Shown here in pieces: positions 1 to 44,187 of a stretch of 44,187 nt of DNA (its first letter is position 1; the number at the start of each line of letters is the position of its first letter). The DNA is taken from positions 1 through 44,187 of the forward strand of contig NZ_JAAHHT010000058.1 in assembly GCF_010672085.1 (NCBI RefSeq), in the 5' to 3' direction. The translations under genes were made by a program, and so were the position numbers. The notes under the pieces were generated by a model, which did not search any database, was not told the origin of the DNA, and saw only the letters and a program-made list of their open reading frames with translations. The stretch comes from Okeania sp. SIO3I5 (GTDB taxonomy: Bacteria; Cyanobacteriota; Cyanobacteriia; Cyanobacteriales; Microcoleaceae).

Positions 1-340
1 ACGCCGACCGCCACACCGAACGCCACGCCGAACGCCACGCCGAACGCCACACCTCCCGCCACACCGAACGCCACGCCTCCCACCACGCCGAACGCCATGC
101 CGACCGCCACGCCAACCGCCACGCCGAGCGCCACGCCGAACGCCACGCCAACCGCCACGCCAACCGCCACGCCGACAGCCACGCCGACAGCCACGCCGAC
201 AGCCACGCCGAGCGCCACGCCGACAGCCACGCCGACAGCCACGCCGAGCGCCACGCCGAGCGCCACGCCGACCGTAACGCCAAGCGCCACGCCGACCGTA
301 ACGCCGAGCGCCACGCCGACCGCTACGCCTCCCCAATCAA
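1..340. repeat. 12-bp minisatellite (ACGCCGACCGCC-like units)
   Basis: About 28 units of 6/12 bp with a constant ACGCC or ACACC start and variable CGACC, CAACC, CGAGC or CGACAG fillers. All lengths are multiples of three, so both strands stay open. It encodes the GVAx repeats of the minus-strand gene. Confidence 0.9.
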
Positions 341-653
341 TCGTAAAACCTATTTGCTCTAGGAGTCCACAAAACAAATAGGGAACGCAAACAGTCAAAA
401 TTAATCCCTGAAAGCATAATTTCAAGTGGTTAGGATGCTCGCGCGGAAATTCTAGCCTGCTTTTCCAGGTTGTTTGTTCCGCCAAACCTTCTCCTCCCCC
501 GTAATTTTCCACATACCACGGCAACGCCTGGGGGAAATAAAACACCCAATACAACAACCGCAAATAATCCAAAGGATTCCAAAGAGAGAGGGGGCGCTGC
601 AACTGCGGCGCTAGATCGAGACGGGGAACAGAATCATTGTTTTTATTCATCAT
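1..653 (-). CDS. Partial Gly-Val-Ala repeat membrane protein (N-terminal part, runs off the left edge)
   Basis: An uninterrupted minus-strand frame starts at tandem ATG codons (653 or 650) and is still open at base 1, giving about 217 residues. The N-terminus reads [20 protein letters not shown], followed by an aromatic stretch with [19 protein letters not shown], a hydrophobic segment near residues 95-115, and then a long [16 protein letters not shown] tetrapeptide-repeat domain encoded by the 12-bp minisatellite. The non-repetitive, compositionally normal N-terminus and the maintained frame across both parts argue that this, and not the plus-strand Thr-Pro-Ala frame over the repeat, is the real gene. 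I believe similar N-termini joined to GVA repeats occur in large cyanobacterial membrane proteins of unknown function; that is recollection, not a search. Repeats of small hydrophobic residues suggest tightly packed membrane helices. No strong ribosome binding site is visible. The C-terminal part lies outside the window. Confidence 0.72.
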
Positions 654-1289
654 TATTTATCGAATCTATTAGATATTTAAGCTGTTTTTTATCCCCCCCT
701 GCCCCCCTTTGAAAGGGGGGAGTTAGAGGAAGAAACTTTATTTTTTCGCGTCTACTTTCCCATGATTTAGGGACTCAAAAACCTTCCTTTCCAAGGAAGA
801 TTTAGGAACTCAAAAGCCCCCCTTTCCAAGGAAGATTTAGGAACTCAAAAGCCCCCCTTTCCAAGGAAGATTTAGGAACTCAAAAGCCCCCCTTTCCAAG
901 GAAGATTTAGGAACTCAAAAGCCCCCCTTTCCAAGGGGGGTTGGGGGGATTAAACTCTTCCATATCCAAAAGGATATCTAAGTTGTTTTATAAGTTGTTG
1001 GTTTTCCTGACGTTAACCCAACTTACTAATACTATTTTAATTTAATCAAATTATGAAACTCCCCTTTTTTATCCCCCCCTGCCCCCCTTTGAAAGGGGGG
1101 AGTTAGAGGAAGACCTTGGAAAGGGAGGAGTTAGAGAAAGAAATTTTATTTTTTCGGATTTGGGGAAATCAAACTCTTTTATACTCCCCTACTTTCCAAG
1201 GATTTAGTGACTCAAAAGCCCCCCTTTCCAAGGGGGGTTGGGGGGATTAACTCTCCAAAAGCCCCCCTTTCCAAGGGGGGTTGGGGGGA
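654..1289. repeat. Gene-free spacer with C6/G6 hairpins and a 35-bp tandem repeat
   Basis: No convincing gene. Positions 771-945 hold five 35-bp units (starts 771, 806, 841, 876, 911) containing ACTCAAAAGCCCCCCTTTCC; the first is divergent. The last runs into a CCCCCCTTTCCAAGGGGGG hairpin. Related hairpins built from CCCCCCTTTGAAAGGGGGG or CCCCCCTTTCCAAGGGGGG lie near 702-721, 1082-1100, 1218-1241 and 1261-1284. The last of these abuts the stop of the next gene and could end its minus-strand transcript, but there is no clean T-tract. Confidence 0.75.
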
Positions 1290-1847
1290 TTAACTCTCCA
1301 AAATCCCCACCAACACATCAACCAAAACCTCCAAATCTCCAGGCACCCTCAAAGAATCAATATTCTGCTGAATTAAACGTTGTTTTTTATCCAAAATGCC
1401 AAATATCCAAAGTTCCCCCATAGTCACACAACCAAAAATTAAATCCTGTTCCGGTTCCCATTCAGATAATGCAATTAATTCCACAGCTAACTGGGTAAAA
1501 CCTCGCCTCATATCCTCATGTTTTGCCTCAATTACTAACAGTTGAGAATTACTTTTTAGGAGATAATCAAGACTACCTTTCAATCGTTCATTCACATTCA
1601 AAGGATATTCAATTCTGAGCTGAAATTGACAGTAACGAGCAACTTCCAAAAGTACGGGAGCAATTAAAATTTCTCGCCGTGCTGCCTCACTACTCAAACT
1701 AACCAAAGGCAAAGTTTCCTCAATTCGCTGACGTAATTCTGGCAAACGTTCCAGTTGCCGATTTGAAGTAGGCAAAGACAATCTTGTTCTTTGGAAATTG
1801 TAGTCAAATTCAGCTAAAATATCGTCAGTTTCGTAAGACAACTTCAT
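1290..1847 (-). CDS. PD-(D/E)XK nuclease-fold protein, cyanobacterial hypothetical
   Basis: A 185-aa soluble protein. Residues about 85-125 contain GSLDYLL followed by LLVIEAKHEDMRRG and a helix (TQLAVELIAL). This is the D...(E)xK arrangement with a downstream amphipathic helix seen in the PD-(D/E)XK restriction-endonuclease-like superfamily. The preceding segment (PVLLEVARYCQFQLRIEYPLN) looks like the family's N-terminal core. Such single-domain proteins are common in cyanobacteria and usually annotated as hypothetical or restriction-endonuclease-like. No methyltransferase or specificity subunit is adjacent, so a classical restriction system is not indicated. The start ATG is immediately preceded on its strand by a 7-bp tandem repeat, which leaves no obvious ribosome binding site. 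Function on DNA is inferred from fold only. Confidence 0.7.
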   Translation of the reverse strand: MKLSYETDDILAEFDYNFQRTRLSLPTSNRQLERLPELRQRIEETLPLVSLSSEAARREILIAPVLLEVARYCQFQLRIEYPLNVNERLKGSLDYLLKSNSQLLVIEAKHEDMRRGFTQLAVELIALSEWEPEQDLIFGCVTMGELWIFGILDKKQRLIQQNIDSLRVPGDLEVLVDVLVGILES

Positions 1848-1878
1848 AATGGATAATGGATAATGGATAATGGATAAT
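1848..1878. repeat. 7-bp tandem repeat (ATAATGG)
   Basis: Four copies of ATAATGG directly abut the start codon of the neighbouring nuclease-fold gene. The repeat therefore occupies its expected ribosome-binding region and may affect its expression. Confidence 0.85.
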
Positions 1879-2063
1879 TACCTCTTCCTAAAAGGAAAAT
1901 ATTGATTTTATCTTGGTCGAGGGGCGGCTTTTAACCTGAATTATTTAATTATTAATTATTAATTATTCGGTAAGAATGAACCACATTAAAAAAAATGATA
2001 ATTCTGTAGGGACGTTCCATGGAACCTCCCTACTTTCTTGACCACATTATTACTGTAATTTAA
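1879..2063. other. Short spacer with GGACGTTCC palindrome
   Basis: AT-rich spacer with TTAATTATTAATTATT repeats near 1945. A GTAGGGACGTTCC sequence at 2008-2020 resembles the ends of the GGACGTT element at 15917-16031. No gene seen. Confidence 0.5.
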
Positions 2064-2969
2064 TCAATTTTCTCCTCCAAATCTAGCTAATAGTTCCTCA
2101 CGGGACAATTGTAATAGTAAGGGCATTAATTCTGGTAAAGATAAAGATAGTAAAGGTTCAATAATTACCTCTAGTTGGCTATCCAATTCTCCAAAGCGAA
2201 ATACAAGTAAGTTTTCGATCATTTGTCGATATCCTTGTTGTATACCTTCTTGCATACCTTCTTGTCTTCCCGACTGAGTAGCCTCTTCTAAACGTTGGGA
2301 AAAAAGTGGTGATAATCTCATAATTAACTCCCTATCTTCTGGACTTTTATCTGGATTTACTTCTATATTACTCAGCAAATCTGCTAATAACAATAAAGTA
2401 TTTTCACGGTGGGGACTACCCTCGGGTAATGCTTTTAATTCATCAATGGCTTGAGTCTGAACTTTGTCCTTTCCTAATATTCTTAGCCATAAGGTTTCTG
2501 GAGTTTTTGGTAATTGATGAATCACTACTATTGCTGTGCGGAAATATTCTCCGAAAAAGTAAATTCCCGAACACCAGTTTTCTTCATTTAAAGTAGCTTG
2601 AAATCCATTTAATATATTTTGGGAAGCTGTCGGAGTTAATATCCATAATTTCGGATAGTCATCCAGAGAAATACAACTGTTATTTCGGTTAATTTCTCGT
2701 TTAAATTTCAGTAATTTGACAAGAAAACTATCAATTTCATCAGGGGTTACAGGATTACGATAAGGTTCAAATAAAGCTGAAGTTGTAGCCAAGCGACCTA
2801 ATAATCCTAATTCTTCTAGATTTCCTTGAAGTTGTGGTTGAGGTGAAAAACAAACATCTGTTTGTCTGATTTCTCCTCGAACTTCACGGGGTGCTTTTAC
2901 TTCCCCAATACTTGATAGTAATTCTTCTAAATGTTGTTTGGCAAATTGGTCGTGGGGGAATATTGTCAT
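2064..2969 (-). CDS. DUF4351-containing, Rpn/PD-(D/E)XK transposase-like protein
   Basis: A 301-aa protein. The N-terminus MTIFPHDQFAKQHLEELLSS matches the start of a large cyanobacterial family of putative nucleases (often called DUF4351 or Rpn/PDDEXK-like). The extreme C-terminus, around residues 255-295, has LVFRFGELDSQLEVII followed by LSLPELMPLLLQLSREELL, the typical DUF4351 signature. A short Gln/Gly-rich linker (GRQEGMQEGIQQGYRQ) precedes it, a common feature of this family. The ordinary catalytic D/ExK is not obvious in the N-terminal half, so activity is uncertain. It lies between another nuclease-fold gene and a caspase-ATPase gene, all on the minus strand but separated by spacers too long for an obvious operon. 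Role unknown; related proteins promote recombination in enterobacteria. Confidence 0.75.
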   Translation of the reverse strand: MTIFPHDQFAKQHLEELLSSIGEVKAPREVRGEIRQTDVCFSPQPQLQGNLEELGLLGRLATTSALFEPYRNPVTPDEIDSFLVKLLKFKREINRNNSCISLDDYPKLWILTPTASQNILNGFQATLNEENWCSGIYFFGEYFRTAIVVIHQLPKTPETLWLRILGKDKVQTQAIDELKALPEGSPHRENTLLLLADLLSNIEVNPDKSPEDRELIMRLSPLFSQRLEEATQSGRQEGMQEGIQQGYRQMIENLLVFRFGELDSQLEVIIEPLLSLSLPELMPLLLQLSREELLARFGGEN

Positions 2970-3029
2970 TTGAGTTATTAGCTAATTAAATTGCATATTT
3001 TATTGATTATAATTATACCTCATATATTA

Positions 3030-3085
3030 AACAGAACTTAACTAAAGAAACCCGGTTTCTCGCAGAAACCCGGTTTCTGGGTTTC
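3030..3085. repeat. AAACCCGGTTTC repeat pair
   Basis: GAAACCCGGTTTCT occurs twice in tandem at about 3048-3077. The core AACCCGGTT is self-complementary apart from its centre. It belongs to the same family as the AACCGGGTTT hairpins at 5690, 30240, 30438, 33902 and 33984. It lies just downstream of the caspase-ATPase stop and might act as a weak terminator. Confidence 0.55.
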
Positions 3086-3115
3086 CTCTGGGTAAGTCAT
3101 GCTAAAGAAATGCTA

Positions 3116-4627
3116 TTATTTTTTACTCTCAAATAATTCATAACATTGATACCTTACTTTACCAGGATAACCATCACTTGTTTTAATAATCTCTAAAATC
3201 TCATCCTCACTAAATTTAATTCCTTGATATTCTGGTTCCAAAAAATCAGCTTGGAGGCGATCGCTAATAAAATCACGAATCGTTTTTTCATCCCAGGGTT
3301 GCAAATATTCTTCAATACAAATATTTTTAAATGGAGAAGTTTTATCCCCACTATCTGGAAATAAAATATCCAGCGATCTAGAAGCAGCAACCACTAAACG
3401 CAAAGGAGGATCGACATCATTTGCTAATCCTCGTAATTGACTACGAAGTTTATCAGTAAACCACTCATAACTCATATTTTCTACCACATCAAGCAACAAC
3501 AAAATTCGATATGGTTTGATATTCCTTTGTAACTGATACCCCCGACAAATTTCAATCCCAACCTTCTCACAAAATGCTGCATAAAAATCATCATCACTCT
3601 GAATATTTTGCAAATCCATATATATTGGTTTTCGAGGTTTCTTGAGATATTGATTTGCTTTTTGAGCGATCGCCTTCAACACAGAAGACTTTCCGACTCG
3701 ACTCTCGCCAATAATAGCAATACTACTGCCACTATTAAGTACCTCAAAAATTCTGTTAATTTCTCGCTCTCTACCAAATATTTCTCGATCGCCTGTTAAT
3801 TCAAAGGGATTAGAAATCGGAATTGGTACATACCGATCGCCCCTCAGTTGAGCAACGAAAAAATTATTGCCACCCATTTCAAAATAAGGTGTTTGTTTTT
3901 TTTGACATTCCTTTGTAACAGCTCGCTCGACATTTTTGGTTAAATGAGTCATTATGTTAGAAATGCTTACCCCTGTATCTCCCTGTTTGTTATCTGCACC
4001 TTGTAACGCCTCCAAAAAGTAAAAAGTGTAGATACTCTGGGATTTATCTTTGAAGTAATAAGATTTCTGTTCCGGTTCACAAGAACTAAAAACAACTCTA
4101 CCTTTCCCTGTTGCCAAAATCTTAAGTAAATCTTTCGAGGGAGCAACACTATGCATATCTGCTGCATTCTTAGAGGTTGCCATTCCACCAGCGTGACAGC
4201 TATCAATAACAACAAATAGACGACTTACCTCAATTTTTCTGAGAGCTTCATTAAAACTTTGAGCTGATAATAGAGAATTAGGATCGATAACATTTTCTTC
4301 AGAAACTTTAACATCGTATGGCACTAAATAATAATCATCTTTATCTAGCCAACCATGTCCTGAAAAATAGATAAATATAGTTGCTTCACTATCAGCTTTT
4401 GCAAATTCCTGTAACCAGCTTAATCCATCTAAAATATTTTCTTTAGTTGCATCTTGGTTATTTAAAAGTCGAACCTGATTTTTAGGATAAGCACATAATT
4501 TAGGATTAATTAAAGCATTATAAATCGCTTCAGTATCTTTAACTGTTACAGTTAAAGATAAACCAGGAATTGCCGATTCTCCTACACCTATCAGCAAAGC
4601 ATACCCATACTTAAACTTTTCTGACAT
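3116..4627 (-). CDS. Caspase-like (C14) protease fused to an AAA/STAND-type ATPase
   Basis: A 503-aa protein in two parts. Residues 1-255 form a caspase-fold domain: YALLIGVG at the first strand, FIYFSGHGWLDKDDYYLVPYD with catalytic His91, and LFVVIDSCHAGGM with catalytic Cys144, the His-Cys dyad of metacaspase/orthocaspase peptidases. Residues about 275-500 form a P-loop ATPase: FGREREINRI introduces the domain, AIIGESRVGKSS is Walker A (Lys313), and RILLLLDVV is a Walker B-like strand (Asp380). A C-terminal helical part (SDGYPGKVRYQCYELF) resembles the winged-helix lid of ORC/STAND ATPases. No signal peptide or membrane segment. Such fusions are thought to couple nucleotide-dependent sensing to proteolysis, as in stress or antiphage cell-death modules; the substrate is unknown. 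A MITE sits just upstream of its start. Confidence 0.88.
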   Translation of the reverse strand: MSEKFKYGYALLIGVGESAIPGLSLTVTVKDTEAIYNALINPKLCAYPKNQVRLLNNQDATKENILDGLSWLQEFAKADSEATIFIYFSGHGWLDKDDYYLVPYDVKVSEENVIDPNSLLSAQSFNEALRKIEVSRLFVVIDSCHAGGMATSKNAADMHSVAPSKDLLKILATGKGRVVFSSCEPEQKSYYFKDKSQSIYTFYFLEALQGADNKQGDTGVSISNIMTHLTKNVERAVTKECQKKQTPYFEMGGNNFFVAQLRGDRYVPIPISNPFELTGDREIFGREREINRIFEVLNSGSSIAIIGESRVGKSSVLKAIAQKANQYLKKPRKPIYMDLQNIQSDDDFYAAFCEKVGIEICRGYQLQRNIKPYRILLLLDVVENMSYEWFTDKLRSQLRGLANDVDPPLRLVVAASRSLDILFPDSGDKTSPFKNICIEEYLQPWDEKTIRDFISDRLQADFLEPEYQGIKFSEDEILEIIKTSDGYPGKVRYQCYELFESKK

Positions 4628-4660
4628 CTTGATTTTATGCTCCTTAAATCATTAAACTTT

Positions 4661-4782
4661 GGGTGCATCTCAATTTTGAATAAAGCCAAAAATTTATTGC
4701 TTTTAGGGAACAGGGAACAGGGAACAGGGAACAGAGAATAGGGAATAGGAAAAAAGTATTTTGGCAAATATGAGATGCACCC
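4661..4782. mobile_element. 122-bp MITE with 12-bp inverted repeats and 8-bp target duplication
   Basis: Perfect terminal inverted repeats GGGTGCATCTCA (4661-4672) and TGAGATGCACCC (4771-4782) are flanked exactly by the direct repeat TAAACTTT (4653-4660 and 4783-4790), an 8-bp target-site duplication. The interior is noncoding and carries a GGGAACA heptamer repeat around 4708-4745. No transposase, so movement would depend on one supplied elsewhere. It lies about 30 bp upstream of the caspase-ATPase start codon and may affect that promoter. Confidence 0.85.
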
Positions 4783-4790
4783 TAAACTTT

Positions 4791-5050
4791 TCCCACTCCT
4801 GACTTCTATGTTCAAAATAACAACTCACCCAAAAAAACTAATTTTTAGTCATCATATTCTCCAAGAACCTTTAAATCGGCCAATAAATTAAGTAGTTCAT
4901 TATTTGGAACATAGTCTTTCCTTGTTATCTTAGGTATTATTAAATGTTATTATATAAGTCGATCGTCTAAAAATTAAAGTAATGTGGGCAAATACAAATA
5001 TTACTTTAATTATCACTCTAAAAAATAATTTAGGTACGTTTCAGTATTAA
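4791..5050. other. AT-rich spacer, nothing recognised
   Basis: AT-rich, gene-free sequence. It could contain the promoter of the downstream fragment or of the gene at 5280, but no clear -35/-10 pair was found. Confidence 0.4.
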
Positions 5051-5262
5051 CGCGAGGAATACCTCAACCAATCCACAACCGTGTACGGATTTCCTAACAA
5101 TATAATGTGGTTAAGCGATGAAGGCGTTAAAAAACTTCCTGATCGAGTTAAAATGAAAGAATATACAATTAACTTTGGTCAGTTGCAACTGTCGGGACTG
5201 CTTCTGAGTTAATTGGGCAGTTGTACTTATGTACTGTGAAAAGTGCTAAATTGCAACATTAG
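5051..5262 (+). pseudogene. Possible frameshifted gene fragment, family not recognised
   Basis: One frame reads EEYLNQSTTVYGFPNNIMWL, continues with SDEGVKKLPDRVKMKEYTIN and FGQLQLSG, then stops at 5210-5212. Shifting frame at about 5195 continues it as GTASELIGQLYL to a stop at 5260. The amino-acid composition looks like coding sequence and the frame join is natural, so this may be the decayed end of a gene. I do not recognise the family. It ends 17 bases before the start of the next gene. Confidence 0.35.
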
Positions 5263-5279
5263 ACTTAGGGAGAATAATT

Positions 5280-5591
5280 TTGGCCAAAAAAGACAAATTA
5301 AAAAAGTCTAATCTTCTCTACCAAAGACTAAAAGAAGCATTAGAAAATGGTAGTAAAGTACGTATTGAAGCTGAGGAAAGCTATTATGGTTTCCCTATTA
5401 CTTTAACAAAAGATTTTGTAGAAATTATGGTCTTAGTGCCTCCAGATGAATATGATGAAGAGGATGATTCTTTTAAACAGGTGACATGGTTAGTTCGACT
5501 TTCGTCTATTTTTGCGATCGCCTACCCTACGGAATATTGGTCAACGGCAAGATTGGAAAAATTACTGGAAGTAGGTTCAAATCAAGTTTAA
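5280..5591 (+). CDS. Conserved small hypothetical protein (103 aa)
   Basis: A 103-aa soluble protein: lysine-rich N-terminus (MAKKDKLKKSNLLYQRL), a probable beta-rich middle (SKVRIEAEESYYGFPITL), an acidic loop PPDEYDEEDD and a C-terminal helix. The start is TTG at 5280, supported by GGGAG eleven bases upstream; no ATG lies near. A HIP1 site (GCGATCGC, 5515-5522) lies inside. Function unknown; the composition suggests a small cytosolic adaptor or regulator, but nothing in the sequence proves it. Confidence 0.65.
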   Translation: MAKKDKLKKSNLLYQRLKEALENGSKVRIEAEESYYGFPITLTKDFVEIMVLVPPDEYDEEDDSFKQVTWLVRLSSIFAIAYPTEYWSTARLEKLLEVGSNQV

Positions 5592-5689
5592 ATTTTTTTT
5601 AGTTAAAATAATACAGAGGTAGATTAACATTTTCCTATTATTATCTTGAATTTAATAGGAGTTGATTAGAAAAAGGTAAAGAAATCGAA

Positions 5690-5747
5690 AACCGGGTTTG
5701 TGCCAACAGATATCAGTATTGTGATATCTCTAAAACCAACCCGGTTT
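5690..5747. repeat. AACCGGGTTT hairpin element
   Basis: AACCGGGTTT (5690-5699) and AACCCGGTTT (5738-5747) form a 10-bp inverted repeat with a 38-nt loop. Same family as copies near 30240, 30438, 33902 and 33984. It lies about 100 bp after the 103-aa gene and may form an RNA hairpin. Confidence 0.7.
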
Positions 5748-5845
5748 CTTATTATTGACTTTTTGCAGAAAAAAATCTTTATTCTTGTAGTGCGAGCATC
5801 TTGCCCGCGACGAATGTACCTCACGGGTAGCGGTAATTGCTGTAA

Positions 5846-6020
5846 TATCATGTCCGGTTGAATAGTTATAAATAAAAATGGAGGAGTCAGGAGACAGGAG
5901 ACAGGAGACAGGAGAAAAGAATGTACCAGGAGAAAGAAGTGTTTTTATCACTAATTATCCGGACATGGTATAACTGATAACTGATAACTGATAACTGATA
6001 ACTGATAATATCATGTCCGG
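5846..6020. repeat. CATGTCCGG inverted repeats around CAGGAGA and ACTGATA microsatellites
   Basis: CATGTCCGG at 5851-5859 and CCGGACATG at 5959-5967 form an inverted pair enclosing a GGAGACA heptamer array (5884-5914). A second CATGTCCGG at 6010-6018 follows an ACTGATA heptamer array (5970-6008). CCGGACAT recurs at 6309-6316. These look like ends of short inverted-repeat elements. No gene seen. Confidence 0.6.
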
Positions 6021-6036
6021 TTGAATGGTAATAATT

Positions 6037-6222
6037 ACAGGACTTACACAGAACCGCCATATCTAGTAAGGGCGAATGCCATTCGCCCCTACATATACCG
6101 CCATATCTAGTAAGGGCGAATGCCATTCGCCCCTACATATACCGCCATATCTAGTAAGGGCGAATGCCATTCGCCCCTACATCTGGCGTATAATTCCACA
6201 TTTTGCCTAAGTCCTGAATTAA
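6037..6222. mobile_element. CAGGACTTAC-ended element with three 44-bp tandem units
   Basis: The left end CAGGACTTAC (6038-6047) and right end CTAAGTCCTG (6207-6216) form imperfect inverted repeats. They match the family seen at 27017-27214, 30228 and 31336. Inside, 6054-6183 holds three nearly identical 44-bp units (starts 6054, 6098, 6142), each with a GGGCGAAT-GCC-ATTCGCCC hairpin. No coding capacity. Confidence 0.7.
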
Positions 6223-6231
6223 TTAAAGTTC

Positions 6232-6281
6232 GTAGTTTTGCTCTCAACCCTATCTATAGTTCGGACTGAGAGCAAAACTAC
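6232..6281. repeat. 15-bp perfect inverted repeat hairpin
   Basis: GTAGTTTTGCTCTCA (6232-6246) and its exact complement TGAGAGCAAAACTAC (6267-6281) flank a 20-nt loop. It lies about 75 bp beyond the exbD stop and may act as an mRNA 3' structure or be a tiny element. Confidence 0.7.
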
Positions 6282-6356
6282 AAACAAAGACTTTTTTATC
6301 ACTAATTATCCGGACATTGTATAACTGATAACTGATAACTGATAACTGAAATAACC

Positions 6357-6896
6357 CTATTTTGGAGATGACTCAGGAGCAGGAGGTAATTTATATTGAT
6401 TAGGATCGACTGTTCTTGCTGGAGTCGGTTTTTTTTCAGACTCAGATGGAGTAACCGACTTCCCAGAAGTACCGCCAGCACCTCTTTGAGGCGAACCGGG
6501 TAAAGTTGCTAGAGCTACGCGATCGCCTCCCACTGCTCGCAACAAATCTAAAACTTGCACAACATCATTATATCTTGCTTCTTTAGGAGCATACAATACA
6601 ACAACTCCTGTGGGATTAAACTGATTATATCTACGCACAAATTTTTCCAGTTCCACAGCATTCACAGGTTGTTGTTCAATAAAAGTTTTTCCCACCTCAT
6701 TCACACTTACAAGTAACATATCTTGTGATTGAGGTTTACCCGTGCTTGCTTTTGGTAAATCAACATTAATTGCTTGCTGACGGGTTAACTGCAAAGCAGC
6801 TAAAAGAAAGAAAGTTAGAATACAAAAAATTACGTCAATTAGAGGTATTAATTCAATCCTCACTTCTTCACTAGCAAATTCTTGATTAAGTTTCAT
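6357..6896 (-). CDS. exbD: ExbD/TolR family biopolymer transport protein
   Basis: A 179-aa protein: short cytosolic N-terminus, one membrane helix (residues about 16-38, LIPLIDVIFCILTFFLLAAL) carrying the conserved protonatable Asp21, then a periplasmic domain with NVDLPKAS and a VNEVGKTFIEQQPV strand typical of ExbD/TolR. The C-terminal 40 residues are Pro/Ser/Lys-rich and disordered. It lies 106 bp downstream of the ExbB-like gene on the same strand, so the two probably form an operon for a proton-driven inner-membrane motor powering a TonB- or TolA-like protein. No TonB or TonB-dependent receptor is in the window, so the partner is unknown. Confidence 0.9.
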   Translation of the reverse strand: MKLNQEFASEEVRIELIPLIDVIFCILTFFLLAALQLTRQQAINVDLPKASTGKPQSQDMLLVSVNEVGKTFIEQQPVNAVELEKFVRRYNQFNPTGVVVLYAPKEARYNDVVQVLDLLRAVGGDRVALATLPGSPQRGAGGTSGKSVTPSESEKKPTPARTVDPNQYKLPPAPESSPK

Positions 6897-7002
6897 AGTT
6901 TTTTTGTTTAGATATAACGATAAATCATAGCGCTACACGCAAAATTAGGTTATCAAAAGATAGAAATGTAATTTTCACCCATCCTCCTTAAGCATCTCCA
7001 CA

Positions 7003-7791
7003 TCACATATTATTAGGCCGATCTGGAGGTTGTTCAACATCAGTTTCCGGTGCAGAATCTGTTGGCTTTTTATCTAGTTCTAAAGTACCTGGAGTCTTCC
7101 CAGAATTCTCCACTCTTGAAGCTGCAAAATAAGTATCTTTATCTGGTGAATTGTAGTTATTTAAAAATACCTGTTGCCAATATTGTCGGTAGAGCAATTC
7201 TAACTCATTACCAGCTTTCCGAAAAATCTTTATTTGATTAAATAACAAACTTTGAAATAATCGATAAAATACCAGACTAAAAATAGCTACTACTAAACCG
7301 GCAGCTGTACTAATTAAAGCTTCACCAATACCTACTGTTACCCCGGCAGTTGAAGAAGTACCCAAGTCACCCAGGCGAATTGAACCCAGGGAACCAATCA
7401 AACCCAAAACAGTGCCCAGTAAACCTAACATGGGAGCTAAAGCAATTACCCCTTCCAGTAATTTATCTCCCTTTCGCATCGAGGCCAACTCATCATCAGC
7501 TGCGGCCTCCAGTGCTAATTTAAACACTTCCGGTTCCGGGTTTTGTAACCGTAAAGGTGCGTAGAGAAAACGACCAATAGGTTGTTTCAGGGTACGTCTC
7601 GCCATTTCTGTTGCTATACTCCAGTCACGGCGTGCTGCCTCTAATACCCTGGCAACTGTTTGTTTTTCCTTAATTAATAGATTTGTCCAAAACCAGAGGC
7701 GATCGATTATGGTACTTAGGGACAAAATTGATAAAACTAACAGAGGCCACATAGAAGGGCCTCCTTTCTGAATCAGCTCTTCAAAAGTCAC
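7003..7791 (-). CDS. exbB: MotA/TolQ/ExbB proton channel family protein
   Basis: A 262-aa membrane protein. It has an N-terminal helix ([22 protein letters not shown]), a cytosolic loop, then [21 protein letters not shown] and [21 protein letters not shown], the two hallmark helices of MotA/TolQ/ExbB proteins. Five ExbB subunits normally surround two ExbD helices to conduct protons. The C-terminus (residues about 220-262) is polar and variable. Gene order exbB-exbD on the minus strand supports a working pair. The start ATG near 7791 is preceded by AT-rich sequence without a strong ribosome binding site. Confidence 0.92.
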
Positions 7792-7988
7792 AGTATATTC
7801 ACTCCAGCAGTTTCTAACTGATTACTTTGCTTAATATTTGTCTATTTACTTTTTATTAAGTTCTGAGGAACTATCAAATTTTAATATATATATTATAGGA
7901 ATATATATTGAAAAAAGTTAGAGTAAATGATATCCTTAAGGGTTAGCAAATATTAAGATTTATACATATTCTTTTTAGTATTAATCTT
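7792..7988. other. AT-rich region upstream of exbB
   Basis: AT-rich gene-free sequence that should include the minus-strand promoter of exbB-exbD. No confident -35/-10 pair was chosen. Confidence 0.4.
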
Positions 7989-8132
7989 TATAGCGCTACG
8001 CGCTAGGGAACAGGGAACAGGGAACAGGGAACAGGGAACAGGGAACAGGAGACTATTAAACGGTTTTTCTGATAGGGAAATGCTCCGCAAACAGGATTTA
8101 GAAATGTCCGCGCCCAATATTCGACTGCTATA
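7989..8132. mobile_element. TATAGCGCTACGC-ended repeat element (short copy)
   Basis: It begins with TATAGCGCTACGC (7989-8001) and ends with CGACTGCTATA (8122-8132), a weak inverted repeat. Inside are a GGGAACA heptamer array (8008-8048) and GCAAACAGGATTTAGAAATG (8088-8107), the latter shared with the larger copy at 18054-18308. Noncoding, MITE-like. Confidence 0.6.
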
Positions 8133-8229
8133 AATAAAGTTTCAGGATATTTTCAGAACTTCATTTTGATAACTGGTCCAAAAGAGAATGAAATTATCAG
8201 GTGTAGACTACATAAACTTGGTTTGAAAC

Positions 8230-8620
8230 CCCTATTATTAATATTAAGGGTGTTATTTCAGTTATCAGTTATCAGTTATCAGTACCTCCAGCTATCAGTA
8301 CCTCCAGCTATAGGGAGGCTAAGAAATTTAGAATTCTGAATTTAGAATTTAGAATTTAGAATTTAGAATTCTGAATTTAGAAGTCAGAACTCAGAAGTTA
8401 AATTCTTAAGATAACTAAATTTGAGAGGTGCGAGATTTAGAACTCAGAATTCTGAAGTTAAATTCTGAGGGTGACTAAATTTGAGAGGCGCGAGATTTAG
8501 AATTCAGAATTCTGAATTTAGAATTCTGAATTTAGAAGTCAGAACTCAGAAGTTAAATTCTTAGGGTGACTAAATTTGAGAAGCGCGAGAATGTCCTAAC
8601 TGCTCTGACGACTGCTATAT
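8230..8620. repeat. Dense short tandem repeats upstream of the hybrid kinase
   Basis: Contains TTATCAG heptamers (8260-8282), a GAATTTA/GAATTCT array (8328-8385) and three diverged 60-100-bp units sharing GAAGTTAAATTCT followed by GACTAAATTTGAGAG (units near 8394, 8453 and 8549). No gene; the kinase promoter should lie between this block and 8730. Confidence 0.75.
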
Positions 8621-8729
8621 GACTGAAAAGTCGATCGCTACTCACTAAAGGAAACCTCCAAAATTCCATGATTCGGGACAAAAACCCACATTTACAATTT
8701 TTAGCAAACACCATCAGAGTAACTGCAAG

Positions 8730-11700
8730 ATGTTTATTCCCTCCATAAGTCAGGCCATTGATTATCATCCCCTTACTGCTACACCAGAAACTCCTGTAGA
8801 GGATGTAATTGTTTCCATGAGTAGTACAGGTTCAAGTTGTGCGCTAATCATAGAAAAACTATCTCCTACTGGTGCTATAACAAGAGCGGAACCAGGCGAT
8901 CGCACTCCTGAATCCCCTGACTCAAGTAAGAATTCCAATTCTCTAGATACAAGGTTACAATCTTTAGGGCCAATCATTGGTATATTTACTGAGCGAGATT
9001 TAGTACAGTTAGCCTCTATCGGCGCTCCTCTCAGTGGATTTCCGATTGCTCAAATTATGATTAGATCTATAATAACAGCCCGACTATCGGAAATTCCAGA
9101 TATTTTTGCTTTCTTTGCACTACTAGAAAAACATCAAATCAACCATCTACCAATTGTTGATGACTCAGAAGAACTTATTGGCCTAATTACTGGGGGCAGT
9201 TTTATTTTCAATCAGCGTCAGATAAATAGTGAAAATAAAAAATCAAAAACAAAAAGCCAAAAAAAAATATCAAATAAAGATTTAGAAGCTAAGGATAATG
9301 TACCAAAAAATCAGAATAATTCACAATTACCTCCAAAAATAACCTTTGACTCATCCTTAAAATTACCAACCAATTTAATTCAAATTAATCAGTTAGAAAA
9401 AATCCATAAATCTCAAGTTATTCAAGCTTCATTGTGTTTATCAATTAGGCAAATTACTCAACTGATGTTTAGCCATAATGTCAGTTATATTCTGATTATT
9501 GAAACAAAGGAAACCAAATCTAAAAATCAGACTGATAGTAACCCCAAAAAACACAATTCACAACCTCAAAAATTCACTAAAATAATCGGTACAATTAGTA
9601 GTAGAGATATAGTACAACTACAAGCATTAAAAATAGATTTTAATAGAACTAAAGCGGAGATAGTTTGTAACAATTTACCAGTCCTAATACGCTCCCAGGC
9701 AAGTCTAGAAGTGGCTTTAGGTTTAATGAAAAAAAATTATTACCTACTGCCTCTAATTGTACAAGTTTCTACAGGCAAAATAAGTCATCTTATTACTCCG
9801 ACAAAAATTATTCAACAAATATTTACAAGCAAATCATTATATCAATCATTAATTCGCTTTCATAATTATATAGAACAAACATCTATTAGATTGCATCAAG
9901 CTGATGAAAAACTTAAGCAATCTGCCATTGAACGGAAAAATTTAGAACAAAATCACTTAAAAGCACAAGAAATTGCAGCCCTAGCTATTGAAGGAAGTCA
10001 AGATGGAATTTGGGATTGGAACATCCGAACTAATGAAATTTTCTACTCTCCTCAGTGGAAAAAAATGTTAGGTTACACAGAGGATGAAATTTTCCATAAA
10101 ATTGATGAATGGTTAAAGCGAATTCATCCAGAAGATATAGATAAAGTTAGTGCTGCTATTCAAGAACATTTAGCTAAAAAAAATCCTAGTTATCGAATAG
10201 AATATCGAATTAAATGCAAAGACGATCGTTTTATATGGATTCTTGACAGGGGAAAAGCTTTATGGGAATCAGAAACGCCAGTGAGAATGGTGGGAACTTT
10301 TGTTGATATTAGTCATATAAAAGAAAAAGAAACACAACAACAGTATCAAGTAGAACACTATAGCTACATCATTAATAATTTTCAGGAAATAGTCTGGCAA
10401 ACTGATGCTCAAGGCAACTTGATTTTTTTAAATGATACATGGGAAAAAATTACAGGATTTACAGCTAAAAATAGCTTGGGTAAAAATTTTTTAGACTATA
10501 TTCATATAGAAGATATAAATAAGTTAAATTCTACAACAGAAAATAATCCAGAAAATACAGAATTAGCTGTTATTAATAACAAATTAGTTGCAGGTTGCTA
10601 TCAATTAAGGTTGTTAACCAAAAAAGGAAGCTCTTGTTCAGTGGAAATGAAGAATACATTGCTGGTTGATAGCGAAAACAATATTACTGGTATGATCAGC
10701 ACCCTTAGTGATATTTCCACGAAGATTGCTACCCAAAAAGACTTACAAACAAGTGAAAAAGCAATCAGAGAATTGTATGAAGTCACGGCAAGTGCAGATA
10801 ACTCCTTTGAAAGTAGAATAGTCGCATTACTTGAAATGGGATGCCATCGTTTTGGCATGGATATAGGTTTATTAGGGCAAGTTTTAGGAGAACGTTATGA
10901 AGTTATTGCCGCTCACCTACCAGAAGACTTCCTATTTGGAATAGCAAAAGGAGACGCTTTTACCCTAGAACAAACATTTGACAGGGAAGTGTTACGATAC
11001 AATGAACCCCTCGCGATCGAATCAGCTAAAGATTCCCAGTGGCGACATCATCCAGCATATATGGTGCGTCGTGTCGCATCTTATATTGGCACGCAAATTT
11101 TGGTCTCAGGAAGAGTTTATGGTACCCTCAGTTTTACCAGTCGTCTTCCGAAGGATAAATGGAGTGTAACAGATATAGAAGTTTTAAAATTAATGGCAAC
11201 TTATATTGGCGGTGAATTGTTGCGACAAGATGAGATAGAAGCTTTACAAACAAAATATCAGCACTTTTTATTACTCAAACAAATTACCCAAGAAATTCGT
11301 TCTAAGTTAGATACTAAAGAAATTGTTCAGACTACTGCAACCCAAATTGGACAACTATTTGGGGTTAACCGTTGTTCAATTCATAGCTATGTGACTGAAC
11401 CCTATCCACACCTACCTTGTGTTGCTGAATATTTGGAAGCAAATTATGAATCAACATTAGATTTAGAAATTTCTGTTACTTACAATTCTTATACAGAAAA
11501 ATTATTAGCAGAAGACAAAGCGATCGCTTCTCCAGATGTATTTTCAGATCCTCTATTAAAATCAGCAGAACCGATGTACCGGAGGCTAAAAGTTAGGTCA
11601 ATGTTGGCAGTTCGTACTTCCTATCAAGGACAACCAAATGGCATTATTAATTTACATCAATGTGATTATATGCGTCAGTGGAAACAGGATGAAATAGACT

Positions 11701-14399
11701 TATTAGAAGAGGTGGCATCTCAGGTAGGATTAACATTAGCTCAGGCACAAATATTAGAGTCAGAAGTTATTCATAAACAAGAATTAGAAACTCAAAATAA
11801 AGCTCTGGAACAAGCACGAGAAGCAGCAGAAGTAGCAAACCGTGCCAAAAGCGATTTTTTAGCAATGATGAGTCACGAAATTCGCACCCCAATGAATGGT
11901 GTAATTGGAATGACAGGTTTATTATTAGATATGGAATTAACTCCCGAACAACGAGATTTTGTGGAGACTATTCGCACCAGTGGAGATGCACTGCTAACTA
12001 TTATTAATGATATTCTTGACTTTACTAAAATTGAATCTGGAAAACTGGAATTAGAACACAGTCCTTTGGATATTAGAAGCTGTGTTGAAGAGGCGCTAGA
12101 ATTATTGGCACCGAAGGCAGCACATAAAAATTTAGAACTAGCTTGTTTAATTGATGATTCAGTGCCAGGAATGATTGTGGGAGATGTGACAAGGCTGCGT
12201 CAACTATTGGTAAACTTATTGGGAAATGCTGTTAAATTCACAGAAACAGGAGAAGTAGTTGTCTCTGTTAGTGCTATAAAAATTGGTGAAAATAATCAAG
12301 AAGATATTCTCTTAGAAGAAATCAATTACGAAGAAATATCTAATTTTAAAACTCCGGTTAAAATCACAAGTAGTTATGAAATACAATTTGCTGTTAAGGA
12401 TACAGGTATTGGTATTCCTCCAGACCGAATGGATCGCTTATTTAAAGCTTTTTCTCAAGTGGATGCTTCTACAAATAGACAATATGGTGGTACAGGTTTA
12501 GGATTAGCCATTAGTAAAAGATTGAGTGAAATGATGGATGGTCAAATGTGGGTGGTTTCTCAGTCAGTAGAAATCAATAATTTGACAGAAGAAAAACAAC
12601 AAAAATCCTTCTTAAATATTGATAATAATGGCAGCATTAATAACAAAAAAGATCGAATAAATATTGAGCAGATTGATCCTGATGAATCTATAGTAAATAT
12701 TGCCGGAAATCCACCGGATTACTTTGTAAAACCAGAAGCAGGTAGTAGAGGTTCAACCTTTTATTTTACTATTCAAGCTAAGGCAATTAAAATGCCTTAT
12801 CCCGAAAAAATTGATAGTTTCTTAAAAGGCAAGAAAATATTATTTGTAGAAAGTCATCCTATTAATCAAGAGGTAATTAAACAACAGGTTAAATCATGGG
12901 AAATGATACCTGTAATCGCTGATTCTGCTGCTAAAGCTTTAAGCTGGTTGGAACAGAAAAGAGTTTTTGATATTGGAATTATCGCCATGAATCTTTTAGA
13001 TATGGATGGATTGACATTAGCTAGAAGGATTCGCAAATTGGAAGCTAAACAAAACTTAGAACAAAATAATAATTCGGAGTTATCTTTACCGCTAATAATG
13101 TTTACTTATATTGGCAAAGCAGAAATTTTACGAGAACTTCAGGAAGAACAAGTTAGTCTAGCTGGATTTTTGAATAAACCAATAAAACAGTCTCAATTTT
13201 ATAATGTTTTACTGCAAGTATTTGGAACTACAGGAGAAGGATATCTTAACGCCAAAACTCCTAGTTTAGGCGTGAAATATTTTCAAGATCTGAGTGAAAA
13301 AAGTAGCGTTCGCTCTAATGTTCGCATATTGTTAGCAGAAGATAACGTAGTTAATCAGAAAGTCGCAAAACATTTATTAGAAAGAATTGGTTATCGTGCA
13401 GATTTAGCTGCCAACGGAATGGAAGTTTTAGATGCTCTGAAACGAGTCCCCTACGATATAGTATTAATGGATGTACAGATGCCAAATATGGATGGGATAG
13501 AAGCAACCCGTCAGATATGTCAAAAATACCCAGAAGAAAAACGCCCTTGGATTATTGCGATGACAGCTAATGCGATGGAGGGCGATCGCGAGAAGTGTCT
13601 AAATGTTGGTATGAATGATTATGTGACTAAACCAATTCATCGTGAAAAATTAGCAGAAGCTTTAAACAAATTTAAGCCAAGAAAAAACAAAAAATCACAA
13701 TCCCAAACTGATTCAGAAAATATAGTCAGTAGTGATTTACCTGTTAGAGAGTCAACATTGGTAAAAATCAACTCTCCCAAGCAACCAGTTACTCAGAAGT
13801 CGAATTTTACCAACGGCAAGGTAGAGTCAACTTCTCAGTTAGAAGAAACAATCTCACTCAAAAGTACATCGCCTATTCTTGTGCCCAACAATACGAAAAA
13901 AGGTTTACAGGAATTAGCAAAATTTGATGATTCTATTGATTTAGATAGAGAGGATGTACCAGCAACTAAAGAAACTACAGCGTTAGATTTAGACTTATTA
14001 GAAGGTATCTTAGAATCAAAAGGCGATCGACAACCTGCCCTCGATCCTAAAATTATAGAAGACTTTCGCAATCTTTATGATGATGAACCAGATACCCTGG
14101 CTATTTTGATACAAGACTATCTTGCTGATGGGGATAAACATATAAGTACGATTAGGAAATCTATCAAAAAACGCGATCTTAGTGCATTAAAAGGAGCTTC
14201 TCATACACTCAAGTCTAGTAGTGCTTTATTAGGGGCAATTAATTTTTCTGAACTATGTAAAGAGTTAGAATCTATGGCTCGTTCTGCGATCGAGTCTGGA
14301 GCAGATTTTAATTTAGAAAAAGCTACGGAAATTTTCTCAAAAAGTGAAAGTGAATGGGAAAAAGTTCAAGAAGAGTTAAGTCAAGAGATAAATTTATAG
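8730..14399 (+). CDS. Multidomain hybrid sensor histidine kinase (CBS-PAS-GAF-HisKA-HATPase-REC-REC-HPt)
   Basis: An 1889-aa cytosolic phosphorelay protein with no membrane helices. In order: CBS pair (about 1-165), a low-complexity linker, a second CBS-like pair (about 225-370), PAS+PAC (413-530; [20 protein letters not shown]), PAS (540-665), GAF (690-830), GAF (855-1005), coiled coil, HisKA with phospho-His1049 in [16 protein letters not shown], HATPase with [21 protein letters not shown] and [15 protein letters not shown], a receiver (about 1367-1500), a second receiver with Asp1581 in [12 protein letters not shown] and the Lys in VTKP, and a C-terminal HPt with His1825 in SHTLKSSS. In the first receiver the phospho-acceptor is replaced by Asn1421 ([11 protein letters not shown]), so it is probably a pseudo-receiver. 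The HPt should pass phosphate to a regulator encoded elsewhere. CBS domains suggest adenine-nucleotide sensing; the signal is unknown. Confidence 0.96.
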
Positions 14400-14559
<160 letters not shown>

Positions 14560-14802
14560 GGGCTTGCTGATTAAATCTAAAAGTATTGACAGATAAAGGT
14601 AACGGCGGTTTTAGGTCTTGAAAAAGTACAAGATTTTTGCTACGCAAGAGCTGCATAAAGTTAGAATGAAAGGGTTGACGCGAGGCAGAAAAACCAAGGG
14701 ATAATTCTTCCTCCTGCCTTCTCTAAATTCCTTACTCCTCCTGTTTCCTGTCTCCTGTCTCCTGACTCCTACCCGAACCCATAAGACTTTTTCAGCAAAC
14801 CC
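14560..14802. mobile_element. 243-bp MITE inserted into another repeat (6-bp target duplication)
   Basis: Ends GGGCTTGCTGA (14560-14570) and TCAGCAAACCC (14792-14802) are an 11-bp inverted repeat with one mismatch, flanked by TAATTA on both sides (14554-14559 and 14803-14808). The flanks join as CACTAATTATCCTGACATG, matching uninterrupted copies CACTAATTATCCGGACATG near 5950 and 6300, so the unoccupied site is known. The same end sequence (GGGTTTGCTGAAAAAGTC) appears singly at 28466. Noncoding. Confidence 0.8.
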
Positions 14803-14834
14803 TAATTATCCTGACATGATATTATACCCTATCT

Positions 14835-14862
14835 GTAGGGGTGATTCGCGAATCACCCCTAC
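14835..14862. repeat. 28-bp perfect palindrome
   Basis: GTAGGGGTGATTCG followed directly by its exact reverse complement, with no loop. It lies 35 bp beyond the stop of the minus-strand M41-like gene and next to an element end (GCATAAGTCCTG, 14879-14890). It could fold as a cruciform or RNA hairpin. Confidence 0.85.
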
Positions 14863-14897
14863 AAGATGTAGTGGTTATGCATAAGTCCTGATTAATT

Positions 14898-15581
14898 CTA
14901 ACCAACGGAAAGATGCTGCTTAATTGTTTGATAACAATCAGAAACAGACGCTCTTTCTGTCATTGCCTTCACTAACGCTTCATAAGCAGACTGATGATTT
15001 TCTAGCAAACTACGAGCTTGCAAAGATGCCCAACTTTGTTTGAGTTTAGACTCCCCAGGACGTTTTAATTGTCTCAAAATTGCTGTAATCTTCGCCCGAT
15101 CTTCTGCTCCACCCTCAGCATTACCATAAACTAAATCCTCTGCAGCGATACCCGCCATCCAGACAATACAATATCGGTCTACAATTTGGTCAGAAATTAT
15201 GCCTTTTTGTAACTGAGCTGCTAATTTTTGGTCATCAAACCTAACTCCCCCTTGAGCTGACTGACCTTGCCGAAATGCTTCCCATGCACTCAGAGCATAC
15301 CCACTAATAGGAATTTCCAATAAATAAGCTACCAAAAAATGTCCAGCTTCGTGACGAATAATTCGATCGCGTCTTTCTGAAGATGCTCCTTCCACTAAAT
15401 CTACAATAATCATACCTCCTTGACCCTGCCATCCCAGAGTATCTATAGTTGCTAATACCAGCACAGAAAAAGTAGCGATCGCTGGTATGACTGGAGACAG
15501 ATTAAATATCGGTCCAAGTAAACTAGACATGGTAATCACAAAAATACCAATAGCAATAATATTAAGTGAAGTTTGTTTCAT
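14898..15581 (-). CDS. M41/FtsH-like zinc metalloprotease domain protein without AAA domain
   Basis: A 227-aa protein: two hydrophobic N-terminal segments (residues about 6-25 and 28-46) predicted to span the membrane, then IIRHEAGHFLVAYLL with the HExxH zinc motif (His77, Glu78, His81) as in FtsH (peptidase M41). GIAAEDLVYGNAEGGAEDRAKI follows; in FtsH this region supplies the third zinc ligand (here Glu or Asp of the EGGAEDR segment). The AAA ATPase module of FtsH is absent, so it cannot unfold substrates by itself. Cyanobacteria and chloroplasts encode such FtsH-like proteins; function is unclear. The upstream region on its strand is a long 7-bp minisatellite beginning about 75 bp from the start. 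Confidence 0.85.
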   Translation of the reverse strand: MKQTSLNIIAIGIFVITMSSLLGPIFNLSPVIPAIATFSVLVLATIDTLGWQGQGGMIIVDLVEGASSERRDRIIRHEAGHFLVAYLLEIPISGYALSAWEAFRQGQSAQGGVRFDDQKLAAQLQKGIISDQIVDRYCIVWMAGIAAEDLVYGNAEGGAEDRAKITAILRQLKRPGESKLKQSWASLQARSLLENHQSAYEALVKAMTERASVSDCYQTIKQHLSVG

Positions 15582-15585
15582 AATT

Positions 15586-15617
15586 AGGGAATAGGGAATA
15601 GGGAATAGGGAATAGGG
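15586..15617. repeat. GGGAATA heptamer repeat
   Basis: Four or more copies of GGGAATA occupy the immediate upstream region of the M41-like gene, where its ribosome binding site would be expected. Confidence 0.8.
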
Positions 15618-15655
15618 GATAAAGAGAAATAATTAGACATCTCCAGAAAAGAGGG

Positions 15656-15910
15656 AGTAATGGGTAATGAGTAATGAGTAATGAGTAATGGGTAATGAGT
15701 AATGGGTAATGAGTAATGGGTAATGGGTAATGGGTAATGAGTAATGAGTAATGAGTAATGAGTAATGAGTAATGAGTAATGGGTAATGAGTAATGAGTAA
15801 TGGGTAATGAGTAATGAGTAATGGGTAATGAGTAATGGGTAATGAGTAATGAGTAATGAGTAATGGGTAATGAGTAATGGGTAATGAGTAATGAGTAATG
15901 AGTAATGAGT
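15656..15910. repeat. Heptanucleotide minisatellite, about 36 copies of (A/G)GTAATG
   Basis: An unbroken 255-bp run of 7-mers alternating between AGTAATG and GGTAATG in an irregular pattern. Because 7 is not a multiple of 3 and no phase contains a stop on the minus strand, all three minus-strand frames stay open and encode the same ITHYSLL/ITHYPLL peptide; these are not genes. Copy number is probably variable. Confidence 0.95.
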
Positions 15911-15916
15911 AGGTAG

Positions 15917-16031
15917 GGACGTTGCATAACAAAAATGCGTTTTCTTATAGGGAATGCTGCGCAAACATGTCGCTCCGCGTTAACGTTTGCGGTAGCATGA
16001 CCTAGGAAAGTTGTGCTTTAGCTAAACGTCC
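15917..16031. mobile_element. GGACGTT-ended dispersed repeat, copy 1
   Basis: Ends GGACGTT (15917-15923) and AACGTCC (16025-16031). The right part GTTGTGCTTTAGCTAAACGT and the internal AATGCGTTTTCTTATA match, in inverted orientation, the copy at 29014-29107. About 115 bp, noncoding, MITE-like. Confidence 0.7.
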
Positions 16032-16241
16032 GTACAGAGTAGGGGGAAAGAATTGAGGGTTTATACTTGATAATTGATTTGATTTTTGATTTTTGGAGAT
16101 GTCTATTGATTATTTCTTTACAATAATTGATTTGATTTTTTATTATTCTGAGGTATCTGATATGTCTAATATATCTTTATAACTCTATACTATACTTCAA
16201 CCTTCCCACACTCCCCACACTTCCCACACTCCCTATTCCCT
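16032..16241. other. AT-rich spacer
   Basis: Contains two copies of ATTGATTTGATTTTT-like sequence (near 16074 and 16129) and short CCCACACT repeats at 16203-16230 next to the vanY stop. No gene seen. Confidence 0.4.
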
Positions 16242-17096
16242 CTATTCCTCAAGTGACCTCGCTTGCTCAAAAGTCTCTGAACTATGACTATCTCCTACAA
16301 ACCTCCAATGCCAAGGTTCATAACTAATACCTTGAGGATTATCTCTAGGAAACGATAACTCAAAACCATAATTACCAGCATTTTCTTGTAACCACTCGAA
16401 AGCTCTAGTATTTTCAAAACTAACTTTGAGGTAACTTCCTGGGGAGCTAGCATCGCCAATATCAATAGCGTAACCTGTATGATGTTCGCTGTAACCGGGA
16501 GGCGCACTAACCTCAGCTCTTTGAGATGTCACCTGTCCCCGTTCTGCTTTTACCTCAAAAAATAAATACTCTTGATCTGCTAAAGTTCTAAACCCCGAAA
16601 GAGGAACCAAATCAATATTTGCAGACCAAGCTGCATCTGCCAGAGCATTAAATTTTTCTGCTGCACTTGAGCGTAGTCTGACATTTTGGTTGCCAAAAAC
16701 TGGCTTCAATTCTTGCCAAGATGCTTCTTCGTAGGGCAAATGTCCGAGTATATTTTCTTTTTGCTGAATAGAAGGAGTTGGAGATGGAGAAGATATAGGT
16801 ATTTCTATAGGAGTTGGAGATGGTTCGACTACTTTTGTCCCAATATTTTGTTTCATTTGCTTGACAAAAAAATTGTCTGGAGTTTGATTAAATTGGAGGT
16901 GCAAACCAATACTAATTATTAGAGCGATCGCCCCTATCATTAATAATTGCCAAACCTGCCATTTTTTCTGAACCTGAACAGGTTGCTGTTTAGCACCTTC
17001 GTATTCGTCTCTTACAGCTTCAGGAATATCATCTACTGGCAATTTTGCCTCGTCTCGTGTTTTTTTAAATAGACCCAGCTTATTCAAAATTTTCAC
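16242..17096 (-). CDS. vanY: D-alanyl-D-alanine carboxypeptidase, VanY/peptidase M15B family
   Basis: A 284-aa protein: cytosolic N-terminus, one membrane anchor at residues about 48-66 (WQLLMIGAIALIISIGLHL), a Pro/Ser/Thr linker (SPSPTPS) and a periplasmic peptidase domain from about 125. It shows SGFRTLADQ, the zinc motif SEHHTGYAIDIGD (SxHxxGxAxD with His205 and Asp212) and EPWHWRF with Glu260 and His263 as catalytic and metal residues. It should trim the terminal D-Ala from peptidoglycan stem peptides, affecting cross-linking. Here it stands alone without vancomycin-resistance genes, so a cell-wall maintenance role is more likely than resistance. Full length; the start matches the cytosolic-tail form. 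Confidence 0.92.
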   Translation of the reverse strand: MKILNKLGLFKKTRDEAKLPVDDIPEAVRDEYEGAKQQPVQVQKKWQVWQLLMIGAIALIISIGLHLQFNQTPDNFFVKQMKQNIGTKVVEPSPTPIEIPISSPSPTPSIQQKENILGHLPYEEASWQELKPVFGNQNVRLRSSAAEKFNALADAAWSANIDLVPLSGFRTLADQEYLFFEVKAERGQVTSQRAEVSAPPGYSEHHTGYAIDIGDASSPGSYLKVSFENTRAFEWLQENAGNYGFELSFPRDNPQGISYEPWHWRFVGDSHSSETFEQARSLEE

Positions 17097-17113
17097 CTAA
17101 AACTCCTCTCCAG

Positions 17114-17146
17114 AAAGTCAAAAGTCAAAAGTCAAAAGTCAAAAGT
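17114..17146. repeat. AGTCAAA heptamer repeat
   Basis: Four copies of AGTCAAA lie just upstream of vanY on its strand, with a diverged pair near 17175. Remainder of 17147-17393 holds no recognisable gene. Confidence 0.75.
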
Positions 17147-17393
17147 TATAATTTTTCAGGTCGAATTGTTCAAGAAAGTCAAAAGTTAAAAGTAAGAATT
17201 TAAGGTGCTCAGATATGTCGCTATCAAGAGTAAAGTTTGCCTTGCCCATGTTATGGCTACTTGAAGCATAGCAGCTAACATTGTTAAATTTTGAAACTCA
17301 TTCAGAGACTACTTCTAACTTCTGACTGTACGTGGCCAATCCAACGACTCCCCTATATGACTTGCGCAGAGCGCTATATTGGTCGGCAAATCT

Positions 17394-17723
17394 TTAATGG
17401 CCAGTTGCCGATTCTGTGGTTTCTACCTCATTTAGTCCATTATTGTTATCCGTAACTTTTCTTGGTCTACCTGGTTTACGTTTGTGACGTTGACTGATAG
17501 ATTTATCACTAGCTACAGCTAATTCTTCTGGAGTGCATTTTAGAATATCCAGAATTTCCAGGAACTTTTGGGGAGTCATTGTTGGTTCTGTACGCCCTGT
17601 CTCCCAGTTACGAACACTGGTTTCGCTGATGCCTAACCTATCTGCTACCTCGGCACGGGTCAGTCCCGCACGTTCTCTCAGGGCTTCCATGTCCATACTT
17701 TTAATGTTTCCTCCGCCAATCAT
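17394..17723 (-). CDS. XRE-family HTH regulator with AT-hook-like tail
   Basis: A 109-aa protein. Residues about 10-70 form a lambda-repressor-type helix-turn-helix: MEALRERAGLTRAEVADRLG, then ISETSVRNWETGRTEPTM. The tail (residues about 80-95) reads HKRKPGRPRKV, an AT-hook-like minor-groove binding motif with the GRP core. The final part is polar and disordered. Start codons at residue 1 or at the internal Met10/Met12 are possible; the MIGGGN start is preceded only by a very AT-rich segment (TATAATAATATATAATATAAC). Conserved HTH-plus-AT-hook proteins of this kind occur in cyanobacteria, in my recollection; targets unknown. Transcribed away from the CPBP gene. Confidence 0.82.
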   Translation of the reverse strand: MIGGGNIKSMDMEALRERAGLTRAEVADRLGISETSVRNWETGRTEPTMTPQKFLEILDILKCTPEELAVASDKSISQRHKRKPGRPRKVTDNNNGLNEVETTESATGH

Positions 17724-18053
17724 CTATTATAATAATATATAATATAACTTTTTTTTGAAAACTGATTTGATAATTAAATCAAACTACCTTATTCTAAACT
17801 CGTTCAAATAGAATTGTCTAGGTTTTTTTAAAAAAAGACTAAATTAAGGCAGAAGGCAGAAGGCAGAAGGCAGAAGGCAGAAGGCAGAAGTAATCCTTGA
17901 CTGAGTTTTAGCATTTTTTATAGATATCCCAATATAAATTGGGTAGGACTATAGTTGTGGCCATAAAAAACAACCCATAATCTGAGATTCTCTTGTATAG
18001 CATAAGTATAGACAAAAGTCAATATTTTTATATTCCGGTTCAGAAAATCATAC
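17724..18053. repeat. AT-rich promoter region and AGGCAGA heptamer array
   Basis: 17724-17760 is strongly AT-rich and should hold the promoter of the XRE gene. Six to seven copies of AGGCAGA occupy about 17846-17888. The remainder to 18053 shows no gene. Confidence 0.65.
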
Positions 18054-18308
18054 TATAGCGCTACGCGAAGCGTTAATAGGGAACACTTAACTGGGAACAG
18101 CGGTGCGACCCCGCGTCGCCGACAGGCGCAAGCGGTCAGACCCCCTGCCGCCGATAGGCGCAAGGGAATGCTGACCAAGAGAGGGAATGCTGACCAAGAG
18201 AGGGAATGCTGACCAAGAGAGGGAACAGTAGACTTTCAAAGGCTTTTCCTAGGTCATGCTGCGCAAACAGGATTTAGAAATGTCCTAACCTTAATGCGTA
18301 GTGCTATA
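18054..18308. mobile_element. 255-bp TATAGCGCTACGC-ended element
   Basis: Left end TATAGCGCTACGC (18054-18066) and right end GCGTAGTGCTATA (18296-18308) are inverted repeats with one mismatch in 13. Inside are GCGACGCGG-like GC-rich sequence, three exact 19-bp units GGGAATGCTGACCAAGAGA (18164-18220) and GCAAACAGGATTTAGAAATG, shared with 7989-8132. A right-end-only relative (TTTAGAAATGTCTTAACC to AGTGCTATATA) lies at 23806-23841. Noncoding. Confidence 0.75.
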
Positions 18309-18320
18309 TAGCTTTAAACA

Positions 18321-18337
18321 TTCAGCTATTAGCTGAA
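18321..18337. promoter_or_regulatory. 17-bp palindrome upstream of CPBP protease gene
   Basis: TTCAGCTA-T-TAGCTGAA is a perfect inverted repeat 74 bp before the start codon. It could be an operator or an mRNA leader hairpin. No regulator is identified. Confidence 0.45.
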
Positions 18338-18410
18338 GTAAGATTAATATTTTTATTAATAAACAGGAATAACTCTCCAACCAATTTACTTTATTTGTGA
18401 GATTTATAAT

Positions 18411-19607
18411 ATGAAAAGCTTGAAAGAAAAAGCTCTAGATAAAATTTTATTAGGACTTAGCTTAAAACTAATTCCTTTGATAAGCGTGGGACTTCTATAT
18501 CCGGGTTATGAAAATTCTAAGAGCGATGATAATTTAGCCTTAGCTTTATTCATATTGATTTCATTTCTAGTCGGGTATGTAATTTTTGTAAAAGGATGCT
18601 TTCTTTATGTAAAAAGCAAAGGATATTCTTCTAAGTGGGGATGGTTAGGAATATTCAGCTTGTTAATTTTGCCGATTTTCTTTTTTCTCCCTTCTAAGAG
18701 AGACAAAATTTATGTTGAATCTGACAACTCAGAAAATACGTCTTTTGAGGAAGTTAATATTCCCGAAATATCTTTGTCTGTATTTATAGGGATTCCTTTA
18801 TTAATATCTCCTTTAACTTTCTTTTTATCCAAATATTTAACAGAATCTACCCTTGTAAAACAGTCTATTAATATTATTTTATGGCTCGTTTATGCAATTG
18901 CTTTGTTGGCAAAAATGAAAGAGTTGAAATTTGATATTAATCAAATTATTGGGCATAATAACCCTATCAACTTAAAGTCAACTTTAGTTATAACTGTTAT
19001 GCGTTTTGCTTTTAATATAAGTTTAAGTTCTTTAATGTTATATCAGTTATCATTTATCTTTCCAAAATATGTAGAATATTTCATAAATGATAGAAGTTAT
19101 ACGAATCTTTTAGAAATGGTATTATGGTGTTTTTTAGCTATGTTCTTTGCTCCTTTGATAGAAGAATTTTTTTTTCGCGGAGTAGTTATGCAGAAATGGG
19201 TTTTGAAGTGGGGGATAAAAACAGGGGTTATAGCCTCATCTTTATTCTTTGCCCTCTATCATTTTAGATACGATATTATCCCTTTATTTGTCAGCGGTTT
19301 AATTTACTCAATTTTATACTTTAAAAATAACAATTTGATTTCACCAATCATTTCTCATTTCTTTTATAACACTCTGGTTGCAATTTTCAATGGTATAGAT
19401 TTTTTCTTCACACCAGAAACAGAAAGAAATGCGTTTGTTTCTGTTGAAGTTTACCAAAATTATATCCAAGGTTTATTAAGTCAAAGAATTTTTCTGATAG
19501 CTGTATCTGCTCCTTTTGTAATTTATTTTATCTATAAAAACTTTCCTAGAAATAACGCAATTATTCCTTATTATGCTAATTCAGCTAAAATCCATGAAAC
19601 AAGCTGA
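18411..19607 (+). CDS. CPBP-family intramembrane glutamic endopeptidase
   Basis: A 398-aa polytopic membrane protein with about eight hydrophobic segments. The C-terminal half holds the three CPBP/Rce1 motifs: LIEEFFFRGVV (EExxxR, Glu251, Glu252 and Arg256), FALYH (FxxxH, His284) and SHFFYNTLV (HxxxN, His316 and Asn320). Rce1-type enzymes cleave CAAX proteins; bacterial members process peptides, act in bacteriocin immunity or modulate signalling. The N-terminal 150 residues carry additional membrane helices and a charged loop near residue 100, an extension beyond the minimal family. Stands alone between repeats and convergent with sufE; substrate unknown. Confidence 0.9.
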   Translation: MKSLKEKALDKILLGLSLKLIPLISVGLLYPGYENSKSDDNLALALFILISFLVGYVIFVKGCFLYVKSKGYSSKWGWLGIFSLLILPIFFFLPSKRDKIYVESDNSENTSFEEVNIPEISLSVFIGIPLLISPLTFFLSKYLTESTLVKQSINIILWLVYAIALLAKMKELKFDINQIIGHNNPINLKSTLVITVMRFAFNISLSSLMLYQLSFIFPKYVEYFINDRSYTNLLEMVLWCFLAMFFAPLIEEFFFRGVVMQKWVLKWGIKTGVIASSLFFALYHFRYDIIPLFVSGLIYSILYFKNNNLISPIISHFFYNTLVAIFNGIDFFFTPETERNAFVSVEVYQNYIQGLLSQRIFLIAVSAPFVIYFIYKNFPRNNAIIPYYANSAKIHETS

Positions 19608-19658
19608 ATTATTACCAAATAACTAATTATTAGTTATTAATTGTTAATTATTAATTGC

Positions 19659-20063
19659 TTAAAAATTAGCTTTAGTTTTCATCAGTTGAAAAATATTGTA
19701 AAAACCATTAGCACGAGAAGGAGTCAAGCTGGCTTTTAAACCTGTTTCTTGAATAAAATCTGGAGTTATTTCAGCAATTTCTTCAGGTGTTAATCCATTC
19801 AAACCCTCAATTAAGAAAGCCACTAATCCCTTAACTAACTGAGCATCAGAATCCCCCTGATAAAAAACTTTTCCATCATCTAAATTAGCAGTAACATATA
19901 CCTGAGATTGACAACCATAAACCTTATTTTCTGGTATCTTTTCAGCTTCAGGCAAATCAGGTAACTTTTTGGCATACCAAAGTAATTGTTCGTAGCGTAA
20001 CTTATTAGAAGATGCCCTTTGAAATTTTTTTACAATACGTTCTAATGAGGATGGTAAAGACAT
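19659..20063 (-). CDS. sufE: SufE-family sulfur acceptor
   Basis: A 134-aa protein with the SufE fold: RYEQLLWYAKKLPDLPEAEK, then NKVYGCQSQVYV with the catalytic Cys51 that accepts persulfide sulfur from the cysteine desulfurase SufS, then SDAQLVKGLVAFLIEGLNGL and ITPDFIQETGLKASLTPSRA. It stimulates Fe-S cluster assembly, important for photosystem and ferredoxin biogenesis in cyanobacteria. Full length; no suf operon neighbour is present, common in cyanobacteria. TAATTAATAATTAA repeats lie directly upstream (20064-20102). Confidence 0.93.
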   Translation of the reverse strand: MSLPSSLERIVKKFQRASSNKLRYEQLLWYAKKLPDLPEAEKIPENKVYGCQSQVYVTANLDDGKVFYQGDSDAQLVKGLVAFLIEGLNGLTPEEIAEITPDFIQETGLKASLTPSRANGFYNIFQLMKTKANF

Positions 20064-20310
20064 ATTTAATAATTAATAATTAATAATTAACAATTAATAA
20101 TTACCTGGACAGTACAAAGTTCTAAGAAAAACTATAGTCCTGAGAAAATAGGGAATTAGGAATAAGTAGAAAATTAACATACATTTTGAGAATTAGGCAA
20201 TGGGTAAGAGTTTCAGAGCTTATTTCTAGTTTTTGATTTAGGTTGTGACAACCTATACACAGATTGCTATCTTTCAACTTTGGGCTAAAGTCCAACTACT
20301 AGCTTTACTT
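20064..20310. other. Spacer upstream of sufE, repeat-rich
   Basis: TTAATAA-type repeats at 20067-20102, then AT-rich unassigned sequence. No gene seen. Confidence 0.4.
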
Positions 20311-20414
20311 TACAGCGCTTTTCAGACGAGTGAACCACATTGTCATAACTAAAACCCTGTCAGGGCAAATACCATTTGCCCCTACTGTGGTTGATCAATT
20401 TGAAAAGCGCTGTA
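20311..20414. mobile_element. 104-bp MITE with 14-bp perfect inverted repeats
   Basis: TACAGCGCTTTTCA (20311-20324) and TGAAAAGCGCTGTA (20401-20414) are perfect inverted ends, flanked by ACTT on both sides (20307-20310 and 20415-20418), a possible 4-bp target duplication. Inside is a GGGCAAAT-ACC-ATTTGCCC hairpin at 20364-20382, like those in the CAGGACTTAC family. Noncoding; lies between sufE and typA. Confidence 0.75.
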
Positions 20415-20576
20415 ACTTAGAGCATTTCCTGAAAAACAAAAATCAGAGCAATAAACTCACTTGCTTGTTGAGCTATTGACTTTTTTATTTTGACTTTTGA
20501 CTTGCAAATATTAGTCCTTTCATCAACTACAATAGTTAAAGAAACTTAACACTAATATCTGTAATAGAAACTTCTT

Positions 20577-22367
20577 ATGTCTCTTCCTATTCGCAACGTA
20601 GCCATCATCGCCCACGTTGACCACGGCAAAACTACCCTAGTTGACTCGCTCCTTAAACAGTCAGGTATCTTCCGGGAAGGTGAAGAAGTTCCTGATTGTG
20701 TCATGGACTCCAACGACCTAGAACGGGAACGTGGAATTACAATCCTATCTAAAAATACCGCCGTCAAATATAAAGATACTCTGATAAATATCGTTGATAC
20801 TCCCGGTCACGCTGACTTTGGTGGAGAAGTAGAACGAGTCCTGGGGATGGTGGACGGTTGTTTACTAATTGTGGATGCCAATGAAGGCCCAATGCCTCAA
20901 ACTCGCTTTGTCCTCAAAAAAGCCCTCGAAAAAGGTTTACGGCCCATTGTTATCGTTAACAAAATCGACCGTCCCCGAGCGAATCCCCACACTGCTGTTG
21001 ATAAAGTTCTTGACCTATTTCTCGAACTGGGTGCAGATGATGACCAATGTGATTTTCCTTATCTATTTGCCTCTGGTTTGGCAGGTTACGCCAAAAAAGA
21101 CCTGGAAACAGAGTCCCAAGATATGCAGTGTTTATTCGATTCTATTTTAGACCATGTTCCTCCTCCAGTGGGAGACCCTGAAAAACCTCTACAGTTACAA
21201 GTTACTACTCTCGACTATTCAGAATATTTAGGCAGAATAGTAGTAGGTCGTATCCACAATGGCACGATTAGAGGTGGGCAACAAGCTGCTATTGTCAAAG
21301 AAGATGGCACAATTGTCAAATCCAAAATCTCAAAGTTAATGGGGTTTGAAGGTTTGGCGCGCATTGAAGTGGCAGAAGCTACTGCTGGTAATATTGTGGC
21401 AGTTGCTGGTTTTAGTGATGCTAATATTGGTGAAACTATTACTTGTCCTAATGAACCTCAAGCTTTACCTCTGATTAAGGTAGATGAACCTACTCTACAA
21501 ATGACTTTCTCTGTAAATGATTCTCCTTTTGCAGGTAAGGAAGGAAAATTTGTAACTTCTCGACAAGTGCGCGATCGCTTGATGCGAGAGTTAGAAACTA
21601 ATGTTGCATTACGAGTAGAAGAAACTGACTCTCCAGAGAAATTTTCTGTTTCTGGTCGTGGGGAACTGCACTTGGGTATTCTGATTGAAACTATGCGTCG
21701 TGAAGGTTATGAGTTTCAGGTGGCGCAACCTCAAGTTATTTACCGGGAAGTAAATGGTCAACCATGCGAACCTTTTGAATTATTGGTGATGGATGTTCCT
21801 GAAGATGCAGTCGGTGGTTGCATCGAAAGACTAGGTCAGCGCAAAGGCGAAATGCAGAATATGCAGGTGGGTACAAATGGTCGGACTCAGTTAGATTTTT
21901 CTGTTCCTGCTCGTGGTTTGATTGGTTTCCGGGGTGAGTTTATGCGTCTTACTCGTGGGGAAGGTATTATGAACCACAGTTTCTTAGATTATCGTCCGTT
22001 GGTTGGTGAAATTGAAGCTCGACGCAATGGAGTCATTATTGTATTTGAGGAAGGTGTGGCGACTTTTTATGCTTTGAAAAATGCTGAAGATCGTGGGGTG
22101 TTCTTTATTACGCCTGGTACAAAAGTGTATAAGGGTATGATTGTGGGAGAGCATAACCGTCCTCAAGATTTGGATTTGAATGTTTGCAAAAGTAAGCAGT
22201 TGACTAACCATCGTTCTGCAACTGGGGATGAACTGGTGCAGTTGCAAGCGCCTGTGGATATGAGTTTGGAGCGGGCGTTAGAATATATCGGACCCGATGA
22301 ATTGGTAGAAATTACGCCGGAGTCGGTGCGGTTGCGGAAACTGAGTAAGAAATTGGTGAAACGCTAA
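20577..22367 (+). CDS. typA: Translational GTPase TypA/BipA
   Basis: A 596-aa ribosome-associated GTPase of normal length. G1 is [15 protein letters not shown] (Lys18), the switch region includes [13 protein letters not shown]3 is [16 protein letters not shown] and G4 is [11 protein letters not shown]-Tu domain II, EF-G-like domains III and V ([20 protein letters not shown]) and the BipA-specific C-terminal domain ([16 protein letters not shown] to [20 protein letters not shown]) are intact. It binds the ribosome near the EF-G site and is needed for assembly and stress adaptation, including cold. ATG at 20577 is the natural start ([17 protein letters not shown]). Confidence 0.97.
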
Positions 22368-22692
22368 ATACAGTTATCAGTTATCAGTCATCAGTTATCA
22401 GTTAACTGAAATGACTTGAGCTGATAATTATGGCAAAACTTATCGGGTGCGTTAGATGGCTAAATTTTAGGCCGTGAAAGATATTTAGGAATCCTTCCTA
22501 ACGCACCATTTTAGATATGTTGGTCTGCTACAACTCAACGGTACCCTGCGACACAACGTAGTAATATTTGACAGTTCAATCGTTTTGTAGTGTGTGCCTA
22601 ATGCACCCTACTCGACTACTTACAAAATATCATAGGAACGTTTCTACAAAAAAGAAAGTTCAGCTCAAAAACTTTTAAAAAGAAAAAAAATT
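22368..22692. repeat. Spacer with TTATCAG repeats and GGTGCGTTAG inverted repeat
   Basis: TTATCAG-type repeats at 22374-22402 follow typA. GGTGCGTTAG (22446-22455) and CTAACGCACC (22498-22507) bound a 62-bp inverted-repeat element. GTGTGCCTAATGCACCC near 22592 may be a diverged relative of its end. No gene. Confidence 0.65.
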
Positions 22693-23577
22693 ATGGAAAT
22701 TGCAGCAACTACCATCGATCAAATTCTCAGCAATTTAGCATCACAACCTGATCCTGCTTGGAAAAATCTAGATTTTGACACACAGAGAAAACAGATTCAA
22801 ACTGAATTATATTCTTCCGCGCCTAAAGATGGGATGATGCGAGTCATAACAAGGATGCAGTTTCAGGAAGCACCAAATTTAGGCGAGATTGATTGGGAAT
22901 CAGAATTATCTACTTTTCAACCAATTCAATATCCTCAATACTACCTCCAACCTTTTCATAGTGTTCTGGGAGGATGGTTGTCGGAAACTGCTGCAGTTGG
23001 TAATCGAGTAGCAATGGAAGCGGTTTTAGAAAATGCTCATCCACAGAAATCATTGGGAGTCAGAGACGAAATCGCCCAATTATTTCCTCAAGATGCTCGC
23101 CACATTTTAGACTTGGGAGCAGGTATTGGAGATGATGCAGCAGCTATTGCTCGTTATTTCCCTTCTGCTACAGTAACGGCATGGGATGCTTCTCCGTTTA
23201 TGATTGTAGTTGGTCGTCTTTACCACAAGGATATTCCAAATCTACATTGGAAACACGGTTTAGTGGAAAAAACCGAATTGCCAGATAATTCAGTTGACGC
23301 CCTCAATATGACTTATCTTCTCCATGAATGTCCTGATGAAATTAAGCAAATTATCCTCGCAGAATGCTGGCGAATTCTTTCTCCAGGTGGTCGGTTAGTT
23401 GTAACAGATACGCTCCCAGGCGACTTGCACTCATACAGAGGCTTTTTTGAACCCTATAAAGAGCAATGGCTAAAGGTTGACCCTGATAAGTTACTGCAAG
23501 CAGCAGGTTTTGTCAATATTAAGGCGTATCAGTTTGCTTATCCTACTTGGACTCGTGTTGGAGAAAAAACCAACTAA
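22693..23577 (+). CDS. Class I SAM-dependent methyltransferase
   Basis: A 294-aa protein. Residues 138-147 (ILDLGAGIGDDAAAIA) form the glycine-rich SAM-binding motif I; ATVTAWDAS is motif II with the acidic residue contacting the ribose; HGLVEKTELPDNSVDALNM is motif III; and LSPGGRLVVTDTLPG is the post-III strand. Similar to Methyltransf_11/UbiE-like enzymes acting on small molecules. The N-terminal 130 residues are a helical substrate-binding cap, not a second catalytic domain. Substrate not deducible. Weak A-rich ribosome binding region (AAAAAGAAAAAAAATT). A XisI remnant starts at its stop codon. Confidence 0.88.
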   Translation: MEIAATTIDQILSNLASQPDPAWKNLDFDTQRKQIQTELYSSAPKDGMMRVITRMQFQEAPNLGEIDWESELSTFQPIQYPQYYLQPFHSVLGGWLSETAAVGNRVAMEAVLENAHPQKSLGVRDEIAQLFPQDARHILDLGAGIGDDAAAIARYFPSATVTAWDASPFMIVVGRLYHKDIPNLHWKHGLVEKTELPDNSVDALNMTYLLHECPDEIKQIILAECWRILSPGGRLVVTDTLPGDLHSYRGFFEPYKEQWLKVDPDKLLQAAGFVNIKAYQFAYPTWTRVGEKTN

Positions 23578-23578
23578 T

Positions 23579-23749
23579 TTAGTTGTTTTGCATCTACGAA
23601 TTGTAGGAGAAAAAATCTGGATAGAATCAGATGGAACTGAAGGGGGAATTGCTTTAGAATTTTTAGAATTGGAGATTCCTCAAGAAGATATTGTTTTGGG
23701 ATTTATTCGTCCAAAAAGTAGGCATTTAACTGATTTTTCAGTAGCTTAA
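23579..23749 (+). pseudogene. C-terminal remnant of a XisI-family protein
   Basis: The frame reads LVVLHLRIVGEKIWIESDGT, EGGIALEFLELEIPQEDIVL and GFIRPKSRHLTDFSVA before its stop. This matches the conserved C-terminus of XisI (fdxN element excision controlling factor family: GKIWIQHDGTE, GV(P)xxDIVLGF, TEFAVA). The N-terminal half and start codon are missing, and the fragment is fused to the end of the methyltransferase region. No xisH is adjacent. Such XisH/XisI pairs are abundant in cyanobacteria and behave like selfish or toxin-antitoxin modules. Confidence 0.8.
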
Positions 23750-23869
23750 ATTGCTTGGTTTGCTCTTTTCCAATTTCTTCACCAACTTGTTGAGTATTTG
23801 AGCATTTAGAAATGTCTTAACCTATTTGCTTAGTGCTATATAAATAGGGTTTTCTAGAACAATTTAGGC

Positions 23870-23902
23870 AAAAAAAACCTCCTCAAGTTTAGAGGAGGTT
23901 TT
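23870..23902 (-). terminator. Rho-independent terminator after the CRISPR array (minus strand)
   Basis: On the minus strand AAAACCTCCTC (23902-23892), a 7-nt loop and GAGGAGGTTTT (23884-23874) form an 11-bp perfect stem ending in a run of eight T (to 23870). The T-tract lies on the minus-strand side, so it fits transcription of the array from right to left, ending 20 bp past repeat 1. Confidence 0.8.
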
Positions 23903-23922
23903 CTTGTTTCTCAACGGAAGAA

Positions 23923-26520
23923 GTTTCCATTAATTCCGCTTCAGACGAAGCACTAGAGTAGTCAGTAATGGGACTGTCAAAACTGCAAATCACGTTTCCA
24001 TTAATTCCGCTTCAAACGAAGCACTAGAGGCCTTAGGTCTTTTTGATTGGCTTGAAGGTAGAAAGTTTCCATTAATTCCGCTTCAAACGAAGCACTAGAG
24101 ATTCTCTTCACACCTGGTGAAAATTATCACATCGCTCAAGTTTCCATTAATTCCGCTTCAAACGAAGCACTAGAGAGTCCTAGTTATGGTGTTCTTCATC
24201 GTAGCTGTTACGTTTCCATTAATTCCGCTTCAAACGAAGCACTAGAGCATTTGGTACTGCCTTTAAGCGTACCAGTGCTAAACGTTTCCATTAATTCCGC
24301 TTCAAACGAAGCACTAGAGTATGGAATTTTGCGATTATGCCAAACCATTCTAATGTTTCCATTAATTCCGCTTCAAACGAAGCACTAGAGAAACCGAGAC
24401 GCTTTCCATGGAAGGGAAGCTTTTGTGTTTCCATTAATTCCGCTTCAAACGAAGCACTAGAGCCTTACTAATATTACGTTGCGGGGGTGAAACCTTTCAT
24501 TTTGTTTCCATTAATTCCGCTTCAAACGAAGCACTAGAGGGAAGCAGTTGCAGAAATGAGCGAAAAAGAAAAGCAACAAATGTTTCCATTAATTCCGCTT
24601 CAAACGAAGCACTAGAGTTAACTCCTTTGAAGCCAATATCGGGGATGTCTTCTTGTTTCCATTAATTCCGCTTCAGACGAAGCACTAGAGCCTCCATCTG
24701 AAGAGACTGTAGTGATTGCCCCTCCCTCGTTTCCATTAATTCCGCTTCAGACGAAGCACTAGAGGACATATTACAAACCAAATTATTTTTGGTGAAGACG
24801 TTTCCATTAATTCCGCTTCAGACGAAGCACTAGAGTGGGGGAGATATGTTTGCTTGGTTACAAGGTAATGGAGTTTCCATTAATTCCGCTTCAGACGAAG
24901 CACTAGAGTTTAGTGATTGTGCTAATTGTTGCAGATTTCATTTGGAGTTTCCATTAATTCCGCTTCAAACGAAGCACTAGAGGAGGCACAATGGTTAAAG
25001 TAAGAAAAGACCAAACAGTTTCCATTAATTCCGCTTCAAACGAAGCACTAGAGTCAGGAGGGCGTTCTGAAGAGTCTGAAGGCTCGAGGTTTCCATTAAT
25101 TCCGCTTCAAACGAAGCACTAGAGTTAAAGAGTACAATTGGGGAGCTAACCATTCCAGAGTTTCCATTAATTCCGCTTCAAACGAAGCACTAGAGTAATG
25201 GCCCTCAACCTCTATGGTAGAGAGGCATAAAGTTTCCATTAATTCCGCTTCAAACGAAGCACTAGAGAATTTTGATCCCATTATTGGAGAGGCAATCAGC
25301 TTGTTTCCATTAATTCCGCTTCAAACGAAGCACTAGAGGCAGTAGTAGTGGGTAATAACTACCCTACCATCTACATTAAGTTTCCATTAATTCCGCTTCA
25401 AACGAAGCACTAGAGATTCCTATAGACATTAGTATTATCTCATTTGATTTTGTGTTTCCATTAATTCCGCTTCAAACGAAGCACTAGAGGTCAAAAGACA
25501 AAAACCAAGAAAAACCCTCTAAAGAGTTGTTTCCATTAATTCCGCTTCAAACGAAGCACTAGAGGAGCATATATCTGAAACATATGACGATGACCAAAAG
25601 TTTCCATTAATTCCGCTTCAAACGAAGCACTAGAGACTAGGTGTTACAGAACAGGCGTTAGTTAATGATGCTGTGTTTCCATTAATTCCGCTTCAAACGA
25701 AGCACTAGAGTCCCTGACGGCCTACAAGAAAGGATTCATCAACTCGTTTCCATTAATTCCGCTTCAAACGAAGCACTAGAGCTCTTAAGAGCAAAAAACA
25801 ATGAAAGCTAGAATCAAAGTTTCCATTAATTCCGCTTCAAACGAAGCACTAGAGTTCTACGCTACCATATGATGAGTTGTAGACATTGTAGTTTCCATTA
25901 ATTCCGCTTCAAACGAAGCACTAGAGTGCTCTATAGCATGATCGCGTGGCCATGGTCACACTTGTTTCCATTAATTCCGCTTCAAACGAAGCACTAGAGT
26001 ATCTGGTGTTTTGGTTGTTGTTGCTGTCACATTTGGTTTCCATTAATTCCGCTTCAAACGAAGCACTAGAGCAAAGCAGTATTGTCTTTGGGCACCAAAA
26101 CGGTGCTGGATGTTTCCATTAATTCCGCTTCAAACGAAGCACTAGAGGCAACCAGTGATCTTCCAGAATTTTTGGGTGTCATAATGTTTCCATTAATTCC
26201 GCTTCAAACGAAGCACTAGAGTTTTGCTTCACATGCTGAAGCTCCATTGACAACATTTGTTTCCATTAATTCCGCTTCAAACGAAGCACTAGAGTCAAAA
26301 TCATGCTCGCTCCCTCAAAAAAACAGCTCAAGGGAGTTTCCATTAATTCCGCTTCAAACGAAGCACTAGAGTAAGTGAAATAGTCCCAAATAAAGTGAAT
26401 GAATTTAATGTTTCCATTAATTCCGCTTCAAACGAAGCACTAGAGTTTTATAGTTGAATCTGAATTAAGTTTCGACACTCCACGGTTTCCATTAATTCCG
26501 CTTCAAACGAAGCACTAGAG
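23923..26520 (-). CRISPR. CRISPR array, 36 repeats of 36 bp and 35 spacers
   Basis: On the plus strand repeats begin GTTTCCATTAATTCC, contain GCTTCAAACGAAGC and end ACTAGAG. First repeat 23923-23958, last 26485-26520. Spacers are 35-42 bp, all different. The core forms a GCTTC/GAAGC stem with a tetraloop AAAC; repeats 1 and 11-14 carry AGAC instead, the only variation seen. The reverse complement ends in ATGGAAAC, resembling the 8-nt 3' tag (5' crRNA handle) common for type I/III repeats, so I infer minus-strand transcription with leader beyond 26520 and oldest spacers near 23959. Broad spacer lengths suggest type III or I-D-like, not proven. No cas gene lies in the window, so the processing machinery must be encoded elsewhere. 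Confidence 0.97.
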
Positions 26521-26800
26521 AGTTCGGTTTTAGAACCACGACAGAATAAGGCTTTCAGACCCCAAAATCGACGCACCCCTTTGATTAAAAAATCAACAAG
26601 GCAAATTTTGCCAAAATGACAGCCCTCAAACCCTCTCCCAGCATGGCATCGACGGGGGTCAACGAAATAATCAGGGTTTCAGCGATTCTCTGACCCGCGT
26701 CGATGGGGTACCATGCAAAGATGAAAAACAACCCTTTAACCACTCCTAAAATACTAGAAATGACTAAAAAACTACAGCTATTCATTTGTCGAGGTTCTTT
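26521..26800 (-). promoter_or_regulatory. Putative CRISPR leader
   Basis: By the inferred minus-strand orientation, the region adjoining the last repeat should hold the leader and promoter. It is less AT-rich than typical leaders and contains CATCGACG-like sequences three times (near 26568, 26644 and, inverted, 26697). AT-rich sequence follows at 26815-27015. No clear promoter was picked. Confidence 0.4.
26585..26785 (-). CDS. Possible small two-helix membrane protein inside the putative leader
   Basis: A 66-aa frame: NSCSFLVISSILGVVKGLFF and TLIISLTPVDAMLGEGL then AVILAKFALLIF, two hydrophobic stretches separated by WYPIDAGQRIAE. No good ribosome binding site, and it overlaps the region expected to be CRISPR leader, so it may be chance. 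Reported because hydrophobic segments with charged boundaries are not typical of random AT-rich frames. Confidence 0.25.
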   Translation of the reverse strand: MNSCSFLVISSILGVVKGLFFIFAWYPIDAGQRIAETLIISLTPVDAMLGEGLRAVILAKFALLIF

Positions 26801-27016
26801 ACACTACTCACGTTACTTTTAATAATAACCCTAAGCCTACAAATTGTCAACCCCAAATTAATATTTTTTTTCGGCCATATTTTTTCTACCAAATTCTATA
26901 AAATCTCAAAAGTTTTACCAAGTATTCCTGAAAGTTGGGAGTAGAAAAATTAGGAATTTAAGATATTTTAGTTTGATGTCTATAATTATAAAAAATACTC
27001 CTGAACTTTTACTTAT

Positions 27017-27110
27017 TCAGGACTTACGCATGAGGTACGAAAAACCACGATTTGAGATTGCTTCCCTGTCGGTTGCAATGACGTATTTTCGTCATACTGG
27101 GTAAGTCCTG
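27017..27110. mobile_element. TCAGGACTTACGCA-ended element, first of a head-to-head pair
   Basis: Left end TCAGGACTTACGCA (27017-27030) and right end TGGGTAAGTCCTG (27098-27110) form an imperfect inverted repeat. Same end family as 6037-6222, 30228-30320 and 31336. Noncoding, MITE-like. Confidence 0.7.
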
Positions 27111-27124
27111 TTATTAACTTACAT

Positions 27125-27214
27125 GACTTACCCAGAATCAGCATATCTACTAGAAGGTGAATGCCATTCGCCCCTACATAAGGTGTATGATTTGGAACTT
27201 TGCGTAAGTCCTGA
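27125..27214. mobile_element. TCAGGACTTACGCA-family element, second of the pair
   Basis: Left end GACTTACCCAG (27125-27135) and right end TGCGTAAGTCCTGA (27201-27214), with a GAATGCCATTCGCCCCTAC segment shared with the 44-bp units at 6054-6183. It lies 14 bp from the preceding element and its inner ends are exact complements (CTGGGTAAGTC/GACTTACCCAG), so they could also fold together. It ends 27 bp before the htrA start. Confidence 0.7.
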
Positions 27215-27241
27215 CTTAATTACCTCACATAAAAATATACC

Positions 27242-28465
27242 ATGAAAATTTCAGATCGAAAAAACTCAGCTACACCTCAAATAGGTGGTTATGTAGTCGC
27301 TATAGCCTTAAGTACAGGTCTAACTTTAACCGCCATACGCACTTTTCCCAGAGTATTTCTGCCCACAGACAACAGACAAACTACGGAAAATCAACCTCAG
27401 CTAGCAGTAAATACAAATACCCCTAGAATCGCAAAAGTCCCCGTGAACGCTGATAGCTTTGTTGCCACTGCAGTTGAGAAAATAGGACCCGCTGTTGTGC
27501 GCATAGATACAGAACGAACAGTAGAACGTAACTTACCTAATTTTTTTAACGATCCATCTTTCCGTCGCTTTTTTGGAGAGAGTTTTCCCCAGTTTCCCAA
27601 AGAGTATCAACAACGGGGACAAGGTTCGGGATTTATTACTGATAGCAGTGGAATTATTTTGACTAATGCTCATGTTGTTAAAGGTGCAGATACAGTTACA
27701 GTCAAGCTGAAAGATGGGCGTAGTTTTGAAGGAGAAGTTAGAGGTTTGGATGAACCTTCCGATCTAGCAGTAATCAAAATTGATGGAGAAAACTTGCCTG
27801 TTGCACCTTTAGGAAATTCTGAACGGGTAAAAGTTGGGGATTGGGCGATCGCTGTCGGAAATCCCCTAGGATTAGATAATACAGTTACTTTGGGTATTGT
27901 CAGTTCCCTAAACCGTGCCAGTTCGGAAGTTGGTATTCCTGATAAACGTCTTGATTTTATTCAAACTGATGCCGCCATTAATCCCGGTAACTCTGGGGGT
28001 CCGTTGTTAAATTCCCAGGGAGAAGTGATTGGTATTAATACAGCTATTCGTGCAGATGGGCAAGGTATTGGGTTTGCGATACCTATGGATCGAGCAAAGG
28101 TGATTCAAGAAAAATTAGTAAAAGGGGAAAGTATACCTCATCCTTATATTGGGGTGCGGATGATTACATTGACTCCAGAAATCATTCAGAAGTTAAATGA
28201 AAATCCTAATTCTTTAATACAGTTGCCTGAAATTGATGGTGTTTTAATCGCACAGATAATTTCTGGTAGTCCAGCAGCTAAAGGTGGTTTACGACGTGGG
28301 GATGTGATTACAGAAATTGATGGTAAAAAAATTACCAGTGCTGAAGAATTACAGAATATAGTTCAGGAAAGTCAAATTGGTAAACCTCTAAAAATTTCGG
28401 TCAAACGTGGTTTAGAAACTAAAATATTGTCTGTAAGTCCAGGAGAATTACAGGATGCTAGTTAG
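27242..28465 (+). CDS. HtrA/Deg-family serine protease with PDZ domain (HhoA/HhoB type)
   Basis: A 407-aa protein: N-terminal membrane anchor or signal (residues about 15-35, [20 protein letters not shown]), a trypsin-like domain and one C-terminal PDZ domain ([20 protein letters not shown] to EELQNIVQ). Catalytic triad: His144 in LTNAHVV, Asp174 in [11 protein letters not shown] and Ser251 in [10 protein letters not shown]. This is the cyanobacterial HhoA/HhoB/HtrA architecture, acting in the periplasm/lumen on damaged proteins under light and heat stress. Which of the three paralogues is not decidable by eye. Length and motifs are complete. Confidence 0.94.
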
Positions 28466-28951
28466 GGTTTGCTGAAAAAGTCTTTTTTAAGGAGTGGGGG
28501 ATTGGGGGATTGGGGGATTGGGGGAGTTGGGGAGTTGGGGAGTTGGGGAGTGGAGGAGTGGAGGAGTGGGGGATAACAATAAAAGTGCCTCTCCTGGAGA
28601 TAGGTTGTCACCTTCGAGAGCGCGATTTCAAGTTGTCTCCAGGTTTGTCTGTAGGTTTTGGTGTATCAAATTGAAAGTAGTCATGTTTGTCTGGTAATAT
28701 CTAATCCCAATAATTAGTTATTGTAGATCATTGCGACTGGAACTCTTGGAAGGAAGAAATCTCAGGGGTAGTGCAAAATTGCTTGCTTCCTATTGTCGCT
28801 GAGGACTTTTTATATCAAATCCAGTAGCATTGCTACAATTCACGCAACCTAGGTAGGGGTTTGGAAACGAAACCCCTACAATTGCAGGAGTTTACAGAGT
28901 CAATTGTTACTTTTGCTGGTTTGGATAGCGATCGCTCCCTGCCCATCTCTC
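28466..28951. repeat. Element end, G-rich minisatellite and unassigned spacer
   Basis: GGGTTTGCTGAAAAAGTC at 28466-28483 matches the end of the MITE at 14560-14802, but a partner end is not evident. 28494-28572 is a G-rich tandem array (GGGGGATT, GGGGAGTT, GGAGGAGT) whose open plus-strand frame is low-complexity. The rest, including an ATATCAAATCC copy at 28812, shows no gene. Confidence 0.65.
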
Positions 28952-29174
28952 ATATCAAATCCGCTTGTTTCAGAGTGTTATCAGAAACCGGGTTTGTGGG
29001 AGGTCAACGGTAAGGACGTTTAGCTAAAGCACAACTCCGTTAACGCTACGCGACATGGAATAGGAGCATTTCTTATATGAAAACGCATTAATGCTCAAGC
29101 AACGTCCGTACAAGAGCATTTGATACAAACCCATTTTCTCTGCTTTTCTATACTAATACTACCGGATTTGATAT
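28952..29174. mobile_element. 223-bp ATATCAAATCCG-ended element containing a nested GGACGTT element
   Basis: Perfect 12-bp inverted ends ATATCAAATCCG (28952-28963) and CGGATTTGATAT (29163-29174). Inside lie an AAACCGGGTTT segment (28984-28994) and the complete GGACGTT element at 29014-29107. Noncoding; the order suggests successive insertions. Confidence 0.7.
29014..29107. mobile_element. GGACGTT-ended dispersed repeat, copy 2 (inverted relative to copy 1)
   Basis: GGACGTT (29014-29020) and AACGTCC (29101-29107) bound it. Read on the minus strand it shares AATGCGTTTTC, CATGTCGC and GTTGTGCTTTAGCTAAACGT with 15917-16031, with a short internal deletion. Confidence 0.7.
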
Positions 29175-29275
29175 CAACTCTTCAACCAAAGAGTTCGCTC
29201 TAGTGGTACAGAGCATTACTGCTATTTTAGCTTGAGTAGTGTACTGCCTCACCCAACCTACAAAAAAACTATTTA

Positions 29276-29415
29276 ACTCAAATCGTCAGGATCGATACCC
29301 AACTCTCGCAGTTTTGCTGCCAAGCGCTCCTTTTGTTGTTTAGCTACTCAAATCGTCAGGATCGATACCCAACTCTCGCAGTTTTGCTGCCAAGCGCTCC
29401 TTTTGTTGTTTAGCT
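29276..29415. repeat. Exact 70-bp tandem duplication at the 3' end of the Uma2 gene
   Basis: 29276-29345 and 29346-29415 are identical. The outer copy contains the presumed ancestral stop (reading ...IDPDDLS then TAA at 29274-29276); the duplication moved a new TAA to 29340, adding one Ser. The outer copy is now untranslated. Confidence 0.9.
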
Positions 29416-30197
29416 ACTGTGGCCTCCTGTTCAGCATTGGTAGCTCGTTGTTCAGCATTGGTAGCTCGTTGTTCGGCATTGGTAGCTTGTTGTTTAGCTA
29501 CTGCTGCCTCCTCTTGAGCTTTTGCTTCCTTCTCTTCTATCGTCGGTATCAAATCTCCTTCCGGAGTCATCCACCGCAACCAAAGTCTATCTCTCTTCTT
29601 GTAACTACCCTGCCACAAACCCAGACTGAGTTCTACCTCCGGAACCGACAAACGCCCCTCATTCAACTCTGCTCTTTGGTAGCGATCGCCTACCAAATGA
29701 AACGCCTTAATTTCATTAGTATAGCGACTGAAAGTAACATAATAAGGTACTCGGAGAATCCTCTCGTAAACTTCCCATTTAGTAGGAGGTTTTCCCTTTT
29801 CTGCTATTGTCTCTCCCAAATCTTCATCTTCTGTACCCGGAGATAATAACTCGACTACTACCAACGGGTTAATTTTTTCGTCCCAAACTACATAACTCAA
29901 GCGCATATCCGATTGTTCATACCACCTTGGCACTCCCACAACTGCAAACCAGTCTGGGCGTTTGTACCATTTAGGATGTTTGACATCGTAGTAGAGATTC
30001 ATATCAACGCCACAAAATAAAAGATCGGGAGACCAGTTGCGAGGTTGAAAAGTTTGGTCTAAAAGTTGAGGTTGAAAGTAGTGAAATTGGTCTGGCAAAC
30101 CAGGTTCCTCCGGGTTTTCGCTTGGTAAGTCGTACATGGTAGGCAAAGTTGACTTTGCTGGAAGTGGTGGTTCATGTTGAACGGATATATTTGTCAT
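29340..30197 (-). CDS. Uma2-family (DUF820) nuclease-fold protein
   Basis: A 285-aa protein. Residues about 40-205 are the DUF820/Uma2 domain, with LFCGVDMNLYYD, WFAVVGVPRWYEQ, PLVVVELLSPGTEDEDLG and WEVYERILRVPYYVTFSRYT, a PD-(D/E)XK-like fold with expected acidic and Lys residues. Residues about 220-275 form a coiled coil with three ATNAEQR heptads followed by AEQEATVAKQQ, ending AKLRELGIDPDDLSS. Dozens of such proteins occur per cyanobacterial genome; biochemical role unknown. The heptad array and the duplicated 3' end show active slippage. A PXXCGVD-type metal site is inferred, not proven. Confidence 0.88.
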   Translation of the reverse strand: MTNISVQHEPPLPAKSTLPTMYDLPSENPEEPGLPDQFHYFQPQLLDQTFQPRNWSPDLLFCGVDMNLYYDVKHPKWYKRPDWFAVVGVPRWYEQSDMRLSYVVWDEKINPLVVVELLSPGTEDEDLGETIAEKGKPPTKWEVYERILRVPYYVTFSRYTNEIKAFHLVGDRYQRAELNEGRLSVPEVELSLGLWQGSYKKRDRLWLRWMTPEGDLIPTIEEKEAKAQEEAAVAKQQATNAEQRATNAEQRATNAEQEATVAKQQKERLAAKLRELGIDPDDLSS

Positions 30198-30225
30198 ATT
30201 ATTGCTCTCGACATAGTTTTGATAG

Positions 30226-30322
30226 TTAGGACTTACGCAGAAACCGGGTTTATGCAGGAAATTTTGCGATTTTAATAATCAGAGCAGTAAACCCGGTTTC
30301 TTGTTTGGGTGTGTAAGTCATA
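30226..30322. mobile_element. CAGGACTTACGCA-family element carrying AACCGGGTTT hairpin, copy A
   Basis: AGGACTTACGCA (30228-30239) at left and GTGTAAGTCAT at right (30311-30321) bound a segment with AAACCGGGTTTAT and AAACCCGGTTTC arms. It lies just upstream of the Uma2 gene. Confidence 0.65.
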
Positions 30323-30425
30323 ATTGTTTTACAAGTGACTCTATCTGCGCGTACTTTTTCCCATGATTACAGAATAACACACTATTTTCATAAATGGAAA
30401 TAGAGTTGAAAATTTTTGATAAATC

Positions 30426-30516
30426 TAGGAGTTACGCAGAAACCGGGTTTATCGACGAAATTTCCAAATTTGAATAATCAGGGTAATCAACCCGGTTTAT
30501 TGTTTAGGATTTACTC
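30426..30516. mobile_element. Diverged copy B of the same element
   Basis: AGGAGTTACGCAGAAACCGGG (first 19 of these at about 30427) and AACCCGGTTTATTGTTTAGG near 30490 mirror copy A, including TTTGAATAATCAGGG against TTTTAATAATCAGAG. Ends are more diverged. Noncoding, just before the broken antitoxin gene. Confidence 0.6.
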
Positions 30517-30570
30517 AAAATAATGAGATAATAGGAAGCATTCCCAAAACATTTATGTTCACAGAATGAG

Positions 30571-30888
30571 ATGACAAAATATCTATATCCCCTACTGGTT
30601 TTAGAACCAGAACAGTACGATACCCTACTCCAGTTAGCGACTCAAAAGCATCAGACACTCTCTGAAGTTGCTGTGGAAGTAGTGCGTCTGGGATTAGAAA
30701 CCCTGAAACAAAGAAGCGATGGAATCTCTGGTTAAAGCGATCGCTAACCTCAAAAAGCTTTAGAATGTTTAAATTCCCTCCGAGCAGAAATCCAAGAAAC
30801 TCATGGCATCTATTCTGGCGATCTGGTTGCGGAAGTTAGAACCGAACGAGAAGAGCAAATTGAGAAAATAATTACAGGGGAACTATGA
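30571..30888 (+). pseudogene. Broken antitoxin of a VapB-like toxin-antitoxin pair
   Basis: The first frame reads MTKYLYPLLVLEPEQYDTLL, then QLATQKHQTLSEVAVEVVRL and GLETLKQRSDGISG before TAA at 30733. The middle continues in the second frame (LVKAIANLKK, about 30729-30760) and then returns to the first (KALECLNSLRAEIQETHGIY, then SGDLVAEVRTEREEQIEKII to TGA at 30886). Two opposite-phase indels thus disrupt an otherwise complete antitoxin of about 105 aa; the family pairs with PIN-domain toxins. The stop overlaps the toxin ATG by ATGA at 30885-30888, the normal coupling of such operons. Confidence 0.8.
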
Positions 30889-31313
30889 AAATTGTACCGG
30901 ACTCAAATATAATTTTGGCTTTGGCGATCGCCCTACCCTATACATCAGTTTCTTTGGCAAAGACGCAGCAGTGGCAAGAAGAAAATGCCGAATTAATAGT
31001 TCCTAGTTTGTGGAGCTAAGAAATAGTTTCCAGTCTCCGCAAGGGAATGGCGATCGGCAGAATATCTTCCGAACAAGCGATCGCTGCACTCCAATCTATT
31101 TTGGCTATGGGAATCACAGAAATCCTACCTACACTTAGATTACATCAGCTTGCTCTAGAATGGTCTGTTCGACTCAACCAAACCGTTGCTTATGATGCTG
31201 CTTACTTAGCTTTGGCAGAATCACAACAAGCACATTTTTGGACTGCAGATAGGCGACTTGTGGATGCTGCTAATAACTGCGGAGCATCCTGGGTACATCA
31301 TATTAACGAGTGA
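30885..31313 (+). pseudogene. PIN-domain (VapC-like) toxin interrupted by one in-frame TAA
   Basis: Full frame: MKIVPDSNIILALAIALPYT (the first PIN Asp is in PDSN), then ELIVPSLWS, TAA at 31017-31019, EIVSSLRKGMAIGRISSEQA and on to AYDAAYLALAESQQAHFWTA with DRRLVDA, the other conserved acidic residues. The stop replaces a residue in the LW-x-x-EIVS segment and is a one-base change from TAT/TAC. Translation could restart at ATG 31047 but would lack the first active-site Asp, so toxicity should be lost. Full length about 142 aa. Confidence 0.82.
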
Positions 31314-31334
31314 CAAACTGGGTAATTAATTATC

Positions 31335-31400
31335 AGGACTTTACGCAGAAATACCATACCTAGTAGGGGCAAACAACCGTTCGCCCCTACAAGCGGTGTA
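31335..31400. repeat. CAGGACTTTACGCA end and GTAGGGGC hairpin
   Basis: ATCAGGACTTTACGCAG near 31335-31350 is a diverged element end; GTAGGGGC (31363-31370) and GCCCCTAC (31383-31390) form an 8-bp inverted repeat. The right end is missing. Confidence 0.55.
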
Positions 31401-31411
31401 TCAATATCTTA

Positions 31412-31777
31412 TTATTTGCTCAATGGTAAGTATTCAAGTCTGTCTTGATATTCATTGAGAAAGGAAACTCCCGCAATAATGATTAACTCTGTGAGAATTT
31501 CACCAATATTTTTGGATGGATCGATGATAAAAATCCCTGGTACATGGTGACCTTCTGTAAGATGATCTGCCAGGTGTTTAGGCATAGATTTTCGATTGTT
31601 TGTCACTAAAACGAAATTATGAGTCTCACACCAAATTAAAATCTCTGGATCAAGAGTTCCTTTGGGAGGAGCGTCTGGATCGCCAATCATTCTGACAACA
31701 AGATCGGGTGCTTGACGCACCAGTTGGGTCCGGTACAGGGGGGCGATATGCTCATCAAGTAAATATTGAATCGTCAT
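31412..31777 (-). CDS. DUF5615 PIN-like toxin
   Basis: A 121-aa protein. It starts MTIQYLLDEHIAPLYRTQL, where LDEH is the first acidic cluster of DUF5615 (a Mut7-C/PIN-like nuclease fold). LDPEILIWCETHNFVLVTNN with RKSMPKHLADH supplies later acidic and polar residues, and GIFIIDPSKNIGEILTELI closes the fold. It overlaps the upstream DUF433 gene by 4 bp (31774-31777), the usual translational coupling of a DUF433/DUF5615 toxin-antitoxin pair. Predicted ribonuclease restrained by its partner; both genes look intact. Confidence 0.85.
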   Translation of the reverse strand: MTIQYLLDEHIAPLYRTQLVRQAPDLVVRMIGDPDAPPKGTLDPEILIWCETHNFVLVTNNRKSMPKHLADHLTEGHHVPGIFIIDPSKNIGEILTELIIIAGVSFLNEYQDRLEYLPLSK

Positions 31778-32118
31778 ACAGTGTTCCCTGACTCAATATA
31801 CTCTTGCTGAACATCTATTGCCAATTGCCGAAACCTCTGCCGTGCTGGGGAAGGATTACGCATTTGCTCTTCCCGTTGTTGGCGACAAAACTCTAGCCAG
31901 TCAGCTAAGTATGTTCTGACTTCCTCTTTATTATGTAAATAATAGAGGATGGTGGCGTAAACATCTTCCAGGGTAATAGTCTGAAATTGTTCAGCAATTT
32001 CTTCGGGAGTTTTCGCACGATAAATGTATTCATAGAGAACACTTTCGATACCAATGCGGCTACCTTTGATGCGGATATCATCAGGCGCTAGGAAATTGAA
32101 GTAGTCTTGGATTTGCAT
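31774..32118 (-). CDS. DUF433 antitoxin
   Basis: A 114-aa protein. DYFNFLAPDDIRIKGSRIGI is the conserved DUF433 beginning (usually IRIKGTRIGIE), followed by ESVLYEYIYRAKTPEEIAEQ, FQTITLEDVYATILYYLHN, a winged-helix-like DNA-binding module, and a helical tail (residues about 75-114) for toxin binding. Encoded upstream of and overlapping the DUF5615 toxin. Its first gene neighbour upstream is a truncated VapC, so this pair replaced or followed insertion into an older vapBC operon. Confidence 0.88.
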   Translation of the reverse strand: MQIQDYFNFLAPDDIRIKGSRIGIESVLYEYIYRAKTPEEIAEQFQTITLEDVYATILYYLHNKEEVRTYLADWLEFCRQQREEQMRNPSPARQRFRQLAIDVQQEYIESGNTV

Positions 32119-32149
32119 CGCTCTTTCTGTTAATAGTGAGTTGTATGAT

Positions 32150-32257
32150 TATGCGTAATTCCTGATTTTCTCTAAGAATTAAGAGTGCTTTCTGCCACTG
32201 AAGTTCATCATCTCTAGTCAAATAGCGAACTAGAATATTGGTATCAACTCCAATCAA
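32150..32257 (-). pseudogene. Truncated VapC (N-terminal PIN fragment)
   Basis: Starting at TTG 32257, preceded by AGGAGG at the right spacing, the frame reads LIGVDTNILVRYLTRDDELQ and WQKALLILRENQELRI, the typical first 36 residues of a VapC PIN domain with the catalytic Asp in VDTN. Homology then stops and the reading frame runs into the DUF433 gene; about 100 residues are missing. It overlaps the end of the AbrB-type antitoxin. Confidence 0.82.
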
Positions 32258-32489
32258 TAGCTGCCTCCTGAATCGCGTTTTCCATATCCTCAATGGTTGC
32301 TTTCTCAATTCCAGGATAATGTAGAATACCCGACAAGTCTTCCACAGAGAATTTCAGAGGAATTATTTTAACCTGTCCTTGTTCATCAATAACAAATTCT
32401 ATTTTACTTCCTGCATTCAGTTTAAGGTAGTCCCTTATTTCTTCAGGAATAGTTATTTGCCCTTGATCGCTAACTATTGTACTTGCCAT
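32244..32489 (-). CDS. AbrB/MazE-type (SpoVT-AbrB) antitoxin, VapB-like
   Basis: An 81-aa protein. The N-terminal half is a swapped-hairpin AbrB domain: STIVSDQGQITIPEEIRDYL then KLNAGSKIEFVIDEQGQVKI. The C-terminal half (LKFSVEDLSGILHYPGIEKA, TIEDMENAIQEAAIDWS) is the toxin-binding tail. It overlaps the start of its truncated VapC partner, so it is now an orphan antitoxin, possibly still able to repress its own promoter or neutralise related toxins. The sequence appears intact. Confidence 0.87.
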   Translation of the reverse strand: MASTIVSDQGQITIPEEIRDYLKLNAGSKIEFVIDEQGQVKIIPLKFSVEDLSGILHYPGIEKATIEDMENAIQEAAIDWS

Positions 32490-32538
32490 TACTATTATTT
32501 ACTAAATTTACTTAATTTTAATGGATATTTATAAAAAT

Positions 32539-32740
32539 TTACGGCATAATCTCAAAAAATTGACAATGCTTAGGTCGAAATAGCTGAAAATCTCTTCTAT
32601 CCAAAGTCAAGACTTTCGTATTTCCAAACGTTCTGCTATTGCCATGACGCTAGCATCTACACTCATCAATTCTACTGTCTTGATATATCTCCAAAATTTC
32701 TGCCACTCGGAACAAATCTTCTGGAGTTAAAGCTAATATC
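32539..32740 (-). pseudogene. Frameshifted C-terminal remnant of another PIN/VapC toxin
   Basis: Read right to left in three frames: LALTPEDLFRVAEILEIYQD, then VDASVMAIAERL (the third PIN Asp region), then TKVLTLDRRDFQLFRPKHC and QFFEIMP to a stop at 32539. Together this is the familiar VapC C-terminus. At least two frameshifts separate the pieces and the N-terminal half is absent, cut off where the XRE gene ends. Confidence 0.8.
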
Positions 32741-33467
32741 AGAAATCGACTATTCTAATAAGAAGAAAGCTTTTCCGAAACTTATATTTTTCAACAACCT
32801 CTAAAACCTCTAATCCTGATTTTTTTCTAATAGTTTGACTCCATTCTAATCGATCAAATTCTTCTAAGTTTATCTGCTCTAGTTCAAAATTTTTCAGTAA
32901 ATCAGAAATTTCTAACCATCTTGGATTATTAGAATTTTCTAAAATATTTTCATCTGTATAAATTGTATAACTTTTCGTTATTTTAATTTCTCTTGTCCAT
33001 AAAATATCTAGTTTTCTATGGTGAAATTTAGTGCTTTCATCTCGTTTATATTTGATTTTTTGAACCAAACCATCAATATCATTTTCTGAATTATTTATCT
33101 CTGAAAAAATATATTTTGTGGGTGATATTTTTTCTACAAGCTGCACTTCATTTTTTGGAGTATTTTCAGAGAGTGATCGCTCCTGTTCCTCTTGATTAAA
33201 ACTATTACCATCATTAGCAAATAATCTTGTTAATTCAGCCATTTCATCATCTACAGACAATCCACTTTTTTTTGCAAAAGCTTCAGCTATTTGTTTAATT
33301 TTCTCAGATCCAGGACTTCTTATATATCCATTAACTACCTTTGAAATATAGTCTTTATCTAAACCACTTTCCCTTGACAGTTCATTTTGAGATTTAAAGC
33401 GTTTAGTTTCAAATAATAGCTCTTTAAATTTTTCTCCTACCTTTTTAAACTTTTTAGGTCTTGTCAT
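32739..33467 (-). CDS. XRE-family regulator with uncharacterised C-terminal domain
   Basis: A 242-aa protein. Residues about 8-75 form a helix-turn-helix domain: FKELLFETKRFKSQNELSRE, SGLDKDYISKVVNGYIRSPG and SEKIKQIAEAFAKKSGLSVD. The polar linker (90-115) leads to a C-terminal domain of about 125 residues (EISPTKYIFSEI region to LLIRIVDF) that I do not recognise; it is mixed alpha/beta with many charged residues. It might sense a ligand or bind a partner. The upstream intergenic region holds a cluster of GTTCAAC sites and a divergent small gene, the layout of an autoregulated switch. Low GC and absence of HIP1 sites in the gene hint at transfer. Confidence 0.75.
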   Translation of the reverse strand: MTRPKKFKKVGEKFKELLFETKRFKSQNELSRESGLDKDYISKVVNGYIRSPGSEKIKQIAEAFAKKSGLSVDDEMAELTRLFANDGNSFNQEEQERSLSENTPKNEVQLVEKISPTKYIFSEINNSENDIDGLVQKIKYKRDESTKFHHRKLDILWTREIKITKSYTIYTDENILENSNNPRWLEISDLLKNFELEQINLEEFDRLEWSQTIRKKSGLEVLEVVEKYKFRKSFLLIRIVDF

Positions 33468-33507
33468 TCTTGATTTTTACAAAATTTTCTCTATTCTAAA
33501 CTAAAAC

Positions 33508-33569
33508 TTGTTCAACTCTTGTTCAACCGTTGCACGTTCAACCAGTTGAACATATACAACTTGTGCAAC
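33508..33569. promoter_or_regulatory. Operator cluster of GTTCAAC half-sites
   Basis: GTTCAAC occurs at 33510-33516, 33521-33527 and 33536-33542. The last pairs with GTTGAAC (33545-33551) as a perfect 7-2-7 inverted repeat. The first two are 11 bp apart, one helical turn. GTTGCAC and GTGCAAC variants lie at 33529 and 33563. The position between divergent genes makes the XRE protein the likely binder. Confidence 0.65.
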
Positions 33570-33656
33570 TCTTGGCAAAACAACACAAACAAATCAAACT
33601 AGAAAGTAAGGATTAATCCTAAACTCACTAATCAAAAATAAAGGATTTGAAAAACT

Positions 33657-33866
33657 ATGATTATTAGACAATTCGGCATTTTTTTCGGATACCAAGATAT
33701 CCATACTGAAAACCTTGCAGAAAATCAAACTTCCCAACCAAAAGTTAGTCTTCTAACACAACTGAAAAAAACCCTTAAGGCTATTCTTAATGCTAAAAAT
33801 ATGACCATGATTCAACCCTTAACTAATTTAATTCAGCATTGGTTTAGTCAACAAAATGATTTGTGA
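33657..33866 (+). CDS. Small uncharacterised protein (69 aa), divergent from XRE regulator
   Basis: A 69-aa frame starting at ATG 33657, with AAAGGA about ten bases upstream. The N-terminus MIIRQFGIFFGYQDIHTENL is aromatic; residues 30-65 (VSLLTQLKKTLKAILNAKNM and TMIQPLTNLIQHWFSQQNDL) look like amphipathic helices rich in Lys and Leu. No family recognised. Opposite orientation to the XRE gene and shared operators suggest it is the regulated target; roles such as antitoxin, membrane-active peptide or anti-repressor are only possibilities. Confidence 0.5.
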   Translation: MIIRQFGIFFGYQDIHTENLAENQTSQPKVSLLTQLKKTLKAILNAKNMTMIQPLTNLIQHWFSQQNDL

Positions 33867-33893
33867 TTTTTCCCGGTAGGTATTTTGCCTACG

Positions 33894-34057
33894 TTATAAG
33901 AAACCGGGTTTATGGGAGGTAGATGTTAGGTAGTGAGGCATTTAATATCAACCCGGTTTCTGTGGTTTTTTTTCCTTATAAGAAACCGGGTTTATGGGAG
34001 GTAGATATTAGGTAGTGAGGCATTTAATATCAACCCGGTTTCTGTGGTTTTTTTTCT
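33894..34057. repeat. 82-bp tandem duplication of an AACCGGGTTT hairpin element
   Basis: Two copies (starts 33894 and 33976) differ at about one internal base (GATGTTAGG against GATATTAGG). Each has AAACCGGGTTTATGGGAGG at left and AACCCGGTTTCTGTGG plus T8 at right. On the plus strand each could fold as a long hairpin before a T-run and terminate the small gene's transcript. Confidence 0.8.
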
Positions 34058-34087
34058 ATGTTTTTTTTTACTGTTAACTGATAACTG

Positions 34088-34125
34088 AAAAAAAAGTGGA
34101 GGTAAACCTCAGAATACCCCCCACT
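34088..34125 (-). terminator. Probable secA terminator
   Basis: On the minus strand AGTGGGGG pairs with CCTCCACT (one G-U) across a 15-nt loop and is followed by at least seven T (34094-34088). It lies about 150 bp after the secA stop. Confidence 0.6.
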
Positions 34126-34278
34126 CGAAACCATCAATTTTTACCAATTGATAATTGATAATGATTAAAATTTTAAACTTTGAGTAACAAGCAAACTTTT
34201 TGAATGCAAAAGTCTTCAATTTAGTACAAAAGTTAGCAATCAAATAATTATCAATTATCCATTATCCATTAATCAAAA

Positions 34279-37089
34279 CTACACCGTCTCCGCTGCCGCA
34301 GTCTCCACAGCAGGTTGCGGTTGGAACTGGAACATAGAATAAACCACATTCCTCCGAATATCCGTCATCATATCCAAAAACAACTCATAACCCTCACTCT
34401 TATACTCAATCAACGGATCTTTCTGCCCATAACCCCGCAAACCAACCGACTCCCGCAACGCATCCATCTGCTGCAAATGCTCCCGCCACAAAGTATCAAT
34501 CTGCTGCAAAATAAAGAAACGTTCCGCATCCCGCATCAAACCACCACGAATCTGATTCACCTGCGCCTCCTTAATATCATAAGCATTCCTCACTTGCTCG
34601 TGCATAAAAGTCTTAATATCCTCCATCGACAAATCGAACAACTGCTCCGGCGTCAAATCTGCCAACAAATACACAAACTGCTTCACCTTCTCCACCAACT
34701 TATCTAACTCCCACTCTTCCGAAGGCAACTCAGGATTAATATACGCCTCCACAATATCATCCATAGTTTGCTCCGCATACTTAATCACCTGTTCCTTCAA
34801 ATCCCTACCTTCCAATACCCGTCGGCGTTCCGCATAAATCGCCCGACGTTGATTATTCATCACCTCATCATACTCAAACACCTGCTTCCGCATATCATAA
34901 TAATAAGTTTCCACCTTCTTCTGCGCACCTTCCAACGAACGAGTCAACAACCCAGACTCAATTGGCATATCTTCCTCAACCCCAAACGCCTGCATCATTC
35001 CAGCAACACGATCGCCACCAAAAATCCGTAATAAGTTATCTTCCAAACTCAAGAAAAATTTAGTCGAACCAGGGTCACCTTGTCGCCCCGCTCTTCCCCG
35101 CAACTGATTATCAATACGCCGTGACTCGTGGCGCTCAGTACCAATAACGTGCAACCCACCAGATCCTATTACTTGATCGTGTTCCTTCTCTGTGTAAGTT
35201 TCGTATTCTTGGCGAATTAAATTATAAACTTCCCGCAACTTTTGAATAACTGAGTCTTCAGTCGGAGCTTTTTCCGCAGCGATCGCCACCTTATCTTCCA
35301 CCACCAATTCTGGCAGCGCTCTTTCACCCCACTCTTTCACCGCAAAATCTACTGCTGACTTCAACATTCCCTCTGTTTGTGGCGACAACTTAACAGGGAA
35401 TATTTGAGGCGAAACCTTCCAAGTTTTCACCTTTTTCTCAGGACCAAAACCTTTTGCTGAATTAGACTTCTTCGCTCCTGGTATGCGCACCATACCCATA
35501 GCATCATCATCTTCTGGTTTCACAACTCTAGGCATCAGATACTCCCGTAGTTTCAACCTTGCCATATACTCAGCATTTCCACCCAAAATAATATCCGTAC
35601 CTCGACCTGCCATATTCGTGGCAATAGTTACCGCACCACCACGACCTGCTTGTGCCACAATTTCTGATTCCCGCTCCACATTTTCTGGTTTAGCATTCAG
35701 GAGTTGGTGAGGAACCTTCAGTTGACCTAACAAATTAGATAGTAACTCCGATTTTTCCACACTCGTTGTACCTACTAACACCGGGCGACCTTCTTGGTGC
35801 ATATCTGCACATTCTTGAGCGATCGACTTCCATTTTCCTACCTCTGTTTTATAAACCACATCTGATAAATCTTTTCTACCAGTTGGTCTATTAGTAGGTA
35901 CGATCGTTACTTGTAGATTATAAATCTTTTCAAATTCTGTTTCTTCAGTTTTTGCCGTTCCCGTCATTCCCGACAACTTCGGATAAAGCAAAAAGAAATT
36001 CTGATAAGTAATAGTTGCCAGTGTCTGAGTTTCCGGTTGAATATCCACCCTTTCCTTTGCCTCGATCGCCTGATGCAAACCATCACTCCAACGTCGTCCT
36101 GGCATTACCCTACCAGTAAATTCATCAACAATAACAACTTCCTCATCACGCACAATATAGTTAACATCTTTGATAAATAACTCTTTTGCCTTCAAAGCAT
36201 TAAACACAAAATGCGCCCAAGGATCTTCAGGATTATATAAATCTTGTACTCCCAATAATTGTTCTGCTTCGGCAAAACCCTCATCACTCAATAAAACATT
36301 TCTTGCTTTTTCATCTACTTCATAATGTTCATTGTCCTTACTCAAAGCTGCTGCAATTTCTGCTGCCTTAATATACTTTTCACTCGGTCTTTCCACCTGC
36401 CCAGAAATAATTAAAGGAGTTCGTGCCTCATCCACCAATACCGAATCAACTTCGTCAATAGTGCAAAAATTAAATGGACGTTGTACTACTTCATCCATGC
36501 TAGTTGCCATATTATCACGCAAGTAGTCAAATCCAACCTCGCTGTTAGTAGCATAAGTAATGTCGCAGGCATAATTTCTTTTCCGTTCCTCTGGGTTCAT
36601 ACCCTGTTGAATTAACCCCACACTTAAACCCAGAAACCGATGCACTTGTCCCATCCATTCCGCATCCCGTCTCGCCAGGTAGTCATTAACAGTAATAACA
36701 TGAACACCCTTACCTGTTAAACCATTTAAGTATGCTGGCAAAGTAGAAACAAGAGTTTTACCTTCCCCAGTTTTCATTTCTGCGATTTGGCCTTGATGTA
36801 AAATGATGCCCCCCAATAGTTGGACATCAAAGTGTCGCATCCCCAGCACTCGCTTTCCTGCTTCTCGAACCACTGCAAAAGCTTCAGGTAAAATATCTTC
36901 TAATATTTCCTTTTCTTGATCCTTGGTTTTTGCTTTTTCCAGAGCTTGTCTAAATTCTCCCGTTTTTGCCCTCAACTCTTCATCTGAAAGCTTTTGAATA
37001 TCTTCCTCAAGAATATTGATATCTGTCACCCAAGGTTGAAATTTCTTGAGTTTACGTGCGTTGGGGTCTCCTAGCAGTTTTTTGAACAT
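34279..37089 (-). CDS. secA: Preprotein translocase ATPase SecA
   Basis: A 936-aa protein of normal cyanobacterial length. NBD1: [20 protein letters not shown] (Walker A), [22 protein letters not shown] (DEVD Walker B). Preprotein cross-linking domain about 230-370, NBD2 with [35 protein letters not shown], and [20 protein letters not shown] (arginine finger region). The helical scaffold and wing domains follow ([40 protein letters not shown]). The C-terminal zinc-binding tail of E. coli SecA is absent, usual in cyanobacteria. It drives Sec-dependent export across the plasma and thylakoid membranes through SecYEG. ATG at 37089 ([14 protein letters not shown]) is the standard start. Confidence 0.98.
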
Positions 37090-37573
37090 AGTTATTATCT
37101 AAGTTAAATTTCAATTATTAACTGTCAAAATGGCTGTTTCCATTACCATTTTTTATTGATTTTGTCAATATAATTCTTGTCTGAGTTTAGTCAGTTTAAA
37201 ATTATTTGGTTGTTAAAAAATGGGTATCAATTATTTTATCAAAAATTCACGGGTCTAAAACCAAGCCGGATCGGGGTGGGGAGTCTGGGAAGTGTGGGAA
37301 GTGTCGGGAGGTTTGAGAGAGCGAATCTTGTCTGCTCAAAATGGTAACTTTTTGCAGCTCTATAGACCGAAAAGCTGGCACTTTTTTCGCTTACTTTTGA
37401 CTTTTTACTTAAAGACTTAGGTTTGCCCTGGGGTAGGTTTTTTATGGTTTTTCAACCACAATAATAAAGGAGTCCCGCACTATAATTTTTAATTTAGTGT
37501 TGGTAGGAATTTATAAGTAATGTTAATATCTGTTTCATTACTATTATTTCACCTATTGAAGTATGATAGAGCT
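37090..37573. other. Spacer upstream of secA and tnpB
   Basis: Contains the secA promoter region (AT-rich, 37090-37250), a G-rich stretch GGGAAGTGTGGGAAGTG near 37288, and an imperfect hairpin CACTATAATT...AATTTAGTG at 37478-37499, possibly the left-end structure of the IS605-type element. No gene. Confidence 0.45.
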
Positions 37574-38780
37574 ATGAAACAAATAAAGACTATATCCTGC
37601 AAATTGAAGGTATCACCAGAACTGGCAAAAGAAATGAATGCCACAATGGTAGAATACGCGAATGCTTGCCAATATGTTCACTTAAATAGTGATAAGAAAT
37701 TGACAAACAATGTAGCAGTGCAAGCCTTAATGTACGATACAGTTAGAGAAAAGTTTCATTTATCAGCACAAACAACAATTCATGCCATTAGACGAGTATG
37801 TTCTAATAGAAAAACATCAAGAACTAATCATATTAAAAAGGAATTAACTTTTGCTCCGACATCAGTGGATTATGATAGTAGAACATTTAGTCTAGATACA
37901 AGAAAATGGATTGTTAGTCTAAAGCTGCTAACCAAAAGAACTAAAATTGAATTACTCATTGGAAATTATCAACGTGGAATATTAAAAGGTAGTAAGCCGA
38001 AATCTGCTATATTAAGTAGAAGAAAAGATGGCAGTTACTATATTAATATTCATATTGATAATATTGCGCCCGAGCCAACAAATACAGATAAAGTAATTGG
38101 TATTGATTTAGGCCGAACAGATATTGCAACAACATCAGAAGATGAATCATGGTCAGGTAAGAAAATAACAAATAAGAGAAATCATTATTCTCAAATGAGA
38201 GCAGTTCTAGAACAAAAAGCAGCTAAAGGCACTCGTAGTAGTAGGAGAAGATGTCGGCAACTACAGCAACGGTTATCTGGCAAAGAACGCCGCTTTCAAA
38301 AACATATTAATCATCAAATAACAACTTATTTAGTTAAGAAAGCAGCGACTAATAAGACTGCAATAGCCATTGAAGATTTAACTAACATTAGAACTAGGAT
38401 TAATCAGCAACGTAGGAGCAAGAAAGAACGAAGGTTATCTAAATAACTGGGCATTTTATCAGTTTCGGATGTTTCTCACTTATAAATGTGTGTTGCATGG
38501 AGTGAAACTAATATTAGTTAATCCAGCTTACACTTCCCAAACTTGTCATAAATGTTTGCATATTCATCCTACAAAAGGTAAATCATACCGGAATGGTAAG
38601 GATTATCATTGCAAAAATTGTGGATGGAAAGGCGATGCTGATTATAATGGTGCTAAAAATATAGCTGCTTTGGGGTTGTCTGTAAACCAGCCTGGAGGCT
38701 CCTGGTTATCTTGTAAAGTTAGCAATCTTGATTTTGTACCAAGACAATTAACTATATGGGATATACTGGAGGGCTACTGA
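37574..38780 (+). pseudogene. tnpB: IS605/IS1341-family TnpB with a single +1 frameshift
   Basis: Start chosen at ATG 37574 (MKQIKTISCKLKVSPELAKE), typical of TnpB; an in-frame ATG at 37520 would add an atypical leader. RuvC residues: Asp178 in VIGIDLGRTDIATTS, Glu267 in IAIEDLTNI, and the last Asp in GDADYNGAKNIAAL. The zinc ribbon is CHKC...CKNC. After KKERRLSK a TAA arises at 38444; removing one A from the AAA at 38441-38443 restores SNNWAFYQFRMFLTYKC, so one inserted A splits the gene. TnpB is an RNA-guided nuclease; its guide (omega RNA) is normally made from the 3' end of the gene and beyond, here about 38600-38850. No TnpA (Y1) gene is nearby. Confidence 0.87.
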
Positions 38781-38866
38781 AAGCCAACATCATAATCTGT
38801 GATTTGATGCCTGGTAGTTTACCCTGTTTTCCTACTTCCATTACTTTTAACTTTTGAATTTTGAAT

Positions 38867-39412
38867 TCATTCTGTCCATTCTGAACTGAGAGTCCGAAAA
38901 TCAAAATTTTGAACTTTGGGATGACAAGAAACACAACCCTTGATATTTACTTTTTGGGGAAGTTCTATCCCTGGATGAAGTGCCTTGAAATAACGAGAAC
39001 TAGCAATTCTATAAGGTATTCTCTCATCTTGCTGAGATTTGCGACGAGAAGATACCTGTATATATTTCCAAACAAGTTGACGGGGTGGATCTATAAGAGG
39101 AGGGAGTTGTACACCGTAATGTTGAGAATCTCGGAGAATTATTTGCCAACTTTCTGTAGGGAGGACTTGAGGTGGTACTGCAACATGACAAGTCGCACAA
39201 CTCTCTAAATATAAAGATAGTCCTAACCGATAACCTTGGGGAACCACATCAACATTGCTAATTAATTCAGAATTAATTTCTGAAATAGCAGTTGCAGTAG
39301 AGATTTTTGTCATAACCCAACCACAACTCGCACTCCACAAAAATATCAGTAGTAACAACAAAAAAAGATGTGGTCTTTCTCTACGCCTCTTTCTGAGATT
39401 AGCTCTTGACAT
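38867..39412 (-). CDS. Diheme cytochrome c-like protein
   Basis: A 181-aa exported protein. The N-terminus MSRANLRKRRRERPHLFLLL with following LLIFLWSASCGWV is a signal or membrane anchor. Two heme-binding motifs: CATCH (Cys72, Cys75, His76) and CVSCH (Cys160, Cys163, His164). The 80 residues between them contain few Met/His that could be sixth ligands. Cyanobacterial diheme c-type proteins of this type are usually described as uncharacterised periplasmic electron carriers. The C-terminus ends soon after the second heme site. The gene is opposite to and about 85 bp from tnpB's end. Confidence 0.88.
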   Translation of the reverse strand: MSRANLRKRRRERPHLFLLLLLIFLWSASCGWVMTKISTATAISEINSELISNVDVVPQGYRLGLSLYLESCATCHVAVPPQVLPTESWQIILRDSQHYGVQLPPLIDPPRQLVWKYIQVSSRRKSQQDERIPYRIASSRYFKALHPGIELPQKVNIKGCVSCHPKVQNFDFRTLSSEWTE

Positions 39413-39455
39413 GAATATAATCTCTATGCGATTTCATCTATAATTTTTAACCTGA

Positions 39456-40361
39456 CTAAACAATAGGAATTGTCATACCTTCTTTTGCTACTAACCCATT
39501 AGGAAATATTGATTGGAGAGCTACTTGAACTTCATCCAATAAATCATCATTATGAGCAGGATCGTGTTGAAACATAGCTATTTGTTTGACTCCGGCCTTT
39601 TTAGCTATTTCTACCCCTACCTCCCAAGTAGAATGTCCCCAACCGATTTTCGGGGATTTTATATCATAATATTCTTCATTTGTATAGGTAGCATCATAAA
39701 TTAATAGATCTGCATTACGAGCTAAATGAAGCACATTTTCATCAAAACGGTCTTCATAATGTTCTGTGTCTGGACAATAAACTACAGTTTTACCCTCCCA
39801 ACAAACTCGATATCCAACGGCAAAATTTGGGTGATTTAGAGGAGCTGTTTCAATCTCAATATCATCAACCTTAATTACATCTCCATTCCTAAAGTCATAA
39901 AACTTCATCTCCGAACCCATTACCTGTAATGGAATAGGAAAGTTAGGATTTACCATTTGATCGGATAAAGATTCCTTAATAGTAGTACCATCAGGTGCTA
40001 TTACGCCATAAATGTGAAATTTATTAATTGGTACAAATCCAGGCACAAAAAAAGGGAAACCTTGAATATGGTCCCAGTGAGTATGACTAAAAAATATATG
40101 AGCTTCCACTGGCATTTGCTTAAGTAAGTTTAAACCCAATACTCTTAGTCCTGTACCTGCATCAAAAATCAAACGTTTTCCCCCTACACGTATTTCTACA
40201 CAAGAGGTATTACCACCATAGCGGACTGTGCTACTACCGGGAGTAGGTATACTACCTCGCACACCCCAGAATTCAACAACAAAGTCAGTTGACAAGGTGT
40301 CTGACTGAGTAGCTGTTTCCTCAGACTGTGATATTGGGGATGACGACTCTGAAGATGGCAT
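39456..40361 (-). CDS. MBL-fold metallo-hydrolase (RNase Z-like)
   Basis: A 301-aa protein. After a low-complexity Ser/Thr N-terminus (residues 1-25), VEFWGVRGSIPTPG and RYGGNTSCVEIRVGGKRLIF with DAGTGLR begin the beta-lactamase fold. HTHWDH (His93-His98; FFSHTHWDHIQGFPFF) is the metal site, VYCPDTEHY and LIYDATYTNEE the following acidic/His ligands, and WGHSTWEVGVEIAKKAGVKQ plus FQHDPAHND complete it. Domain order matches cyanobacterial MBL hydrolases related to PhnP/RNase Z phosphodiesterases. Cytosolic; substrate unknown. Confidence 0.9.
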   Translation of the reverse strand: MPSSESSSPISQSEETATQSDTLSTDFVVEFWGVRGSIPTPGSSTVRYGGNTSCVEIRVGGKRLIFDAGTGLRVLGLNLLKQMPVEAHIFFSHTHWDHIQGFPFFVPGFVPINKFHIYGVIAPDGTTIKESLSDQMVNPNFPIPLQVMGSEMKFYDFRNGDVIKVDDIEIETAPLNHPNFAVGYRVCWEGKTVVYCPDTEHYEDRFDENVLHLARNADLLIYDATYTNEEYYDIKSPKIGWGHSTWEVGVEIAKKAGVKQIAMFQHDPAHNDDLLDEVQVALQSIFPNGLVAKEGMTIPIV

Positions 40362-40798
40362 ATTTCTATGTTTCAGACTTTCTGTTAGTACAAATCTGTG
40401 GAAAATTAAGAAATTTTCAGTTTAGCTTATTCTAGCAAAATGAGTTATTACTCATTGTTAGTATATCTCGATATAATTTACTATTGTCAGCTCTAGGTTA
40501 ATCAGAAAATTTTCATTGCCAAGGTGGAAATAACTAATATTTCTATATTTAGAATTCCCCAGATCGAGAAAAATTAATCCATAGCTAAACAACTAAATTA
40601 TTGGAAATAGTAACTTACTCAAATAAATGCTAAAAAGGAGATTCTTTTGATGTTCACGCTTGAGAATTAGTATGAAAAAATTTTAACTCAAGAGTCCCTC
40701 ACTAAAAATAATTCTGATTATAATTGATATCAATCCGCAGATATAAATTTATATTTACAATTATAAAAATTATCAAGTTTGGAGTCAGAATAATTTCT
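40362..40798. other. AT-rich spacer between MBL hydrolase and yqeK
   Basis: Shared divergent promoter region. AAGGAG followed by ATG at 40650 opens only a six-codon frame. No other recognisable feature. Confidence 0.4.
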
Positions 40799-41479
40799 AT
40801 GAAAGCTAAGGAACTTTTAACCAAACCAGAAAAATTAGACTTGGTTCAAATCAAAGAAAAAGTTTGAAAATGGCTTTCAGTTCATGCCCCTACCTCTAGA
40901 ATTAGACATATTCTCAGAGTAGAAAAAATGACAGAGGAACTAGCTAGCTATTATGGCCTAAATCAATAAAAAGCTAGACTGGCAGGACTAATGCACGACT
41001 TAGCTAAATACTTTTCTCCCCAAAGTCTATTAGAAATCTCTAAGTCAGAAGGCTTAGAAATAGACCCAGTAGCAGCAGTTTGTCCTCAGTTGCTTCATGC
41101 AGATGTTAGTGCAATTGTGGCCAAACAAGAATTTGGCATAGAATATGCGGAAATTTTAGCAGGGATCACTAACGATACATTAGGATGTCCAGCTATGAAT
41201 CAGCTAAGTTGCGTAATTTTCTTGGCAGATACTTTGGAACCTGGTAGAGGTAAGACCCCTGAGTTAGAGCATTTGAGACAACTTACTCAAAAAAATCTCT
41301 ACCAAGCAGTTTGGCTAACCAGTGATTATATTATAAAACACCTGCTTGGCTTACATACTTTGATTCACGCACAAATTATATTGACGAGAAATTGGTTTAT
41401 GGAAAAGGCCAAAATACAACTGGCTCCCCAGAAAATGAAGCAGCCAAGAAATTTACAAGATACGATCAATATAATATAA
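40799..41479 (+). pseudogene. yqeK: yqeK (HD-domain Ap4A hydrolase-like) with two in-frame stop codons
   Basis: One frame from ATG 40799 to 41479 encodes a complete YqeK: MKAKELLTKPEKLDLVQIKE-KV, then TGA (40865-40867), KWLSVHAPTSRIRHILRVEK, MTEELASYYGLNQ, TAA (40967-40969), KARLAGLMHDLAKYF and on to VWLTSDYIIKHLLGLHTLIH. HD-domain ligands are the His of RHILRVE, the HD of LMHDLAKY and the His of QLLHADVSA. An ORF restarting at 40991 would lack the first metal His. The stops are single-base changes from CGA/TGG-type and CAA codons. YqeK removes diadenosine tetraphosphate. Position directly before rsfS is the conserved order. Confidence 0.85.
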
Positions 41480-41528
41480 AGGCCAGTATCAATTACCAAT
41501 TCAAATAATTAAGAAAATAGATAATTTT

Positions 41529-41948
41529 ATGTCAAGTTACCCTCATATTCAATCTTTGTCAACTGAAAAAACTACAATAAATTCGGAACCAGATCAAACC
41601 TTAGAATTGACATCCACAATTGTTAACGCTGCATTAGACCGTAAAGGAGATAACATTGTTGTAATTAAAGTATCAGAAGTATCTTATTTGGCAGACTACT
41701 TTGTGATTATTACAGGTTATTCTCATGTCCAAGTAAGAGCTATATCTCAGGCGATCGCTGAAAAGGTAGAACAAGAGAGACAAGTTTATCCTTTAGGAGT
41801 GGAAGGCCAAAGCGAAAGTTCTTGGATATTAATGGATTATGCTGACGTTATAGTTCATATATTAAAGCCTGAAGAACGAGATTTCTATAATTTAGAAGCA
41901 TTCTGGGGTCATGCAGAAAGAATAGATATTTCATCATTGATCGATTAG
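41529..41948 (+). CDS. rsfS: Ribosome silencing factor RsfS
   Basis: A 139-aa protein. An N-terminal extension (residues 1-28) precedes the conserved RsfS/YbeB/Iojap core: STIVNAALDRKGDNIVVIKV, SEVSYLADYFVIITGYSHVQ, VEGQSESSWILMDYADVIVH and ILKPEERDFYNLEAFWGHAE. It binds ribosomal protein L14 and blocks subunit joining during starvation. Follows yqeK and precedes the CGLD27 gene, a conserved cyanobacterial cluster; it is intact although yqeK is broken. Confidence 0.95.
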   Translation: MSSYPHIQSLSTEKTTINSEPDQTLELTSTIVNAALDRKGDNIVVIKVSEVSYLADYFVIITGYSHVQVRAISQAIAEKVEQERQVYPLGVEGQSESSWILMDYADVIVHILKPEERDFYNLEAFWGHAERIDISSLID

Positions 41949-42012
41949 ACTGTAACTGTCCATAAGAATTAGTTCTTTGCGGTTATAAAATAGGTGAGGA
42001 AAAAAATTATTT

Positions 42013-42513
42013 ATGATTAGACAGATAACATCTAATTCTCCTGTTCCACCAGAACAACAACCCGCCAACGAATACGAAGAACTCAAAAATTCCTGGTTAT
42101 TTGACTGGGTAACATTAGAAAGACCTCATTATTTAAGGAAGTTAGTCTGGGTTTGGGTCTGGAGTTGGTTAGTATCAGGCCCTGTCGCGGCAGCAAGTTT
42201 TCCACCAGAAAAATATTTGATGCAATTTTTACTGAGTAGTTCGGCAGGTGCAGGAGTAATTTTAATTTTGGTATTGTTACGACTTTATTTAGGTTGGAAT
42301 TATGTCCGGTCACGTCTTGCGAATACCAAAGTTTTTTATGAGGAGTCTGGTTGGTATGATGGGCAAACATGGCTAAAAACACCAGAGGAAATTACCAAGG
42401 ATCGATTAATACTTCAATATCAAGTTCAACCACTTCTACAAAGATTAAGCAAAACTTTTTATAGTTTTTTCTTACTAATTTTTATTGGTGGAATTATCTG
42501 GTTTTGTCTATAA
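42013..42513 (+). CDS. CGLD27/Ycf36-family membrane protein (DUF1230)
   Basis: A 166-aa protein. PPEQQPANEYEELKNSWLFD and WVTLERPHYLRKLVWVWVWS are the conserved N-terminal part of this family, found in cyanobacteria and plastids (CGLD27 in plants, Ycf36 in red-algal plastids). Two or three membrane helices: residues about 40-60, 75-98 and 144-164 (FYSFFLLIFIGGIIWF). The middle loop NYVRSRLANTKVFYEESGWY, DGQTWLKTPEEITKDRLILQ is highly conserved. CGLD27 in Arabidopsis is linked to iron-deficiency responses; role in cyanobacteria unclear. The gene starts 64 bp after rsfS. Confidence 0.9.
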   Translation: MIRQITSNSPVPPEQQPANEYEELKNSWLFDWVTLERPHYLRKLVWVWVWSWLVSGPVAAASFPPEKYLMQFLLSSSAGAGVILILVLLRLYLGWNYVRSRLANTKVFYEESGWYDGQTWLKTPEEITKDRLILQYQVQPLLQRLSKTFYSFFLLIFIGGIIWFCL

Positions 42514-42525
42514 AATCTCTCAAAG

Positions 42526-42542
42526 GCACTTTGAAAAAGTGC
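42526..42542. terminator. Hairpin after the CGLD27 gene
   Basis: GCACTTT-GAA-AAAGTGC, a 7-bp perfect stem, 12 bp beyond the stop. No T-run follows, so it may be a weak terminator or RNA-stabilising hairpin. Confidence 0.5.
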
Positions 42543-42917
42543 GATAATATTAGTAGATCACAAGTTAGCAATCTTATTGATTTTTACCTTCCCTATTTTT
42601 GTAGAACAAACTAACACAAAGCAAGCATATTGATTAAGAGCTGATTCTAGTTAAAAGTATTGATAATTATATCTACAAATAATAGGTTCATGGGTGTAAA
42701 TCTTAACTTGATAAATACTCTCCAAAAGTATAGTTAAATAATGTACTTGATTGATACTCCAATTACCAAACATAATCAAGAAAAATGAGGGAGAAATAAG
42801 GTCAAGAACTTCCCCTTTCAACGGGATAAAAAAGGAAATTACGGATTTTCGCGCGTCTCCTAATTCAGTAGGAGGTACTGATAATTGATAATTGATAATT
42901 GATAATTGATAACTGAA
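42543..42917. repeat. Spacer with GATAATT heptamers before the asparaginase gene
   Basis: No gene from 42543. Five GATAATT/GATAACT heptamers (42881-42915) immediately precede the asparaginase ATG; ribosome-binding sequence must lie within or be absent. Confidence 0.6.
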
Positions 42918-43868
42918 ATGACCAGGGGAAAAAGAACACAAACTGCACAACTGGAAGTTAGACTACTTAGAGAAGGTATTGTTGAATCAACTCACCAAGT
43001 TCAGGCCACTATATGCGACTATAGAGGTCGAGTTTTATCTGTAGCAGGAGATGCTGATACAGCTACATTTGTTCGTTCAGCTCTCAAACCATTTCAAGCT
43101 TTAGGAGTTACTACTACAGGCACTCTAGAACGATATGACTTAACTGATATAGACTTAGCTATTATATGTAGCTCTCATCAAGGTACAATAGAGCAAGCAA
43201 GACAGGTGTTTAATGTTTTATGGCGTTGTGATATTGACCCATCAAAGCTACAATGTCCAACTCCACCAGATCGAAATAGTCCTTTGCAATATAATTGTTC
43301 TGGTAAGCACGCAGGTATGTTAGCTGTTTGTCAACAAAGAAATTGGCCGATGGAATCTTACTTGGAAATGAAGCATCCAGTACAACAGTTAATTATTAGC
43401 AAAATAGCTGAATTACTGGGAATGCCTGCTGTAGAATTTATCGGCGCTCGTGATGACTGTGGCGCTCCAACTTATCTCCTACAATTGACTCAAATGGCAA
43501 CTTTGTATGCCAAACTAGCTTCAGGTAATAGTTTGGATCTAGAACGAATTGTCCGGGCTATGACATATCATCCAGAAATGGTTGGGGGAGAGGGACATTT
43601 TGATACAGAGTTAATGCGCTTAACTTCGGGAGAAGTTGTTAGTAAGTCTGGAGCTGAGGGAGTTCAATGTATTGGTAGGGTAGGTGAAGGTATGGGTTTG
43701 GCTATAAAAGTTAATGATGGTGCAAAAAGGGCAAAATATGCTGTGGCTATTCATTTATTAACTCAGATGGGTTGGATAAGTCCTACTCTTGCTGAGACTC
43801 TGGAGGAAAATTATATGTCACTCAGTAATTTTAAGCGTTTGGAAGTAGTGGGAGAAATGTCTGTTTAG
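42918..43868 (+). CDS. L-asparaginase (Asparaginase_II family)
   Basis: A 316-aa protein from ATG 42918 (MTRGKRTQTAQLEVRLLREG). A TTG at 42906 would add four residues encoded by the heptamer repeat and is less likely. Conserved parts: CDYRGRVLSVAGDADTATFV, RSALKPFQAL, AIICSSHQGT, QYNCSGKHAGMLAVC, GARDDCGAPTYLLQL, YHPEMVGGEGHFDTELM and SKSGAEGVQCIG. Family PF06089 members hydrolyse asparagine to aspartate and ammonia and lack sequence similarity to bacterial type I/II enzymes. Usual cyanobacterial neighbour of yqeK, rsfS and the CGLD27 gene. Full length. Confidence 0.93.
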   Translation: MTRGKRTQTAQLEVRLLREGIVESTHQVQATICDYRGRVLSVAGDADTATFVRSALKPFQALGVTTTGTLERYDLTDIDLAIICSSHQGTIEQARQVFNVLWRCDIDPSKLQCPTPPDRNSPLQYNCSGKHAGMLAVCQQRNWPMESYLEMKHPVQQLIISKIAELLGMPAVEFIGARDDCGAPTYLLQLTQMATLYAKLASGNSLDLERIVRAMTYHPEMVGGEGHFDTELMRLTSGEVVSKSGAEGVQCIGRVGEGMGLAIKVNDGAKRAKYAVAIHLLTQMGWISPTLAETLEENYMSLSNFKRLEVVGEMSV

Positions 43869-44017
<149 letters not shown>

Positions 44018-44047
44018 TTGACAAAGAAAAGGTTTATTAGATATAAT
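44018..44047 (+). promoter_or_regulatory. Near-consensus sigma-70 promoter facing the right edge
   Basis: TTGACA (44018-44023), an 18-bp spacer and TATAAT (44042-44047) match the consensus exactly. Expected start near 44053-44055. Confidence 0.75.
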
Positions 44048-44052
44048 AGTGC

Positions 44053-44187
44053 CTTACGGGTGTAAAACATAAACTTGCCAACAGCCATTGACCTAATTTT
44101 AAATGGGTGAAAATCCTTTCTAGCGGAGGAAGACATAAGTCTATAGCCTCCCTCGTAGTTAAACCTATAAATCTAGAAAAGCAGAAG
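44053..44187 (+). other. Unidentified transcript start region, possibly a structured RNA or 5' leader
   Basis: The sequence downstream of the promoter has no long reading frame in view but has potential pairing: GGAGG (44125-44129) with CCTCC near 44150, enclosing GAC/GTC, and ACCTAATTTTAAATGGGT around 44090-44107. It could be a noncoding RNA, an mRNA leader or the start of a group II intron (GTGCC near 44050 is close to but not the usual GTGYG). I cannot assign it. Confidence 0.35.

Follow-up and report, generated by a model that had tools for sequence, protein, structure and literature searches.

A probable broken copy of an autoregulatory XRE-STAND switch beside a conserved candidate operator array in the cyanobacterium Okeania sp. 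SIO3I5

HTH-STAND regulators and NACHT proteins of bacteria are already known; how NLR-like NTPases of bacteria are silenced is, to our knowledge, largely an open question. In our comparison, the closest tested precedent for the locus described here is XssQ, an HTH-STAND protein of plasmid pSYSM of Synechocystis sp. PCC 6803, which is reported to recognise the site AAGTTXXAC in gel-shift assays and to act as an activator of polysaccharide genes (PMC8205485). In the CARD-NLR-like system of Caulobacter (CdxB/lypABC), an XRE repressor keeps the system silent (PMC13236601). Among the open-licence literature matches listed, we recognised no description of the operator reported here, or of an XRE subfamily that keeps a fixed operator across effectors.

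The locus lies in a contig of 44,187 nucleotides (NZ_JAAHHT010000058.1), the whole of which was analysed and is called the window below. An earlier note, made from the sequence alone, had reported an XRE regulator gene and a divergent small ORF separated by a cluster of GTTCAAC sites. Both ORFs were found as claimed, with the lengths of 242 and 69 aa, and the candidate operator that they flank is real and conserved, the array being kept across genera (Table 1). Among known RNAs, no Rfam family was found in the window. We estimate at about 0.7 the probability that the locus is a broken copy of an autoregulatory XRE-STAND switch of cyanobacteria, the NTPase of which has been lost.

Table 1. Features of the locus, with positions counted from the first letter of the window.
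Feature	Position	Strand	Remark
Truncated XRE HTH-NACHT STAND gene, 242-aa ORF	32739..33467	-	HTH and pre-NACHT segment; NTPase and C-terminus gone
XRE helix-turn-helix region, operator-linked subfamily	33216..33461	-	HMM A3, E 8.6e-30 (window among the model's 8 rows)
Pre-NACHT segment, about residues 127-222	32802..33089	-	Matches the stretch before Walker A in 12 NACHT-type ORFs
vapC (PIN toxin) 3' part, frame disrupted	32532..32755	-	95% identity to the intact vapC-like gene of G030; name by eye
44-bp candidate operator array (half-site, imperfect palindrome, perfect 7-2-7 palindrome)	33509..33552	+	43/44 and 40/44 identity in two other genera
GTTCAAC half-site	33510..33516	+	Motif position
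GTTCAAC-C-GTTGCAC, imperfect spacer-1 palindrome	33521..33535	+	Spacer-1 form is the perfect candidate operator in L130, L131 and L140
GTTCAAC-CA-GTTGAAC, perfect palindrome	33536..33551	.	Motif position
Divergent 69-aa ORF	33657..33866	+	Occupies the slot of the relatives' RHH or 88-aa gene

HTH_3 was the only Pfam family above its cut-off in the 242-aa protein (30.5 bits, cut-off 23; E 3.8e-07), no NCBIfam model passed, and the PHROG and PADLOC matches were weak and centred on the HTH (phrog_8, transcription regulators, E 4e-05). A Pfam P35 match (E 0.008, below cut-off) was rejected as a chance hit. The AlphaFold2 model of this ORF had a pLDDT of 53.5 and was confident only for about residues 11-80; neither it nor the model of the 69-aa ORF gave a usable fold outside the HTH. 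Judged as an HTH-NACHT STAND protein, the product has the N-terminal XRE-type HTH and, by genome comparison, the pre-NACHT segment, for which neither Pfam nor NCBIfam has a model scoring above cut-off; the NACHT NTPase with its Walker A and B motifs is absent, the ORF ending at the position of Walker A.

The comparison was made in 98 related genomes, 18 of which, with the genome of the window counted, gave a match at E ≤ 0.001, and it placed the C-terminal half of the protein (about residues 105-228) within larger ORFs. In 12 NACHT-type ORFs, the matched stretch stopped shortly before Walker A (3-9 residues in 11 of them, 20 residues in one), and an alignment with nine relatives gave shared blocks, with the 242-aa protein ending at Walker A. 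One match, L015, was to a coiled-coil ORF and was set aside; the other remaining matches concerned the HTH. The C-terminal domain had been described as unrecognised, which holds for the family libraries, where only the HTH was matched, but not for the genome comparison, where this half corresponds to the pre-NACHT segment of a truncated HTH-NACHT STAND protein; the claim of a novel regulator domain must therefore be given up. At E ≤ 1e-5, the protein had a match in 10 of 388 genomes of the class (own genome counted), and at E ≤ 0.001 the six same-genus genomes contained no relative. A plasmid search returned 10 records, every one of them less than 60% identical and none reaching 80% coverage.

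The ORF leaves the STAND family at a defined point. In genome G030, an intact vapC-like gene has a 3' part that is 95% identical to positions 32532-32755; the identity stops at 32755, so that the ORF closes with four or five residues of out-of-frame vapC sequence. When 16 relatives were compared with positions 30000-34300 by tblastn, only their N-terminal parts matched, the rest giving E values of 1.1 or worse. On these alignments, the STAND gene is broken near 32755/32756, at the junction with a vapC remnant. Since the ORF both stops at Walker A and runs into that remnant, it is a truncated NACHT gene, a derivative of the HTH-NACHT STAND genes rather than a functional member. The locus is probably decaying. 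A second array-bearing locus with a broken XRE-STAND gene was observed in genome G671 (L137, 1378-1683); there the break is an internal loss that cuts the HTH, and the array and the divergent gene of the 88-aa type are intact.

Without its NTPase, the product would be at most a DNA-binding stub that cannot be induced, and the window is not expected to have a regulated switch; such a residual stub may exist. An alternative that shares this origin and differs in present function is that the truncated protein works as a stand-alone repressor of the 69-aa gene, constitutive and uninducible. The frame stays open as far as the junction, over about 237 codons whose usage is gene-like (0.184 per codon vs 0.183 for the MazE-like antitoxin), and the HTH residues and the array are intact, but a recent truncation would look alike, the other broken copy, L137, has lost part of its HTH, and selection cannot be measured where six same-genus genomes provide no relative at E ≤ 0.001. 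We regard a working repressor at this locus as doubtful.

The heptamer GTTCAAC is found at 33510, 33521, and 33536 on the plus strand and at 33545 on the minus strand, four copies inside 42 bp. The last two form a perfect GTTCAAC-CA-GTTGAAC, in agreement with the 7-2-7 palindrome proposed previously; the phased half-sites proposed together with it are limited to the plus-strand pair at 33510 and 33521, which are 11 bp apart, the next step being 15 bp. Counted across the window, GTTCAAC shows no enrichment (8 copies vs 5.58 expected, with 18 of 100 shuffles reaching 8), so that it is the clustering that counts and not the number. The 300 bp preceding the HTH contain TTCAAC-n1/2-GTTGAA with no mismatch, which not one of 500 Markov shuffles produced, and the exact palindromic 16-mer has a single occurrence in the 10.5-Mb genome. 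A genome-wide regulon was considered and rejected: with one mismatch allowed, the genome gave one extra place, and a reversed-pattern control gave an equal total. Promoters of the sigma-70 type were not above chance (1 found, 0.8 expected), so that control of both promoters by the array is a conjecture.

Aligned with other cyanobacterial genera, the candidate operator array is nearly identical. It matches that of L065 (Microcoleus) at 43 of 44 positions and that of L064 (another genus) at 40 of 44, the best of 2000 shuffles reaching 25 of 44; a 30-codon block of the HTH has 54% DNA identity between the window and L065. By sequence, the nearest full-length proteins are those of L064 (905 aa) and L065 (784 aa), both with HTH_3, NACHT, and NCH2 above the Pfam cut-offs and with the same array upstream (L094 is the same Microcoleus contig as L065). 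Another relative, L066, has HTH_3 and NCH2 above cut-off and weak AAA/NACHT matches, while in L084, L085, and L107 an HTH is followed by a P-loop, as judged by eye. Library matches of L065 were partial (NCBIfam EruA, 41.6 bits with a cut-off of 1000; PADLOC PDC-S60, E 1.9e-11), and solved structures gave HTH chains and weak partial matches only (5irl, E 0.023).

A search for exact matches to the array core, run on genome_contigs (84,980 species), yielded 24 stretches. Each of the four that come from filamentous cyanobacteria (Dendronalium, two Nostoc, Microcoleus) is situated upstream of an XRE-P-loop NTPase gene. The remaining 20, including one in a Gastranaerophilales MAG, and four core matches in viral contigs were set aside on the basis of their flanks, the only part judged, which resemble unrelated coding sequence. 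The core is rare with two mismatches allowed as well (2 of 388 genomes of the class, window counted).

The XRE domain was followed beyond these relatives using the HTH model A3, whose 8 rows include the window. At E ≤ 1e-9, A3 gave 37 matches in 36 of 388 genomes of the order; loci were supplied for 30 of the 37, four of which are model rows, and the palindrome counts exclude the seven matches without a locus. The HTH of the window, itself part of the model, matches A3 and has the palindrome upstream. TTCAAC-n1/2-GTTGAA with at most one mismatch was present within 300 bp upstream in 9 of the 14 loci L129-L142, where 0.03 was expected from shuffles, a count of loci that are not independent, since several are closely related. 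As to the remaining five, there were two mismatches in L129, L141, and L142, and the palindrome was absent (four mismatches) in L134 and L139. The 12 lowest-ranked loci, short XRE genes (L143-L154), yielded 0 of 12 at one mismatch or fewer and 2 of 12 at two. The spacer-1 form was introduced after inspection of the sequences; spacer 2 alone, at the same stringency, gave 6 of 14 vs 0 of 12. In the 330 bp taken downstream from the start of the HTH, none of the 14 loci had it. The palindrome stands about 180-200 bp from the HTH start in L133, L135, L136, L138, and L142, and 24-90 bp from it elsewhere.

Ten C-termini among the 14 loci were scanned, and the proteins proved to differ in what follows the HTH: NB-ARC was above cut-off in seven (L129, L132, L133, L134, L135, L136, L142), GUN4 was found in L130 and L131, and pentapeptide repeats in L140. 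A perfect spacer-1 palindrome was seen upstream of each of the XRE-GUN4 and XRE-pentapeptide genes, and L134 is an NB-ARC locus without the palindrome. Because the palindrome recurs across differing C-termini and differing divergent genes, it tends to go with the XRE domain rather than with the effector or the divergent gene. The GTTCAAC array is likely to be the cognate operator of that domain.

The divergent ATG lies 78-84 nt from the array core in seven relatives (L064, L065, L066, L084, L085, L107, L137), compared with 108 nt in the window; L129, a ninth locus, has a diverged core that the search expression missed and is outside this count, and L067, a more distant relative with a differing arrangement, was left out of the counts. 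What fills the slot varies. L064 and L065 have a divergent 74-aa gene with a ribbon-helix-helix (RHH) match (NikA-like, just above cut-off), a weak likeness to the RelB family (E 1.2e-04, far below cut-off), and, for L065, a best solved-structure match at E 0.36. In L066, L084, L085, L107, and L137, the slot is occupied by a different protein of 88-95 aa, which had no Pfam match (L066), no PHROG match (L066, L107), and no NCBIfam match (L107); by eye, this protein has an HTH-like stretch.

The 69-aa ORF of the window has a codon score beaten by 6 of the 34 window ORFs of 60-90 aa (a set that should include the ORF itself), and 140 of 2000 shuffled versions of the region contain an ATG ORF of its size. 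Its product is 22% identical to the 74-aa RHH protein of L065 over 51 aa, a marginal match with a single-comparison E of 0.002; hhalign against the RHH pair gave a probability of 18%, and no Pfam match was above cut-off. The AlphaFold2 model was poor (pLDDT 56), with two C-terminal helices and no strand. By sequence, an RHH-like partner is a possible identity for this product. No clear homologue was found in 97 other genomes (best outside E 0.00208). For this best match, in G079, no XRE-like ORF was seen by eye in the 3.2 kb inspected, and a same-genus match in G003 turned out to be an alternative frame within a long repetitive ORF. A check on the conservation of the pair had been proposed in the earlier note, with lack of conservation of the small ORF named beforehand as telling against its idea. 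We found that the layout and the slot are kept in the relatives but that the 69-aa protein is not, so that conservation fails for the protein and not for its place.

RHH proteins are able to bind repeated sites, and the RHH proteins of the relatives match mobilisation regulators (NikA-like, just above cut-off). The array could then mainly serve the small divergent protein, or be a partition or iteron-type site, with the XRE gene a mere neighbour. We consider this improbable: the array is kept beside the 88-95-aa type (L084, L085, L107, L066, L137), and the palindrome goes with the XRE subfamily at loci where no RHH gene was seen (L129-L131, L133, L135, L140).

The surroundings of the locus were compared at secA in five same-genus genomes, two of which end too early to judge (in G006, the sixth, the neighbourhood is at the edge of a contig). 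The stretch at 28.5-34.2 kb is missing, short pieces aside, in three same-genus genomes (6-15 kb read) and looks strain-specific. In G003, about 1.4 kb separates an HtrA-like gene from secA, and the two are differently oriented (both names, HtrA and SecA, by eye), which marks the interval between them in the window, 27242-37089, as a rearrangement spot. Toxin-antitoxin genes adjoin the locus, as the earlier note had it, within this apparently strain-specific stretch. The cassette at 31806-32755 is a rearranged version of that of G030, where vapC-like and DUF433 genes adjoin; in the window, an AbrB/MazE-like antitoxin gene and a cut PIN-like gene (32162-32537) stand between the two. At 33898-34053, a unit of about 75 bp is present in two head-to-tail copies, bounded by the inverted repeat GAAACCGGGTT / AACCCGGTTTC with a T run at the end; by eye, it is a terminator or a small mobile repeat.

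Toxin-antitoxin genes nearby, an HTH protein next to a small protein, and the weak antitoxin likeness of the relatives' 74-aa RHH protein would suit another proposal of the earlier note, control resembling that of type II toxin-antitoxin systems, taken here with the XRE protein as antitoxin and repressor and the 69-aa product as toxin or antitoxin-like partner; yet the genes are divergent instead of sharing one operon, the relatives have a large NTPase, and the small partner switches family between loci, so that this proposal goes unsupported and is very unlikely to be correct. Phage immunity, suggested alongside it and taken here as a CI/Cro-like switch of a prophage remnant, has an array between divergent ORFs and weak PHROG transcription-regulator matches (phrog_8) on its side but hardly deserves credence, given that the relatives are STAND NTPases, that inspection by eye of the ORFs at 28-38 kb revealed no phage gene, and that tblastn, which finds close relatives only, detected no relative in viral contigs.

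Returning to the XRE-STAND switch of which the window would hold a broken copy, we propose that the intact STAND protein binds its own array via the XRE domain, as a dimer or oligomer, and, when bound, would set the levels at which it and the divergent gene are expressed. Both divergent genes would most likely be held down at rest; here repression is what we infer, although the precedent, XssQ, is an activator. NTP-driven oligomerisation upon a trigger would change this state and couple sensing to DNA binding.

More tentatively, such loci may belong to a set of cyanobacterial self-regulating sensors in which one XRE “address” domain is swapped among NACHT, NB-ARC, GUN4, and pentapeptide effectors, with one operator serving each of them for control of its own gene and of a divergent one; truncated copies, the present one among them, would persist as uninducible repressors of the shared address. 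If this is true, an NLR-like protein would be its own transcription factor. Sequence is enough to show the DNA-binding domain, its spread over different effectors, and a candidate control site; this putative operator is so short and so well conserved that it could be tested directly by gel shift or reporter. What appears to be a plain XRE regulator may be the stub of an immune-type NTPase.

On pSYSM, we take the NACHT gene beside response regulators to be xssQ. The encoded protein shares 32% identity with L065 across residues 193-781, the NACHT part. Unlike the window copy, it has an HTH unreported by A3, no GTTCAAC array, and an intact NTPase. Within the initial codons of the divergent sugar-transferase gene (L155, 1600-1973) there is a one-mismatch TTCAATCAGTTGAA palindrome, 191 bp upstream of the presumed xssQ, and 2 of 500 shuffles match this one-mismatch level; one AAGTTNNAC site lies between the two genes. 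Three other plasmid HTH-NACHT genes, of the other HTH type, had no palindrome (best 4-5 mismatches). XssQ is like the present family in being a cyanobacterial STAND protein with an N-terminal HTH and DNA binding by gel shift, and its site AAGTTXXAC would, in our own comparison, fit the GTTnnAC core of GTTCAAC, GTTGAAC, and GTTGCAC (PMC8205485).

In CdxB/lypABC, the XRE protein is separate from the NTPase (PMC13236601), whereas in the present family it is fused to it. With the bNACHT anti-phage proteins, the relatives L064 and L065 have the NACHT NTPase in common, a likeness of sequence alone; the window copy differs from them in having no NACHT and an XRE HTH at its N-terminus. The XRE-GUN4 and XRE-pentapeptide proteins (L130, L131, L140) are unlike the window family in lacking an NTPase and in having another C-terminus and other divergent ORFs, but their HTH subfamily and type of candidate operator are those of the window.
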